Source: Cellulomonas uda
GTDB taxonomy: Bacteria; Actinomycetota; Actinomycetes; Actinomycetales; Cellulomonadaceae
NCBI RefSeq assembly: GCF_006538705.1
Contig: NZ_BJLP01000013.1
Span: 1 to 64,000, forward strand
DNA length: 64,000 bases
Direction of reading: 5' to 3'
The position numbers and the translations under genes are program-made. This document shows positions 1 to 64,000 of this stretch, piece by piece. The first letter of the stretch is position 1, and each line of letters opens with the position of its first letter. Under the pieces are notes generated by a model, which was given only the letters and a program-made list of their open reading frames with translations, did not search any database and was not told where the DNA came from.

Positions 1-356
1 AAGGTGTACGGGTGCCAATAAGGCGCAGCTCCACCCACCTCGGAGGCGGTGCTCGGCGCGGCGCACGAGGTGGCCGACTTCGCGGTCCACGCCTGGATCA
101 GGCGGCGCAGCTCGTCGTACTGGAAGCATTGGTTGTCCCAGGGCAGGGCCGCCTTGCCGATCTTCGCGGTGGGCTGGTCCTTCGCGCTGATGACGTTGCC
201 CGCGTCGTCGTACGCGCAGCGCATCGCCAGATCGGTACCGGTGACCTGCTCACGGTCGAGCGCCCTTGACCGGGCAACCGCCCGGGCGCGGTCCTGCCAG
301 CCCGCCACGACCCGCTCGGGCACGCCGATCAGGCAGCAGAACCTCGCGTTCGCCAT
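1..356 (-). pseudogene. 5'-truncated Rhs/YD-repeat protein fragment, runs off the left edge
   Basis: Reading the minus strand gives an open frame with YD-repeat features: CAYDDAGNVISAKDQP, then QCFQYDELRRLIQAWT, then GGAAPYWHPYT at the window edge. This order is typical of the late core of secreted actinobacterial Rhs/teneurin-like wall proteins, which are usually more than a thousand residues long. Here the possible Met start at 356 lies only about 45 residues before the first YD motif, and the frame in front of it runs into the 3' end of the sensor kinase gene. The long secreted N-terminal part is therefore missing and the piece looks like a remnant. Its bases are less GC-extreme than the neighbours, as is common in Rhs genes. 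The 3' end lies outside the window. Confidence 0.6.
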
Positions 357-400
357 GCCCGCCTCGACGCGGACCTCACGCCGGGATCTCCAGGTGCGGG

Positions 401-2182
401 TCAGCCGAGGGGGGCCTGCCAGCTCAGGAGGGTGCCGCGGCCGCCGGGTGCGGTGCCGAGGGTGAACGTGCCGCCGTGCTGGCGGGCGCGGGAGGCGAGG
501 TTGCCGGTGCCGGAGCGGCGGCTGCGCGTCGTGGGCAGGCCCAGGCCGTCGTCCTCGACGTCGACCCGCACCGAGCCGAGCGGCCCCTGACCCGACACGT
601 CCACGCGGACGGACACGGACGACGCGTGCGCGTGCCGCGCGGCGTTGGCGAGCCCCTCACGCACGACCGCGACGACGTCGTCGGTCAGCTCCGTGCCGAC
701 GCGCTCGTCGAGGCGGTCCTCGTCGAGCCCGTCGTCGGACAGGGGTGCGCCGTCGAGTTGGACGACGAGCGAGGGGGCGAAGCCGAGGCCGGTGCGGGCG
801 AGGGATGCCTCGCGGCGCAGACGTTCGACGAGGCCGGTGGCGGCGTCGGGGTCGCGCAGGGCGTGGACGATCTTGCGGATCTCCCGCACGGAGGAGTCGA
901 CGTTGTCGAGGGCCTCCTCGACGATCGAGGTGAGCTCCGACGGGTCGACGCCGCGGGCGGCGCGGCGGCGCACGGTCTCGAGCTGCATGCCGGTCGCGAA
1001 GAGCTGCTGGATCGCCATGTCGTGCAGGTCACGGGCGATGCGCTCACGCTCGTCGAGCAGTGCGGCGATGTCCTGCGCGTGCCGCGCCTCGGCGAGGACG
1101 AACGCGAGGGCGGCCTGGGAGGCGAACGACTCGGCGGTGGCGAGATCGCTCTCCTCGAACGGCAGCGACCCGACGCGCCGCAGCAGGATCAGCACCCCGA
1201 CCCCGCGGCCCGAGGTCTGCAGCGGCGCGAACATCGCGGGGCCGAACGCGCGCATCTGCTCGACCTTGACGTTGCGTGACGCGGACAGCGAGGGCGTCAG
1301 CAGACCCCGACCCTCGGTCATGACGGTCCAGGCACGCCCGTGCTCGGGCATCTGCACGCCGACCAGGCGGTCGGCGTCGTGCCCGTCGGCGAGCTCGATC
1401 ATGAGCCGGCCCCCGACACCGGGCAGCGCGAGCGCGGCCGTGTCCGCCCCGGCGACGGCGCGCGCCGTGGCGGCGATGTGCGCGAGTGCGTCCTCCTCGT
1501 CGATGCCCTCGAGCAGCATCGTCGTGATCTCCTGGCCCGCGCGCAGCCAGTGCTCGCGGCGGCCGGACTCGGCGTAGAGCTGGGCGTTCGCGACCGCGAC
1601 GCCGGTCGCGGCGGCGAGCGCGATCACGGTCTGCTCGTCGGACTCCGTGAACCCGCCCGGCTTCTCGGACAGGTACAGCTGGCCGAACACGTGGTCACCC
1701 AGCCGGACGGACGCGCCGAGGAAGGAGCCCATCGGCGGGTGGTTGGCGGGCCAGCCCTGGAACGCGGGGTGGTCGGTGAGGTCGTCGAGGCGCAGCGCGC
1801 CCAGGACCGGGATCTGGCCGAGGACGCCGCGCGCGTGCGGGGCGTGCCGCATCATCCGGGCGATCGCCGTGGGCACGCCCGTGTAGACGAACGTGGTGGA
1901 GGCGCCGTTGTCGTCGAGCACGTTGATCGCGCCGTACCGGGCTCCCGTGAGCTCCGCGCTGACCTGCACGAACCGGTTGAGGACCGCGGGCAGCTCGAGC
2001 TCGGAGGCGACCGCGAGGATCGCGTCGAGCAGGTCGGTGAGCGCGTCGCCGGTGAGCGGGACGGGCGGAGCCTGCGAGTCGGACATGACGCCGCCGGTGA
2101 ACGGCTGTCCGGCGACCGGTACCAGGCCGTCCTCGCCGCGGCCGCCGCGGCGGTGGGCCGGGCCCGGGTTGTCGTCGCTCAT
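401..2182 (-). CDS. GAF-GAF sensor histidine kinase, DevS/DosS-like
   Basis: A 593-residue cytoplasmic two-component kinase with no membrane segment. Two GAF domains (about 45-205 and 215-365) precede a HisKA_3 dimerisation domain with phospho-acceptor His387 in RIARDLHDMAIQQ, and an HATPase domain (N box EGLANAARHAHA near 508-520, G box EDDGLGLP near 543, GTGNLASRARQHGG near 558). GAF1 contains NHPPM with the His at about residue 148; in mycobacterial DevS the haem-ligating His is in the equivalent region, from memory and to be checked by alignment. The ATG overlaps the cydC stop as ATGA, so it is the last gene of the cyd operon. No response regulator gene is in view. Met33 is an alternative start. 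Confidence 0.9.
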   Translation of the reverse strand: MSDDNPGPAHRRGGRGEDGLVPVAGQPFTGGVMSDSQAPPVPLTGDALTDLLDAILAVASELELPAVLNRFVQVSAELTGARYGAINVLDDNGASTTFVYTGVPTAIARMMRHAPHARGVLGQIPVLGALRLDDLTDHPAFQGWPANHPPMGSFLGASVRLGDHVFGQLYLSEKPGGFTESDEQTVIALAAATGVAVANAQLYAESGRREHWLRAGQEITTMLLEGIDEEDALAHIAATARAVAGADTAALALPGVGGRLMIELADGHDADRLVGVQMPEHGRAWTVMTEGRGLLTPSLSASRNVKVEQMRAFGPAMFAPLQTSGRGVGVLILLRRVGSLPFEESDLATAESFASQAALAFVLAEARHAQDIAALLDERERIARDLHDMAIQQLFATGMQLETVRRRAARGVDPSELTSIVEEALDNVDSSVREIRKIVHALRDPDAATGLVERLRREASLARTGLGFAPSLVVQLDGAPLSDDGLDEDRLDERVGTELTDDVVAVVREGLANAARHAHASSVSVRVDVSGQGPLGSVRVDVEDDGLGLPTTRSRRSGTGNLASRARQHGGTFTLGTAPGGRGTLLSWQAPLG

Positions 2183-4002
2183 CGCTGGTCCTGGAGCTCG
2201 TGCTGCACGGCCTCACGGTAGCCGTCGTCGTGCGCGAGCAGGTGCGCATGCGTACCGCGCGCCGCGACCCGGCCGTCCGCGATGCGGATCACCTCGTCCG
2301 CGACCTCCAGCCCGGTCAGGCGGTGCGTCACGACGAGCACGCCCCGGTCGTGCTGCGCGCGCAGGACGTGCAGCACGTCGTCGGCCCCCGCACCGTCGAG
2401 GTGCTCCGTCGGCTCGTCGAGCAGGAGGAACGGCGTGCTGGTCAGCAGCGCGCGCGCGAGCAGCAGGCGGCGGCGCTCGCCGCCGGACAGGGTGCGACCG
2501 TCCGGGCCGAGCGGTGTGGCGAGGCCGTCCGGCAGGTCCGCGAGCCAGGTTCCGAGCCCGACGGCGGCCAGCGCCGCGCTCGCCTCGTCGGGTGTCACGT
2601 CGCCGCGCGCGACGCGCAGGTTCTCCAGCAGCGTCGTGCCGAACACGTGGGCGTCCTCGGCGGTGAGGGACGTCGAGCGGCCCGGCACCGGCGCCGTGCC
2701 ACCGCCGGAGGTCGAACCGTCCACGTCCACGTCGCCGGCGTGCGGTGCGAGCAGGCCGGCGAGCGTGAGCAGGAGCGTCGTCTTGCCCGTCCCGGAGGGA
2801 CCGACGACGGCGACGAGGCGCCCGACGCGCAGGTCGAGGTCCAGGGACAGCAGGTCGGGTCCGCCCGGCCAGCCGACGACGAGGTCGCGTGCGGCCAGAC
2901 GCGTCGCGCGCGTGCCGGCGGCCTGCGCGGTGTCGGCCGGTGCGGTCTCGGCCGACGCGGTGCCGTCCGGCGCGGTGCCGTCCGGTGCGGTGCCGGCCGC
3001 GTCGAGCAGCGCGAGGATGCGCGCGGCCGCCGCGCGCGACCGGTGCACCTGCACCGCGGCCTGGGGGAGGACCGACGTCGCCTCGAACGCGGCGAGCGGG
3101 GTCAGCACGACGACCGCGAGGAGCACCGGGGCGAGCCGGCCGTCGCCGACCGCCGGGATGCCGGTGACGAGGGCCGCGAGCACCGCCAGCCCCGTGGCGA
3201 GCTGGCCGAGCCCGGCCGCCAGGGCGGAGGGGCCGGCACCCGCGTCCACCGCGGCACGCGCGCGGGCGTCGGCCTCCCGCAGCGCGGCGAGGCGCTGCGG
3301 GACACGACCCGCGACGGTGAGCGGCCCGGCGTCGTCGAGCAGCGCGAGGGCCTCGGCGGTGACGTCGGCGCGGGCCCGGGTGCCGAGCCGTTCCGACGTG
3401 CGGGCGCCGCGGTCGGCGAGCCACGGTGCGACCACCCCCGCGAGCACCAGGCAGGCGCCGAGCGCGAGGCCGGCGGGGGGCCAGATCATCGTCATGGCCG
3501 CGGTGGTCGCGACGCCGAGGGTCGCCGCGACCGCGGCGGGCAGCAGGCCGCGCACGACGAGGTCGCCGACGTCGTCGACGTCCGCCCCGACCCGGGCGAG
3601 CAGGTCGCCGCGTCGCACGGCGAGCACCGCGCCCGGCTGCCCGGACGCGAGCCGTTCGTAGAGCGAGGTCCGCAGCCGGCTCATGCCGGACAGCGCCAGG
3701 TCGTGCGAGACGAGCCGCTCCACGTACCGCAGCACGCCGCGCCCGACGCCGAACGCACGCACACCGACCGTCGCGACCGACAGGGTCAGCACGGGCGGCA
3801 TCTGGGAGGCGCGGGCGATGAGCCACGCGGAGACGGCGGCGAGCGCGACCGCGCAGCCGAGCGCGAGCGTGCCGAGCAGGACCGCGAACGCGAACCGTCG
3901 GCGGTCGACCTCGAGCAGCGCGACGGCACGGCGCAGCGTGCCGCGCGCGGGGGAGTCGCGCAGCTCCACCACGCGCGGGGCCGTGGGGCGGGTCGTCGTC
4001 AC
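2179..4002 (-). CDS. cydC: CydC subunit of the CydDC thiol-exporting ABC transporter
   Basis: Half-transporter that with CydD exports cysteine/glutathione-type thiols and is needed to assemble cytochrome bd. 607 residues: an N-terminal six-helix exporter domain, then an ATPase domain with Walker A GPSGTGKTT near 400, signature LSGGERRR and Walker B FLLLDEPTEHLD, and a late His (VVTHR). A linker near 300-330 holds short repeats (GTAPDGTAPDGTAS) written in 15-bp DNA repeats around 2955-3000. The GTG at 4002 overlaps the cydD stop as GTGA; a much longer open frame upstream is only the shadow of cydD and was not used. The kinase gene follows with an ATGA overlap. Confidence 0.92.
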   Translation of the reverse strand: MTTTRPTAPRVVELRDSPARGTLRRAVALLEVDRRRFAFAVLLGTLALGCAVALAAVSAWLIARASQMPPVLTLSVATVGVRAFGVGRGVLRYVERLVSHDLALSGMSRLRTSLYERLASGQPGAVLAVRRGDLLARVGADVDDVGDLVVRGLLPAAVAATLGVATTAAMTMIWPPAGLALGACLVLAGVVAPWLADRGARTSERLGTRARADVTAEALALLDDAGPLTVAGRVPQRLAALREADARARAAVDAGAGPSALAAGLGQLATGLAVLAALVTGIPAVGDGRLAPVLLAVVVLTPLAAFEATSVLPQAAVQVHRSRAAAARILALLDAAGTAPDGTAPDGTASAETAPADTAQAAGTRATRLAARDLVVGWPGGPDLLSLDLDLRVGRLVAVVGPSGTGKTTLLLTLAGLLAPHAGDVDVDGSTSGGGTAPVPGRSTSLTAEDAHVFGTTLLENLRVARGDVTPDEASAALAAVGLGTWLADLPDGLATPLGPDGRTLSGGERRRLLLARALLTSTPFLLLDEPTEHLDGAGADDVLHVLRAQHDRGVLVVTHRLTGLEVADEVIRIADGRVAARGTHAHLLAHDDGYREAVQHELQDQR

Positions 4003-5675
4003 GGCGTCACCCGCTCGCCCGCGAGCACCACGACGTCGTCCGCGCACGCGAGGAGCGCGGGCCGGTGCGCGACGAGCAGCACGGTGCGTCCGGCGTCGCG
4101 CAGCGCCGCGACGGTGCGGAGCACCCCGCGCTCGCTCGCGTCGTCGAGGTGCGCGGTGGGCTCGTCGAGCACGACGAGCGGTGCCGCCACGACGAGCGCG
4201 CGCGTGAGCGCCGCACGCTGCGCCTGACCGACGGACAGGCCGTGCCCGCCCCGGCCGACGCGGGTCGCCCAGCCCTCGGGGAGCTCGTCGACCACGACGT
4301 CGAGCCCCGTCACGGCTGCGGCGGCGGCGCGCTGCTCGTCGTCGCCGCCCACGACCTGCGCGAGCGTGCCCGGCTCCAGCACGGGACGCTGGGGCAGCCA
4401 CGAGACCTGCCGCCGGAAGTCGGCGAGGTCGACCGTGCTCGGGGCGTCGGCGGCGACGACGACCGCGTCCTCGCCGAGGACCACGCGGCCCTCGTCGGGC
4501 GTCAGGAGGCCGAGCAGCACCTCGACGGCGGTGGACTTGCCCGACCCGGACGGCCCGGCGAGCGCGGTCACCCGGCCGGGGGTCAGGACGACGCTCAGGT
4601 CGTCGGGCGTGGCGCCGCGGGCCGTGCGTACGGTGACGTGCTCGAGCCGCACGGCGGTGCGGCTCAGGTCGGGCGCCGGCCCGGTGGCGGCCGCGGCGAC
4701 GGGCAGCGGCTCCTCGAGCAGCGCGAACGCGGCCTCGGCGGCGGCGACGCCGTCGGTCGAGGCGTGGAACTGCGCACCCACGGCCCGCAGCGGGGCGAGC
4801 ACCTCGGGCGCGAGGACGAGCACCGCGAGGCCGGTCACCAGGTCGAGGTGGCCGTGCACGAGCCGCAGCCCGACGCCGACCGCGACGAGCGCGACCGACA
4901 ACGTCGCCAGCAGCTCGAGCACCATGCCCGACAGGAACGCGATCCGCAGCGTGCCCATCGTCGCCCGCCGGTGCGCGTCGCCGAGTGCCTGGACGCGCGC
5001 GCCCGGGCCGCGCTCGCGCCCGAGCGCCCGCAGCGTCGACAGCCCCGCGACGAGGTCGAGGACCTGCGCCGAGAGCCGCTGCATGGCCGCGAGGCCCCGC
5101 TGCGAGCGGCCCTGCGTCAGCACGCCCACGAGCCACATGAACAGCGGGACGAGGGGGAGCACGGCGGCGAGGATCGCCGCGGACACCCACTCCAGCCCGA
5201 GCACCACGAGCAGCGTCGCGGGTGTGACCGTCGCCGCGAGCACGAGCTGCGGCAGGTAGCGCACGAAGTACGGCTCGAGGTCGTCGAGCCCGCGCGTCGC
5301 GAGAGCGACGACCTCGGGTGCGCGGCCGTCGCCGAGCCGTCGCGGGCCCAGCGCGGTGGCGTGCGCGACGACGCGCTCGCGCAGCTCGGCCACCGCGCGC
5401 GCCGCGGCCCGGTGCGCGTACCGCTCCTGCACCACGGTGACGAGCACGCGCAGGGCGACGACGAGCACGAGCCAGCCGACGAGCGGGGCGAGCGCGTCCC
5501 ACGCGCCCGCCCCGAGGTCCACGCCGTCGGACACGGCCCGCCCGAGCGCGTGCGCCAGCAGGAGTGCCTGCGCGACGACCAGGACGGCGGTCACGAGGCC
5601 GAGCGCGACGGTCAGGGCGACGTACCACCGCGCTGCGCGGGCGTGGCGCAGCAGGCGCGGGTCGAGCGGTCTCAC
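3999..5675 (-). CDS. cydD: CydD subunit of the CydDC thiol-exporting ABC transporter
   Basis: Partner of CydC. 558 residues: exporter membrane domain (about 1-320), Walker A GPSGSGKST near 373, a signature that reads LSVGQAQR instead of the usual LSGGQ, Walker B LVVLDEPTAHLD and switch His in VLLVAHR. The start is a GTG at 5675 that overlaps the cydB stop (GTGA), giving VRPLDPRLLRHARAAR, which is a normal CydD N-terminus. The gene order A-B-D-C, with CydD before CydC, is common in actinobacteria. All four genes overlap or nearly touch, so a single transcript and coupled translation are likely. Confidence 0.92.
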   Translation of the reverse strand: MRPLDPRLLRHARAARWYVALTVALGLVTAVLVVAQALLLAHALGRAVSDGVDLGAGAWDALAPLVGWLVLVVALRVLVTVVQERYAHRAAARAVAELRERVVAHATALGPRRLGDGRAPEVVALATRGLDDLEPYFVRYLPQLVLAATVTPATLLVVLGLEWVSAAILAAVLPLVPLFMWLVGVLTQGRSQRGLAAMQRLSAQVLDLVAGLSTLRALGRERGPGARVQALGDAHRRATMGTLRIAFLSGMVLELLATLSVALVAVGVGLRLVHGHLDLVTGLAVLVLAPEVLAPLRAVGAQFHASTDGVAAAEAAFALLEEPLPVAAAATGPAPDLSRTAVRLEHVTVRTARGATPDDLSVVLTPGRVTALAGPSGSGKSTAVEVLLGLLTPDEGRVVLGEDAVVVAADAPSTVDLADFRRQVSWLPQRPVLEPGTLAQVVGGDDEQRAAAAAVTGLDVVVDELPEGWATRVGRGGHGLSVGQAQRAALTRALVVAAPLVVLDEPTAHLDDASERGVLRTVAALRDAGRTVLLVAHRPALLACADDVVVLAGERVTP

Positions 5676-6757
5676 CCCTCGATCGTGCCCGATCCCGCGG
5701 AGTCCGTCGGACCGGCGTGCGCCTCGACCGGACGCTCGAAGCGCAGGCCCGCGGGCGCGGGGAGGTGCTCGGTCGTCAGACGCTTGCGGAACACCCAGTA
5801 CGTCCAGCCCTGGTAGAGCAGGACGAGCGGGGTGAGGATCACCGCGACCCACGTCATCACCGTGAGCGTGTAGCTCGTCGACGACGCGTTCTCGACCGTG
5901 AGCGAGTTCGCCGGGTCGAACGCGGGCATGACGTCCGGGAAGAGCGAGCCGAAGATCAGCACCACGGCGGCGACGATCGCGACGGCGGACGCGACGAACG
6001 CCCGGCCCTCGCGGCGCGCGCGGGTCGCGAGCACCAGGAGGACGAGCGCGACGGCGGCGACGGCGACCGCGGCCCACGTCCAGCCCTCGTCGGAGTAGGA
6101 CAGCTGCAGCCACACGGCCCACACGCCCGCCGCGACGAGCGTCGCGACCGACGAGCGCGCGGCGAAGACGCCGGCCCGCGTGCGGATGTCGCCGTCGGAC
6201 TTCAGCGCCAGGAACACCGCGCCGTGCGTCAGGAAGATCAGGGCGGTCACCACGCCGCCGAGCAGCGCGAACGGGTTGAGCAGCGCGAAGAACCCGCCCA
6301 CGTACTGGTGGTCGGCGTCGAGCTCGACGCCGCGCCCGATGTTCGCGAACGCCACGCCCCACAGGACGGACGGCAGCCACGAGCCGAAGATCAGCGCGCG
6401 GTCGGCCCAGGCGCGCCAGCGGTCGTCGTCGATCTTGCCGCGCCACTCGAACGCCACGACGCGCACGATGAGCGCGACGAGGATGAGGAACAGCGGCAGG
6501 TAGAACCCGCTGAACAGCGTCGCGTACCACTCGGGGAACGCCGCGAACGTCGCTCCGCCCGCGGTGAGCAGCCATACCTCGTTGCCGTCCCACACCGGGC
6601 CGATCGTGTTGATCATGACGCGTCGCTCGCGCTCCTTGTCGCCCTTCTTGGGCAGGAGGCCGAGCAGCATGCCGACACCGAAGTCGAACCCCTCGAGCAC
6701 GAGGTAGCCGGTCCACAGGACCGCGATGAGGACGAACCAGACGGTCGTGAGCTCCAT
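5672..6757 (-). CDS. cydB: Cytochrome bd ubiquinol/menaquinol oxidase subunit II
   Basis: Membrane subunit of the bd-type terminal oxidase, which reduces oxygen to water with electrons from quinol. 361 residues with about eight or nine hydrophobic helices. The family start MELTTVWFVLIAVLWTGYLV and the early motif GFDFGVGML are clear, followed by IGPVWDGNEVWLL, which is strongly conserved in CydB. The last about 40 residues are a polar cytoplasmic tail. It lies 22 bases after cydA and overlaps cydD by four bases. Confidence 0.96.
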   Translation of the reverse strand: MELTTVWFVLIAVLWTGYLVLEGFDFGVGMLLGLLPKKGDKERERRVMINTIGPVWDGNEVWLLTAGGATFAAFPEWYATLFSGFYLPLFLILVALIVRVVAFEWRGKIDDDRWRAWADRALIFGSWLPSVLWGVAFANIGRGVELDADHQYVGGFFALLNPFALLGGVVTALIFLTHGAVFLALKSDGDIRTRAGVFAARSSVATLVAAGVWAVWLQLSYSDEGWTWAAVAVAAVALVLLVLATRARREGRAFVASAVAIVAAVVLIFGSLFPDVMPAFDPANSLTVENASSTSYTLTVMTWVAVILTPLVLLYQGWTYWVFRKRLTTEHLPAPAGLRFERPVEAHAGPTDSAGSGTIEG

Positions 6758-6779
6758 GGTGATGTCTCCGTCTCGCGGC

Positions 6780-8306
6780 TCAGTAGGCGAAGGACAGGGT
6801 CGAGTCGTCGTCGGAGCCGTCGCCCCCGGCGGCGGCGCGCGCCTCGGGGCTCGGGTCCTTCTCGCTGGCGGCGACGCCCTCGACCGCGTAGCGGTGCATG
6901 AGGCGGTACCAGAGCACGGCGAGCACGCCGTACAGGAGCGTGAAGCCGATCAGCGAGATCCAGATCGTCGTGGGGCTCGTGACGACCGAGACGCCCCGCG
7001 CGGTCAGCAGCCACACGCCGTCGACGCCCGAGGAGTTCGGGTTCGGGGCGACCACCCACGGCTGCCGGCCCATCTCGGTGAAGATCCAGCCGAACGACGA
7101 GGCCAGGAACGGCGTGGCGATCGCGGCGATGCCCAGCGTGCCGAACCACGGCTTGTCCGTGACCGCGCCCTTCTTGCGCAGCAGCCACAGGGCGGCCAGG
7201 GACAGGGCCGCCGAACCGACGCCGAAGCCGATCATGAGGCGGAACGACCAGTAGGTGATCGCGAGGTTCGGGTAGAAGCGCGTGTCGTCGTCGAACGTGG
7301 GGGCGACGCCGTTGGCCTCCTCCCAGTCGCGGATCCACTGCGCGTAGTAGTCCTGCAGCTCGTCGACGCCACGGACCCGGGAGTCGAAGTCGCCGGTCGC
7401 GAGGAACGAGGTCAGGCCCGGGATCTCGATGAGGTGCTTGACGCCCGCGCAGTCGTTGGTGAGGTCGCCGATCGCGAGGATCGAGAACGACGCGCCGTCC
7501 ACCGACTCGCACAGGCCCTCGGCGGCCGCCATCTTCGCCGGCTGCTGGTCGAACATCAGCTTGGCCTGCGCGTCGCCCGAGATCGCGACGCCCGCGCCGC
7601 CGACGAGCATCGCGACGAGCCCGAGGATCACGGCCGGTCGGTACACGTCACGCGCCGTGGCGGCGTCGCCCGAGCGGACCTTCTTCACCATCCACCAGGC
7701 GGCGATGCCGGCGACGAACGTGCCCGCGGTCAGGAGCGCGGCGGTGATCGTGTGCGGGAACGCGGCGAGCACCGTCGGGTTCGTGAGCACCGCGCCGATG
7801 TCGTTCATCTCGGCGCGACCGGTCTCGAAGTTGTACGTGATGCCCACGGGGTGCTGCATCCACGAGTTGGCCGCGAGGATGAAGTACGCCGACAGGTTCG
7901 TCGCGATCGCGACCGCCCAGATGCACGCGAGGTGGATCTTCTTGGGCAGCTTGTCCCAGCCGAAGATCCACAGCCCGAGGAACGTCGACTCGACGAAGAA
8001 CGCGGCGAGCGCCTCCATGGCGAGCGGCGCCCCGAACACGTCACCGACGAAACGCGAGTACTCGCTCCACGCCATGCCGAACTGGAACTCCTGCACGATG
8101 CCGGTGGCGACGCCGATCGCGAAGTTGATCAGCAGGAGCTTGCCGAAGAACTTGGTCAGTCGCAGCCAGCGCTCGTTGCCCGTGCGGTACCAGATCGTCT
8201 GCATGATCGCGACGAGCGGCGACAGGCCGATCGTCAGCGGCACGAAGATGAAGTGGTAGACGGTCGTGATGCCGAACTGCCAGCGGGCCAGGTCGAGGGC
8301 GTCCAC
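6780..8306 (-). CDS. cydA: Cytochrome bd quinol oxidase subunit I
   Basis: Haem-binding subunit of the bd oxidase. 508 residues. ALDLARWQFGITTVYHFIFV near the N-terminus carries the early conserved His (about residue 18) that ligates a high-spin haem; FPHTITAALLTAG holds the second His ligand, and EMGRQPWVV near 410-420 is the CydA signature. The loop between the middle helices (about 225-330) is of modest size. The C-terminal tail (after VEGVAASEKDPSPE) is acidic and hydrophilic. The start is GTG at 8306, preceded by GGAG at five bases; a long upstream extension of the frame is antisense to rne and was rejected. It is the first gene of cydABDC-kinase. Confidence 0.95.
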   Translation of the reverse strand: MDALDLARWQFGITTVYHFIFVPLTIGLSPLVAIMQTIWYRTGNERWLRLTKFFGKLLLINFAIGVATGIVQEFQFGMAWSEYSRFVGDVFGAPLAMEALAAFFVESTFLGLWIFGWDKLPKKIHLACIWAVAIATNLSAYFILAANSWMQHPVGITYNFETGRAEMNDIGAVLTNPTVLAAFPHTITAALLTAGTFVAGIAAWWMVKKVRSGDAATARDVYRPAVILGLVAMLVGGAGVAISGDAQAKLMFDQQPAKMAAAEGLCESVDGASFSILAIGDLTNDCAGVKHLIEIPGLTSFLATGDFDSRVRGVDELQDYYAQWIRDWEEANGVAPTFDDDTRFYPNLAITYWSFRLMIGFGVGSAALSLAALWLLRKKGAVTDKPWFGTLGIAAIATPFLASSFGWIFTEMGRQPWVVAPNPNSSGVDGVWLLTARGVSVVTSPTTIWISLIGFTLLYGVLAVLWYRLMHRYAVEGVAASEKDPSPEARAAAGGDGSDDDSTLSFAY

Positions 8307-8364
8307 GTGTTCTCCGGAAGGCGTGCGGGCGGCGTGGGATCGGGCGTGAACCCACCTGGGCGAA

Positions 8365-8370
8365 ACGCTA
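8365..8370 (-). promoter_or_regulatory. -10 element of the cydABDC promoter
   Basis: Read on the minus strand this is TAGCGT, a good actinobacterial TANNNT -10. The transcription start would fall near 8358, about 50 bases before the cydA GTG. The -35 region (around 8388-8393) has no good hexamer and runs into the palindromic operator, as expected for an activator-dependent promoter. Confidence 0.5.
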
Positions 8371-8386
8371 GGACGGCGCTGTCGAC

Positions 8387-8412
8387 GGTCCCGGGACCAA
8401 GGTCCCGGGACC
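8387..8412. promoter_or_regulatory. Tandem palindromic operator resembling a DevR/DosR box
   Basis: GGTCCCGGGACC occurs twice, separated by AA. The junction reads GGGACC-AA-GGTCCC (8393-8406), which has the same architecture as the mycobacterial DevR (DosR) box core GGGACTWWAGTCCC with T-A changed to C-G at the two inner positions. Its centre is about 41.5 bases upstream of the predicted cydA transcription start, the classic place for an activator that touches the -35 region. The gene at the end of the cyd operon encodes a DevS-like kinase, which fits. The regulator identity is inferred. Confidence 0.5.
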
Positions 8413-8429
8413 TGACGTCGTGTCGTGAA

Positions 8430-8459
8430 CCGCCGGGGCGCCGGGACGCGCCCCGGCGG
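8430..8459. repeat. Inverted repeat, 11-bp stem and 8-base loop
   Basis: CCGCCGGGGCG (8430-8440) is perfectly complementary to CGCCCCGGCGG (8449-8459). It lies between the operator and the presumed rne -10 element, so it is upstream of both transcripts. It may be a protein site or a cruciform; nothing in the sequence decides this. Confidence 0.35.
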
Positions 8460-8732
8460 CCGTGCTGTGCGATACTGACCGCGGTCCGACGAGCGCCCAC
8501 ACCGCGAGGCGGACCCGTGAGCTCGCACCCAGTGCGCTGCGCGCGCCAGCCGCCGCTGCACCGTCGAGAGGCCACCCGGCCCGGACGGACGAGGCAGGCG
8601 ATGGTGCGCGCCGGCCCGGTGTGCGGCCGCGACCACCGACTTCCGCCGCCACGCGCCGCGTGGGCGACGACCGACCGACCGAGGACCGCCACACGTGTGG
8701 AGGGTGGTTCGCGGTACCCAGGAGCGCTTCGC

Positions 8733-11700
8733 GTGACCGACCAGAACACCCCCGAGCTCGACGCAGCAGCAGCACCGAGCGTGGACGGGGGTGAGCCGAC
8801 GACCACGCGCCCGCGTCGTCGTCGCGCATCGCGCCCCGCGGCCCCGCCCGAGGCGGTGGCGGCCGAGGCCGCCGCGGGGGAGACGCCTCCCGTCGAGGCC
8901 CCGCCCGTCGACATCGCTGCTCCCGAGGTCACGGCGCCCGAGGTCGCCGCGCCCGAGGTCGCCGCGGCCGAGACGCCCGCGGCGGAGAAGCCCGCCAAGG
9001 CGCGCCGCACCCGCGCACCCCGCGCGGCGAAGGCCGGCGCTAAGGCCGCCGAGGCGCCCGCCCCCGACGCGGCGCCCGAGTCGGCCGCCGAGCCGTCGGA
9101 CACCGTGTCGTCCGAGGCTCCGTGGCCGGACGCTCAGTCGCCCGACCCTCAGTCGCCGGACGCTGAGTCGCCGGACACGCAGCCTGCCGACGCCGAGGCG
9201 CCGGCCCGGCCCGCGCGTCGCCGACGTGCGGCGACGCGTCCGGTCGCGACGCCCGCGTCCGAGGCGCTCGCTCCCGAGGCGCTCGAGGGCACCGACGAGC
9301 AGACGCCCACCGCGGACGACGCGTCCGCCCCTCAGGCCGCCGAGAAGGCCCCCGAGAAGGCCCCCGAGAAGCCGGCCCGTCGTCGCGCGCGCCGCGCCAC
9401 CACCGCCCCGGAGCCCGTGGTCGAGGAGGCGCCCGAGGTCGTCGAGGAGGAGGACGAGGACGCCGCGGTCGCGCAGGACGTGACCCCCGCGCCCGCCGAC
9501 CGGGCCGCGACCGAGCCTGCGAGCGAGGTCGCCGCACCCCTGGCGCCGCGGCTGGCCACCACGGCACTGCTGTTCCAGGCACCGGACCTCACGACGTCGC
9601 GCCCGCGCCGTCGCCGGGCGACGTCCAGCACGGGCTCGCCCGAGGAGATCTCGCAGGCCGCCCGCCACACCGCCGAGGACGTCCCCGGGGAGAAGGCCGA
9701 CGCCGCCGGACCCACCGAGGGCGCGCCGGTCGAGGCCGGCGGCGAGGCGCAGGGCGGCGAGCGTTCGAGCCGTCGTCGCGGCCGTCGGGGCCGTGGTGCG
9801 CGCACCGACGACACGCAGGACAAGGCTGCGGCCGACGAGACCGTCGCCGAGACGGTTCCCGGCGACGACCTGGCGGGCGCCGGCGGCGACCTCACGGCCG
9901 ACGCCGCCATCCGGGAGCTGGCGGACGCGACCCCGGACACCGACTCGGGCAGCAACTCGGGCGGCAGCACCGACGAGGCCGAGGACGACGGCGCGGAGGG
10001 GTCGGCGGCCCAGCGCCGTCGTCGTCGTCGCGGTGGCCGTGGCCGCCGCCGGACCGACTCGGCCGAGCGTGACGACGAGGGCACCGAGACGCCCGGTGAC
10101 GCCGCGTCGGGCGACGACGAGCCCGAGAGCGACGAGGGCGACGACGAGCAGGGCGACGGCGGCTCGAGCCGTCGTCGGCGCCGTCGTCGGCGCGGTTCGC
10201 GCTCGGGCGAGGGCGAGAGCGCTGCGGAGCCGCGTCGCCGCGGTGACGAGGTCACCGCGCTGCGCGGCTCGACCCGCCTGGAGGCCAAGCGTCAGCGCCG
10301 CCGCGAGGGCCGCGACGCGGGCCGCCGCCGCCAGATCATCACCGAGGCCGAGTTCCTCGCGCGCCGTGAGTCGGTCGAGCGGTCGATGATCGTGCGGGAG
10401 AAGGACGGTCGCACGCAGATCGCCGTGCTCGAGGACGGCGTGCTCGTCGAGCACTACGTCTCGAACCAGGCGCAGGCCTCGATGGTCGGCAACGTGTACC
10501 TGGGCCGCGTGCAGAACGTGCTGCCGAGCATGGAGGCGGCGTTCGTCGACGTCGGCAAGGGCCGCAACGCGGTGCTGTACGCGGGCGAGGTGAACTGGGA
10601 CGCGGCCGGGCTCGAGGGCCAGCCGCGCCGGATCGAGCAGGCGCTGAAGTCCGGCGACTCGGTGCTGGTGCAGGTCACCAAGGACCCGATCGGCCACAAG
10701 GGCGCGCGGCTGACCTCGCAGGTCACGCTCGCGGGCCGGTACCTGGTGTACGTGCCCGGTGGTGGCATGACCGGCATCAGCCGCAAGTTGCCCGACACCG
10801 AGCGCAACCGTCTCAAGAAGATCCTGCGCGAGGTCGTCCCCGACTCCGCGGGCGTGATCGTGCGTACCGCCGCCGAGGGTGCCAGCGAGGACGAGCTGCG
10901 CGCCGACATCGCGCGCCTGCAGGCGCAGTGGGAGGCGATCGAGAAGAAGTCGAAGACCGCGTCCGCGCCCGCGCTCCTGCAGGGCGAGCCGGACATGGCG
11001 ATCCGCGTGGTCCGCGACATCTTCAACGACGACTTCTCCTCGCTCGTCGTCCAGGGCGGCGACGCCTGGTCGACCATCTCGTCGTACATCGACGAGCTCG
11101 CGCCGGACCTCGCCCAGAAGGTGTCGAAGTACACCGGGACGGGGGACGTGTTCGCGGCGCACCGCATCGACGAGCAGCTCACCAAGGGCATGGACCGCAA
11201 GGTCTGGCTGCCGTCGGGCGGCTCGCTCGTGATCGACCGCACCGAGGCGATGACGGTCGTCGACGTCAACACCGGGAAGTTCACCGGCTCGGGCGGCACG
11301 CTCGAGGAGACCGTCACGCGCAACAACCTCGAGGCGGCCGAGGAGATCGTCCGCCAGCTGAGGCTGCGCGACATCGGCGGCATCATCGTCATCGACTTCA
11401 TCGACATGGTGCTCGAGTCGAACCGCGACCTGGTGCTGCGCCGGCTCGTGGAGTGCCTGGGCCGGGACCGCACCAAGCACCAGGTGGCCGAGGTGACGTC
11501 GCTGGGCCTCGTGCAGATGACCCGCAAGCGCGTCGGCCAGGGCCTCGTCGAGGCGTTCTCCGAGACGTGCGAGCACTGCCACGGGCGCGGCTTCATCGTG
11601 CACGACCAGCCCGTCGAGAAGAACCCGCGTCCCGACGCGGGGGCGCCCGCGCCGGCCGCGGCCGACGAGCCCAAGCGCGCGCGGCGCAAGCGCGGCGGGA

Positions 11701-12137
11701 CCAAGGAGGCGGCCCCTGCCGCGGCGCACACGGGCGTACCCGTGCTCCCGCAGGAGCGCTCGGCCGTGAAGGCGACGCTCGCGACCATCGCCGCCGCCGC
11801 CGCGCACGCGCACGAGCACGACCACGAGCACCACGACGAGGTCGCGCCCGAGCAGGTCGCACCTCAGCCGGACGCACCCGAGGCTGTCGCACCTGAGCCC
11901 GTCGCGTCCGAGCCCGAGCCCGAGGCCGCGGCGCACGAGGTCGCGACGACGGTCGTCGTCGAGGCCCCGGCCGACCCCGAGAAGGGCGCCGGCCCCGAGC
12001 TCGACGTGCTCGCCGAGCTGTCCTCGCTGCGCAAGGAGCCGGCCTCCGCGGAGCACCTGGAGCTGACCCCCGTCGACCCGTCGGTCTTCGTGACGTTCGA
12101 CGCCGACGAGGCGCCGGACGACGGTGCGACGCGTTGA
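8733..12137 (+). CDS. rne: Ribonuclease E/G family endoribonuclease with long disordered ends
   Basis: Single-strand endoribonuclease central to mRNA decay and rRNA/tRNA processing. 1134 residues, GTG start preceded by AGGAGCG seven bases upstream. The catalytic core starts near residue 552 (MIVREKDGRTQIAVLEDG) with an S1 domain, then the DNase I-like domain with the metal-binding Asp residues in DVNTGKFTG (about 844) and IIVIDFIDM (about 888), and the zinc link CEHCHGRG (about 946). The first about 550 residues are low-complexity Ala/Pro/Glu with many Arg clusters (RRRR), and the last about 180 are disordered and include a His-rich stretch (HAHEHDHEHHDE). This arrangement, with arms on both sides of the core, is typical of actinobacterial RNase E. 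Confidence 0.95.
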   Translation: MTDQNTPELDAAAAPSVDGGEPTTTRPRRRRASRPAAPPEAVAAEAAAGETPPVEAPPVDIAAPEVTAPEVAAPEVAAAETPAAEKPAKARRTRAPRAAKAGAKAAEAPAPDAAPESAAEPSDTVSSEAPWPDAQSPDPQSPDAESPDTQPADAEAPARPARRRRAATRPVATPASEALAPEALEGTDEQTPTADDASAPQAAEKAPEKAPEKPARRRARRATTAPEPVVEEAPEVVEEEDEDAAVAQDVTPAPADRAATEPASEVAAPLAPRLATTALLFQAPDLTTSRPRRRRATSSTGSPEEISQAARHTAEDVPGEKADAAGPTEGAPVEAGGEAQGGERSSRRRGRRGRGARTDDTQDKAAADETVAETVPGDDLAGAGGDLTADAAIRELADATPDTDSGSNSGGSTDEAEDDGAEGSAAQRRRRRRGGRGRRRTDSAERDDEGTETPGDAASGDDEPESDEGDDEQGDGGSSRRRRRRRRGSRSGEGESAAEPRRRGDEVTALRGSTRLEAKRQRRREGRDAGRRRQIITEAEFLARRESVERSMIVREKDGRTQIAVLEDGVLVEHYVSNQAQASMVGNVYLGRVQNVLPSMEAAFVDVGKGRNAVLYAGEVNWDAAGLEGQPRRIEQALKSGDSVLVQVTKDPIGHKGARLTSQVTLAGRYLVYVPGGGMTGISRKLPDTERNRLKKILREVVPDSAGVIVRTAAEGASEDELRADIARLQAQWEAIEKKSKTASAPALLQGEPDMAIRVVRDIFNDDFSSLVVQGGDAWSTISSYIDELAPDLAQKVSKYTGTGDVFAAHRIDEQLTKGMDRKVWLPSGGSLVIDRTEAMTVVDVNTGKFTGSGGTLEETVTRNNLEAAEEIVRQLRLRDIGGIIVIDFIDMVLESNRDLVLRRLVECLGRDRTKHQVAEVTSLGLVQMTRKRVGQGLVEAFSETCEHCHGRGFIVHDQPVEKNPRPDAGAPAPAAADEPKRARRKRGGTKEAAPAAAHTGVPVLPQERSAVKATLATIAAAAAHAHEHDHEHHDEVAPEQVAPQPDAPEAVAPEPVASEPEPEAAAHEVATTVVVEAPADPEKGAGPELDVLAELSSLRKEPASAEHLELTPVDPSVFVTFDADEAPDDGATR

Positions 12138-12172
12138 CCACCGCGCGGCGCGTGTGACGTGCGCCGCGTGGT
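12137..12172 (+). terminator. GC-rich hairpin after rne
   Basis: ACCA plus CGCGGCGC (12137-12140, 12144-12151) pairs with GCGCCGCG plus TGGT (12161-12172), with a three-base bulge and a nine-base loop. It starts in the last base of the rne stop codon and ends directly before the rplU -35 box. There is no U tract, which is usual for terminators of GC-rich actinobacteria. Confidence 0.45.
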
Positions 12173-12201
12173 TTGACCCTGCGGCGCAGGGTCCGTAACC
12201 T
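12173..12201 (+). promoter_or_regulatory. Promoter of rplU-rpmA
   Basis: TTGACC (12173-12178), a 17-base spacer and TAACCT (12196-12201) form the best primary-sigma promoter in the window. Transcription would start near 12208, giving a leader of about 160 bases before rplU. No known ribosomal-protein leader motif was recognised in it. Confidence 0.7.
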
Positions 12202-12368
12202 AGATCGACGGTGCGCCGTGTGCGCGCTGGTCATGTGTGCCGCCGATTGACCGACGAGGTCGACGCGGACGCGACTCCCCACCGGACCGGGCCTCCCGGA
12301 CGCTGCGGGACGCGCGCGGGCGCAGGCTGGCACCTGACACCCTGGACCGAGCAGTTCGACGAGCAGAG

Positions 12369-12689
12369 ATGAGCAGCAACGTGGTGTACGCGATCGTGAA
12401 GGCCGGCGGCCGCCAGGAGAAGGTCGCCGTCGGCGACGTCGTCGTCGTCGACCGTCTCGCCGCCGAGGCGGGTTCGACGGTCGAGCTGCCGGCACTCCTG
12501 CTCGTCGACGGCGAGAAGGTGACCACCGACGCGGGCGCGCTCGCGAAGGTCAAGGTCACGGCGGAGGTCGTCCGGGACGAGAAGGGCCCGAAGATCGACA
12601 TCCTCAAGTACAAGAACAAGACCGGCTACCGCAAGCGCCAGGGCCACCGTCAGGCCCTCACGCGCCTGAAGGTCACCGGCATCAAGTGA
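12369..12689 (+). CDS. rplU: 50S ribosomal protein L21
   Basis: 106-residue large-subunit protein that binds 23S rRNA. The start [19 protein letters not shown] and the C-terminal [20 protein letters not shown] are diagnostic. The ATG at 12369 is chosen because homologues begin a few residues before [10 protein letters not shown]; the longer frame upstream is leader RNA. It is followed after 63 bases by rpmA, the standard actinobacterial pair. Confidence 0.97.
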
Positions 12690-12752
12690 TCTCGCGCCGC
12701 GGCACGCCGCGGCTGCAGCGACAGTTCTGAGCAACCCGAGAGCAGGTTCGTC

Positions 12753-13010
12753 ATGGCACACAAGAAGGGCGCGAGCTCCTCGCGCAACGGTCGCGACTCG
12801 AACGCCCAGCGCCTGGGCGTGAAGCGCTTCGGTGGCCAGGTCGTCAAGGCCGGCGAGATCATCGTCCGCCAGCGCGGCACCCACTTCCACCCCGGCAACA
12901 ACGTGGGTCGCGGTGGCGACGACACGCTGTTCGCGCTGGCCGCCGGTGCGGTGCAGTTCGGCACGCGCCGCGGCCGCAAGGTCGTCGACATCGTGGCTGC
13001 CGAGGCCTGA
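12753..13010 (+). CDS. rpmA: 50S ribosomal protein L27
   Basis: 85 residues, [20 protein letters not shown] onward, matching L27 along its whole length. It sits near the peptidyl-transferase centre. The N-terminus begins directly with AHKKG, so there is no cleavable extension of the type seen in Firmicutes. It is cotranscribed with rplU and followed by a strong terminator. A GCCGCGG-type hairpin lies in the rplU-rpmA gap. Confidence 0.97.
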
Positions 13011-13032
13011 GTCCTCTCCACGACTCGTCACG

Positions 13033-13061
13033 AAGGGGCGCACCGTCTCGGTGCGCCCCTT
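13033..13061 (+). terminator. Strong terminator after rpmA
   Basis: A perfect 13-bp stem, AAGGGGCGCACCG (13033-13045) with CGGTGCGCCCCTT (13049-13061), and a three-base loop. It separates rplU-rpmA from obgE. Confidence 0.8.
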
Positions 13062-13104
13062 CGTCGTTCGACCATCGAAGTCCCGCTATCCCAGGAGGTC
13101 CGCC

Positions 13105-14622
13105 GTGGCGACGTTCGTCGACCGCGTGGTGCTGCACGCGACCGGTGGTGACGGCGGGCACGGCTGCGCGTCCATCCACCGTGAGAAGTTCAAGCCGCTC
13201 GCCGGCCCCGACGGCGGGAACGGCGGCAACGGCGGCTCGGTGATCCTGCGGGTCGACCCCCAGGTCACCACGCTGCTCGAGTTCCACCACCTGCCGCACC
13301 GGCGGGCCTCGTCCGGCACGCAGGGCATGGGTGACCACCGGTCGGGTGCGACGGGGGAGGACCTCGTCCTCGGCGTCCCGGACGGCACGGTCGTCAAGAC
13401 CCCGGACGGCGACGTGGTCGCCGACCTCGTGGGGGTCGGCGCGGAGTACGTCGTCGCGTCCGGCGGGCGTGGTGGGCTCGGCAACGCGGCGCTCGCGTCG
13501 CCGCGCCGCAAGGCACCCGGCTTCGCGCTGCTCGGCGAGCCCGGCGAGAGCGCGGACGTCGTGCTCGAGCTCAAGACGATCGCCGACGTCGCGCTCGTCG
13601 GGTACCCGTCGGCGGGCAAGTCGAGCCTCGTCGCCGCGATCTCCGCGGCACGCCCGAAGATCGCGGACTACCCGTTCACCACCCTCGTGCCGAACCTCGG
13701 CGTGGTGCAGGCGGGCGACGCGCGCTACACCGTCGCGGACGTGCCGGGGCTGATCCCGGGCGCGTCCGAGGGGCGTGGGCTCGGGCTGGAGTTCCTGCGG
13801 CACGTCGAGCGGTGCGCCGTGCTCGTGCACGTGCTCGACTGCGCCACGCTGGAGCCCGGCCGCGACCCGCTGAGCGACCTCGACGTCATCGAGGCCGAGC
13901 TCGCGGCGTACGCGGGGGACCTGGAGATCGAGGGTGGTGGCGTGCCGCTCACCCAGCGTCCGCACGTCGTCGTGCTCAACAAGATCGACGTGCCCGAGGC
14001 GCGTGAGCTCGCCGAGCTGGTCCGTCCCGAGCTCGAGGCGCGCGGCCTGCGGGTGTTCGAGGTCTCGACGGCCAGCCACGAGGGCCTGCGTCCGCTCACG
14101 TTCGCCCTCGCGCAGATCGTCGAGACCGCGCGTCGCGAGGCGCCCGCGCCCGAGGCGACGCGCGTCGTGCTGCGACCGCGTGCCGTCGACGAGGCGGGCT
14201 TCACGGTCACCCGGCGCGAGGCCGGCGGTGAGGTGTGGTTCCAGGTGCGGGGCGAGAAGCCCGAGCGCTGGGTGCGTCAGACGGACTTCAACAACGACGA
14301 GGCCGTCGGGTACCTCGCGGACCGCCTCGCGCGCCTCGGCGTCGAGGAGCGGCTGTTCGCCGCCGGCGCCGTCGCGGGCGACGAGGTGCGCATCGGGCCC
14401 GAGACGAACTCCGTCGTGTTCGACTGGGAGCCCACTCTCGTCACCGGCGCCGAGCTGCTCGGTGCGCGCGGGACGGACCTGCGGCTCGAGGACCACTCCC
14501 GTCCGACGCGCGGCGAGAAGCGCGCCGAGTTCAAGGACCGGATGGACGCCAAGGCCGCCGCCCGCGCCGAGCTGCGCTCCGAGCGCGAGCACGGCGTGTG
14601 GACCGACCCGGACGCCGACTGA
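13105..14622 (+). CDS. obgE: GTPase Obg/CgtA
   Basis: Large-subunit assembly and stress GTPase. 505 residues in three parts: the glycine-rich Obg fold (1-158, with GGDGGHG and GGNGGNGG), the GTPase domain with G1 GYPSAGKSS near 165, G3 DVPGLIPGA and G4 NKID, and the C-terminal OCT domain (about 345-425) plus a charged tail typical of actinobacteria. GTG start with an ideal AGGAGG seven bases upstream (13093-13098). The upstream open frame overlapping rpmA is a shadow. Confidence 0.96.
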
Positions 14623-14638
14623 CCGGGAGAATGCCCAG

Positions 14639-15784
14639 GTGACCGCCGCCCCGTTGCACGACCGTGCCGAGATCGCCACGGCCTCGCGGATCGTCGTCAA
14701 GGTCGGGTCGTCGTCCCTGACGAGCCCGGACGGGCGCCTCGACCCGGCGCGGCTGCGCGCCCTCGTCGACGTGCTCGCGAAGCGCCGTGCCGAGGGCGGG
14801 CAGGTCGTGCTCGTCTCGTCGGGCGCCATCGCCGCGGCCATCGGTCCGCTCGGCCTCGCGGCACGCCCGCGGGACCTCGCGACGCAGCAGGCGGCCGCCT
14901 CGGTGGGGCAGGGGCTGCTGGTGGCGCACTACACCAAGGCGTTCGCGGACCTCGGGCTGCGCGTCGGGCAGGTGCTGCTCACCGCCGACGACACCGTGCG
15001 GCGGGTGCACTACCGCAACGCGCACCGCGCGCTCACCCGCCTGCTGGACCTGGGCGTCGTCCCCGTCATCAACGAGAACGACGCGGTCGCGACCGACGAG
15101 ATCCGGTTCGGTGACAACGACCGCCTCGCGGCGCTCGTCTCGCACCTCGTGCACGCCGACGCGCTCGTGCTGCTGACCGACGTGGACGCCCTGTACACCG
15201 CGGCGCCGTCCGCGCCGGGCGCGCGGCGGATCTCGCGCGTCGACACCCCGCGCGACCTCGAGGGGATCGACGTCTCGCGGCGCGGGTCGGCGGTCGGCAC
15301 GGGCGGGATGGTGACCAAGCTCGAGTCGGTCGCGATCGCGACCGCGTCCGGCATCCCCGTGGTGCTGACCTCGGCCGCGCAGGCCGCGCAGGCGCTCGCG
15401 GGCGACGACGTCGGCACGTGGTTCGCGGCGACCGGACGGCGCACGTCGATCCGCCTCCTGTGGCTCGCGCACGCCGCGCGCGTCCGTGGGCGCCTCGTCC
15501 TCGACGAGGGTGCGGTCAAGGCGGTCGTCGAGCGACGCACGTCGCTGCTGCCCGCGGGCGTCACCGCCGTCGAGGGCGACTTCGAGGCGGGGGACCCCGT
15601 CGAGCTCGTCGCACCCGACGGTCGCGTCGTCGGACGCGGGCTCGTGGCGTTCGGCGCGGACGAGGTGCCGAGCCTGCTGGGACGCTCGACGCGCGACCTG
15701 CGCCGCGAGCTCGGTGCGGGCTACGACCGCGAGCTCGTACACCGCGACGACCTCGTCCTCTTGCGCCGCCGCCCGACCTCCTGA
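14639..15784 (+). CDS. proB: Glutamate 5-kinase
   Basis: First enzyme of proline synthesis: phosphorylates glutamate to gamma-glutamyl phosphate. 381 residues with an amino-acid-kinase domain (VVKVGSSSLTSPDG near the start, LVSSGAIAAAIG, VIPINENDAV-type VPVINENDAVATDEI, GTGGMVTKLESVAIAT) and a C-terminal PUA domain (from about 285). The GTG at 14639 lies 16 bases after the obgE stop and gives the expected N-terminus; ATG 14631 is out of frame. The usual next gene, proA, is not here: a hairpin and a small membrane gene follow instead. Confidence 0.95.
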   Translation: MTAAPLHDRAEIATASRIVVKVGSSSLTSPDGRLDPARLRALVDVLAKRRAEGGQVVLVSSGAIAAAIGPLGLAARPRDLATQQAAASVGQGLLVAHYTKAFADLGLRVGQVLLTADDTVRRVHYRNAHRALTRLLDLGVVPVINENDAVATDEIRFGDNDRLAALVSHLVHADALVLLTDVDALYTAAPSAPGARRISRVDTPRDLEGIDVSRRGSAVGTGGMVTKLESVAIATASGIPVVLTSAAQAAQALAGDDVGTWFAATGRRTSIRLLWLAHAARVRGRLVLDEGAVKAVVERRTSLLPAGVTAVEGDFEAGDPVELVAPDGRVVGRGLVAFGADEVPSLLGRSTRDLRRELGAGYDRELVHRDDLVLLRRRPTS

Positions 15785-15796
15785 GGCCGGAGGTAT

Positions 15797-15820
15797 CCCG
15801 TCCGGACCCCGGCGGACGGG
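15797..15820 (+). terminator. Hairpin after proB
   Basis: CCCGTCCG (15797-15804) pairs with CGGACGGG (15813-15820) around an eight-base GC loop. It lies 12 bases after the proB stop and is a plausible end of the obgE-proB transcript. Confidence 0.45.
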
Positions 15821-15939
15821 GTCTCACGGGGCGTGCGGGCCTCCGCTCGCCGAGCAGGACGTGCGACAATCGTCAACGCTCGTCCCCCGGGAGGGGGGCG
15901 ATGGTCAGAGCACCACCACTCGAGCACCGGAGGACTGCC

Positions 15940-16095
15940 GTGCACGCCGCCTTGATCGCCGCCGCTGGGGAAGCTGCCGAGAAGACGAACGAGCTGCCCT
16001 TCCCGCCCGTCGTGTTCGGCATCGGTGCGTTCGTGGGCCTCGTCGCAGCGCTGCTGTTCACCTACGCCTTCCGTCTCGTCGGCACGCGTCACTGA
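15940..16095 (+). CDS. Small single-pass membrane protein upstream of nadD
   Basis: 51 residues: a short amphipathic head, then [20 protein letters not shown] and a transmembrane helix ending in [14 protein letters not shown]. Tiny proteins with a LPxPPxxFG motif just before nadD are frequent in actinobacteria; no function is known to me. The GTG at 15940 is favoured because GGAGGA lies five bases upstream and homologues begin at this point. An in-frame ATG at 15901, also behind a GGGAGGGG sequence, would add 13 residues. Confidence 0.75.
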
Positions 16096-16099
16096 TCGC

Positions 16100-16702
16100 G
16101 TGCACGACCGCCCGGTGACGCGACTGGGGGTGATGGGCGGGACGTTCGACCCCGTCCACCACGGCCACCTGGTCGCGGCGAGCGAGGTCGCCGCGAGGTT
16201 CGGCCTCGACGAGGTCGTCTTCGTCCCGACGGGCACGCCGTCGTTCAAGCAGGACCAGGACGTCACGCCCGCGGAGCACCGCTACCTGATGACCGTGATC
16301 GCGACGGCCTCCAACCCGCGGTTCACGGTCAGCCGGGTGGACATCGACCGCGGCGGTGTGACGTTCACCGTGGACACCCTGCGGGACCTCAAGGCGGCTC
16401 GGCCGGATGCCGAGTTGTTCTTCATCACCGGTGCCGACGCTGTCGCCCAGATCCTGACGTGGAAGGATGCGCAGGAGCTGTTCTCGATGGCGCAGTTCGT
16501 GGCCGTCACACGCCCGGGGCACACGCTCTCGGTCGAGGGACTGCCGGTGGACCGGGTGCACGTCATGGAGATCCCGGCCCTGGCGATCTCCTCGACCGAC
16601 GTGCGCGCCCGGGAACGGGCCGGCCAGCCGGTCTGGTACCTCGTCCCCGACGGGGTGGTCCAGTACATCGCGAAGCACCAGCTGTATCGAGGTTTGTCAT
16701 GA
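16100..16702 (+). CDS. nadD: Nicotinate-nucleotide adenylyltransferase
   Basis: Makes nicotinate adenine dinucleotide in NAD synthesis. About 200 residues with the nucleotidyltransferase P-loop-like [20 protein letters not shown], the HxGH signature and ISSTDVR near the C-terminus. Two GTG starts are possible (16100 or 16115); neither has a clear ribosome site. The stop overlaps the next gene as ATGA, so this is a coupled pair. Confidence 0.95.
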
Positions 16703-18252
16703 CGGAACCAGGAGCACGGCCGCGGCGCCGTGACCTGCACCGGAGCGACGACGCCAGCGTCGGGACGCCCGTGACCCCGGAGGCCCCGCAGGCGTCCGCC
16801 ACGGGACCGGACGGGGTGCCCGCACCGGGGTCGCGTCGCGCCCGACGGGCGGCGAGCGAGTCGTTCGACGCCCCGGTCCAGCAGCACCCGACCGCCCCCG
16901 GCTGGCCCGGCACGCAGAGCGGGTACCCGGCGTCCGGCGGCGCTGCGGCACCCGCCACGCCGCAGCGTCCGTCCGCGCAGCCCGCGGCCCAGCGTCCGTC
17001 CGCGCAGCCCGCGGCCGCCCCCGCGTGGGCGCCCCAGCAGCCGACCGGCCCCACCGCGCCGCGGCCGGCCTCGTCGGCTGCTCCTCAGCCGTCCGCGCGA
17101 CCCGTGGGCACCCCGATGCCCGCTCCGGGCGCACCCACCGCAGGCCCCGCCGCGGGCCCGTCGGCTCCCGCTCCCGTGGAGCGTCCCCGCCGGTCGTCCG
17201 TGCGCGACACGATGCTCGACCCGACGAGCTCGCGCTCGGTCGCCGTCCCGCCGAGCGCGCCGCGTCCCGCCGCGACGCCCGCCCCGGCCCCGGCGCCCGG
17301 TCCCGCGTGGGGGACGTCGGGCCAGCCCGGTGCAGCCCGGCCCGGCGCAGCCCAGCCCGGTGCCCAGCCCGGTGCAGCCCAGCGTGGCGCGCAGGCCCCC
17401 CCGGCGCAGCCCGTCGTCCCCGCGGCGCGCACGTCCGCGTGGACGGGCGGTCGCCCGGAGGCGCCCGCGTCGTCGTACGCGCCCCCCGCCGCCCAGCCGT
17501 CCGCCCGTCCCGCCCCGGCGGTCCCGCAGCAGCCGGCCGGTCCAGCGCCGGCGGCCGCGCCGTCGTGGTCGCAGCCCGCGCAGGGCACGGGGTGGGCTCC
17601 GACGACCGCTGGCGCGCAGGCGCCGGTGACCCGCCCGGACGGCTCGGTGCCGCGGACCGCGCGCTCGGCGCCCGCGCAGCCCGCCCCGACGCAGCCTGCC
17701 CCGACGCACCCTGCCCCGACGCAGCCTGCCCCGACGGGTCCGGCGCCCACCGGCGGGCCGTCGGCACCGGCATCGGGCTTCGGGGTGACGGGCTTCGGCG
17801 TGACCGGTCTCGGTGCGGCCGCTGCCGCGTCGGCCCCGGCACCCGCCGCAGCCCCCGCCGCGTCTCCCGCGGCGGCGCCCGGCTCGAGCTGGGCGCCCGC
17901 GGGTGCCTCGACGGGGTGGACGCCGACGCCGTCGGTGGCGCCCGGCCCGGCGCCCCAGGCCGAGCCCGCGGCGACGCCGTGGGGCCACGACACCCCGTCC
18001 GAGTCCGCCGCGGGCCGGCCCTTCGCACCCGTGCCCGGCACCGAGCACGACGCCGTCGAGCCCGACGAGGAGGAGGACGACGAGCGTCCGCGCCACCCCT
18101 ACACGTGGCTGCACCTCATCGTGCTCGCCGTCGTGGCGTTCGTCCTCGGCTTCCTCATCGTCCTGCTGTACACGAAGGCGAGCGGCGAGGCGACCGCCTC
18201 GGGCAGCACCGTGGTCACGGTGTCCGCCGCCCGGGCCGGGCCGAGCGCCTGA
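16699..18252 (+). CDS. Pro/Ala-rich single-pass membrane protein between nadD and rsfS
   Basis: 517 residues, not a recognised enzyme. Residues 1-60 are basic and polar, 60-440 are almost only Ala, Pro, Gln, Gly, Ser and Thr with short repeats (for example QPAPT repeated near 333-352), 450-475 are acidic ([17 protein letters not shown]), and one transmembrane helix (about 478-500, [20 protein letters not shown]) is followed by a short 20-residue tail. The disordered part is probably cytoplasmic. ATGA overlap with nadD and an rsfS ribosome site right after it place it in the nadD-rsfS operon. Confidence 0.8.
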
Positions 18253-18274
18253 CCCACCCGAACCTAGGAGACCA

Positions 18275-18667
18275 GTGGCCGCCACCGAACGTGCCGTCGA
18301 GCTCGCCGTCACCGCCGCCCGCGCGGCGTCCGACCTCAAGGCGCAGGAGATCATCGCGCTCGACGTGAGCGAGCAGCTCGTCCTGACGGACGTGTTCCTC
18401 ATCGCGTCGGGCACCAACGAGCGGCAGGTCGGCGCGATCGTCGACGCGGTCGAGGAGTCGCTGTTCGCGCTCGGCGCCAAGCCCGTGCGTCGCGAGGGCA
18501 AGGCGCAGGGGCGCTGGGTGCTCATCGACTTCGGCGACGTCGTGGTGCACGTGCAGCACGCGGAGGACCGCGTGTACTACGCGCTCGAGCGCCTGTGGAA
18601 GGACTGCCCGCTCATCGAGCTGCCCGCCGACGCGCGGGGCGGTGACGGGAGCGAGGCGGACTCGTGA
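18275..18667 (+). CDS. rsfS: Ribosomal silencing factor RsfS
   Basis: 130-residue RsfS/Iojap protein that binds ribosomal protein L14 and blocks subunit joining in slow growth. The conserved run EIIALDVSEQLVLTDVFLIA, ASGTNERQVGAI, and a C-terminal GDVVVHVQH...YYALERLW are all present. GTG start with TAGGAGA four bases upstream. The last four bases overlap the next gene (GTGA). Confidence 0.95.
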   Translation: MAATERAVELAVTAARAASDLKAQEIIALDVSEQLVLTDVFLIASGTNERQVGAIVDAVEESLFALGAKPVRREGKAQGRWVLIDFGDVVVHVQHAEDRVYYALERLWKDCPLIELPADARGGDGSEADS

Positions 18668-19359
18668 CCGTCGGCCGCCTGCTGCTCTGGCGGCACGGCC
18701 GCACCGCGTTCAACGCCACCGCCCGGCTCCAGGGCCAGGTGGACATCCCGCTCGACGACGTCGGGCGCTGGCAGGCGCGCACCGCGGCGGCCGCGATGCT
18801 CGTGCGGCACACCCCGACGCGCGTCGTGTCCTCCGACCTGGGCCGCGCCCGTGAGACCGCCGACCCGCTCGCGCGCATGACGGGCGTCGAGGTCGAGACC
18901 GACGAGCGCGTGCGCGAACGCGCGTTCGGCGAGTGGGAGGGTCTGAGCGGCGCCGAGATCGCCGAGCGGTGGCCGCAGGAGTTCGCGCTGTGGCGGGCCG
19001 GCGGTGAACCCGAGCGCGTGGGCGCCGAGACCCGCCTCGAGGTCGCGCAGCGCACGGCGGCGGCGATCGACGAGCACGCCCAGCGCATGACGCGCGAGGA
19101 GACCCTCGTGATCGTGTCGCACGGTGCCGCGATCAGCTCCGCGGTCGCCGAGCTCATGGGTCTGCCCGCCGACTGGCGCGCGCTCGCGGGGATGCACAAC
19201 GCGCACTGGGCGGAGCTCGTGCCGTCGTCGTCGGGTGTCGCGCCCGCGTGGCGGCTCGTCGGCTACAACCTCGGCCCGACGGACGCCTCCGCGGACTGGA
19301 ACGCCGGCCCGGACCGCACCGACGAGCACGAGGGCGGCTCGACCCGCGACCCCGACTGA
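18664..19359 (+). CDS. Histidine phosphatase (phosphoglycerate-mutase-like) family protein
   Basis: 231 residues with the phosphatase signature LLLWRHGRTAFNATARLQGQ (catalytic His in RHG), second Arg in SSDLGRARETA, ERAFGEWEGL, and the late catalytic His in VIVSHGAAI. The substrate cannot be told from sequence; members beside rsfS are usually called phosphoglycerate mutase or broad phosphatase. The GTG overlaps the rsfS stop. It is the last gene of the nadD operon before the tRNA gene. The final about 35 residues are a disordered acidic tail. Confidence 0.88.
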   Translation: MTVGRLLLWRHGRTAFNATARLQGQVDIPLDDVGRWQARTAAAAMLVRHTPTRVVSSDLGRARETADPLARMTGVEVETDERVRERAFGEWEGLSGAEIAERWPQEFALWRAGGEPERVGAETRLEVAQRTAAAIDEHAQRMTREETLVIVSHGAAISSAVAELMGLPADWRALAGMHNAHWAELVPSSSGVAPAWRLVGYNLGPTDASADWNAGPDRTDEHEGGSTRDPD

Positions 19360-19387
19360 CGCGTGACGTGCGTCGCACGGGGGCGGA

Positions 19388-19418
19388 TTGGCGTCCGGGC
19401 CGGTCATCGGCCTAGACT
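19388..19418 (+). promoter_or_regulatory. Probable promoter of tRNA-Ala
   Basis: TTGGCG (19388-19393) and TAGACT (19413-19418) with a long 19-base spacer. Transcription would start about 30 bases before the mature tRNA. Confidence 0.45.
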
Positions 19419-19454
19419 CTCCGAGCGTCCCCACGGGGGCCGACAACAGAACAC

Positions 19455-19527
19455 GGGGCTGTGGCGCAGCTGGTAGCGCACCTGCATGGCATGCAGGGGG
19501 TCAGGGGTTCGAGTCCCCTCAGCTCCA
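19455..19527 (+). tRNA. tRNA-Ala (anticodon GGC)
   Basis: 73 bases folding into a complete cloverleaf. Acceptor GGGGCTG pairs with CAGCTCC and contains the G3-U70 pair that identifies alanine tRNAs. The anticodon stem CCTGC/GCAGG closes the loop ATGGCAT with anticodon GGC, and the T arm is GGGGTTCGAGTCCCC. The discriminator base is A; CCA is not encoded. An open frame across it is an artefact. Confidence 0.97.
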
Positions 19528-19534
19528 CCGGATC

Positions 19535-19565
19535 GAGAGCGGGTCGTCGTCGACGGCCCGCTCTC
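19535..19565 (+). terminator. Terminator after tRNA-Ala
   Basis: GAGAGCGGG (19535-19543) pairs with CCCGCTCTC (19557-19565) eight bases after the tRNA, followed by a T-containing stretch. Confidence 0.6.
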
Positions 19566-19634
19566 GTCGTCTCTGGCGCCGGTGTGGTGCGAGCGGGTGG
19601 TCGCTGGGGTCCGCCCTCGCGCCGCGAGGACCGG

Positions 19635-19996
19635 TCAGGCTCCTGGTGGTCCGGCGTGGTCGCTCGGGCCGAGGACGTACCGGCCGGAGCCCACTGCCGC
19701 GTGCACCGCGCAGGCGGTCTGCGCGAGCATCCATGGCCCGACGATGCCGTCGACGACCGTGAGGTAGCCGCCCTCGGCATACGTGAACGCTGCCTGGGCC
19801 ACGACGCGCAGGACCGTCTGGTTCTGCGCGTCGGCCTCGGGCAGGTACGGGGGACTGCCCCCGAGACGACCCAGTGCCAGACGTCGTCGGTGTGCAGGTG
19901 CACCGCACGCGGGTGCGACGCGGCGAGCGCGCGTGCCGTCGTGGACTTCCCGGCCCCGGGCGGGCCAGTGAGGATCCCGACGTCGGCTGCGCCCAC
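19635..19996 (-). pseudogene. Frameshifted and 3'-truncated AAA/P-loop kinase-like gene
   Basis: The start at 19996 gives MGAADVGILTGPPGAGKSTT (Walker A) and HTDDVWHWVVSGAVP, as in small AAA_33-type kinases of about 180 residues. At a run of five G (19849-19853, plus strand) the frame breaks; the next frame continues exactly as expected with PPYLPEADAQNQTV, then GGYLTVVDGIVGPWML. One more base in that run would restore the frame. Even the joined protein ends after about 120 residues, near GRYVLGPSDHAGP, so the C-terminal third is lost as well, next to the tRNA-Ala gene. A sequencing error could explain the frameshift but not the shortening. Confidence 0.7.
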
Positions 19997-20093
19997 GTCG
20001 GGATGCTACCGAGCGGTGAGGTGCCGCACCTCGGGCCGGCGGCCTCGTCGCGGTCGGCCGGCGCTCGGCGCGTGCGGGTCGGGAGGAAAGTGC

Positions 20094-20456
20094 ATGATGT
20101 GGGGCATGGTGCAGGTCGGGCGGGTGTACGACGAGGGCGACGGGAGCCGTCGCGTCCTCGTGGACCGGCTGTGGCCGCGCGGGATGCGCAAGGACGACCC
20201 GCGGATCGACGAGTGGCTGCCGCTGGCCGCGCCGAGCACGGAGCTGCGGCACTGGTACGGCCATCGTGCCGAGGCGTTCGACGAGTTCGCCCGTCGCTAC
20301 GAGGCGGAGCTCGCGCAGGGCGAGCAGGCGGACGCGTTCGCGCGGCTGGCCGCGCTGGTGGAGCACGAGCCGACGACGATGGTGACCGCGACGCGCGAGG
20401 TGGAGCTGAGTCACCTCACGGTCCTGGCGCGGCTGCTCGACGAGCGCACGCGCTGA
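20094..20456 (+). CDS. DUF488 family protein
   Basis: 120 residues with the family hallmarks VGRVYDEGDGSRRVLVDRLW, PRGMRKDD and ELRHWYGH. Function unknown; the fold is a small alpha/beta domain. GGGAGGAAAG (20081-20090) sits before the ATG at 20094; ATGs at 20097 and 20106 are also in frame. It is divergent from the broken kinase gene and is followed within seven bases by the exporter gene. Confidence 0.88.
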   Translation: MMWGMVQVGRVYDEGDGSRRVLVDRLWPRGMRKDDPRIDEWLPLAAPSTELRHWYGHRAEAFDEFARRYEAELAQGEQADAFARLAALVEHEPTTMVTATREVELSHLTVLARLLDERTR

Positions 20457-20462
20457 CCCGCG

Positions 20463-22343
20463 ATGCCCGGCGCGCGGTGGGTCGCGGACGTCGACCCGCT
20501 CCCGGCGGCGACGCCCGGCGAGTCGTCGACGCCCGCTGCGACCTCGGTCCCCGCGACCCAGGAGCCCGTCCCGACGGGACCGGCGGCGACGCCGAGCCTG
20601 CCGATCCCGGCGCCCGACGCGACCGCCCCGCCGACGGCCCCGGCGACGGCCCCGCCGACCGCCGTTCCGACGCCGTCCGCATCGCCGTCGCCCGCGGGTA
20701 CGGGATCTCCGGCGCCGCTGCCGACGACGAGCGAGGTCGCCACCCCGACGCCGACCAGCACCGGGTCGGTCTGGACGACGCCACCGACGGTCACGACGAG
20801 CGAGCTGCCGGTCGGGATGCTCGTGCTCGCCCTGCTGGTCCTCGTCGCGGCGAGCGCCGCGATCCTGCTGGCGACGCGTCGCGGGGGTGCGCGGCGGCCG
20901 ACGACCGCGCCGGCGACGGCGTCCGCCCCGGCGACGGCGTCCGCCGCGACACCGGGCACGACCGTGACGGTCCCGCTGCGGGTCCCGACGTCCACGCTGC
21001 TCGTCGGCGGCTCCGCCATCGCGGATGCCGACGAGGACGTCGCCGACCTGCTCGCGGCGACACCGCCCGACGAGGCGCCGGTGGGGCCCGCGGAGGAGCC
21101 GGCGACGGCGGACGAGACGGTGCGGTTCTGCCTCCAGCTCGGTGAGGCGATGATCGACGCGACCGCGCCGGTGGTGCAGGTGCAGGACGCGCTCGAGCAC
21201 GTGGCGCACGCGAACGGGCTGCCGGACGTGGAGGTCGTCGCGCTGCCGACCGCTCTGGTGCTGTCCACGCCGCGCGCGGCGCAGACGCGCACGGTCGCGG
21301 TGTCGGCGGGGTACCGCTCGCTGCGGCTCGACCAGGTGCACGCGGTGCTCGAGGTCGCGGACCTGGCGCGCGAGGGGGAGGTCGGGCCGGCGGAGGGCTC
21401 GCGCCGGATCGCGGCGGCGTTCGCGAGCGACTCGCCGTACACGGCGTGGCAGCAGGCCCTGGGGTACGTGACCTCGGCGGTGGGGCTCGCGCTCGTGCTC
21501 GGCGGGTCGCTCACGGACGTGGCGCTCGCGGCGGTGCTGGGTGCGGCGGTCGTCGGGTTCGAGAAGCTCACCAGTGCGCGGGCCGGACCGTACCGGTCGA
21601 TCGTCGTGCTGCTGTCGGCGTTCGGCGTGTCGACGGTCGTCTTCACGGCGTCGCGCACGGGGCTCGACGTGTCGCTGCTGCCCGCGCTCGTGGCACCGCT
21701 CATCACGTTCCTGCCGGGGGCGCTGCTCACGACGTCGGTGATCGATCTCGCGACGCGGCAGATGATCGCGGGCGCGGCGCGGCTCGCGGCCGGCGTCATG
21801 ACGCTCGTGCTGCTCGCGCTCGGGATCGTCGGGGGAGCGAACCTCGTCGGCATCCCGGCGTCGGCGGTCGCACCGGGCGGGGAGCAGGCGCTCGGCTGGC
21901 CGGGTGCCTGGCTCGGGGTCGTGGTGTACGGGGTGGGCGTGACGATCCGGCACAGCGCGCGGCGGCGCGCGGTGCCGTGGATCCTGCTCGTGCTCGTCGT
22001 CGCGTACGCGGGGCAGCTCGTCGGCGGCGCGCTGCTCGGCTCGCAGGTGTCCGGCTTCGTCGGCGCGCTCGCCATGACGCCGGTGGCGCTCGTCGTCGCC
22101 CGCCACCCGGACGGTCCGCCCGCGATGGTGAGCTTCCTGCCGGCGTTCTGGCTCCTGGTCCCCGGGGCGCTGGGTCTCGTCGGCGTGACGTCGGTGCTGG
22201 GGGAGTCGGCCGGGCAGGGGATCACGGCCGTCGTCACGGCCGCGACGACGATGGTCGCGATCTCGCTGGGGGTGCTCACGGGCCTGGGCGCGGGGTCGTG
22301 GGCGCTCGCGAACCGGTGGTGGGTGCGCGAGCGGACGGGCTGA
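20463..22343 (+). CDS. ThrE-family threonine/serine exporter with Thr/Pro-rich N-terminal extension
   Basis: 626 residues. The core (from about 220) matches ThrE/DUF1212: a cytoplasmic amphipathic part ETVRFCLQLGEAMIDATAPV, NGLPDVEVVALPTALVLS, then about ten helices in two five-helix halves (SAVGLALVLGGSLTDVALAA onward). In front is a Pro/Thr/Ala-rich segment (1-115) and an extra transmembrane helix (about 117-138), so the rich segment is probably outside the membrane. ThrE exports threonine and serine in Corynebacterium; the substrate here is inferred. The ATG is six bases after the DUF488 stop. Confidence 0.85.
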   Translation: MPGARWVADVDPLPAATPGESSTPAATSVPATQEPVPTGPAATPSLPIPAPDATAPPTAPATAPPTAVPTPSASPSPAGTGSPAPLPTTSEVATPTPTSTGSVWTTPPTVTTSELPVGMLVLALLVLVAASAAILLATRRGGARRPTTAPATASAPATASAATPGTTVTVPLRVPTSTLLVGGSAIADADEDVADLLAATPPDEAPVGPAEEPATADETVRFCLQLGEAMIDATAPVVQVQDALEHVAHANGLPDVEVVALPTALVLSTPRAAQTRTVAVSAGYRSLRLDQVHAVLEVADLAREGEVGPAEGSRRIAAAFASDSPYTAWQQALGYVTSAVGLALVLGGSLTDVALAAVLGAAVVGFEKLTSARAGPYRSIVVLLSAFGVSTVVFTASRTGLDVSLLPALVAPLITFLPGALLTTSVIDLATRQMIAGAARLAAGVMTLVLLALGIVGGANLVGIPASAVAPGGEQALGWPGAWLGVVVYGVGVTIRHSARRRAVPWILLVLVVAYAGQLVGGALLGSQVSGFVGALAMTPVALVVARHPDGPPAMVSFLPAFWLLVPGALGLVGVTSVLGESAGQGITAVVTAATTMVAISLGVLTGLGAGSWALANRWWVRERTG

Positions 22344-22523
22344 GCCGCCTGGGCCTAACGGGTGAGCGCGGGACGAGCACCTGGTCCGTGAGGGTCGAGG
22401 GCGCCACACGTCCGGGTCGTTTGTCCGGACTTCGCGCCCGAAAACCCGACATGCCGGGTAGTGTCCGGCGCGGCCGTCCGCGCGCGGAGGGCCGCACGAC
22501 CCGACGAACGAAGGAGCAGGCGG

Positions 22524-23279
22524 ATGAGCAGGTGGACCACGGTCGCGACGAACGGGCGCAAGCGGTGGGCGGCGGTGGTCGCGGGTGCGGCGCTCGTGCT
22601 CACGACGGCGTTCGCGGCGGTGCCGGCGAACGCGGACACGGCGCAGGCCTACCCGGTCACCATGAAGATCTCGCCGTTCAGCGCGACGAAGCCCGCGAGC
22701 GGCTGCAAGGACATCTTCTGGTGGGTCACGGTCTCCGGTCTGAAGTCGGGCACGGTGTACAAGTTCACGTCCTCGGCGAAGCAGGGGACCGCTGACCCGA
22801 TCACCGGCTCGCTCGTCAGCTACCCGCTGAAGAACGGCAGCAACAAGGTCCGCGGCTACGTCTGCTCGAGCCTCGACAAGTCCGGCCCGTACAAGATCAA
22901 CGCAGCCGTGCGCGTGGACGGCAAGGTCCAGGGCGCGGCCGAGGCGCGCGGTGCGCTGCGCGTCACGCCGGTGCTCGACCTCAACGGCTACGACACCACC
23001 TCGGGCTTCTACGTCTACGGGTACCCGTCTCCTGCCATCGACATGAAGGGCAAGGAGATCCGGATCTACTTCAAGAAGAAGGGCACGAGCACGTTCAAGG
23101 TCGTCGGCAAGACGACCGTGAACTCGAGCGGCAAGTGGGGCTTCAAGTCCAAGGCGATCACGCTCGGTCACGTCTACGTCAGCTACGCGGGCTCGGACTA
23201 CGTGCTCAAGGCGCGGTCCGTGACGCGTGAGATCGTCCCGGCGCGCTCGTCGTCGGCGACCGGCGTGTCGCTCGGCTGA
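22524..23279 (+). CDS. Secreted protein of unknown function
   Basis: 251 residues. A Sec signal peptide is clear: RKRWAAVVAGAALVLTTAFA followed by AAVPANADTAQA, with cleavage probably after ANA or AQA. The mature part is Lys/Gly/Ser/Tyr-rich and beta-like, with two Cys (GCKDIFWW and GYVCSSL) that could form a disulphide, and a C-terminal half (STFKVVGKTTVNSSGKWGFK) resembling bacterial Ig-like surface domains. AAGGAG lies seven bases before the ATG. I do not recognise a family. Confidence 0.75.
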   Translation: MSRWTTVATNGRKRWAAVVAGAALVLTTAFAAVPANADTAQAYPVTMKISPFSATKPASGCKDIFWWVTVSGLKSGTVYKFTSSAKQGTADPITGSLVSYPLKNGSNKVRGYVCSSLDKSGPYKINAAVRVDGKVQGAAEARGALRVTPVLDLNGYDTTSGFYVYGYPSPAIDMKGKEIRIYFKKKGTSTFKVVGKTTVNSSGKWGFKSKAITLGHVYVSYAGSDYVLKARSVTREIVPARSSSATGVSLG

Positions 23280-23290
23280 CCCGTGTCGCG

Positions 23291-23327
23291 CCTCGGGCCC
23301 GGACCCCTCGTGGGTCCGGGCCCGAGG
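23291..23327 (+). terminator. Strong terminator after the secreted protein gene
   Basis: A perfect 16-bp stem (23291-23306 with 23312-23327, CCTCGGGCCCGGACCC and its complement) around a five-base loop, 12 bases after the stop codon. Confidence 0.85.
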
Positions 23328-23385
23328 CCGTTCCGGGGCCCTGCTCACGCCGTGGAACGCGGGCACGGCCCGCACACCCGTGGCC

Positions 23386-23391
23386 TATGTT
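23386..23391 (+). promoter_or_regulatory. -10 element of ppc (leaderless start)
   Basis: TATGTT ends six bases before the GTG of ppc, so transcription would start at the first base of the start codon. No ribosome-binding site is present. Confidence 0.6.
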
Positions 23392-23397
23392 GTCCGG

Positions 23398-26073
23398 GTG
23401 ACAGCACCACTTCCCGCCCGTGAGAACCGCCGCGGCACCGCCCGTCACGAGGTCCCCGAACCCCTGCGCAACGACGTCCGCGTCCTCGGTGAGTTCCTCG
23501 GCCGGGTGCTGCGGGAGTCGGTGGGGGACGGCCTCCTCGTGGACGTCGAGCGGCTCCGCGAGCTCGCGATCGCCGCGCACGACGAGCCCGAGGGCGACGC
23601 CCTCGCCCGAGCCGAGGAGCTCGTCGCGGGCTTCACGCTCGAACGTGCCGAGCAGGTCGCCCGCGCGTTCACGTGCTACTTCCACCTCGCCAACACGGCG
23701 GAGGAGTACCACCGCGTGCGCGTCCTGCGGGAGCGCGAGGCCCACGCGGACCCGCACACCCTCACGGCCGACGACTCCCTGCCGTCCGCGGTCGCGCAGC
23801 TCGCGACCGAGGTCGGCGAGCAGGAGGCACGCCGTCGCCTGGCCGAGGTCGAGTTCCGGCCGGTCCTGACGGCGCACCCCACGGAGGCGCGCCGCCGCGC
23901 GGTGTCCCGCTCGATCCGGCGGATCGCGGAGCTGGTCGCCGAGCGTGACGTGCTGTCGACCGGCGGGGTGTCGCTCGCCGAGAACGACCGGCGTCTGCTC
24001 GCCGAGATCGACACGCTGTGGCGCACCGCGCCGCTGCGTCAGTCGAAGCCGACCGTGCTCGACGAGGTCCGCACGGTGCTCGGCGTGTTCGAGTCGACCC
24101 TGGCCGACGTGCTGCCCGCCGTGTACCGGCGCCTCGACGACTGGCTCCTCGACGGTGACGCGGGCACCACGCCGCCCGTCGTGCGCCCGTTCGCGCGCCT
24201 GGGCTCGTGGATCGGCGGCGACCGCGACGGCAACCCGAACGTCACGGCGGAGATCACACGTGCCGCGGCACAGCTCGCCTCGGAGCAGGCGCTGCTGGAG
24301 CTCGAGCGGTCCGCGGTCCGCACGGCGGCCGGCCTCACGCTCGACGGCGCGGGCACGCCCGCCTCGTCGGAGCTCAACGCGCTGTGGCAGCGCGAGCGCT
24401 CGCTGTCGGAGGCGATCGCGTCCCGCGTCGCGGCCGAGTCGCCCAACGAGCCGCACCGCCGCGCGCTGCTGTTCGTGGCCGAGCGGCTCGCCGCCACGCG
24501 CAGCCGCAACGCCGACCTGGCGTACGGCACCTCGGGCGAGCTCGAGGCCGACCTGCTCGTCGTGCAGCGTTCGCTCGTCGACGCCGGCGCGACCCGGCAG
24601 GCGTTCGGTGACCTGCAGCGCCTGCTGTGGCAGGTGCAGACGTTCGGCTTCCACCTGGCGGAGCTCGAGCTGCGTCAACACTCCCAGGTGCACGAGGCCG
24701 CACTGGCGGACATCGCGGCCAAGGGCGTCGACGGTGACCTGGAGCCGCGCACGGTCGAGGTGCTCGACACGTTCCGGACCATCGGCACGGTGCAGAAGCG
24801 GTTCGGGCCGGACGCGGCGCGCCGCTACATCGTGTCCTTCACGCAGAAGCCCGAGCACCTGGCGGCGGTCTACGAGCTCGCCGAGCTCGCGTACGGGGGC
24901 GCGGAGAACGTGCCCGTGATCGACGCGGTGCCGCTGTTCGAGACGTTCGCGGACCTGCAGGCGAGCGTCGGCATCCTGGAGAAGGCGCTCGAGCTGCCGC
25001 AGGTGCGCAAGCGCCTCGCGGAGAACGGCCGACGGGTCGAGGTCATGCTCGGCTACTCCGACTCGTCGAAGGACGTCGGCCCGCTCTCGGCGACGCTCGC
25101 GCTCGACGACGCGCAGCGTCGCATCGCGCAGTGGGCACGGGACAACGACATCCAGCTGACCCTCTTCCACGGGCGCGGCGGGGCGCTCGGCCGCGGTGGC
25201 GGTCCCGCGAACCGTGCGGTGCTCGCGCAGCCCCCGGGCTCGGTCGACGGTCGGTTCAAGCTGACCGAGCAGGGCGAGGTCATCTTCGCCCGCTACGGCG
25301 ACCCGCACATCGCCGCGCGGCACATCGAGCAGGTCGTCGCGGCGACGCTGCTGCAGGGCGCGCCGAGCGTGGAGCGACGCAACGCCGAGGCCGCCGACCG
25401 GTTCCGGCCGCTCGCGGACCGGCTCGACGTCGCCTCGCGCTCGCACTTCCACGCGCTCGTCAAGGCCGAGGGCTTCCCGCAGTGGTTCGCCCAGGTCACG
25501 CCGCTCGAGGAGATCGGTCTGCTGCCGATCGGCTCGCGCCCGGCGCGCCGCGGCCTGTCGGTGTCGTCGCTCGACGACCTGCGGGCGATCCCGTGGGTGT
25601 TCTCCTGGTCCCAGGCGCGCATCAACCTGGCCGGCTGGTACGGCCTGGGCACGGCGCTCGAGTCGGTCGACGACCTCGCCGAGCTGCGCTCCGCGTACGA
25701 GCAGTGGCCGCTGTTCGCGACCATCATCGACAACGTCGAGATGTCGCTCGCGAAGACCGACGAGCGGATCGCGGCGCGCTACCTCGCGCTCGGCGACCGC
25801 GAGGACCTCGCGCAGCTCGTGCTCGACGAGATGGTGCGCACGCGGCACTGGGTGCTCGCGATCACGGACTCGGACGCGATCCTGTCCCGCCGTCGGATCC
25901 TCGGCCGCGCGGTCCAGCTGCGTAGCCCGTACGTCGACGCGCTGTCGCTCCTGCAGCTGCGCGCGCTGCGGGGGCTGCGCACGGGCGACGCGCCCGAGCG
26001 CACCGAGGACCTGCAGCGCCTGCTGCTGCTGAGCGTCAACGGCGTGGCCGCGGGCGTCCAGAACACCGGCTGA
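23398..26073 (+). CDS. ppc: Phosphoenolpyruvate carboxylase
   Basis: Anaplerotic enzyme fixing bicarbonate onto PEP to give oxaloacetate. 891 residues, standard length. Visible signatures are VLTAHPTEARRR (catalytic His), SWIGGDRDGNPNVT, LGYSDSSKDVG, the catalytic loop FHGRGGALGRGGGP and the C-terminal SVNGVAAGVQNTG, which ends in the invariant NTG. GTG start at 23398 directly downstream of a -10 element, hence probably a leaderless message. It is a single-gene unit, with terminators on both sides. Confidence 0.97.
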   Translation: MTAPLPARENRRGTARHEVPEPLRNDVRVLGEFLGRVLRESVGDGLLVDVERLRELAIAAHDEPEGDALARAEELVAGFTLERAEQVARAFTCYFHLANTAEEYHRVRVLREREAHADPHTLTADDSLPSAVAQLATEVGEQEARRRLAEVEFRPVLTAHPTEARRRAVSRSIRRIAELVAERDVLSTGGVSLAENDRRLLAEIDTLWRTAPLRQSKPTVLDEVRTVLGVFESTLADVLPAVYRRLDDWLLDGDAGTTPPVVRPFARLGSWIGGDRDGNPNVTAEITRAAAQLASEQALLELERSAVRTAAGLTLDGAGTPASSELNALWQRERSLSEAIASRVAAESPNEPHRRALLFVAERLAATRSRNADLAYGTSGELEADLLVVQRSLVDAGATRQAFGDLQRLLWQVQTFGFHLAELELRQHSQVHEAALADIAAKGVDGDLEPRTVEVLDTFRTIGTVQKRFGPDAARRYIVSFTQKPEHLAAVYELAELAYGGAENVPVIDAVPLFETFADLQASVGILEKALELPQVRKRLAENGRRVEVMLGYSDSSKDVGPLSATLALDDAQRRIAQWARDNDIQLTLFHGRGGALGRGGGPANRAVLAQPPGSVDGRFKLTEQGEVIFARYGDPHIAARHIEQVVAATLLQGAPSVERRNAEAADRFRPLADRLDVASRSHFHALVKAEGFPQWFAQVTPLEEIGLLPIGSRPARRGLSVSSLDDLRAIPWVFSWSQARINLAGWYGLGTALESVDDLAELRSAYEQWPLFATIIDNVEMSLAKTDERIAARYLALGDREDLAQLVLDEMVRTRHWVLAITDSDAILSRRRILGRAVQLRSPYVDALSLLQLRALRGLRTGDAPERTEDLQRLLLLSVNGVAAGVQNTG

Positions 26074-26092
26074 CGCGCACGCACCCGGACAC

Positions 26093-26134
26093 ACGACGAG
26101 GGCTCCCCGGCAGTGCCGGTGGAGCCCTCGTCGT
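26093..26134. terminator. Bidirectional terminator between ppc and the Nudix gene
   Basis: ACGACGAGGGCTCC (26093-26106) and GGAGCCCTCGTCGT (26121-26134) form a 14-bp stem with a further inner CCGG pairing in the loop. It serves two convergent genes. Confidence 0.8.
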
Positions 26135-26169
26135 CGTGCGGGCCGTCGTCGGGCGTGCGGCGACGTCCC

Positions 26170-26658
26170 TCAGCGCGGCAGCGAGACGACCGCCGGCAGC
26201 GGGCGTCCCGTCGCGAGCGCGTCGAGCACCAGCCGCTCGTGCGGGACGACGTCCGGCAGCGCGGTGAGCGGGTACCAGCCCATCGCGGCGCTCTTGTCCG
26301 GCTCCTGGAGCGTGGGCTCGCCGTGCCACGACCGCGCGAGGAAGAACGCGTCGAGGCGCTGCTCGACCGCCGGCCCGCCGCGCTCGAACCGGTGCAGCGC
26401 GGTGAGTGGCTCGAGCGCGTCGGGGTCGACCCGGACGCCGCCCTCCTCGAGCGCCTCGCGCACCGCGGCCTCGTGCACCGACTCGCCGGGGTCGACGTGC
26501 CCCGCGAGCACGCCCCAGCGGCCGTCCATGTAGCCGGTGCCCTGCCGCAGCTGCAGCAGGACCTCGTCGCCTCGTCGCAGCACGACGTAGGCGGCGGCGA
26601 CGAGCAGGCTGCGGTGGCCCAGGTGGTCGTCGGGACGGTAGTGCTCGGGTGTGGTCAC
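26170..26658 (-). CDS. Nudix hydrolase
   Basis: 162 residues. The Nudix box GHVDPGESVHEAAVREALEE is complete, with the metal-binding REALEEGG, at about residues 53-75. It is preceded by YVVLRRGDEVLLQLRQGTGY, as in MutT-like house-cleaning enzymes, so a nucleoside diphosphate derivative is the likely substrate but cannot be named. The GTG at 26658 is the start; no strong ribosome site is seen. It is followed, convergently, by the ppc terminator. Confidence 0.88.
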   Translation of the reverse strand: MTTPEHYRPDDHLGHRSLLVAAAYVVLRRGDEVLLQLRQGTGYMDGRWGVLAGHVDPGESVHEAAVREALEEGGVRVDPDALEPLTALHRFERGGPAVEQRLDAFFLARSWHGEPTLQEPDKSAAMGWYPLTALPDVVPHERLVLDALATGRPLPAVVSLPR

Positions 26659-26685
26659 CCGGCGATCATCCCCGACGCGGAGCCA

Positions 26686-26745
26686 CCACGAGCCCGCTCA
26701 CCACGAGCCCGCTCACCACGAGCCCGCTCACCACGAGCCCGCTCA
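26686..26745. repeat. Four perfect tandem 15-bp repeats
   Basis: CCACGAGCCCGCTCA occurs four times head to tail without a change. The last copy ends in the stop codon of the YkoF-like gene (TCA read on the minus strand), and because the unit is a multiple of three, each copy brings another in-frame stop on that strand. The array fills most of the 84-base gap to the Nudix gene. Confidence 0.9.
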
Positions 26746-27387
26746 CCAGGACGGCGAGGCGACGACGAGCGTCGCGTGGGTCGCGACGTGACGCACGGTC
26801 CGCCCCGCGGTGAGCCAGCCCTCGACGACGGTCGTCAGCACGTCGGCGAGGTCGCCGTCGAGCCGGGTGACGAAGTGCTCGGGCGTGACGTCCACGCGCC
26901 GGTGTGCGGCGTCGACCGCCGCGGTCACGGCCGACATGTGGTCGCCCTGGCGTCCGGGCGCACCGTCGTCGAGCGGGTACAGCGACCAGTGCGCGGCGGT
27001 CGGCATGCCGCAGCGGGGCAGGACGGGGACGGGCGGGGTGGCGAGCACGACGTCGTCGGGCAGGTCGCACGCGACCTCGCCGGGGCAGCCGCGCGACAGG
27101 TGCACGTGGGCGACCAGGTGCCCGCCCGCCTCGGCGGCGGCGCGCAGCGCGTCGAACAGGTACCGCACGACCGCGTCCTCGGTGCCGCGCACGAACGTCG
27201 TGACGTCGTCGGTGGTGACCTCGACGTCGTCGGCCTGCGCGGCGTCGAGCGCGTCGACGATGACGTCGACGAAGTCGTCGCGGTGCGGGTGGAGCGAGAA
27301 CCGGGCCCCGATGCCCAGCTCGGTGGGTGTCGGACCGGGCCGCCGGTCGGTCGGTGCTGTCGTGAGCGTGCGCGTGTCGTGCGTCAT
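26743..27387 (-). CDS. YkoF-family thiamine/HMP-binding protein
   Basis: 214 residues. LGIGARFSLHPHRDDFVDVI begins the YkoF domain, HLSRGCPGEVAC lies between the two ferredoxin-like halves, and HWSLYPLDD opens the second half. In Bacillus YkoF binds thiamine/hydroxymethylpyrimidine and sits with a ykoEDC-type transporter; here no transporter gene is adjacent and no TPP riboswitch was found upstream. The ATG at 27387 is chosen over a longer GC-rich upstream frame because the domain begins about 35 residues later and a GGGGG-type site lies in front. Confidence 0.8.
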   Translation of the reverse strand: MTHDTRTLTTAPTDRRPGPTPTELGIGARFSLHPHRDDFVDVIVDALDAAQADDVEVTTDDVTTFVRGTEDAVVRYLFDALRAAAEAGGHLVAHVHLSRGCPGEVACDLPDDVVLATPPVPVLPRCGMPTAAHWSLYPLDDGAPGRQGDHMSAVTAAVDAAHRRVDVTPEHFVTRLDGDLADVLTTVVEGWLTAGRTVRHVATHATLVVASPSW

Positions 27388-27591
27388 CCGTGTGCCCCCT
27401 AGTCGTCGCGGTCGAGGCGCCCGACGACGGCTCGCGCCGGCCGCGGCACGCCCCGCGGGCACGACCCTAGCGACCCGCCCGGAATGCCCGGGATGTCCGT
27501 CCCGCGAGGTGGACGGGCGTGTCGCGGTCCGACGCATGCCCGGGCCGTTGCCGAATCGAGATCACGATGTTACTCACCGGTAAGACGGCGG

Positions 27592-27620
27592 TTACCCACG
27601 TCATACCTGTGTGCTACACA
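27592..27620 (+). promoter_or_regulatory. Possible promoter of the peptide ABC operon
   Basis: TTACCC (27592-27597), 17 bases, TACACA (27615-27620), within a stretch visibly less GC-rich than its surroundings (27545-27625). Transcription would start about 50 bases before the solute-binding protein gene. Confidence 0.4.
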
Positions 27621-27676
27621 AGCCCTCACCACGTACTGCGCCGGCCTCCAGCCGGCCCCCACGGAAGAGGTGACGG

Positions 27677-29317
27677 ATGACCTCCGCACGCAACCGCCGT
27701 CGCGTTCTCGCGACGGCCGCAGGCCTCACGATCGCAGCGCTCGTGCTCACGGCCTGCTCGGGCAAGGACGACTCCGCCGACGGCGGCCCGACCGGCGGGG
27801 GCGGGGGCACGCTGACGATCGGGACGACGGACAAGGTCACGACGCTCGACCCGGCCGGCTCGTACGACAACGGCTCGTTCGCCGTCATGAACCAGGTGTT
27901 CCCGTTCCTGCTGAACACGCCGTACGGCAGCCCCGACGTCGAGCCCGACATCGCCGCGTCCGCGGAGTTCACCGCACCCACCGAGTACACCGTCACGCTC
28001 AAGCCCGGCCTGAAGTGGGCCAACGGGAACGACCTGACCTCGTCGGACGTCAAGTTCACGTTCGACCGTCAGCTCGCGATCGCCGACGAGAACGGCCCCT
28101 CGTCGCTGCTCTACAACCTCGAGAGCGTCGAGGCCAAGGACGACACCACGGTCGTGTTCCACCTCAAGAGCGAGAACGACCAGGTCTTCCCGCAGATCCT
28201 GTCGAGCCCCGCGGGCCCGATCGTCGACGAGGAGGTCTTCGCGGCCGACGCGCTGACCCCGGACGCCGACATCGTCAAGGGCAACGCGTTCGCGGGCCAG
28301 TACGTCATCACGAGCTACGACTTCAACAACCTCGTCTCGTACGAGGCGTACGCGGACTACCAGGGCGCCCTGGGTGCGGCGAAGACGAAGGAGGTCAACG
28401 TCAAGTACTACGCGGACTCCTCCAACCTCAAGCTCGACATCCAGCAGGGCAACATCGACGTCGCGTTCCGCAGCCTCACCGCGACCGACATCGAGGACCT
28501 GCGCGGGAACGACGCCGTCCAGGTCGTCGACGGCCCCGGTGGCGAGATCCGCTACATCACGTTCAACTTCGACACGCAGCCGTACGGCGCCAAGACGCCC
28601 GAGGCCGACCCGGCCAAGGCGCTCGCGGTGCGCCAGGCCGTGGCGGACCTCATCGACCGGGACGCGATCTCGGAGCAGGTCTACAAGGGCACGTACACGC
28701 CGCTGTACTCCTACGTCCCGGCAGGTCTGACGGGCGCGACCGAGTCGCTCAAGGGGCTGTACGGCGACGGCTCGGGCGGCGCGGACGCGGCGAAGGCCAA
28801 GGAGCGCCTCGCGGCCGCGGGGGTCACGACGCCCGTGAAGCTCGGCCTGCAGTACTCGAACGACCACTACGGCCCGTCGTCGGCGGACGAGTACGCGATG
28901 ATCAAGGACCAGCTCGAGGCGGACGGCCTGTTCTCGGTCGACCTGCAGACCACGGAGTGGGTGCAGTACTCGAAGGACCGCACCGCCGACGTCTACCCGG
29001 CGTACCAGCTCGGCTGGTTCCCGGACTACTCGGACGCGGACAACTACCTCACGCCGTTCTTCCTGACGGAGAACTTCCTGGCGAACCACTACGCGAACCA
29101 GGAGGTCAACGACCTCATCCTGCAGCAGGCGGTGACCACCGACCCCGCCGAGCGCACCTCCGTGATCGAGAAGATCCAGGACGAGGTCGCGGCGGAGCTG
29201 TCGACGGTGCCGTACCTGCAGGGCGCGCAGGTCGCGGTCGTCGGCAAGGACGTGCAGGGCACGCAGGACACGCTCGACGCGTCGTTCAAGTTCCGCTACG
29301 GCGCACTCTCCAAGTGA
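27677..29317 (+). CDS. Peptide ABC transporter substrate-binding lipoprotein (SBP family 5)
   Basis: 546 residues. A lipoprotein signal peptide ends in LVLTACSG (lipid-anchored Cys about residue 27), followed by a glycine-rich linker and an OppA/DppA-type fold: LTIGTTDKVTTLDPAGSYDN, LKPGLKWANGNDLTSSDVKF, and the late LGWFPDYSDADNYLTPFF. It captures dipeptides/oligopeptides or a similar ligand for the permease genes that follow. ATG with AGAGGTG upstream. A hairpin right after the gene probably lets it be made in excess of the membrane subunits. Confidence 0.92.
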   Translation: MTSARNRRRVLATAAGLTIAALVLTACSGKDDSADGGPTGGGGGTLTIGTTDKVTTLDPAGSYDNGSFAVMNQVFPFLLNTPYGSPDVEPDIAASAEFTAPTEYTVTLKPGLKWANGNDLTSSDVKFTFDRQLAIADENGPSSLLYNLESVEAKDDTTVVFHLKSENDQVFPQILSSPAGPIVDEEVFAADALTPDADIVKGNAFAGQYVITSYDFNNLVSYEAYADYQGALGAAKTKEVNVKYYADSSNLKLDIQQGNIDVAFRSLTATDIEDLRGNDAVQVVDGPGGEIRYITFNFDTQPYGAKTPEADPAKALAVRQAVADLIDRDAISEQVYKGTYTPLYSYVPAGLTGATESLKGLYGDGSGGADAAKAKERLAAAGVTTPVKLGLQYSNDHYGPSSADEYAMIKDQLEADGLFSVDLQTTEWVQYSKDRTADVYPAYQLGWFPDYSDADNYLTPFFLTENFLANHYANQEVNDLILQQAVTTDPAERTSVIEKIQDEVAAELSTVPYLQGAQVAVVGKDVQGTQDTLDASFKFRYGALSK

Positions 29318-29323
29318 CCCGAC

Positions 29324-29358
29324 GACGGCCCGCCCCGCAGCTCGCGGGGCGGGCCGTC
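29324..29358 (+). terminator. Intra-operon hairpin after the binding-protein gene
   Basis: A perfect 15-bp stem, GACGGCCCGCCCCGC (29324-29338) with its complement (29344-29358), loop AGCTC. It lies between the binding protein and the first permease gene and may act as a partial terminator or 3' stabiliser. Confidence 0.6.
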
Positions 29359-29396
29359 GCCCGTCACGCACCTCCGACGCCGAACCGGGACGACCC

Positions 29397-30491
29397 ATGA
29401 CGACCCTGACCACCGACGACACGGCGAGCGCCGCACCGGCGGCGACCACGCCCGGGCGACGACGCCCGGGCGGTGGCCTCGGCCGCTACCTGCTGGTGCG
29501 CTTCCTGCTGATCTTCCCGACGATCCTCATCCTCGTGACGACCGTGTTCGTCATGATGCGCGCGACCGGCGACCCGATCACCGCGGCCCTCGGCGGCCGC
29601 CTGACGGCCGACCAGCTCGCCGAGCGCATCCACGACGCGGGGTACGACCGGCCGATCGTCGTGCAGTACCTCGAGTACCTCGGCGGCATCCTGCGGGGCG
29701 ACTTCGGCACGACGATCTCCGACAACCGGCCCGTGACCGAGGTCCTCCTGACGTACGGCGCGGCGACGCTCGAGCTCGCGGTCTACGCGCTCGTCGTCGC
29801 GTTCGCGGTCGGCATCCCGCTCGGTCGGCTGGCCGCCGCGCGCCGCGACACGGGTGCGGACGCGACGCTGCGGGTGTCCGCGGTGCTCGTGTACGCCACG
29901 CCGGTGTTCTTCGCGGGGATGCTCCTCAAGCTCGTGTTCTCGGTCTGGCTCGGGTGGTTGCCCGTGGCCGGCCGGGCGTCCACGGGCGCCGAGATCCAGA
30001 TGCAGCGCACCGGAGCGGACACGGGGATCTACCTCGTCGACGCCATCAGCACGGGCGACGGCGCGGTCGTCGCGGACGTGCTCGAGCACGCGGTGCTGCC
30101 CGCGATCGCGCTGGGCCTGCTCACCGCGGGGGTGTTCCTGCGCCTGGTGCGCACCAACGTCATCGGGACGCTGACCACCGGGTACGTCGAGGCCGCGCGC
30201 TCGCGCGGCGTCTCCGAGCGGCGCCTGCTGCGCAAGCACGCGTGGCGCCCCGCGCTCGTCCCCATCATCACGGTCATCGGCCTGCAGATCGCGCTCCTGC
30301 TCGCGGGCGCGGTGCTCACCGAGACGACCTTCGAGTGGAAGGGGCTGGGCTTCCAGCTCGTCCAGTACCTGCTCGCGCGCGACTTCGTGGCGGTGCAGGG
30401 CATGGTCGCGATGCTCGCCGTGATCGTCGCGCTGACCAACTTCGTCGTCGACGTGATCGCGGCGCTCGTCGACCCCCGGGTGAGGTACTGA
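29397..30491 (+). CDS. Peptide ABC transporter permease (DppB type)
   Basis: 364 residues. A 30-residue polar head precedes six helices. The coupling EAA loop reads YVEAARSRGVSERRLLRKHA. DRPIVVQYLEYLGGILRGDFG after the first helix is typical of DppB/OppB. It ends one base before the next ATG. Confidence 0.93.
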   Translation: MTTLTTDDTASAAPAATTPGRRRPGGGLGRYLLVRFLLIFPTILILVTTVFVMMRATGDPITAALGGRLTADQLAERIHDAGYDRPIVVQYLEYLGGILRGDFGTTISDNRPVTEVLLTYGAATLELAVYALVVAFAVGIPLGRLAAARRDTGADATLRVSAVLVYATPVFFAGMLLKLVFSVWLGWLPVAGRASTGAEIQMQRTGADTGIYLVDAISTGDGAVVADVLEHAVLPAIALGLLTAGVFLRLVRTNVIGTLTTGYVEAARSRGVSERRLLRKHAWRPALVPIITVIGLQIALLLAGAVLTETTFEWKGLGFQLVQYLLARDFVAVQGMVAMLAVIVALTNFVVDVIAALVDPRVRY

Positions 30492-30492
30492 C

Positions 30493-31625
30493 ATGGCGAC
30501 CGAGTCCCCTGTGCCCACCCCGGTGCCCACCCCCGTCGGGGCCGTCGCGACGCCCGAGCACACGTCACGCTGGAAGCGTCTGCCGGTGGTGCACCAGCTG
30601 CGCACGAGCGTCGGCCTGCAGCGCGGAATGCTCGTCGCGGGCCTGGTGCTGTGCGTGGTGTTCCTGGTCGTCGCGCTTCTCGCACCCGTGCTCGCGCCGT
30701 ACGGGTGGGCGCAGCTGCGCGCCGACGGCGAGTTGTTCGGCGCGCACATCGAGCCGAACGCCGACCACCTGCTCGGCACGACGGTCGCCGGCTACGACGT
30801 GCTGTCGCGCGTCGTGTGGGGCGCCCGCACCGCGCTGTACACGATCGTGATCGGCGTCGCGGCGTCCATCGTCATCGGCGTGGTGCTCGGCCTGGTGTCC
30901 GGGTACTTCGGCGGGTGGCTGGACCGCGTGCTCGTCGTCGTGTCCGACGCGATCTACGCGTTCCCGTCGCTGCTGCTCGCGATCCTCGCGGCCATCGTCA
31001 TCAGCGGCGGGCAGTCGTCCATGTGGGGCGGTGTGATCGCGACCGCCGTGTCCATCACCGTGGTCTTCATCCCGCAGTACTTCCGCGTGGTGCGCGCGGA
31101 GGTGGTGCGCGTCAAGGGCGAGGCGTTCGTCGAGTCGGCGCGCGTCGTCGGCTCGGGACACGTGCGGATCATGACGCGGCACGTGCTGCGCAACGCGGTC
31201 CGCACCCTCCCGCTGATCGTCACGCTCAACGCGTGCGAGGCCGTGCTGACCCTCGCGGGCCTCGGCTTCCTGGGGTTCGGCATCGAGCCGACCGCCGCGG
31301 GGGACTGGGGCTACGACCTGCACAAGGCGCTCGCGGACGTGACGAGCGGCATCTGGTGGACGGCGATCCCGCCGGGTGTCGCGATCGTGCTCACCGCGCT
31401 CGGCGTGACGCTCGTCGGGGAGTCGCTCAACGACCTCGCCGACCCGCGCCTGCGCACGCGCCGCCGCAAGGCGCTCGTCGCGGGCGAGGTCGGCCAGACC
31501 GTCGCCGTGCCCGGCGGCGTGCTCGCGGCCGGTCCGGAGGGCGTCGGCGGCCTCGACGCGCTCGAGGGCCCGCCGCCCGACGTCGTCCCCGAGCCCGAGG
31601 ACGGCCCGGACGAGGAGAAGGACCG

Positions 31626-31629
<4 letters not shown>
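30493..31629 (+). CDS. Peptide ABC transporter permease (DppC type)
   Basis: 378 residues. After a polar N-terminus come six helices; the periplasmic loop HLLGTTVAGYDVLSRVVWGA and the EAA loop FVESARVVGSGHVRIMTRHV identify DppC/OppC. The C-terminus has an acidic, proline-rich tail (about 335-378) not usual for the family. The stop overlaps the ATPase gene as ATGA. Confidence 0.93.
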
Positions 31630-33344
<1,715 letters not shown>

Positions 33345-33347
33345 GCG

Positions 33348-33390
33348 GACGAGGAGCGGGGTGCCGGACCGCGGTGCCCCGCCCCTCGTC
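33348..33390. terminator. Bidirectional terminator
   Basis: GACGAGG-A-GCGGGG (33348-33361) pairs with CCCCGC-C-CCTCGTC (33377-33390) with one internal mismatch, between the ABC operon and the convergent hydrolase gene. Confidence 0.6.
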
Positions 33391-33407
33391 GACCGTCGCC
33401 CGGGCGG

Positions 33408-35153
33408 TCAGGCCACGGACTCCACGAGCCCGACGACCTCGCGCAGCACGGCCGTGTCCTGGGTCGTCCAGCCGGGCGGCGGGGCGATCGCCGACCAGCC
33501 GTCGGCGTACTCCGTGTGGTAGTTGTGCCCGTGGCCGGCGGGTGCCGACCCCGCGACGAACAGGTCGATCGTCGTCTGCCAGAACGTGATGATCGGCACC
33601 CAGCGGGTCGAGGGGAGCACGTCCGAGCCGCGGGGCTCGCTCAGCCGGTCCGGCTTGTTGAGGACGAGGCGCGGGGACCACCAGGTCACGCCGTCCGACG
33701 CGTGCTGGTCGTACACGACGCGCGGACGCTCCCAGTCGTCCCCGAGCGCCCACAGCTGGCGGTCCGAGCCGTCGGCGGGCCGGTTGGCCCACCGCACGGT
33801 CCGGCCGTCGTCGAGCACGGGCGTGATCTCGGGCGAGCCGGGGTCGCGGTCCGCGGTGAGCTCGCCCCACAGCGGCGTGAAGCCGGGCGTGCCGACCCAC
33901 AGTGCGCCGTCCGTGCGGGCGACGACGTCCTGCACCGACGAGAAGGCGCTCTGGGAGCCGTACGACCCGAGCGAGATGCCGGCGGCGTACAGCAGCGGCC
34001 GGTCGTCCTCGGGGAGCTGCGACCAGCGCTCGTACACGGCCTCGAACAGCGCCTTGCCGGCCGCGGGCGGCGTCGAGCGGTCGCCGACGAAGCTGATCCA
34101 CGACGGCAGGTAGGAGTACTGCATCGACGCGATCGCCGTGTCACCGCCCCACAGCAGCTCGAGGGAGTCCGACATCGACGGGTCGACCCAGCCGGTGCCG
34201 GTGGCGGTCACGACAGCGAGCACCGAGCGGTCCCACGCGTGGGTGCGGTCCAGCTCGGCGACGACGAGCTGTGCGACCTCGTCGAGCGAGTCTCCCGCGG
34301 ACAGCCCGGCGTAGACGCGGATGGGGTCCTGCAGCGGCTCGGTCCTCCCCGTGCGGGCCGCGACCTCCTCGAAGTGGGCGGCCGGGCGTCCGCCGGCGAC
34401 GAAGGTGCGCCCCTGCAGCCCGAGGTCGTCCCACGCGGACGACGACTCGGGCGACCCGCTGCGCAGCCGGTCGTCGGGTTGCACCACGCCCGGCGCGGTC
34501 CCGCTGTCGAGCGTCGAGTAGACGCCGTTGAGCGCCGCGAGGCCGCCCCGCACCACCGTGCCGTCGAGCACCACGACCGTGAGCCACGCGACCAGCGCCA
34601 CCGCCACGAGGCGGGTGACGGGGACCGGTACCCACCGGCCCAGCACGCGGCCGACGAGCCCGCCCACCCAGCGTGTGACGCGCCGCAGCCCGCGCCCGAC
34701 CTGGAGCAGCAGCACGGCGAGGACGAGCGCGAGCGTCACGACGACGAAGGGGTGCGACGAGTGAGCGGGCGGCTCGCCGAACAGCCCGCGCAGCTCGTCC
34801 TGCCACGTGCGGTTCCACCACAGCGCCGCGGGGACCGCGACGAGCGTCGCGGCGAGCAGGACGCGCCGGAACCAACGGCTCGCGCGGCGTGACCACGGCA
34901 CCCCGGCGCGGCGCACCACCCAGGCGAGCAGCGCGCCGAGCCCGTACCCGATCGCCGCGCAGATGCCCGCGACCGCGCCCTGGTAGAACGCGGCGCGGGG
35001 GAGCAGCGCCGGACCCAGCGAGATCGTGAAGAACACGAGCGCCCCGGCCAGACCGGGGCCGGACAGCCGGCGGGGCCAGCGCGCGAACGCGTCGAGGACG
35101 CGACGTCCGAGCGTGGGTCGGTGGCGCGTGGCAGCGGGGCGCTGGACCGTCAT
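33408..35153 (-). CDS. Membrane alpha/beta-hydrolase (Abhydrolase_9 type)
   Basis: 581 residues. The N-terminal half has about four or five helices (SGPGLAGALVFFTISLGPAL, YGLGALLAWVV, VVVTLALVLAVLLLQV, LVAVALVAWLTVVVL). The C-terminal half is an alpha/beta-hydrolase with a nucleophile elbow AAGISLGSYGS (GxSxG near 395) and the family stretch VLNKPDRLSEPRGSDVLP. The substrate is unknown; a lipid or cell-envelope substrate would suit a membrane enzyme. ATG at 35153 with GGAGG upstream rather than the ATG 11 codons earlier. Confidence 0.82.
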   Translation of the reverse strand: MTVQRPAATRHRPTLGRRVLDAFARWPRRLSGPGLAGALVFFTISLGPALLPRAAFYQGAVAGICAAIGYGLGALLAWVVRRAGVPWSRRASRWFRRVLLAATLVAVPAALWWNRTWQDELRGLFGEPPAHSSHPFVVVTLALVLAVLLLQVGRGLRRVTRWVGGLVGRVLGRWVPVPVTRLVAVALVAWLTVVVLDGTVVRGGLAALNGVYSTLDSGTAPGVVQPDDRLRSGSPESSSAWDDLGLQGRTFVAGGRPAAHFEEVAARTGRTEPLQDPIRVYAGLSAGDSLDEVAQLVVAELDRTHAWDRSVLAVVTATGTGWVDPSMSDSLELLWGGDTAIASMQYSYLPSWISFVGDRSTPPAAGKALFEAVYERWSQLPEDDRPLLYAAGISLGSYGSQSAFSSVQDVVARTDGALWVGTPGFTPLWGELTADRDPGSPEITPVLDDGRTVRWANRPADGSDRQLWALGDDWERPRVVYDQHASDGVTWWSPRLVLNKPDRLSEPRGSDVLPSTRWVPIITFWQTTIDLFVAGSAPAGHGHNYHTEYADGWSAIAPPPGWTTQDTAVLREVVGLVESVA

Positions 35154-35211
35154 GGCGTCCTCCGAGGTCGGGTCGCGGCGCGGCAACCGTCGCGCTCGCC
35201 CGTCGCGACCC

Positions 35212-35217
35212 TAGCGT
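35212..35217 (+). promoter_or_regulatory. -10 element of the CYTH gene (leaderless start)
   Basis: TAGCGT, then six bases, then GTG at 35224. No ribosome-binding site lies between. Confidence 0.55.
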
Positions 35218-35223
35218 GGGGGC

Positions 35224-35859
35224 GTGAGCGACACCGGGTACGGGGACTTCGAGTTCGAGCGACGGTTCTGGGTGCGGGACCTGCCGGTCGACCTGCTCGA
35301 CGAGTCGCCGACGATCATCGTGCAGTCGTACTTCCTGGCCGACGAGGGGTTCGCGCTGCGCGTGCGCGTCCAGACGTCGGGCGGCGCCCCCGCGGTGGAC
35401 CCGGCGAGGTCGCCGCTCGAGGTGCTCGACGAGCACGCGGACCGGTTCGACTTCTGCGCCGTCACCGTGAAGGGCCCGATGAACTCCGGCACGCGCTACG
35501 AGGCCGAGCGCGAGCTCGACGTCGCGGTGGGGATGGAGCTCGTGCGGCGCGGCGGGCAGCGGGTCGCCAAGACACGGCACTCGGTGTGGCTGGGCGACGA
35601 CGGCTGGGTCGTCGACGTGTTCGCGGGTGCGAACGCGCCGCTCGTCGTGGCCGAGGTCGAACGTGGCGGACCCGTCACGGACCTCGTCGTGCCCGAGTTC
35701 TGCGTCACGGAGGTGACCGACGACCCGCGGTTCGGCAACGACGCGCTCGCGCGCACGCCGTACGGCGCGTGGGCCGCAGGCTACGAACGCGAGCTCGCCG
35801 CGACCGGCCCCCGGTTCCTGCCGGGCCTGGGCCGCACGCGTCGCGCCGGCCAGGACTGA
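35224..35859 (+). CDS. CYTH-domain protein (triphosphate-tunnel family)
   Basis: 211 residues. The N-terminal FEFERRFWV resembles the ExExK opening of CYTH proteins with Arg in place of Lys; later strands carry LRVRVQ, VTVKGPM, YEAERELD, KTRHSVWLGDDGWVVDVF and VVAEVE, the alternating charged residues that line the tunnel. Such proteins hydrolyse inorganic triphosphate or thiamine triphosphate, or make cAMP; sequence alone does not decide. GTG start directly after a -10 element. Confidence 0.78.
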   Translation: MSDTGYGDFEFERRFWVRDLPVDLLDESPTIIVQSYFLADEGFALRVRVQTSGGAPAVDPARSPLEVLDEHADRFDFCAVTVKGPMNSGTRYEAERELDVAVGMELVRRGGQRVAKTRHSVWLGDDGWVVDVFAGANAPLVVAEVERGGPVTDLVVPEFCVTEVTDDPRFGNDALARTPYGAWAAGYERELAATGPRFLPGLGRTRRAGQD

Positions 35860-35868
35860 GCGGAGCCC

Positions 35869-36918
35869 TCAGGCGGGTCGCGGGGCGGTGTGCTCCGCGG
35901 GGACCTCCTCGCCCGGCGCCACCGGACCCGGCGGCGTGCCGTCACCGAACGGTCGCCCGCCGAGCTGCTCGCGTGCGTGCGGCGCCCACCAGCCCGACAG
36001 GTCGGGGCCCAGGGGCACGATCCCGCGGGGGTTCAGGTCGCGGTGCACCTCGTAGTAGTGCCGCTTGATGTGGACGAAGTCGACCGTGTCGCCGAACCCC
36101 GGCGTCTGGAACAGGTCGCGCGCGTACGCCCACAGCACCGGCATCGCCGCCAGCGTGCTGCGGTTGCACTTGAAGTGCCCGTGGTAGACCGCGTCGAACC
36201 GCACCAGGGTCGTGAAGAGGCGCACGTCGGCCTCGGTGATGGTGTCGCCGACGAGGTAGCGCCGGCTCGCGAGCCGCTCGCTCAGCCGGTCGAGCCGGTC
36301 GAACAGGCGGTGGAACGCCGCGTCGTAGGACTCCTGGTCGCCCGCGAACCCGCACCGGTACACACCGTTGTTGACGTCGCGGTACACGACGTCCGCGACC
36401 TCGTCGATCTCGTCGCGCAGGTGCTCGGGGTACAGGTCCGGCGCGCCCGCGCGGTGGTGCGCGGTCCACTCGGTCGACAGGTCGAGCGTGAGCTGGGCGA
36501 AGTCGTTGGTGACCACCTGCCCGGTCGGCACGTCGACGATCGCGGGCACCGTGATGCCGCGCGGGTAGTCGGGGAACCGGGCGAGGTAGGCGTCGCGGAT
36601 CCGGGGGATCCCGAGCACGGGGTCGACCCCGCCCGGGTCGAGGTCGAACGTCCACGAACGCTCGTCGTGCGTCGGCCCGCACACGCCCATCGACAGCACG
36701 GGTTCGAGGCCGAGCAGGCGTCGCACGATGATCGCGCGGTTCGCCCACGGGCAGGCCCGCGCGACGACGAGCCGGTACCGGCCCGGCTCCACGGGGTAGC
36801 CGTCTCGGCCGTCGGCCGTGATGCGGGTGGTGATGTAGCGCGTGTCCCGCCGGTACTCGGTCCCGTCCTGGGAGTACACACCGGGGCGGTCGTGCGCGTC
36901 CTGCGCGGTGGGGCTCAT
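35869..36918 (-). CDS. Glutathionyl-hydroquinone-reductase-like (Xi-class GST) protein
   Basis: 349 residues. The thioredoxin-fold part has the catalytic Cys in VVARACPWANRAIIVRRLLG (about residue 55-60), followed by SMGVCGPTHDERSWTF and the all-alpha GST domain with LVGDTITEADVRLFTTLVRF, as in YqjG/ECM4. These enzymes remove glutathione from hydroquinone conjugates. Actinobacteria mostly use mycothiol, so the real thiol partner is probably different. It is convergent with the CYTH gene (nine bases between stops). Confidence 0.88.
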   Translation of the reverse strand: MSPTAQDAHDRPGVYSQDGTEYRRDTRYITTRITADGRDGYPVEPGRYRLVVARACPWANRAIIVRRLLGLEPVLSMGVCGPTHDERSWTFDLDPGGVDPVLGIPRIRDAYLARFPDYPRGITVPAIVDVPTGQVVTNDFAQLTLDLSTEWTAHHRAGAPDLYPEHLRDEIDEVADVVYRDVNNGVYRCGFAGDQESYDAAFHRLFDRLDRLSERLASRRYLVGDTITEADVRLFTTLVRFDAVYHGHFKCNRSTLAAMPVLWAYARDLFQTPGFGDTVDFVHIKRHYYEVHRDLNPRGIVPLGPDLSGWWAPHAREQLGGRPFGDGTPPGPVAPGEEVPAEHTAPRPA

Positions 36919-36956
36919 CGTCCGATCATGCCCGGTCCGCCCACCGCCGGCAGCCG

Positions 36957-36962
36957 TAGAGT
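36957..36962 (+). promoter_or_regulatory. -10 element of the cell-wall-binding-like gene
   Basis: TAGAGT, giving a transcript start near 36969 and a leader of about 27 bases that contains an AGGAAGG ribosome site. This contrasts with the leaderless neighbours. Confidence 0.45.
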
Positions 36963-36995
36963 GGCGGGCCTTGTCTCCGGCAGGAAGGGTGGGAC

Positions 36996-38675
36996 GTGGG
37001 TCGAGGTCGGGTGGTCGTCACCGTCGTGGTGCTCGCGGTGCTGGTGGGGACGCTGGCCCTCGTCGTGGGGAGCCAGGGCCGGCCGCAGGCGTGGTCGCCC
37101 CGGGGCGCCTCGACCGCACCGTCGGCCGGGGCGTCGGCGGTCACGACGCGCGCGGCGCCGACGCCGACACCGTCCCCCGCGGTCCTCGCCGCGCGCGTGC
37201 GGGCCCCGCAGGAGGCGGCCACGGTCCTGGCGGCGGACGACCCGGTCGCCGCGGCGGTGCAGGCGTCCTCCGCGGTGTTCGCGTCCGCGCCCGTCGTCGT
37301 GATCGCCCCCGACGACGACCCCGCGGCCCAGGCCACGGGCGCGTCCGCCGCGGTCGCCGTCGGTGGCCCGCTGCTGCTCATGACGGGGTCGACGGCCGAC
37401 CGACCCGTGCGCGCCGAGATCGTCCGGCTCGCGGCGCGGGCCGTCCTCGTGGTCGGCTCCGCGAGCACGCGCGCACTGCCCGAGTCGCTCGCGCTGGTGC
37501 CCGTCCCCGCGGACGCCGACGCCGAGGAGCTCGCGGCGGTGACGGGCGCACGGACGCCGGTGACGGCCACCGGCGCACCGACGCCGTCCGCGTCGTCGCG
37601 CGCGACCCCGCCGGCCACCCGACGCCCGGCGCGTGTGCCGGGCCTCGTCGGGCTCACGGGTGCGGGCGGCGACACGACCGCCGCGGTCGCGACGCTGCGA
37701 GCCGCACGGATCCCGCTGGTCGCGGTGCCCGGCGCCGACCCGCGCGCCTCGACGCACACGGTCCGGGCGCTCGCGAAGGCCGAGGCGACGTACGTGGTCG
37801 CGCTCGGGGCCGCGTTCGGACCCGCGGACCGCCTCGCGGCGCGGGTCGCGACCGCCGCCACCGGGACGCTCGCCCCCGGGGGCGGCCAGCTCGTGTTCCC
37901 CTCGGTCGAGGGCGTGCCGGCGAAGCGGTACGTCGCGCTGTACGGCTCGCCCGGCTCGGGTGCGCTGGGTGTGCTCGGCGAGCAGGACGTGCCCGCCACG
38001 ATCGCACGCGCGCAGAAGGTCGCGCGGCACTACCGTCCGCTCACCGACGCCGCCGTGGTGCCCGCCGTCGAGGTGATCGCGACCATCGCGTCCGCCGAGC
38101 CGGGTGACGACGGCGACTACTCGCGCGAGCGCCCGGTCGCGGAGCTTCGTCCGCTCGTCGAGGCGGCGGGGGAGGCGGGCCTCGCGGTGGTGCTCGACCT
38201 GCAGCCGGGCCGCACGGACTTCCTCACGCAGGCGAAGCGGTACCGCGAGCTCCTGGAGCTGCCGTACGTCGGGCTCGCGCTCGACCCCGAGTGGCGCCTC
38301 GAGCCCGACCAGGAGCACCTCGCGCAGATCGGTTCGGTCGGCGTCGACGAGGTCGACGCGGTCGGCGACTGGCTCGCCGAGCTCACCGCGTCGCGCCGGC
38401 TGCCGCAGAAGATGTTCGTGCTCCACCAGTTCTCGCTGCGGATGGTCGAGGGCCGCGAGCGGCTCGACACGAGCCACGACGAGCTCGCGATCGTGATCCA
38501 CGTCGACGGGCAGGGCACGCAGCCCGCCAAGCAGGGCACGTGGCGCACGCTGCGACGGGGTGCGCCAGCCGTGCACTGGGGGTGGAAGAACTTCTTCGAC
38601 GAGGACTCGCCGATGCTGACCCCGCAGCAGACCTACCAGGTCGACCCGGTCCCGGACCTCGTCACCTACCAGTGA
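36996..38675 (+). CDS. Membrane-anchored protein with cell-wall-binding-repeat-2-like region
   Basis: 559 residues. One N-terminal helix (about 5-25, VVVTVVVLAVLVGTLALVVG) is either an anchor or an uncleaved signal, followed by a Thr/Pro/Ser-rich spacer. Residues 70-300 show alternating beta/alpha units (APVVVIAPDDDPAAQATGAS, GGPLLLMTG, AVLVVGSAS) like CW_binding_2. The C-terminal part (about 305-559) has a TIM-barrel-like look (YVALYGSP, VPAVEVIATIAS, VVLDLQPGRTDFL, GLALDPEWRL, KMFVLHQF). The function is unknown; an extracytoplasmic wall-associated role is inferred. Confidence 0.75.
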   Translation: MGRGRVVVTVVVLAVLVGTLALVVGSQGRPQAWSPRGASTAPSAGASAVTTRAAPTPTPSPAVLAARVRAPQEAATVLAADDPVAAAVQASSAVFASAPVVVIAPDDDPAAQATGASAAVAVGGPLLLMTGSTADRPVRAEIVRLAARAVLVVGSASTRALPESLALVPVPADADAEELAAVTGARTPVTATGAPTPSASSRATPPATRRPARVPGLVGLTGAGGDTTAAVATLRAARIPLVAVPGADPRASTHTVRALAKAEATYVVALGAAFGPADRLAARVATAATGTLAPGGGQLVFPSVEGVPAKRYVALYGSPGSGALGVLGEQDVPATIARAQKVARHYRPLTDAAVVPAVEVIATIASAEPGDDGDYSRERPVAELRPLVEAAGEAGLAVVLDLQPGRTDFLTQAKRYRELLELPYVGLALDPEWRLEPDQEHLAQIGSVGVDEVDAVGDWLAELTASRRLPQKMFVLHQFSLRMVEGRERLDTSHDELAIVIHVDGQGTQPAKQGTWRTLRRGAPAVHWGWKNFFDEDSPMLTPQQTYQVDPVPDLVTYQ

Positions 38676-38739
38676 GCCCACGGCCAGGCGGGCCGTCGCG
38701 GTCGGGCGACCCCGCCGCGATGCGGCGCGCTCACGCGTC

Positions 38740-38745
38740 TAGGCT
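38740..38745 (+). promoter_or_regulatory. -10 element of the metallophosphoesterase gene (leaderless start)
   Basis: TAGGCT, then seven bases, then ATG at 38753. Confidence 0.55.
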
Positions 38746-38752
38746 CGTCGCG

Positions 38753-40570
38753 ATGAGCGAGCAGACCGACGCGACGCGCGACGACCGGCGCACGCGGTGG
38801 CTCGTGCGCGCCGCCCTCGCGCTCGTCGCGGTCCTGGTGTCGCTGACGTACGGCCTCACGACGGCGCGCGCCGAGGCCGGCTTCGGGCCGCACCTGGCGC
38901 AGTACGCCGTCACCACCGACGACCTCGTGGTGGTCGACCTCGGCCCGCTCGGCACGCTCGAGGTCGACTCGCCGCTGCCCCTCACGCTGGGTGCGCGCGT
39001 GACCGTGCGGGAGATCCCCGCGACGTTGACCGAGGTCGACGACGCGACCACGCTCCAGGCCCTGTCCGGGGACCTGCAGCGGTACGTCCAGTTCTTCTCC
39101 GCGCCGCGCGCGACGATCGAGGACGTGACACGCGCGATCGTCGCCGACGCGCTGCGCCGCGCCGGGGGCGCGCTCGTCGTGCTCGTCGGGCTGTGGTGGC
39201 TCGGGCGCGTCGCGCTCGGGGCGACCCGTCGCGCGGAGCTGGGCGCCACCTGGGGCGCGCACCGCGCGCAGATCGCCGTGGGCACCGCGCTCGCGGTGGC
39301 GGTCGCGAGTCTGACCACGTCGAGCCTCGGGCCGCGGGACCACGTCGACGAGGCGCGGCAGGTCTCGCGCGTGTTCGACGGCACCGCGCTCGAGGGGGCG
39401 CGGGTCACCGGCCGGCTCGGCGGCGTCATCGACACCTACGGCGCGAAGGTGCTCGCCGCGTACCGCACGAACGAGGAGTTCTACGCACGCGCGGACGAGG
39501 CGCTCGCGGTCGCGTGGGACGAGCGGCAGGACGCGCAGGCGCGTGAGGCGGCGCAGGCGGCGCAGGCCGAGCGGCTCGCGCAGGAGCTCGCCGAGCGCGA
39601 GCGCGCGGCGGCCGGGGGTGCCGCGCCTCCCGCCCCGACCACGGACACGACGACGGACCCGACGAGCGCCCCGACGTCGGACCCGACGAGCGCCCCGACG
39701 ACCTCACCGACGGCCGCCCCGCCCACGACGAGCCCGAGCCCGACACCGAGCCCCACACCGAGCCCGACACCGCCGACGCGCGCGGAGGACCTCGTGACGC
39801 TCGTCGTCGTCTCCGACCTGCACTGCAACGTGGGGATGGCCCCGCTCATCACGACGCTCGTCGAGCGGTCGGGTGCGTCGGTCGTGCTGGACGCGGGCGA
39901 CACGACGATGAACGGCACGGCGGTCGAGCAGTACTGCACGTCGACGTTCGCGTCGGCCGTCCCGGACGGCGTCGACCTCGTCGCGGTCGGCGGCAACCAC
40001 GACTCGGCCGAGTCGGCGCACAGCTACGCGAAGGCGGGCGCGACCGTCCTGTCCGGCAAGGTGGTCGAGGTCGACGGCATCCGGGTCCTCGGCGACGCCG
40101 ACCCGAACGAGACGCGCGCGGGTGCCGCGACCGCCTCGCTCGGCGAGAGCGCACGGGACGCGGGCGAGCGGCTCGCGGCCGTGGCGTGCGACGACGACGG
40201 CGTCGACCTCCTGCTCATCCACACCCCCGCGGTGGGGGAGGCCGCGATGTCGAGCGGCTGCGTGCCCGCGCAGGTCTCGGGCCACCTGCACCGGCGCACG
40301 GACCCGCAGCAGGTCGGTCTGGGCGTCCGGTTCATCAGCTCGAGCACCGCGGGCGCGACGCTCGGGCAGGCAACGGTCGGCCCGCTGAACGGCACCGCGG
40401 AGCTCACGGTCCTGCGGTGGGACCCCGCGACGCGGCTGTTCGTGGACTCCCAGGTCGTGCGGGTGTCGCCCGCGGCGACGGTCGAGGTGCTCGAGCGCCG
40501 ACCCTGGCCGACGGTCGTGCGGCCCGAGCGCGGGTCGCCCGTGCCGATCCGGGGCCCGGTCCCCTTCTGA
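38753..40570 (+). CDS. Membrane-tethered metallophosphoesterase
   Basis: 605 residues. Two or three helices (about 20-40, 142-160 and 172-190) enclose an extracytoplasmic-looking part; a coiled, Ala/Arg/Glu-rich stretch (about 245-290) and a Thr/Pro linker (PTSAPTSDPTSAPTT) lead to a calcineurin-type phosphoesterase with all metal motifs: VVSDLHCN (about 353), DAGDTTMNG, VGGNHDS, LLIHTP and SGHLHRR. The likely substrate is a phosphoester outside or at the membrane; it is not known. It is followed 45 bases later by a lectin-VanY peptidase gene. Confidence 0.85.
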   Translation: MSEQTDATRDDRRTRWLVRAALALVAVLVSLTYGLTTARAEAGFGPHLAQYAVTTDDLVVVDLGPLGTLEVDSPLPLTLGARVTVREIPATLTEVDDATTLQALSGDLQRYVQFFSAPRATIEDVTRAIVADALRRAGGALVVLVGLWWLGRVALGATRRAELGATWGAHRAQIAVGTALAVAVASLTTSSLGPRDHVDEARQVSRVFDGTALEGARVTGRLGGVIDTYGAKVLAAYRTNEEFYARADEALAVAWDERQDAQAREAAQAAQAERLAQELAERERAAAGGAAPPAPTTDTTTDPTSAPTSDPTSAPTTSPTAAPPTTSPSPTPSPTPSPTPPTRAEDLVTLVVVSDLHCNVGMAPLITTLVERSGASVVLDAGDTTMNGTAVEQYCTSTFASAVPDGVDLVAVGGNHDSAESAHSYAKAGATVLSGKVVEVDGIRVLGDADPNETRAGAATASLGESARDAGERLAAVACDDDGVDLLLIHTPAVGEAAMSSGCVPAQVSGHLHRRTDPQQVGLGVRFISSSTAGATLGQATVGPLNGTAELTVLRWDPATRLFVDSQVVRVSPAATVEVLERRPWPTVVRPERGSPVPIRGPVPF

Positions 40571-40603
40571 CGGTTCACCCGTGCCTGCTCGCGCGCATGG
40601 GCT

Positions 40604-40609
40604 TACCGT
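40604..40609 (+). promoter_or_regulatory. -10 element of the lectin-VanY gene (leaderless start)
   Basis: TACCGT, then six bases, then GTG at 40616. Confidence 0.5.
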
Positions 40610-40615
40610 GGACCG

Positions 40616-42241
40616 GTGGCGAGGCGGCCCGGGGGGATCGCGCCGCGACGGTCGAGGGTGACCGCCGCGTCGTCGCACACGTCCCTGCGGCACTCGCTCG
40701 TGCGGGTCGTGCTGACGATCCTGCTGGCCCTGGGTCTGACGGTCCTCGCGATGCTCGGTCCGGTCGCGCCGGGCAACGCGGGTGCGGACACCGACCACCT
40801 CGCCGCGGGCGAGTCCCTGCGGCCGCGCGAGTCGCTGGTCTCGCCCGGGGGGACGTCGGTGCTCGTCGTGGGCGCGTCCGGACGGGTGTCGGTGTACGGC
40901 CCGGGCGGTGACGTCGTGTGGACCGTGGGCGGTCGCTCGCGCGGTGCGGCGCTCGAGCTCGACGACGAGGGCCACCTCGGGCTCGTCGGGCGGGGCGGGC
41001 GCACGCTGTGGACGCCGGACCTCGGCGAGGGCCGCGTCGTCGGGGCCCGCCTCGAGCTGCGGGACGACGGCGACCTGGTGCTGCTCGACGACACGGGCGC
41101 GACGGTGTGGGCGACGGGCACGGCGCAGCGCTCGTCGACGCTCGCGGCCGGCGGCTCCGTCCTGCCCGGCCAGCCGCTCACGTCACCGGACGGGCGGCAC
41201 GTGCTCGTCGTGCGGCGGACCGGCAACGTGGTGCTGCTCGGCCCGGACTCGCGTCCACGCTGGTCGAGCGCGACCGAGGGCGCGGGCACGGCGTTGACGC
41301 TGGACGCGGACGGCGTGCTCGCGGTCCGCGACGCGCAGGGTGCCGCCGTGTGGACCACGCACCGCGCGGCCGTGCCCGGCTCGACGCTCGTCCTGCGCGA
41401 CGACGGTGACGTGGTGCTCACGGCGCCCGACGGCAGCGCGGTCTGGAGCAGCGGGACCGGGCTCGGACCTGCGTCCCTGCCGGTCGACGCCGCGCTGACC
41501 GAGGGGCAGCGCCTCGACGGCCCCGACGGTCACCTGCACCTGGACCTTGCCGCGGACGCGCTGACGCTGCGCTACGACGACACCACGGTGTGGACCGCGC
41601 CGGCGGCCCCCGGCCCGGGCGGCTCGTTGCACGTGCGCGGTGACGGGCGGCTCGTGCTGGTCGACGGCGACGGCCGGGCCGTCTGGGGGACGCCGGCCCC
41701 GGAGGGCGGGGCGCCCGGTTCCGCGCTGCGTCTCGACGCCGCCGGTGCGCTGCTCACGGCGGGCAACGGTCAGGAGCTGTGGCGCGTCGACGTCCCCGCG
41801 GACGTGCTCGCGGCCGCGACCGCACCACCGCCCGCCGACTGCTCGCTCGTCGACGGTCCGGTCGGCCTCGACGCCACGGTCCTGACCAGCCACGGCGCCC
41901 GCGTGCACGCCTGCCTCGCGGACGCGGTCGACGAGCTGCTCACGCAGGCCCGCGCGGCGGGCATCGACCTCGGGGCGTCCGGCTGGCGCAGCCACGAGCA
42001 GCAGGTGGCGGCCCGCGCCCGCAACTGCCACGCGACGTCGTCGGGCGTCGTGTGCCGTCCACCGACCGCCGTGCCGGGCAGCTCGCGGCACGAGCGCGGG
42101 CTCGCGCTCGACTTCACGGACCACGGACGGCTCGTGCGGACCGGGACGCCCGCGTGGGACTGGCTGGTCGAGCACGCCGGGCGGTACGGGCTGCAGAACC
42201 TGCCGGGCGAGCCGTGGCACTGGAGCGTGGACGGGTCCTGA
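40616..42241 (+). CDS. Bulb-type-lectin and D-alanyl-D-alanine carboxypeptidase (VanY) protein
   Basis: 541 residues. A basic head and a helix (about 27-49, LVRVVLTILLALGLTVLAML) act as signal or anchor. Three B-lectin-like modules follow (about 57-390, repeats of LxLxDDGDLVLLD...TVWATGT type). The C-terminal 150 residues are a VanY/peptidase M15 domain with SGWRSHEQQVAARARNC, the zinc ligands in SSRHERGLALDFTD and the late EPWHWSV. It probably trims peptidoglycan stem peptides while the lectin part holds it to wall glycans. Confidence 0.85.
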   Translation: MARRPGGIAPRRSRVTAASSHTSLRHSLVRVVLTILLALGLTVLAMLGPVAPGNAGADTDHLAAGESLRPRESLVSPGGTSVLVVGASGRVSVYGPGGDVVWTVGGRSRGAALELDDEGHLGLVGRGGRTLWTPDLGEGRVVGARLELRDDGDLVLLDDTGATVWATGTAQRSSTLAAGGSVLPGQPLTSPDGRHVLVVRRTGNVVLLGPDSRPRWSSATEGAGTALTLDADGVLAVRDAQGAAVWTTHRAAVPGSTLVLRDDGDVVLTAPDGSAVWSSGTGLGPASLPVDAALTEGQRLDGPDGHLHLDLAADALTLRYDDTTVWTAPAAPGPGGSLHVRGDGRLVLVDGDGRAVWGTPAPEGGAPGSALRLDAAGALLTAGNGQELWRVDVPADVLAAATAPPPADCSLVDGPVGLDATVLTSHGARVHACLADAVDELLTQARAAGIDLGASGWRSHEQQVAARARNCHATSSGVVCRPPTAVPGSSRHERGLALDFTDHGRLVRTGTPAWDWLVEHAGRYGLQNLPGEPWHWSVDGS

Positions 42242-42260
42242 CCCGCATGGTCGCCTGGCC

Positions 42261-42266
42261 TAGCCT
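42261..42266 (+). promoter_or_regulatory. -10 element of the DtxR-type regulator (leaderless start)
   Basis: TAGCCT, then seven bases, then GTG at 42274. Confidence 0.55.
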
Positions 42267-42273
42267 GGTCGTC

Positions 42274-42966
42274 GTGACCGATGCCCGACCCGAGCCGACC
42301 CCCGCGCTGTCGCCCGTGGCGCAGGACTACCTCAAGGTCGTGTGGTCGGCCACGGAGTGGGCCGAGCGACCGGTCACGACGAAGCTGCTCGCCACGCGGC
42401 TCGGCGTCGGCGCCTCGACCGTCTCGGAGACCGTGCGGCGGCTCGCGGACCAGGGCCTGCTCACGCACGAGCCGTACGGTGCCGTCGGCCTGACCGACGA
42501 GGGGCGCCGGCACGCGCTCGCGATGGTGCGCCGCCACCGCCTCGTCGAGACGTTCCTCGTCGAGGTGCTCGGGTACGGCTGGGACGAGGTGCACGACGAG
42601 GCGGAGGTGCTCGAGCACGCCGTGAGCGACGTGTTCGTCGAGCGCGTCGCCGAGCGGCTCGGCCACCCGGTGCGCGACCCGCACGGCGACCCGATCCCCG
42701 GCCCCGACGGCAGCCTGGTGGCGCCCGACGCGACGCCGATGTGGGACGCCGACCCGGGACGGTGGACGGTCGCGCGGATCAGCGACGCGGACCCCGACCT
42801 GCTGCGCTACCTCGACGAGGTCGGCATCGGCATCGACACCGTGCTGACGGTGGGCCCGCGCCGCGACGCGGTCGGGACGGTCGGCGTCACCGTGGGCGAC
42901 CGGGCGCTGGACCTGGGCCAGGTCGCGGCGCACGCGATCTGGATCACCCCGGCCGCGACGCGCTGA
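42274..42966 (+). CDS. DtxR/MntR-family metal-dependent transcriptional regulator
   Basis: 230 residues: winged-helix domain (LATRLGVGASTVSETVRRLA, recognition helix), dimer and metal domain (MVRRHRLVETFLVEVLGYGW, EVHDEAEVLEHAVSD), and a C-terminal SH3/FeoA-like domain. At the place where DtxR and IdeR have the iron-ligating Cys (EACxWEH), this protein has Glu (EAEVLEH), the pattern of manganese sensors such as MntR. No metal transporter gene is adjacent, so its targets are elsewhere. Confidence 0.88.
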   Translation: MTDARPEPTPALSPVAQDYLKVVWSATEWAERPVTTKLLATRLGVGASTVSETVRRLADQGLLTHEPYGAVGLTDEGRRHALAMVRRHRLVETFLVEVLGYGWDEVHDEAEVLEHAVSDVFVERVAERLGHPVRDPHGDPIPGPDGSLVAPDATPMWDADPGRWTVARISDADPDLLRYLDEVGIGIDTVLTVGPRRDAVGTVGVTVGDRALDLGQVAAHAIWITPAATR

Positions 42967-42995
42967 GCAGGCGGCGGACGCGACGCCCGGGAGGT

Positions 42996-43012
42996 GCGGC
43001 GCTCAGCGCCGC
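42996..43012. terminator. Short hairpin between convergent genes
   Basis: GCGGCGC and GCGCCGC (42996-43002 and 43006-43012) flank TCA, which is the stop codon of the HerA-like gene, so the stop is in the loop. Confidence 0.4.
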
Positions 43013-44844
43013 CGCGTGCCGAACACCGTCCGGGTGATCTCCCGGCCGAGCTGCGTGCCGACCGAGCGCAGCAGCGAGTCGAACGCACCGCTCGTGCGCT
43101 GCGTGGTCTTCTTGCGTGCCGCGGCGGCCTCCTTCTCGCGCTGCTTCGCGACCCGCTCGGCCTCCTCGGCCTTCTCCTTCGCCTGCTCCGCCTCCTGCGC
43201 GGCCTGCTGCGCGGCGAGCCGCTCCGCGGCGCTCTGCTCCGCCCGCGCCGTGAGCAGCTCGTACGCCGACTCCCGGTCCACGGCCTGCGCGTAGCGGGCG
43301 GCGAGAGGGCTGGCGGTCACCGCGGCGGTCTGCTCGTCGGCCGGGGCCGGGTCCATCGACGACTGCGGCGCACGCAGCCGTGTCCACGCGACGGGCGTCG
43401 GGACACCCTTCTCGCCGAGCACCGTCACGACCGCCTCGCCCGTCCCCAACGAGGTGAGCACCTCCTCGAGGTCGTACGGCGACGTCGGGAACGTGCGCGC
43501 GGCGGCCCGCAGCGCCTTGGCGTCCTCCGGGGTGTAGGCGCGCAGCGCGTGCTGCACGCGGCTGCCGAGCTGGGCGAGCACGTCCGCGGGCACGTCCTTG
43601 GGGCTCTGGGTCACGAAGAACACGCCGACACCCTTGGACCGGATGAGCCGCACGGTCTGCGTGACCTGCGTGAGGAAGTCGTCGGACGCGTCGTGGAACA
43701 GCAGGTGCGCCTCGTCGAAGAAGAACACCAGGCGCGGCTTGTCGGGGTCACCGACCTCGGGCAGGACCTGGAACAGCTCCGCGAGCAGCCACATGAGGAA
43801 CGTGGAGAACAGCGCGGGGCGGTCCTGCACGCCGGGCAGCTCGAGGGCCGTGACGACCCCGCGGCCGTCGGCGGCGGTGCGCAGCAGCTCGGTGACCTCG
43901 AACGCGGGCTCGCCGAAGAACGCGTCGGCACCCTGCGCCTGCAGCGCGACGATCTCGCGCAGGATCACGCCCGCCGTCGCGGCGGACAGCCCGCCGATGC
44001 CCTTGAGCTCGGCCTTGCCCTCGTCGGACACGAGGTACGCGATCGTCGACTGCAGGTCCTTGAGGTCGAGCAGCGCGAGCCCCTGCACGTCCGCCCAGTG
44101 CATGATCAGCCCGAGGCTGGACTCCTGCGTCGCGTTGAGCCCGAGCACCTTGGCGAGCAGCAGCGGACCGAAGTCGGTGACGGTCGTGCGCACCGGGACC
44201 CCGGTGCCCATCCCGCCCAGCGTGAGCAGCTCCACGGGCGACGCCGTGGGCACCCACTCCTGGCCGACGCTGCGCGTGCGCTCGAGGAGCTTGTCCGACG
44301 ACGTCCCGGGCCGCATGAGCCCGGACAGGTCGCCCTTGACGTCGGCGACGAACACCGGGACGCCCGCGGCCGAGAGCCCTTCCGTCATGACCTGCAGCGT
44401 CTTGGTCTTGCCCGTGCCGGTCGCGCCCGCGACCAGGCCGTGCCGGTTGAGCATGGCGAGCGGGAGACCCACCTGCACGGACGCGACGGGGGAGGAGTCC
44501 TCCAGGAACGCGCCGAGCGGGAGCACGGCGCCGGAGAACGTGTAGCCCGCGCGCACCGTCGCCGCGTGCTCCGACAACGTGGCGGGCGTCGACGCGGCCG
44601 GCTGGGCGGCGGCGGGCGTCGTTCCGGGCGCCGTGTCAGGCGTCGTACCGGGCGCCGACGAGAGTGCGGCGGCCTCGGCCGCGGCGAGCGCGGCTGCGGC
44701 GGCGGCCGCCTTCGCCTCGGCCGCCTCGGCGGCCGCTGCTGCCGCGGCGGCGCGCAGCGCGGCGAGCTCCGCCTCGCCGGCGGGGGCGCTCGGGGTGCTC
44801 GGGGTGCCGGCGGCGCCGGCGGCAGGGACCTCGCTGTCCGACAT
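43003..44844 (-). CDS. HerA-like DUF853 ATPase
   Basis: 613 residues. An Ala-rich, probably coiled head (20-60) and a Pro/Thr linker lead to the ATPase core: Walker A AGATGTGKTKTLQ (about residue 140), VADVKGDLSGL, Walker B LVFFFDEAHLLF and VFFVTQSPKDVP, the full DUF853 set. A second long charged coiled-coil follows (about 530-585, AAERLAAQQAAQEAEQAKEK). HerA-type ATPases translocate DNA or act as hexameric pumps; the DUF853 branch has no firm function. ATG start at 44844 immediately behind a -10 element; divergent from leuS. Confidence 0.9.
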   Translation of the reverse strand: MSDSEVPAAGAAGTPSTPSAPAGEAELAALRAAAAAAAAEAAEAKAAAAAAALAAAEAAALSSAPGTTPDTAPGTTPAAAQPAASTPATLSEHAATVRAGYTFSGAVLPLGAFLEDSSPVASVQVGLPLAMLNRHGLVAGATGTGKTKTLQVMTEGLSAAGVPVFVADVKGDLSGLMRPGTSSDKLLERTRSVGQEWVPTASPVELLTLGGMGTGVPVRTTVTDFGPLLLAKVLGLNATQESSLGLIMHWADVQGLALLDLKDLQSTIAYLVSDEGKAELKGIGGLSAATAGVILREIVALQAQGADAFFGEPAFEVTELLRTAADGRGVVTALELPGVQDRPALFSTFLMWLLAELFQVLPEVGDPDKPRLVFFFDEAHLLFHDASDDFLTQVTQTVRLIRSKGVGVFFVTQSPKDVPADVLAQLGSRVQHALRAYTPEDAKALRAAARTFPTSPYDLEEVLTSLGTGEAVVTVLGEKGVPTPVAWTRLRAPQSSMDPAPADEQTAAVTASPLAARYAQAVDRESAYELLTARAEQSAAERLAAQQAAQEAEQAKEKAEEAERVAKQREKEAAAARKKTTQRTSGAFDSLLRSVGTQLGREITRTVFGTRRR

Positions 44845-44850
44845 GCGTCG

Positions 44851-44856
44851 ATCCTA
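44851..44856 (-). promoter_or_regulatory. -10 element of the HerA-like gene (leaderless start)
   Basis: Read on the minus strand: TAGGAT, six bases, ATG at 44844. Confidence 0.6.
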
Positions 44857-44885
44857 GAGCGGCCAGGGGCCCCGCGCGGGCTCGG

Positions 44886-44891
44886 TAAACT
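44886..44891 (+). promoter_or_regulatory. -10 element of leuS (leaderless start)
   Basis: TAAACT, six bases, GTG at 44898. It lies only 30 bases from the -10 of the divergent HerA-like gene, so the two promoters share their upstream DNA. Confidence 0.65.
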
Positions 44892-44897
44892 CGCGGG

Positions 44898-47818
<2,921 letters not shown>

Positions 47819-47822
<4 letters not shown>

Positions 47823-48832
47823 TCGGGCGCCGCGGGCGGCCGGCCGCCGGGCCGGTCGCCGTCGTCACGGACTCCACCGCGTCGCTGCCCCAGGGGCTCG
47901 CGGAGCGGTGGGGCGTGCGCGTGGTGCCGCTCGACGTGCTCGTCGGGACGCGACGGCACGTCGAGGGCGTGGACCTCAGCCCGGCCGACCTGCTCGGGGC
48001 GCTGCAGCGCGGTGAGCGCGTCAGCACCTCGCAGCCACCGCCCGCGGCGTTCACGGCCGCGTACCGCGCGGCCGCGGAGGCCGGGGCGCGCGAGGTCGTC
48101 TCCGTGCACCTGTCGGGAGAGCTGTCCGGCACTGTCGGGGCCGCGCGGGTCGCCGCCGCCGACGCACCGGTCCCGGTGCACGTGGTCGACTCCGCGGTCA
48201 CCGTCATGGCGCTCGGGTTCGCGGCGCTCGCCGCAGCCCGGCACGCGCGAGGCGGTGCCGTGGGCGGTCCCGTGGGCGGCCCAGGGGGCGACGAAGGCGT
48301 TGTGCGTCTCCTGGACGGGCCGCAGGTGTCCGAGCCCGCGTCCACGCGCCTGGTCGACCGGGTCGCGCAGTGGGTTGCCCGGGGCGACGCGCCCGTCCTG
48401 CCCGACGGTGACGACGTCGCGCGCGTCGCACGCGAGCGCAGCGCCGCCGCGCGGGCGTGGTTCCTCGTCGACTCGCTCGATCACCTGCGACGTGGTGGTC
48501 GGCTGTCCGCGCCCGCGGCGGCGCTCGGCACCGTGCTGGGGCTGCGTCCGCTCCTGACGCTCGACGAGGGCCGCGTCGTCGTGGCCGAGAAGGTCCGCAC
48601 CCGGCGCGCGGCGCGGGAGCGTCTCGAGGCCGTCGCGCGTGCCCACGCCGAGACACGCGGCCCGGTGCGGGTCGCCGTGCACCACCTGGGGCAGCCCGAC
48701 GTCGCGGCGGAGCTCGTCGCTCAGGTGCGGCGGTGGCCGCGCGTCGTCGAGGCCGTCGCGTGCGAGACCAGTGCGGTCATCGCGGCGCACGTCGGCCCGG
48801 GGCTGCTCGCGGTCGTCGTCGTCGACGCCTGA
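47819..48832 (+). CDS. DegV family fatty-acid-binding protein with CTG start
   Basis: 337 residues. The family N-terminus [20 protein letters not shown], then [51 protein letters not shown], and the C-terminal domain [12 protein letters not shown] and [12 protein letters not shown], are all present. The frame has no ATG, GTG or TTG between the in-frame stop at 47765 and GTG 47915, and that GTG would remove the conserved VAVVTDSTA. The only near-normal start is CTG at 47819, overlapping the leuS stop as CTGA, so coupled initiation is likely. A glycine-rich insert with a disordered look lies near residues 135-175. DegV proteins bind fatty acids for FakA-type kinases in Firmicutes. Confidence 0.85.
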
Positions 48833-48916
48833 CGCGCCACCCGACCCCAGCCCCCGCACGGGCGCGAGGTCTCCACAGCCGGGGACCGTGCCGTCCGCCG
48901 ACGGGACGCCGCGGCC

Positions 48917-48922
48917 TAGCGT
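48917..48922 (+). promoter_or_regulatory. -10 element of comEA-comEC-holA (leaderless start)
   Basis: TAGCGT, seven bases, GTG at 48930. Confidence 0.55.
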
Positions 48923-48929
48923 TCGGGCG

Positions 48930-49784
48930 GTGATCCCGCTCGACCCGACCCGGTCCCGCGACGTGCGCTCGCGGCTGCGCGCCCTGACGGCGCCGGACCC
49001 CGACGCGGCCGACGACCCCGCACGGCCGGTACCGTCCGGGTCGCGGCGTCCGTTCGGGGACGCGCTCGCGGTCGCCGCGGAGCGGTACGCCGACGCGCAC
49101 GGCGTGCTGCCGGTGCCCCACCCGGAGCCCGCCCGCGTGCGGTGGCGGCCGAGCGTGCGCAGCGCGCTCGCGGGAGCGGTCGCGCTCGCGCTCGTCGCGG
49201 GAGCCGTCGTCGTGCGCAGCGTCGCGACGCAGCCCGGGCACCCGGTCACGCTCCCCGTGCCGGCGCCGCTGGCCTCGTCCCCGGCCCCGCCGTCGGACGC
49301 GACGAGCGGCGCCGCGCCGGGTCCCACGGGGCCGGGTGCCACGGCGACCGCGGCGCTGGAGGTCGTCGTGGACGTCGCCGGGGAGGTCGTCCGGCCCGGC
49401 GTCGTGCGCCTGCCGGCGGGGTCACGCGTCGTCGACGCGATCGAGGCCGCCGGGGGAGCGACCGGCGGCGCGGACCTCGCGCGGCTCAACCTCGCGCGGG
49501 TGCTCGTCGACGCGGAGCAGGTCCTCGTCCCGCGCCCGGGGGACCCGCTCCCGGGCGGTCCGACGTCGGGGTCCTCGAGCGCGTCGTCGGCGGGCGCCCT
49601 CGTCGACCTCAACCTCGCCGACGCCGCGACGCTGGACACGTTGCCCGGCATCGGCCCGGTGCTCGCCGGGCGCATCGTCGAGCACCGGACGCAGCGCCCC
49701 TTCGGGAGCGTCGACGAGCTGGTCGACGTCCCCGGCATCGGGACGGCGCTGCTCGAGCAGCTGCGCGACCTGGTGCGCGTGTGA
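48930..49784 (+). CDS. comEA: ComEA-type DNA-binding protein
   Basis: 284 residues. A basic cytoplasmic head, one transmembrane helix (about 74-92, ALAGAVALALVAGAVVV), a Pro-rich spacer, an SLBB domain (about 145-205, VDVAGEVVRPGVVRLPAGSR) and a helix-hairpin-helix domain at the end (DLNLADAATLDTLPGIGPVL, then FGSVDELVDVPGIG). ComEA binds incoming double-stranded DNA on the outer face. The GTGA overlap with comEC shows coupling. Confidence 0.93.
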   Translation: MIPLDPTRSRDVRSRLRALTAPDPDAADDPARPVPSGSRRPFGDALAVAAERYADAHGVLPVPHPEPARVRWRPSVRSALAGAVALALVAGAVVVRSVATQPGHPVTLPVPAPLASSPAPPSDATSGAAPGPTGPGATATAALEVVVDVAGEVVRPGVVRLPAGSRVVDAIEAAGGATGGADLARLNLARVLVDAEQVLVPRPGDPLPGGPTSGSSSASSAGALVDLNLADAATLDTLPGIGPVLAGRIVEHRTQRPFGSVDELVDVPGIGTALLEQLRDLVRV

Positions 49785-51376
49785 CGGTCGACCTCCGCCT
49801 CGCACCGGCCGCGCTCGGGTCCTGGCTCTCCGCCCTGCTCGTCGTGCGCGCTCCGCCCGGGACGGCGCTCGTCGCCGCGGTCGCTGCGGGGGTCGTGGCG
49901 CTCGTCGTGGCGCTCGGGCCGAGCCGGCGCCGCTGGGACGGGATCGAGCGGCCGACGTGGCGGGCGTCGGTGGTCCTGGCGCTGCTGGCGGCCGCGGCGG
50001 TGGGTGCCGCCGGCGCCGCGCAGGTGGGGGCGCGGGAGCGTGGCCTGCTCCCCGAGCTCACGGCCGGCGCCGCGGTGGGCACGGTGGTCGGCCGTGTCAG
50101 CGCCGAGCCGGTGCCTGTGCGCGCGGCGTGGCCGGGCGCGCCGCCGCGCGTGCGGTGGGCGCTCGACGTGACGCGCGTCGAGGCCGCCGGCCGGGCGTCG
50201 GGCGCCGTCGGGCGGGTCGTGGTGCTGGGCGGCGAGCCGGCAGCCGGCGTCCCGGCGTACGGCGCGCGCGTCCAGGTCACCGGCCGGATGCGCGCGGCGC
50301 AGCGCGGGGCCCGCGAGGTGGCGCTGCTGGTCGCGTCCGCCGACCCGGTCGTGCTCGCGCCCCCGCGGGCCTGGGACGCAGCCGCGGGACGGGTCCGCGC
50401 GCACGTCCGCCGGCTCGCGGAGCCGCTCCCCGGCGACGCGGCGGCGCTCCTGCCGGGCGTGACCGTGGGGGACACCGCGCGCGTGCCCGACGACCTGTCG
50501 GACGCCATGCGGGCATCCGGGTTGACCCACCTCGTGGCCGTCTCGGGCGCGCACTTCGCGCTCGTCGCCTCGCTCGTCCTCGCCGGCACCGCAGCCCTGC
50601 GCGCGCCGCCGCGCGTGCAGGCCGCCGCGACCGTCGTCGTCGCCGCCGGGATGCTCGTGCTCGTGCACCCCGAGCCCAGCGTGGTGCGGGCGGCCACGAT
50701 GGGTGCGGTCGCCGTGCTGGGACTGGCGGCCGGGCGGCCGGCGCGCTCACCCGCGGCGCTCGGCGCGGCCGTGACGGTGCTGCTCGTCGCAGACCCCTGG
50801 CTCGCGGCCGAGCTCGGCTTCGCGCTGTCGGTCGCCGCGACCGCGGGCATCGTCCTGCTCGGCGTCGCGCTCACCCGGCGCTGGGCGGGACGGCTCGGGC
50901 ACGGCGTCGCCGCGGCGCTCGCGGTCCCGGTCGCGGCGCAGCTGGTGTGCGCCCCGCTCGTCCTGGTGGCGAGCGGGGTCCTCACGCCGTGGGGCGTCCT
51001 GGCGAACGTCGCGGCCGCGCCCGCGGTCGCGCCGGCCACGCTCCTGGGGCTGCTCGCCGCGGCGCTGGCGCCGTGGTGGCCGGGCGGCGCACAGGCGGCC
51101 GCGGCGGCCGCCGGGGCCGCGTGCTGGTGGATCGGCGCCGTCGCCCGGCACGCCGCGCAGCTGCCGGGTGCGCGTCTCGCGTGGGTGCCGGGGACGGTGG
51201 GCGTGACGCTCCTCGCCGCCGCCGGCCTCGCGCTCGCGCGGCTGCTGCTCGGGCGACGGCGGGAGGTGTCGGCGGCGTCTGGCAGGCTGGACCCGTGCCC
51301 GCGCCCACCCGCTCCAGCCGTTCCTCCGGTGGTCGTCCCGGCGGTCAGCGCCGCGCGTCGTCGCCCCCCGGCCTGA
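49781..51376 (+). CDS. comEC: ComEC/Rec2-type DNA uptake channel lacking the metallo-beta-lactamase domain
   Basis: 531 residues. An N-terminal membrane part with the DUF4131/OB-like domain (VGRVSAEPVPVRAAW...GARVQVTGRMR) is followed by the Competence domain: ALLPGVTVGDTARVPDDLSD, SGLTHLVAVSGAHFALVASL, EPSVVRAATMGAVAVLGLAA. The protein stops after about ten helices with a Pro-rich tail; the C-terminal metallo-beta-lactamase-like domain of about 250 residues found in Bacillus ComEC is absent. Overlaps comEA by four bases and holA by 82. Confidence 0.9.
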   Translation: MTVDLRLAPAALGSWLSALLVVRAPPGTALVAAVAAGVVALVVALGPSRRRWDGIERPTWRASVVLALLAAAAVGAAGAAQVGARERGLLPELTAGAAVGTVVGRVSAEPVPVRAAWPGAPPRVRWALDVTRVEAAGRASGAVGRVVVLGGEPAAGVPAYGARVQVTGRMRAAQRGAREVALLVASADPVVLAPPRAWDAAAGRVRAHVRRLAEPLPGDAAALLPGVTVGDTARVPDDLSDAMRASGLTHLVAVSGAHFALVASLVLAGTAALRAPPRVQAAATVVVAAGMLVLVHPEPSVVRAATMGAVAVLGLAAGRPARSPAALGAAVTVLLVADPWLAAELGFALSVAATAGIVLLGVALTRRWAGRLGHGVAAALAVPVAAQLVCAPLVLVASGVLTPWGVLANVAAAPAVAPATLLGLLAAALAPWWPGGAQAAAAAAGAACWWIGAVARHAAQLPGARLAWVPGTVGVTLLAAAGLALARLLLGRRREVSAASGRLDPCPRPPAPAVPPVVVPAVSAARRRPPA

Positions 51377-52338
51377 CGTGGGAGGAGGCGGCGCCCGCAC
51401 CCGTCGTGCTCGTGCGTGGTGCGGAGGGCCTGCTCGTCGACCGCGCGACCGACCGGATCGTCGGCCTCGCGCGCGAGGCAGACCCCGACGTGGAGGTGAC
51501 GCGGATCGACGCGGCGCAGTACACGGCCGGGATGCTGGGCGTGACGACGAGCCCGTCGTTGTTCGCCGAGGACAAGGTCGTCGTGGTCGAGGCGCTCGAG
51601 ACGGGCACGGACGACGTGTTCGCCGACGTCCAGGCCTACCTGACGGCGCCCGCACCGGGCGTCGTGCTCGTCCTGCGCCACAGCGGGGGAGCCCGCGGGA
51701 AGAAGACGCTCGACGCCCTCCGCGCCGCGCAGGTGCCCGAGGTCGCGTGCGACGCGGTGACATCCGACTCGGACAAGACCTCGTTCGTGAACGCCGAGCT
51801 GCGGCGGGCCGGCCGGCGCGCCGACGGCGCCGCGGTCCGCGCGCTCGTCGATGCCGTCGGCAGCGACCTGCGCGAGCTCGCCGCGTCGTGCTCCCAGCTC
51901 GTGGCCGACACCACCGGCATGATCGGCGTCGAGGTCGTCGAGCGGTACTACGGCGGCCGCATCGAGGCGACCGGCTTCCGGGTCGCCGACGCCGCGGTGG
52001 CGGGCGACGCGGGTCAGGCGGTCGCCCTGCTGCGCCACGCGCTCGCCACCGGGCTCGACCCCGTGCCCGTCGTCGCCGCGCTGGCCGCCAAGCTCCGCAC
52101 CATCGCGAAGGTCGGCGCCGTGCGCGGCCGCGGGCAGGGCGCGCTGCGGGACCTCGGGCTGGCCCCCTGGCAGGTGGACCGCGCGCTGCGCGAGCTGCGC
52201 TCGTGGACGCCGGAGGCGCTCGCCGAGGCGATCAGCGCAGTCGCTCAGGCGGACGCCGAGGTCAAGGGCGAGAGCCGGGACCCCCGGTTCGCGGTCGAAC
52301 GGGCCGTGCTCCGCGTGGCGGCCGCCGCCCGCTCCTGA
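51295..52338 (+). CDS. holA: DNA polymerase III subunit delta
   Basis: 347 residues. Clamp-loader subunit: APVVLVRGAEGLLVDRATDR at the N-terminus, FAEDKVVVVEALE, VVLVLRHSGGARGKKTLDAL, and the C-terminal helical collar (VVAALAAKLRTIAKVGAVRG, LGLAPWQVDRALRELRSW). The GTG at 51295 gives a 32-residue polar head and lies inside comEC; later GTG codons fall in the conserved core. Its placement after comEC is standard. Confidence 0.9.
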   Translation: MPAPTRSSRSSGGRPGGQRRASSPPGLTWEEAAPAPVVLVRGAEGLLVDRATDRIVGLAREADPDVEVTRIDAAQYTAGMLGVTTSPSLFAEDKVVVVEALETGTDDVFADVQAYLTAPAPGVVLVLRHSGGARGKKTLDALRAAQVPEVACDAVTSDSDKTSFVNAELRRAGRRADGAAVRALVDAVGSDLRELAASCSQLVADTTGMIGVEVVERYYGGRIEATGFRVADAAVAGDAGQAVALLRHALATGLDPVPVVAALAAKLRTIAKVGAVRGRGQGALRDLGLAPWQVDRALRELRSWTPEALAEAISAVAQADAEVKGESRDPRFAVERAVLRVAAAARS

Positions 52339-52378
52339 CGGTCGACCGTCCGCCCGGCCCGTGCCAGGACGACCGTCA
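52336..52378. terminator. Hairpin holding both stop codons of holA and the EAL gene
   Basis: TGACGGTCG (52336-52344) pairs with CGACCGTCA (52370-52378); the first and last three bases are the stop codons of the two convergent genes. A 14-bp perfect palindrome, GACGGTCGACCGTC (52337-52350), overlaps the left arm. Confidence 0.5.
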
Positions 52379-53041
52379 CAGCATCGTGGCCGCGGGGCCG
52401 AGGATGTCGCCCTGCAGCAGGTCGAACCCCCACGCGACGCAGTGGTCCACGAGCGCGGCGTCGCTCACCCGCTCGGCGACCACCTGCGCCCCCGTGCTGC
52501 GTGCGAGCTCCACGAGCGCGCTGCCGTGCCGGACGAGGTCACGGCAGTCGATCTTCACGTAGTCGGCCCACGGCAGCATCGCGAGCTGCGCGGCGGTCGC
52601 GGTGAAGTCGTCGATCGCCAGGCGGTAGCCCGCCGACCGCAGCCGCGTGAGGCCCGCGAGGGCGGCGTCGTCCGCCGGGACGGTCTCGACGACCTCGAGC
52701 ACGAGCCGGTCGCGGTGCGGCGGCAGGGTGCGGCTGTCGACCAGGTAGCCACGCGTGACGTTGACGAACGCGAGGGTGTCGTGCAGGTCCATCGTCGGGA
52801 TCCGGCCGAGGACCGCCTCGGTGGCGTCCTCCTGGCGCCCCTCGTCCCAGTGGTCCACGCCCGCCGGTGTGCCGTCCGGCCTGCGGTACAGCAGCTCGTA
52901 GCCGTGCAGGTCACCGCCCGGTGACCAGATCGGCTGGCGCGCGACCTGCGGCGGCGTCGAGGGCCGTGACGCGCTCGTGGAGGGACTCACGCTGGATGAG
53001 AGGCGCAGACGCGCGATCCATGACGCCGTTTCGTGAGACAC
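52376..53041 (-). CDS. EAL-domain protein (YuxH-like, EAL only)
   Basis: About 221 residues. RQPIWSPGGDLHGYELLYR is a YuxH-type opening with ELL for EAL; LAFVNVTRGYLVD, LVLEVVETVPADD, LAIDDFTATAAQL (Asp-Asp kept), DYVKIDCRDL and AERVSD correspond to the later EAL metal and substrate motifs. The protein ends in LLQGDILGPAATML, with no HDOD domain. So some c-di-GMP phosphodiesterase residues remain, but activity is doubtful. The start is uncertain: GTG 53041 or GTG 52990, neither with a ribosome site. Confidence 0.75.
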   Translation of the reverse strand: MSHETASWIARLRLSSSVSPSTSASRPSTPPQVARQPIWSPGGDLHGYELLYRRPDGTPAGVDHWDEGRQEDATEAVLGRIPTMDLHDTLAFVNVTRGYLVDSRTLPPHRDRLVLEVVETVPADDAALAGLTRLRSAGYRLAIDDFTATAAQLAMLPWADYVKIDCRDLVRHGSALVELARSTGAQVVAERVSDAALVDHCVAWGFDLLQGDILGPAATML

Positions 53042-53063
53042 GTCGCCGGCGTCCGTGTCCGCG

Positions 53064-53798
53064 TCAGTCGACGATCTGGGCGCTCGCGCGGTCGAGGACG
53101 CCCGCGCGCTCGAGGAGGTTGCCCTGGAACAGGGTGAACCCCAGGTCACGGGCGTGTGCCATCGCCTCGGGGGTCTCGACGTACTCCGCGACGAGGCTCG
53201 CGCCGTACGAGCGGGCGAGCGTGACGACGGGGTGCCCCTCGACGTCGAGGTCCCGCACGTCGACCTTGACGTAGTCCGCGTGCGGCAGGAGCCGACGCTG
53301 CGCCGCGCTGCTCACGAACGCCGGCAGCGCGAACCGGTAGCCCTCGGCGCGCAGGCGCCGGACGCCGGCGAGCACGTCGGCGTCGATCGGCACGGTGTCC
53401 GGGACGACGAGCACGAGCCGGTCGGGGCGGCGCGGCACCGCGAGGTCACCGACGAGGTACGCGCGCGTGCACCGCACGAACAGCAGCCGTCCGTTCGCGA
53501 CGCTCTCGAGGTCCGCGCGGCCGAACGTCGCGGACAGCACGTGGGCGGTCGCACGCTCGTGCTGCTGCGCGCTCCAGGAGCCCGCGGAAGCGCCCGACAG
53601 GGCGCCGTCCCCGCGGTAGGAGAGCTCGTACGCGACCGGTTGGCCGGATGCGGTGAAGATGCCCTGGCGGCCGACGAGCACGGGGGAGGCCGAGACGTGC
53701 GCCTCCCACTGCGTGCGAAGGGCCCCCGGGATCGCGTCGTCCACAGCCGCCGCGAGGCGCCGGAGTGCCGCGTCGAGGTCGTCCTTCACACGCACCAT
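53064..53798 (-). CDS. Degenerate EAL-domain protein, paralogue of its neighbour
   Basis: 244 residues. It aligns by eye with the gene at 52376 along the same motif order (GRQGIFTASGQPVAYELSYR, LLFVRCTRAYLVG, LVLVVPDTVPIDA, FALPAFVSSAAQR, DYVKVDVRDL, LFQGNLLERAG), but ELL is ELS, the E in the VVET motif is lost (VPDT) and the Asp-Asp of AIDDF is LPAF. It cannot keep the usual two-metal phosphodiesterase centre. A ligand-binding or scaffold role is inferred. The ATG at 53798 is the best start, 22 bases before the neighbouring gene start. Confidence 0.72.
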   Translation of the reverse strand: MVRVKDDLDAALRRLAAAVDDAIPGALRTQWEAHVSASPVLVGRQGIFTASGQPVAYELSYRGDGALSGASAGSWSAQQHERATAHVLSATFGRADLESVANGRLLFVRCTRAYLVGDLAVPRRPDRLVLVVPDTVPIDADVLAGVRRLRAEGYRFALPAFVSSAAQRRLLPHADYVKVDVRDLDVEGHPVVTLARSYGASLVAEYVETPEAMAHARDLGFTLFQGNLLERAGVLDRASAQIVD

Positions 53799-53961
53799 GA
53801 CATCACAGGTGCGCGGCGCGGTTGCGCGAACGCCCGGGTGGAAATCGCTCGCCCCAAACGTTTCATCCGCGCCGTGGTCCACCCTGCTGCGACGCGGTGC
53901 CGCGTGTGCGGTGGTCCGGGTGGGGACCGGTCCGCCGGTGGGCGCGGCCGCGGGAGACGGG

Positions 53962-53995
53962 ACGAGGCGCCACCCCGTCAGGGGTGACGCCTCGT
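53962..53995 (-). terminator. Terminator after rpsT
   Basis: ACGAGGCG (53962-53969) pairs with CGCCTCGT (53988-53995), extended inward by CACCCC/GGGGTG, with one internal mismatch. It lies 45 bases downstream of the rpsT stop. The remaining bases to 53799 show no gene. Confidence 0.6.
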
Positions 53996-54039
53996 GGCTC
54001 ACGCACGACGTGCGGCGTGTGCTGCCCGCGCGCGGGAAC

Positions 54040-54300
54040 TCAGAGCGAGTTGACCGACTTCGCGAGCGCCGACTTCTTGTTGGCCGCCTGGTTGGCGTGG
54101 ATGACGCCCTTGCTGACCGCCTTGTCGAGCTTCTTCGACGCGGTCTGCAGCGCGGCGGTGGCCGCGTCCTTGTCACCGCCGGCGACGGCCTCGCGGACGC
54201 GACGGACGTGCGTCTTGAGCTCGGACTTCACCGACTTGTTGCGCAGGCGCGCCTTCTCGTTGGTGCGGATGCGCTTGATCTGGGACTTGATGTTCGCCAC
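54040..54300 (-). CDS. rpsT: 30S ribosomal protein S20
   Basis: 86 residues, [20 protein letters not shown] onward, ending [14 protein letters not shown]20 binds 16S rRNA early in assembly. It is monocistronic with its own promoter and terminator, as usual between holA and lepA in actinobacteria. The ribosome site GAGAG is moderate. Confidence 0.97.
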
Positions 54301-54440
54301 TGGTGGACTCTCTTGTGCGTTCGCCGAAGCGATCTGACAGGTCGTAGAGGGCGCGCGCAGCTCCGGGACTGGGGCGTGGGGACACCCGCGGAGAGGAGCT
54401 GGGCGAGTGCCCGCCGACCTGGGCGGACACGCAAGGGAAG

Positions 54441-54470
54441 ATGCTACCCGACGCGGACGCTCCCACCCAA
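54441..54470 (-). promoter_or_regulatory. Promoter of rpsT
   Basis: Minus-strand TTGGGT (54465-54470), 18 bases, TAGCAT (54441-54446). The transcript would start near 54434, leaving a leader of about 130 bases. Confidence 0.55.
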
Positions 54471-54538
54471 GCCGCGCAGCCCGGACCGGCGGACGTCACA
54501 CCGGGTCGCCACCGCCGGGGTCTCGGGGGCGACGGCCC

Positions 54539-55093
54539 TCAGGCCCGGCCGCGCAGCTCGGTCAGCGCGTCGGTCACTCGCACGAACAGGTCGTGGTCGA
54601 CGACGGCGCCCTCGCGGCGGATGGAGTCGGGGTCGAGGCGCAGCACCCGGTCCAGGCGGACCTCGCTGTCCCGGCGCCGCGCGTCCCACGGGCCCGAGCC
54701 GATGTCCATCCACACGCGACCCTTGCGCGCCTCCCGCGCGGCGCTGCGGCCGTGGTCCGTGCTCGTGAGCATGAGGCCGAGCACGACCGGCCCGTCCCAG
54801 CCGACGACGAGCACCGGGCGGTCCTTGCCCTGCGTCGCGTCCTCCTCGTAGGGCACCCACGTCCACACGATCTCGCCCGGGTCGGCGGCGCCGTCCGGCT
54901 CGGGGCTGTAGTGGATCGGCACCGCGCCGACGTGGTCCGGCAGCGTGCGGCGTGCGGTCTGTGGGGCCGTCGGCCCCGCGGGGCGCGGTGGGCGCGGGCG
55001 TTCGCGGGTGCTCGTCGAGCCGCGTGCGCCGAGCGCGCGCAGCAGCGCGGCAGCGCTGCGCAGGAGGTGCGAGACGGAGGACGAAGCGGGCAC
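54539..55093 (-). CDS. PemK/MazF-family toxin-like protein, solitary
   Basis: 184 residues. The first about 75 are basic and Pro-rich; then PGEIVWTWVPYEEDATQGKD and RPVLVVGWDGPVVLGLMLTS match the first strands of the PemK/MazF fold, and MDIGSGPWDARRRDSEVRLD with DRVLRLD complete it. Classical members are mRNA endonucleases beside an antitoxin gene. No antitoxin-like small gene is adjacent on either strand, and the fold is longer than toxins (about 110 residues), so this may be a housekeeping or non-toxic relative. GTG start directly behind a -10 element. Confidence 0.72.
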   Translation of the reverse strand: MPASSSVSHLLRSAAALLRALGARGSTSTRERPRPPRPAGPTAPQTARRTLPDHVGAVPIHYSPEPDGAADPGEIVWTWVPYEEDATQGKDRPVLVVGWDGPVVLGLMLTSTDHGRSAAREARKGRVWMDIGSGPWDARRRDSEVRLDRVLRLDPDSIRREGAVVDHDLFVRVTDALTELRGRA

Positions 55094-55100
55094 GCCCGGG

Positions 55101-55106
55101 AACCTA
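55101..55106 (-). promoter_or_regulatory. -10 element of the PemK-like gene (leaderless start)
   Basis: Minus strand TAGGTT, seven bases, GTG at 55093. Confidence 0.55.
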
Positions 55107-55160
55107 GCGGGTCGTCCGGGTCGGTGTGCAACCTCGTCGGGGCCCACCGGGTCGCATACC

Positions 55161-55178
55161 GGGTCTCGTACGAGATCC
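55161..55178. promoter_or_regulatory. Palindrome in the PemK-like/hypothetical divergent gap
   Basis: TCTCGTACGAGA (55164-55175) is a perfect 12-bp palindrome; adding the next bases gives an 18-bp inverted repeat with one mismatched pair. It sits about 55-80 bases upstream of the PemK-like start and about 75 before the divergent gene, a good place for an operator. Confidence 0.35.
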
Positions 55179-55247
55179 AGCACCAGGTCTACGGTCGGCG
55201 CGTGGACGTCCCGGCCGGACGCCACGCGACGGTGGAGGGGAGCGCAC

Positions 55248-55691
55248 ATGGCGGGACGGACCACCCGCGTCGAGCCCTGGGACGGGTGGGTCGCGAGCCG
55301 GCCCGCGTGCCACCTGCGAGCGCCCGCGGCGCCCGGCGTCCTGCTCGACGCGTTCGTGCGCGCCGCGCGCGGTGCACGGCTGCGCGTCGCCGTCGGCGCG
55401 GCGGGGGCGCGCGCCGCGCGGGGCGTGCGCCTGGGCGGCCTCGCCGCCGAGGTCCTCCAGCTGCCCGTCGCGCACCTGTGGGCGCGTCTCGAGGTGCGGG
55501 CCGACGAGCGCGCGGTCGTCGACGAGCCGCAGCTGCGCGAGCTGCGGGTCGTGTGCGTCGCGGGGGAGCGCGAGCCGGGCAGCGCGACGAGTGTCGCCCG
55601 GCTCCTCGACGACGCGGTGGCGCGCGTGGAGCGCTCGGGCGTCGCCGTCGACGTGCTGCCCTGGGCCGCCGCGCTCGACGGGGCCACGTAA
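55248..55691 (+). CDS. Hypothetical protein upstream of the ATP-grasp gene
   Basis: 147 residues, Ala/Arg/Val-rich, no signal or membrane segment. EPWDGWVASRPACHLRAPAA and VAVGAAGARAARGVRLGGLA are the clearest stretches; no family recognised. The ATG has GGAGGGG eight bases upstream, and the third-base GC pattern is coding-like. The next gene begins 34 bases later with its own -10 element. Confidence 0.5.
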   Translation: MAGRTTRVEPWDGWVASRPACHLRAPAAPGVLLDAFVRAARGARLRVAVGAAGARAARGVRLGGLAAEVLQLPVAHLWARLEVRADERAVVDEPQLRELRVVCVAGEREPGSATSVARLLDDAVARVERSGVAVDVLPWAAALDGAT

Positions 55692-55713
55692 CGCGCCGGT
55701 GATCTGCCCGGGC

Positions 55714-55719
55714 TACGTT
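55714..55719 (+). promoter_or_regulatory. -10 element of the ATP-grasp operon (leaderless start)
   Basis: TACGTT, six bases, ATG at 55726. Confidence 0.55.
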
Positions 55720-55725
55720 CGGCCC

Positions 55726-57330
55726 ATGGCGGACCTCTTCGACGACTACCCGGCCGGGGTCGCCTGGGACGAGATGCTCGACCCCGCGACCGGCCCGCGC
55801 GCCGCGTACAAGCACGTGCACGCGGCGCTCGCGCAGCTCTCCGCCGGCGAGCTGCGGGCTCGCGCCGACGCTCTCGCCCGCACCTACCTGACGCAGGGCG
55901 TGACGTTCGACTTCGCGGGCGAGGAGCGGCCCTTCCCGCTCGACGTCGTGCCGCGCGTCCTGGCGGGCGACGAGTGGGAGCACGTCGCGCCGGGCGTCGC
56001 GCAGCGGGTCCGCGCGCTCGAGGCGTTCCTGGCGGACGTGTACGGGCCGCAGCGGGTCGTCGCGGACGGCGTGCTGCCGCGCTCGGTCGTCGTCTCGTCG
56101 ACGAACTACTGCCGCGCCGCGCGCGGGATCACGCCGCCCAACGGCGTGCGGGTGCACGTGTCGGGCATCGACCTGATCCGCGACTCGCTCGGTGGCTGGC
56201 GTGTGCTCGAGGACAACGTGCGCGTCCCGAGCGGCGTGAGCTACGTCCTGTCGAACCGGCGGGCGATGGCGCAGACGTTCCCGGAGCTGTTCGCGGCGCT
56301 GCGGATCCGGCCCGTCTCGGACTACCCGCGCCGCCTGCTCGCCGCGCTGACCGCGGCCGCCCCGGCTGGCGTGGACGACCCGACGGTCGTCGTGCTGACG
56401 CCGGGCGTCTACAACAGCGCGTACTTCGAGCACTCGCTGCTCGCGCGGACCATGGGCGTCGAGCTCGTCGAGGGTCGCGACCTGTTCTGCGCCCAGGGTC
56501 GCGTGTGGATGCGCACCACGCAGGGTCGTCGTCGGGTGGACGTCATCTACCGCCGGGTCGACGACGACTTCCTCGACCCGGTCACGTTCCGTGCCGACTC
56601 GCTGCTGGGCTCGCCCGGCCTCATGACGTGTGCGCGCAACGGCACGGTCACCATCGCCAACGCGGTGGGCAACGGCGTGGCCGACGACAAGCTCGTCTAC
56701 ACGTACGTGCCGGACCTGATCCGCTACTACCTGGGCGAGGAGCCGATCCTCGCGAACGTCGACACGTGGCGCCTGGAGGAACCCGGGTCGCTCGAGGAGG
56801 TGCTGGACCGGCTCGACGAGCTCGTCGTCAAGCCCGTCGACGGCTCGGGCGGCAAGGGGCTCGTCGTCGGCCCGGCGGCCACGCGCGCCGAGCTCGACGC
56901 GCTGCGCTCGCGGCTCGTCGAGGACCCGCGCGGGTGGATCGCCCAGCCCGTCGTGCAGCTGTCGACCGTCCCGACGCTCGTCGAGGACGGGTTGCGCCCC
57001 CGGCACACGGACCTGCGCCCGTTCGCCGTCAACGACGGCGACGACGTGTGGGTGCTGCCCGGCGGTCTGACGCGCGTCGCGCTGCCGGAGGGGCGGCTCG
57101 TCGTGAACTCCTCGCAGGGCGGCGGGTCCAAGGACACGTGGGTGCTGGGCGGTGCGCCCCCGCGGCGCGAGCCCGCGACCGCGGCCGTGCACCACCCCGT
57201 CCCCGTGGGGAACGCGGTGCCGATCGACGCGAACCCGCAGGACATCCGCGCGCACGTCATGCAGCAGCAGCAGACGCTCGACGGTCCCGTGCGCGCGTCG
57301 TCGTCGGACCAGGAGGTGGTGACGTGCTGA
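55726..57330 (+). CDS. Circularly permuted ATP-grasp family protein
   Basis: 534 residues. The family opening YDEM-like VAWDEMLDPATGPRAAYKHV, TFDFAGEERPFPLDVVPRVL, SSTNYCRAARGITPPNGVRV, the metal-binding RVLEDNVRVPSGVSYVLSNR, VDVIYRRVDDDFLDP, VGNGVADDKLVYTYVPDLI and VKPVDGSGGKGLVVGP are all present. ATP-grasp enzymes join a carboxylate to an amine with ATP; this permuted group is thought to form peptide-like amide bonds, with unknown substrate. It heads a run with alpha-E and transglutaminase genes, overlapping the first by seven bases. Confidence 0.9.
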   Translation: MADLFDDYPAGVAWDEMLDPATGPRAAYKHVHAALAQLSAGELRARADALARTYLTQGVTFDFAGEERPFPLDVVPRVLAGDEWEHVAPGVAQRVRALEAFLADVYGPQRVVADGVLPRSVVVSSTNYCRAARGITPPNGVRVHVSGIDLIRDSLGGWRVLEDNVRVPSGVSYVLSNRRAMAQTFPELFAALRIRPVSDYPRRLLAALTAAAPAGVDDPTVVVLTPGVYNSAYFEHSLLARTMGVELVEGRDLFCAQGRVWMRTTQGRRRVDVIYRRVDDDFLDPVTFRADSLLGSPGLMTCARNGTVTIANAVGNGVADDKLVYTYVPDLIRYYLGEEPILANVDTWRLEEPGSLEEVLDRLDELVVKPVDGSGGKGLVVGPAATRAELDALRSRLVEDPRGWIAQPVVQLSTVPTLVEDGLRPRHTDLRPFAVNDGDDVWVLPGGLTRVALPEGRLVVNSSQGGGSKDTWVLGGAPPRREPATAAVHHPVPVGNAVPIDANPQDIRAHVMQQQQTLDGPVRASSSDQEVVTC

Positions 57331-58253
57331 GCCGCATCGCGGAGTCGCTGTTCTGGATCGGCCGCTACGTGGAGCGGGCCGACGACACCGCGCGCCTGCT
57401 CGACGTGCACCTGCAGATCCTGCTCGAGGACCCGTGGGCCGAGGAGGACCTGGCCTGCCGCTCGCTGCTGTCCGTCATGGACCGCCGGCTGCCGGCGCAG
57501 GGCGCGGCGATCGGTCGCGTCGAGGTGCTGGACCTGCTCGCGTACGACCGGTTCTCGCCGTCGTCCATCGCCGGCGCGCTCGTCTCGGCGCGGGAGAACG
57601 CGCGTCGGGCCCGCGAGGTCATCTCGACCGAGCTGTGGGAGAGCCTCAACGCGACGTGGAACCAGCTCCCGTCGCACATGCGCCCGGCGCGGCCGCACGA
57701 CTACTTCACGTGGGTGCGGGAGCGGGCCGCGGTGGTCGCCGGGGTCGTCGACGCGACCGCGTCCCGCGACGACACGTGGGCGTTCATGGTCCTGGGCCGC
57801 TCGATCGAGCGTGCGGACATGACCGCGCGCCTGCTCACGACGCGCGCGCTCGCGGGGTCCGGCGGGCCGGGCTGGACGACACTGCTGCGCTCGTGCGGCG
57901 CGCACGAGGCGTTCCTGCGCACGTACCGCGGCGCGGCGTCCGACGAGCGTGCGGCGGGGTTCCTGCTGCTCGACCGCCTGTTCCCGCGCTCGATCGTGTT
58001 CGCGCTCAACCAGGCCGAGGCGTGCCTGGCGGCGCTGGAGCCCGTCGCGGACCGGGCGATCGTCGACGACGCGCGTCGCCACATCGGCCTCGTGCGCACC
58101 AACCTCGAGTACCGGCCGCTGATCGACGTGCTCGACGCGCTGCCGCGCGAGATGGAGCAGGTGCAGCGGGCGTGCGCCGCGGCGTCCGACGCGGTCCGCG
58201 GCCGCTACTTCCCGTCCGCGCTGACCACGACCTGGGTGGGGGAGAACCTGTGA
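57324..58253 (+). CDS. Alpha-E domain protein (DUF403)
   Basis: 309 residues, almost all helical. SRIAESLFWIGRYVERADDT, SIAGALVSARENARRAREVI, YFTWVRERAAVV and FMVLGRSIERADMTARLLTT (a second copy of the ExxxR helix) are the alpha-E hallmarks. The activity is unknown; it always travels with the permuted ATP-grasp protein and a transglutaminase. GTG start inside the ATP-grasp gene, with AGGAGG nine bases upstream; stop overlaps the next gene as GTGA. Confidence 0.9.
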   Translation: MLSRIAESLFWIGRYVERADDTARLLDVHLQILLEDPWAEEDLACRSLLSVMDRRLPAQGAAIGRVEVLDLLAYDRFSPSSIAGALVSARENARRAREVISTELWESLNATWNQLPSHMRPARPHDYFTWVRERAAVVAGVVDATASRDDTWAFMVLGRSIERADMTARLLTTRALAGSGGPGWTTLLRSCGAHEAFLRTYRGAASDERAAGFLLLDRLFPRSIVFALNQAEACLAALEPVADRAIVDDARRHIGLVRTNLEYRPLIDVLDALPREMEQVQRACAAASDAVRGRYFPSALTTTWVGENL

Positions 58254-59089
58254 ACCGGCTCCGCGTGGTGCACACCTCGACGTTCCGCTACGCCGCACCC
58301 GTGCAGGCGTCCTACAACGAGGCGCGCATGACCCCGGTGTCGCAGGCCGGGCAGACCGTCGTCTCGAGCAGGTTCGAGGCCCAGCCGCACACGTGGTCGT
58401 ACGAGTACCGCGACTACTGGGGCACCGCGGTCACCGCGTTCGAGGTGCTCGTGCCGCACGAGTCGATGGTCATCACGGCCGAGCACGTGGTCGAGGTGCG
58501 GGAACCCGCCCCGCCCCGCGCGGTGCTCGGGTGGGACGCGCTCGGCACCGACGAGGTCCGCGACCGGATGGCCGAGTTCCTCGCCGACACCCCGACGACC
58601 GCCGCCCCCGACGAGGTGGCCGAGCTCGCGCGGGCGAGCGCCGAAGGGTTCGAGCCCTCCGACGCGGCCGTCGCGGTGTGCGAGGCGCTGCGTGACCGAG
58701 TCGAGTACATCCCCGGGGTCACCACGGTGCACACCCCGGCCGCCGAGGCCTGGGCGGCCCGCGCGGGGGTGTGCCAGGACGTCGCGCACCTCGCGCTGGG
58801 TGCCCTGCGGTCCGTCGGCATCCCCGCGCGCTACGTCTCGGGCTACCTGCACCCGACGCGCGGCGGGGAGGTCGGCCAGACCGTCACCGGTGAGTCGCAC
58901 GCCTGGGTCGAGTGGTGGGTCGGCGACTGGGTCGCGTACGACCCGACGAACCGGGTCCCCGCGGGTGAGCACCACGTCGTCCTCGCGCGCGGCCGGTCCT
59001 ACGACGACGTCGCGCCGTTGCGCGGCATCTACGCGGGCTCCGGCACCCAGCACCTCGACGTCGAGGTGCGCATCACGCGCGAGGCCTGA
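58250..59089 (+). CDS. Transglutaminase-like cysteine peptidase family protein
   Basis: 279 residues. The N-terminal beta domain (LRVVHTSTFRYAAPVQASYN, typical of the COG1305 group) precedes the catalytic core with the triad Cys in ARAGVCQDVAHLALGALRS (about 173), His in GESHAWVEWWVG (about 216) and Asp in AYDPTNR (about 229). It is cytoplasmic, with no signal peptide. Likely an amide-bond hydrolase or transferase acting on the product or substrate of the ATP-grasp enzyme. Confidence 0.9.
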   Translation: MNRLRVVHTSTFRYAAPVQASYNEARMTPVSQAGQTVVSSRFEAQPHTWSYEYRDYWGTAVTAFEVLVPHESMVITAEHVVEVREPAPPRAVLGWDALGTDEVRDRMAEFLADTPTTAAPDEVAELARASAEGFEPSDAAVAVCEALRDRVEYIPGVTTVHTPAAEAWAARAGVCQDVAHLALGALRSVGIPARYVSGYLHPTRGGEVGQTVTGESHAWVEWWVGDWVAYDPTNRVPAGEHHVVLARGRSYDDVAPLRGIYAGSGTQHLDVEVRITREA

Positions 59090-59107
59090 GCCCGCGGGGT
59101 GCTCGGC

Positions 59108-59311
59108 TCACTCGAGGACGAACGTCACCTCGAGCACCACGTGGTACGCGGTGATCCGGCCGTCGGCGACCTCGACCTTCTGGTCCTTGACCCACGCGCC
59201 CGACACGTTGCGCAGCGTGGCCGCGGCGCGCTCGACGCCGACGCGCACGGCGTCGTCGAAGCTCGTCTCCGAGCGGGAGCTGATGGTGGTGATGCGGGCG
59301 ACGGACGACAT
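59108..59311 (-). CDS. Dodecin
   Basis: 67 residues, MSSVARITTISSRSETSFDD to VVLEVTFVLE, the normal length of the twelve-subunit flavin-storage protein. The Trp in VSGAWVKDQKVEV is the flavin-stacking residue position. ATG 59311 has AGGAGG seven bases upstream; a longer upstream frame was rejected. Convergent with the transglutaminase gene, 18 bases apart. Confidence 0.92.
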   Translation of the reverse strand: MSSVARITTISSRSETSFDDAVRVGVERAAATLRNVSGAWVKDQKVEVADGRITAYHVVLEVTFVLE

Positions 59312-59446
59312 GGCACGACCTCCTGGGTGGGTTGGTGCGGCAGCCGGCCCGCGGTCCGCCGCTGGCGACCACGCGGGCACCGACCCTTCGACTGTGGCCG
59401 GGGTCACACCGGTGCGCAACCGGGCCGAGCTCACCTCGGGTCAGGC

Positions 59447-59494
59447 GGTCACGGGGTCACGGGGTCACGGGGTCAGGGGGTCACGGGGTCAGGC
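59447..59494. repeat. Six tandem copies of an 8-bp unit
   Basis: GGTCACGG at 59447, 59455, 59463 and 59479, with variants GGTCAGGG (59471) and GGTCAGGC (59487). The array spans the stop codon of the next minus-strand gene at 59481-59483. Too short a unit for CRISPR; probably slipped-strand expansion. Confidence 0.85.
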
Positions 59495-60236
59495 GGCGGG
59501 CGAGCGCGTCGTCGAGCGCGGCCGCGTCCCCGGTGACCGCGACGTCGTCGGGACCGCGGCGGCCCCACACCAGCAGCGCGAGGTCCTGCGCGCGGCCCTC
59601 GGCGGTGACCGACGGCGTGCCCGGCCCACCCAGCAGCCAGGTCCGGTCCGCGTCGGTCGCCACGAGCCGCACGGGTGCCGGCAGCGGCTCCATGCGCCCC
59701 ATGGCCTGCTGGCGCGGCTGCATCACGGTGACGACCTCGTCGACGGTGTCCGACCAGACGAGCGGGTCGTCGTCGACCGGGAGCCCGCACGCGGCGCGCA
59801 CGTCCCACAGGTGCACGGTCGTCTCGTGGAGCTGGCGGCGCCGCCACCACGAGGCGGGACCGTTGCCGACGAGGGTCCACCCCTCGGCGTCGCCGAGGCG
59901 GGCGAGCGTCTCGCGCAGCTCGGTCGCCTGCGTCGCGTAGAACTCGTCGAGCACGAACGGGCCGCGACCCAGCGGCGTCTCGCGCTGCTTCGAGGCCTGC
60001 CCCGCGGCCCAGTGGTGGATGCGGCCGAGGTGCACCACGACGTCGCGCACGCGCCACCGGCCGCACCAGGGGACCCGGGCCGTCGGGTCGGCCTGCGCGA
60101 TCGAGGACGAGAACGCGTCCTGCGCGGCGGTCAGCAGCGCGAGGTGGTCGAGTGCGCCGTCGAGTGCGACATCGTCGAGCGAGCCGGCCGCGTCCTGGTG
60201 CGCCGCGGTCGCGGCGTCGGTCGGTGCCTGGGTCAT
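59481..60236 (-). CDS. Maleylpyruvate isomerase / mycothiol-dependent DinB-like protein
   Basis: 251 residues. [20 protein letters not shown] and [18 protein letters not shown] hold the His and Glu-xxx-His residues expected for the metal site of the MDMPI N-terminal domain; the C-terminal part ([20 protein letters not shown]) is the SCP2-like second domain. Related enzymes use mycothiol as cofactor. Tandem 8-bp repeats extend through its stop codon. ATG start at 60236 without a clear ribosome site. Confidence 0.85.
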
Positions 60237-60378
60237 GGGACCATGGTGGCGCCGGGCACCGACACACGACGAGGTCGGGACCGGCCGACGTCCGGGCACT
60301 TCCTGCCAGGACGCGCGCACGACGCCGCCCGACGCCGGGCGACACCCCCGACGAGACGAGAACCGGAGCACCCCCAGC

Positions 60379-62250
<1,872 letters not shown>

Positions 62251-62274
62251 CGCACCTCCCGCTGTGAGCCGCCC

Positions 62275-63513
62275 GTGAGTCCCGCCCTGCCCGACGGCGA
62301 CGCCGCTCCCGACGACGGCGCCCTGCCCTCGTCGGTGCTCGAGGGCGCCGACGCGCGCGCGTTCGGGGTGTACCTGCACGTGCCGTTCTGCACGGTGCGC
62401 TGCGGGTACTGCGACTTCAACACCTACACCGCGACCGAGCTGGGCGGCGGGGCGAGCCAGGCCTCGTACGCCGCGACCGCGATGCGCGAGGTCGCGCTGA
62501 GCGCGCGGGTGCTGCGCGACGCCGGGCTGCCGGAGCGGCGGGTGTCGACGGTGTTCGTCGGCGGCGGCACGCCCACCGTCCTGCCGGCCGACGACCTCGT
62601 CGGGATGCTCCGTGCGGTCGACGACGCGTGGGGCCTGGCCGACGACGCCGAGGTCACGACCGAGGCGAACCCCGACTCGGTGACCCCGCGGTCGCTCGCG
62701 GCGCTCGCGGCCGGCGGCTTCACGCGCGTGTCGTTCGGCATGCAGTCGGCCGTGCCGCACGTGCTGCGCACGCTCGAGCGCACGCACGACCCGGCACGCA
62801 TCCCCGACGTCGTGCGCTGGGCGCGGGACGCCGGTCTCGACGTGTCGCTCGACCTGATCTACGGGACGCCGGGGGAGTCGCTCGACGACTGGCGGGTCTC
62901 GCTCGAGTCGGCGCTCGCGACCGGCGTCGACCACGTCTCGGCGTACGCGCTCGTCGTCGAGCAGGGCACGCGCATGGCGGTGCAGGTCCGTCGCGGTGAG
63001 CTCACGCTGCCGGACTCCGACGACCAGGCCGCCAAGTACGAGCTCGCGGACGACCTGCTGACCGCGGCGGGGCTCGGCTGGTACGAGGTCTCGAACTGGG
63101 CGCGCGGCGCGGAGCACGCGTGCCGGCACAACCTCGCCTACTGGCGCGACGACGACTGGTGGGGCGTCGGGCCGGGCGCGCACTCGCACGTCGGTGGCGT
63201 GCGCTGGTGGAACGTCAAGCACCCGCGCGCGTACGCGGCGCGCCTCGACGCGGGCCTGAGCCCCGCGGCCGGGCGGGAGGTCGTCGACGAGGAGGCGGCC
63301 GCGCTCGAGCGGCTCATGCTGCACGTGCGGCTCGCCGAGGGGATGCCGCTCGACGAGCTCGCCGACGACGAGCGGGGCCGGGTGGCCGGGCTCGTCGCCG
63401 ACGGGCTCGTCGACGGTCGGACGCTGCTGACCGCGCGGCGTCTGGTGCTCACGCGCCGCGGTCGGCTGCTCGCGGACCTCGTCGTGCGGACGCTCGCGGG
63501 CTTCGGCGCCTGA
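62275..63513 (+). CDS. hemW: Radical SAM haem chaperone HemW (coproporphyrinogen III oxidase-like)
   Basis: 412 residues. VYLHVPFCTVRCGYCDFNTY carries CxxxCxxC for the 4Fe-4S cluster (about residue 39-46), followed by FVGGGTPTVLPADDL, FGMQSAVPHVLRTLERTHDP and LDLIYGTPGESLDDW. The C-terminal HemW domain (YEVSNWARGAEHACRHN, GVGPGAHSHVGG) is complete. It lacks the extra N-terminal Cys of HemN and so is HemW, the haem-transfer protein. GTG start. Confidence 0.95.
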   Translation: MSPALPDGDAAPDDGALPSSVLEGADARAFGVYLHVPFCTVRCGYCDFNTYTATELGGGASQASYAATAMREVALSARVLRDAGLPERRVSTVFVGGGTPTVLPADDLVGMLRAVDDAWGLADDAEVTTEANPDSVTPRSLAALAAGGFTRVSFGMQSAVPHVLRTLERTHDPARIPDVVRWARDAGLDVSLDLIYGTPGESLDDWRVSLESALATGVDHVSAYALVVEQGTRMAVQVRRGELTLPDSDDQAAKYELADDLLTAAGLGWYEVSNWARGAEHACRHNLAYWRDDDWWGVGPGAHSHVGGVRWWNVKHPRAYAARLDAGLSPAAGREVVDEEAAALERLMLHVRLAEGMPLDELADDERGRVAGLVADGLVDGRTLLTARRLVLTRRGRLLADLVVRTLAGFGA

Positions 63514-63534
63514 GCACCGCCCGCGAGCGCCGCG

Positions 63535-63939
63535 TCACTTGACCAGGCGGAGGGTCAGCGGGTAGCGGTACCACTCGAAGCGGCTCGCGGCGACGGCGGC
63601 CATGATCTCGAGCACGAGCGCACCGATGCCGACGACGGCGAGGATGACGAAGCCGACCAGCACGATCGTGAGGATCGAGCCCACGACGACCGCGATGAGC
63701 ACGGTGATCTGGAAGTTCAGCGACTCCTTCGCCTGGTTCTCCAGGTACGGGCCGCGGCCGCGGAACACCAGCCAGATCACGAGCGGCGCGATGAAGCCGA
63801 GACCGATCAGGGGCAGGACGTGCGCGAGGATCGCCCACATCTTCTCCTCGTCGGGCCGCAGCGGCTGCGGGCCCGCGCCGTACGCGGGCGGCGGCGGGGC
63901 CGAGTCCCAGCCCTGGCCGTTCGGGGGGGTCGTGCTCAC
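63535..63939 (-). CDS. DUF4870 (Tic20-like) membrane protein
   Basis: 134 residues. A Pro-rich head (PPPPAYGAGPQPLRP) precedes three helices: WAILAHVLPLIGLGFIAPLV, FQITVLIAVVVGSILTIVLV and ILAVVGIGALVLEIMAAVAA. FRGRGPYLENQAKESLNFQI is the DUF4870 signature. Its function is unknown. GTG start at 63939 with GGAGGT upstream. The last about 60 bases of the window hold only its upstream DNA. Confidence 0.85.
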   Translation of the reverse strand: MSTTPPNGQGWDSAPPPPAYGAGPQPLRPDEEKMWAILAHVLPLIGLGFIAPLVIWLVFRGRGPYLENQAKESLNFQITVLIAVVVGSILTIVLVGFVILAVVGIGALVLEIMAAVAASRFEWYRYPLTLRLVK

Positions 63940-64000
63940 GAGGTACCTCCGTCGTGTCGGTGGGTGCGCGTCGGACGTCACCCGGATCGGTGAGGCGGCG

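Follow-up and report, generated by a model that had tools for sequence, protein, structure and literature searches.

What keeps an EAL protein that has lost its metal ligands next to an intact paralogue is the question raised by a small locus of Cellulomonas uda, located in the window, i.e. the 64,000-nucleotide stretch of contig NZ_BJLP01000013.1 analysed in this work. Cellulomonas is a genus of cellulose-degrading bacteria, and the degenerate EAL proteins known to have been studied are mostly proteobacterial. A search of open-licence papers retrieved none on the family of the degenerate protein described below, and nothing on c-di-GMP outputs of Cellulomonas. An earlier note on this DNA had called attention to two EAL-type proteins between positions 52376 and 53798, related to each other and devoid of GGDEF or HDOD partners, and on these points it was right. 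The two genes, called A and B (Table 1), reside on the minus strand, and both products exceed the Pfam EAL (PF00563) cut-off of 31.3 bits (A, 54.7 bits; B, 36.4 bits). At E up to 1 EAL is the only Pfam family matched in either protein, neither GGDEF nor HDOD being found. The alignment of A and B (86 of 200 residues identical, 43% over 200 aa, E 4e-40) marks the two proteins as paralogues. EAL matches at E up to 0.1 were obtained for 24 of 24 B members, the gathering cut-off having been checked for the B of the window. The same note had regarded the degenerate copy as the second of the pair. One copy is intact and one is degenerate indeed, but the degenerate one is B, and B is transcribed first, A second.

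Table 1. Features of the EAL locus in the window
Feature	Position	Strand	Basis or remark
B, degenerate EAL-only protein, 244 aa	53064..53798	-	Pfam, paralogue alignment, model, residue table
A, EAL-only protein, metal and catalytic residues complete, 221 aa	52376..53041	-	GTG start at 53041 uncertain
rpsT (ribosomal protein S20; presumed), upstream syntenic marker	54040..54300	-	
holA-like gene (DNA polymerase III delta subunit; presumed), convergent, downstream syntenic marker	51376..52338	+	Start is that of the stretch that served as query

The start codon of A has been picked by inspection, and lies 22 bp past the stop codon of B. The flanking genes, which we take to be rpsT and a holA-like gene, served as landmarks of the locus in other genomes. 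A scan of the region 52200-54500 for sigma-70 consensus sequences detected no promoter-like sites. Five EAL matches (A, B, and three that adjoin GGDEF domains) and six GGDEF matches occur in the genome, and c-di-GMP signalling is therefore likely to operate in this organism. GGDEF proteins are present in all 17 genomes of the genus that were sampled.

Active-site columns were set by profile-profile comparison with the three canonical GGDEF-EAL proteins of the same genome, E. coli PdeH and RflP/YdiV providing a second reference. The residue table comprises 60 rows for B, one from the window, one from the divergent L136 and the rest from 58 loci; of the 40 rows for A, 39 stem from these loci and one from the window. 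The B protein of the window keeps Glu58, Arg62 (the ExLxR Arg), Lys178 and Asp180 (KxD), Glu205 (AE) and Gln225 (QG). The ExLxR Leu is changed to Ser, the metal-binding Asn to Arg109 (FVN to FVR), the two Glu of LExxE to Val (Glu131) and Asp (Glu134), and the Asp-Asp pair to Pro159-Ala160. The earlier note had assigned IDDF and ELL-type motifs to one copy, which is A, and had proposed that ELS, VPDT and LPAF replace the catalytic motifs in the other. This is correct for VPDT and LPAF; ELS, read there as a lost metal-binding Glu, belongs to the segment Y-E-L-S-Y-R, which retains the Glu and has lost the Leu. The most telling change at the metal site, that of Asn to Arg, had escaped attention.

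The pattern is shared by the whole set. The metal Asn is Arg in 60/60 B rows, and neither Asp of the pair is left in any of them, a coincidence beyond chance. The second LExxE Glu survives in 1/60 rows, the first in 55. The Glu of the EAL motif is retained in 19 rows and is Gln in 38; the ExLxR Leu is invariably replaced by Ser, Ala or Gly (0/60), and the ExLxR Arg is present in 59/60. Lys is found in 58 of the 60 rows and Arg in the remaining two, while the KxD Asp, the AE-Glu and the Gln are fixed (60/60 each). A divergent relative outside the 60 rows (L134, labelled S by score) has Arg at the Asn position too. The sharpest changes that set B apart are Gln to His80 and Asn to Arg109, each found in 45/45 B rows, with six single-copy rows agreeing with A. 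The idea that losses cluster in the catalytic columns taken together was abandoned, as they hit 5 of 11 of these columns versus 10 of 37 A-conserved columns, a difference which is not significant (Fisher p 0.28). In BlrP1, as described in excerpts of the original work (PMC3989770), Asn239 positions metal 1, Asp302 and Asp303 help to coordinate the metals, and Lys323 contributes to water activation. Since B has lost the residues that would hold the two metals, its hydrolytic action through the known EAL mechanism looks very unlikely.

A is a different case. All twelve positions are retained in 40/40 A rows, and the set (E, N, E, E, D, D, K, D, E, Q) is that of canonical GGDEF-EAL phosphodiesterases; in contrast to these, A lacks the loop 6 sequence DFGTGYSS, and has a shortened loop instead. 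A similarly short, atypical loop 6 is found in EAL-HDOD proteins from the same family of bacteria, which served as the closest intact outgroup of the tree; three relatives (L071, L145 and L141) were examined for a C-terminal HDOD domain, and all have it. A degenerate loop 6 can reduce activity, according to the portion of a review available to us (PMC10333796). The lack of a canonical loop makes the activity of A likely, not certain. A is probably a c-di-GMP phosphodiesterase, kin to EAL-HDOD enzymes such as YuxH and ZpdA minus the HDOD domain. The known phosphodiesterases of this type (YuxH, ZpdA, CdgJ) carry the HDOD domain that A and B lack. ZpdA is active in the excerpted report (PMC12607878), and so is YuxH, the deletion of which raised c-di-GMP, again from an excerpt (PMC12029170).

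The EAL TIM-barrel fold is predicted for both proteins. The AlphaFold models have pLDDT 89.2 and pTM 0.86 (A), and pLDDT 90.4 and pTM 0.83 (B). The best structural match of the A model is MucR (5m1t_B, Z 20.0, rmsd 2.6, 192 residues aligned), that of the B model by VIA-align is YahA (4lyk_D, Z 18.8, rmsd 3.2, 200 aligned). In the B model the barrel is preceded by a helical segment (residues 2-37) made of two extra helices (residues 2-22 and 25-37), the sequence of which is partly conserved across B proteins. A similar segment is found in the single-copy protein of genome G005; one weakly predicted helix occupies this place in the A model.

Scanning of genome contigs with a B profile led to 66 named loci. 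A holA-like match lies in range of the EAL gene at all of them, and rpsT at 63, contigs ending short of rpsT at the other three. B resides at 58 of the loci, 39 of which host A as well and 19 do not. The eight remaining loci carry a single EAL gene, and belong to Pengzhenrongella (one), Demequina (five) and divergent Cellulomonas (two). B was identified in 80 of 81 Cellulomonas genomes by strong matches (E 1e-69 or better) free of internal stops; this count was scored by match strength, substituted residues being read in the 60-row table. The only genome lacking a strong match, G190, is 67% complete, and yielded just a partial, A-type match. The record named Cellulosimicrobium cellulans DE0111 (L128) hosts a B nearly identical, in a quick tree, to that of Cellulomonas sp. 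IC4_254, and is possibly mislabelled.

The quick tree suffered from long-branch joins and from one badly trimmed row (L143, branch 7.89), and was replaced by a careful tree of 104 rows, from which L152 and a set of EAL-HDOD-like proteins discussed below (FLG) were left out. Nine loci (L077, L079, L087, L089, L091, L101, L113, L116, L127) were omitted from both trees as near copies. A proteins form a clade of 34 rows (support 100/97), B proteins one of 50 rows (82/89), to which the divergent pair L136/L139 is joined with support 99/96; L136, one of the 60 B rows, thus sits beside the B clade proper, not inside. The single copies of Pengzhenrongella and G005 are sister to B plus L136/L139 (99/96). 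In the former all residues are intact except the ExLxR Leu; the latter has Asn and Asp-Asp, the AE-Glu being changed to Gln and the second Glu to Asp. B-type genes still endowed with Asn and Asp-Asp, as classed by the tree, are therefore extant, and A and B had separated before the active site was lost. In these copies the place of the ExLxR Leu has already been taken by Tyr or Cys, which hints, on the basis of two rows, that the ExLxR motif was the first to be lost. The tree suggests that the pair goes back to a duplication between rpsT and holA that preceded the radiation of Cellulomonas; its exact age depends on deep branches that are weakly supported (81/71, 79/38, 83/81). In an outgroup (L138, genome G119) two EAL copies (4786-5502 and 1973-2569, both on the minus strand) flank a gene for an XRE/TPR regulator (3370-4665, plus strand) between rpsT and holA, an arrangement which is perhaps an older form of the locus. 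A single-copy EAL gene found at the same locus in G099 (L039/L154), with Asn changed to Ser and Lys to Thr, is a case of independent partial decay.

The copy repeatedly lost is A. At least six independent losses can be counted on the 50-tip B tree. In the seven sampled genomes that have B but no A at this site, the best hit to A in the whole genome is B itself; one of the seven, G038, has a truncated remnant of A (L140, 1644-2009, minus strand) next to an intact B. In the 40 genomes hosting both genes, the two species of a pair are more alike in B than in A in 646 of 780 cases, with one tie; mean identities are 0.60 for A, 0.70 for B and 0.76 for the holA-like gene. In 15 close species pairs, mostly though not strictly independent, dN/dS is lower in B than in A 13 times (sign test p 0.007), the median being 0.054 in B and 0.088 in A, with B values of 0.064 or less in 11 pairs. 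The exceptions, L120/L123 and L122/L124, come from one subclade (C. citrea and MAGs) in which B evolves faster than A, and where B is under weaker or different constraint. B is under purifying selection across most of the genus. The duplication and the loss of catalytic residues in one copy, both put forward in the earlier note, find support in the tree, synteny and the residue table. The drift supposed to have followed does not: the duplication predates Cellulomonas on the tree, the Arg is fixed, B is nearly ubiquitous in the genus, and the lower dN/dS values indicate that B is not drifting in most of it. The non-enzymatic role proposed in the note, in binding of c-di-GMP or of a protein, would fit the data.

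What B does can be approached by asking which residues it has kept. Since B is mostly better conserved than A, it has in all likelihood a task of another kind, based on binding. The reading that we tentatively prefer, with rather less than even confidence, is that B is a conserved pseudo-phosphodiesterase acting as a binding protein, the pocket of which putatively hosts c-di-GMP or a related nucleotide. The barrel of B, no longer able to hold two catalytic metals, would act by binding. The pocket would still accept a ligand without metal, most plausibly c-di-GMP or a relative, with Arg109 placed at the former metal 1 site and offsetting either a ligand phosphate or leftover acidic residues. 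Binding would be signalled to a partner through the surface of B, or through the N-terminal helices typical of B. A, which is dispensable, would lower the signal that B reads. In favour of a ligand, five pocket residues (Arg, Lys, Asp, Glu, Gln) are nearly fixed. YdiV/RflP of E. coli K-12, which does not bind c-di-GMP according to the excerpted review (PMC10333796), lacks Lys and the AE-Glu, which B, A and active PdeH all retain. Moreover, the c-di-GMP receptor LapD is described in part of a published study (PMC3032553) as having a basic residue (Lys, in KVL) at a metal-ligand position. Other data point the opposite way. In the sections of the review at hand (PMC10333796), ExLxR decides c-di-GMP binding in inactive EAL domains, and E. 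coli CsrD (ExMxR) is non-binding. The loss of the ExLxR Leu in every B row hence counts against c-di-GMP binding, and the receptor motif of LapD and FimX as a whole is not found in B (Arg 59/60, Leu 0/60, Glu 19/60). PdeH, annotated as an active phosphodiesterase, has Val in place of the ExLxR Arg and Ala in place of the KxD Asp at these columns, and only Lys and the AE-Glu are therefore left to set B apart from YdiV. Pocket residues had been considered as a proof of ligand binding; two of them being absent in PdeH, the argument is weakened. At the level of sequence the yardstick proteins distinguish binders from non-binders weakly.

The same observations lend themselves to another reading, which we judge only slightly less likely than the first. 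B could be a nucleotide-free scaffold resembling YdiV, working through contacts with a protein, as an example a transcription factor, or with RNA. The lack of the ExLxR Leu, along with the Glu to Gln changes, and the weakening of the ligand argument by PdeH speak for it. Features peculiar to B, such as the invariant His80 and Arg109 and the conserved N-terminal helical segment, may serve contacts of this sort. YdiV (RflP, STM1344) and STM1697, which like B are EAL-only and catalytically dead, work in this manner in the excerpts of the review (PMC10333796), and the fold of YdiV resembles the B model (3tlq_A, Z 16.7, rmsd 3.8, 194 aligned). The residues lost are not the same. In YdiV the metal Asn is still present, whereas the Arg of ExLxR, the first Glu of LExxE, Lys and the AE-Glu are gone. 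In B it is the Asn that is gone, replaced by Arg, while the ExLxR Arg, Lys and the AE-Glu persist; the presence of the last two speaks against a scaffold. A flagellar target is unlikely for B. The gene flhA is missing in five of the 17 sampled genomes of the genus (G000, G041, G131, G136 and G144), all of which have B, and a YdiV-like flagellar regulator is accordingly disfavoured. The genome of the window (G000) gave no flhA match, versus 12 of the 17 which have the gene, and is probably that of a non-flagellate organism.

A candidate partner for a scaffold is encoded next door. A gene for an XRE/TPR regulator lies divergently beside B at 52 of the 66 named loci, and in 59 of the 73 stretches searched; in L075 it spans 2221-3543 on the minus strand, and encodes a 440-aa HTH_3/TPR protein. 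However, the gene was not found at the locus of the window or at those of its nearest relatives (L072-L074), and no orthologue was found in the genome of the window. The regulator was consequently rejected as an obligatory partner of B.

LapD and FimX, by comparison, are dead EAL barrels as B is (3pjt_A, Z 17.5, rmsd 3.4, 198 aligned, and 3hv8, Z 16.9, rmsd 3.2, 194 aligned, respectively), and LapD has a basic residue at a metal-ligand position as B does. Yet, both are multidomain GGDEF-EAL proteins, classed under ExLxR binding in the review as excerpted (PMC10333796), whereas B is a stand-alone protein without the Leu. The role of the Arg has to be weighed also against the FLG set, degenerate EAL-HDOD-like proteins from the same family of bacteria (L141, L142, L150, L151, L153, L163-L171, L173-L182; HDOD checked in L141 only). 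In these 24 rows Arg is found at the metal Asn in 19, the Glu of the EAL motif in none, and the ExLxR Arg is lost in 21; a 25th FLG-like row, L172, is intact and of another kind, and was excluded from the counts. In 19 cases the gene shares a contig with flhA, at a distance of 27-37 kb, and in the other five it is on a different contig. When FLG rows are included, they join L136/L139 beside B (92/65), a grouping not to be trusted, because of long branches and shared substituted columns. Since most FLG rows lack the ExLxR Arg, a structural role of the Arg at the metal Asn, as a plug of the vacated site, is at least as well supported as ligand contact, and the Arg of B may be such a plug.

That B regulates A, by forming a heterodimer which tunes the phosphodiesterase activity of the latter, is improbable. 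The genes are adjacent, a short gap separating B from the A start used here, and EAL domains form dimers, as stated in excerpts of the BlrP1 work (PMC3989770). Nevertheless, A is missing at a third of the B-bearing loci (19/58), as a result of repeated losses, and is not replaced by a copy elsewhere in the seven genomes mentioned above, G038 preserving a remnant only. B outlives A, and a complex of the two is thus disfavoured as the core role of B; it might be an extra function.

Still less credit is given to the hypothesis that B is still a hydrolase, of c-di-GMP or of some other substrate, with an alternative chemistry. Its pocket does retain Lys, Asp, Glu and Gln, but the metal-binding Asn and the Asp pair have disappeared from every row, and we know of no EAL phosphodiesterase working without them. 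Lastly, a decaying pseudogene, to which the missing catalytic motifs and the faster evolution of B in one subclade could be ascribed, is barely credible given the lack of internal stops in 80 genomes and the low dN/dS of B, selection data ruling it out for most of the genus.

Stand-alone degenerate EAL proteins are an already known kind. Distinctive of B are the combination of residues lost and kept, the fixed Arg, the N-terminal helices, the distribution in actinobacteria, and the survival past its enzymatic twin. It is conceivable, though on the present residue and tree data unlikely, that B is the founding member of a separate family of EAL receptors in actinobacteria, which work without metal and have a fixed Arg in its place, enzyme and reader having been formed by tandem duplication, and the reader being the indispensable half. 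Should the Asn to Arg changes of FLG proteins be independent, the passage from enzyme to pseudoenzyme would be a repeatable route. The locus offers a clean comparative system to learn how a second-messenger enzyme turns into a binding protein, since the enzyme lies beside its dead paralogue at 39 of the 66 loci, intact single-copy relatives occupy the same locus elsewhere, and the enzyme has been repeatedly lost in nature. Among the questions that can be addressed is that of order, i.e. whether the ligand motif was lost first, the metal site next, and the new constraint came last. If the preferred reading is correct, B would be a binding protein retained nearly throughout Cellulomonas.
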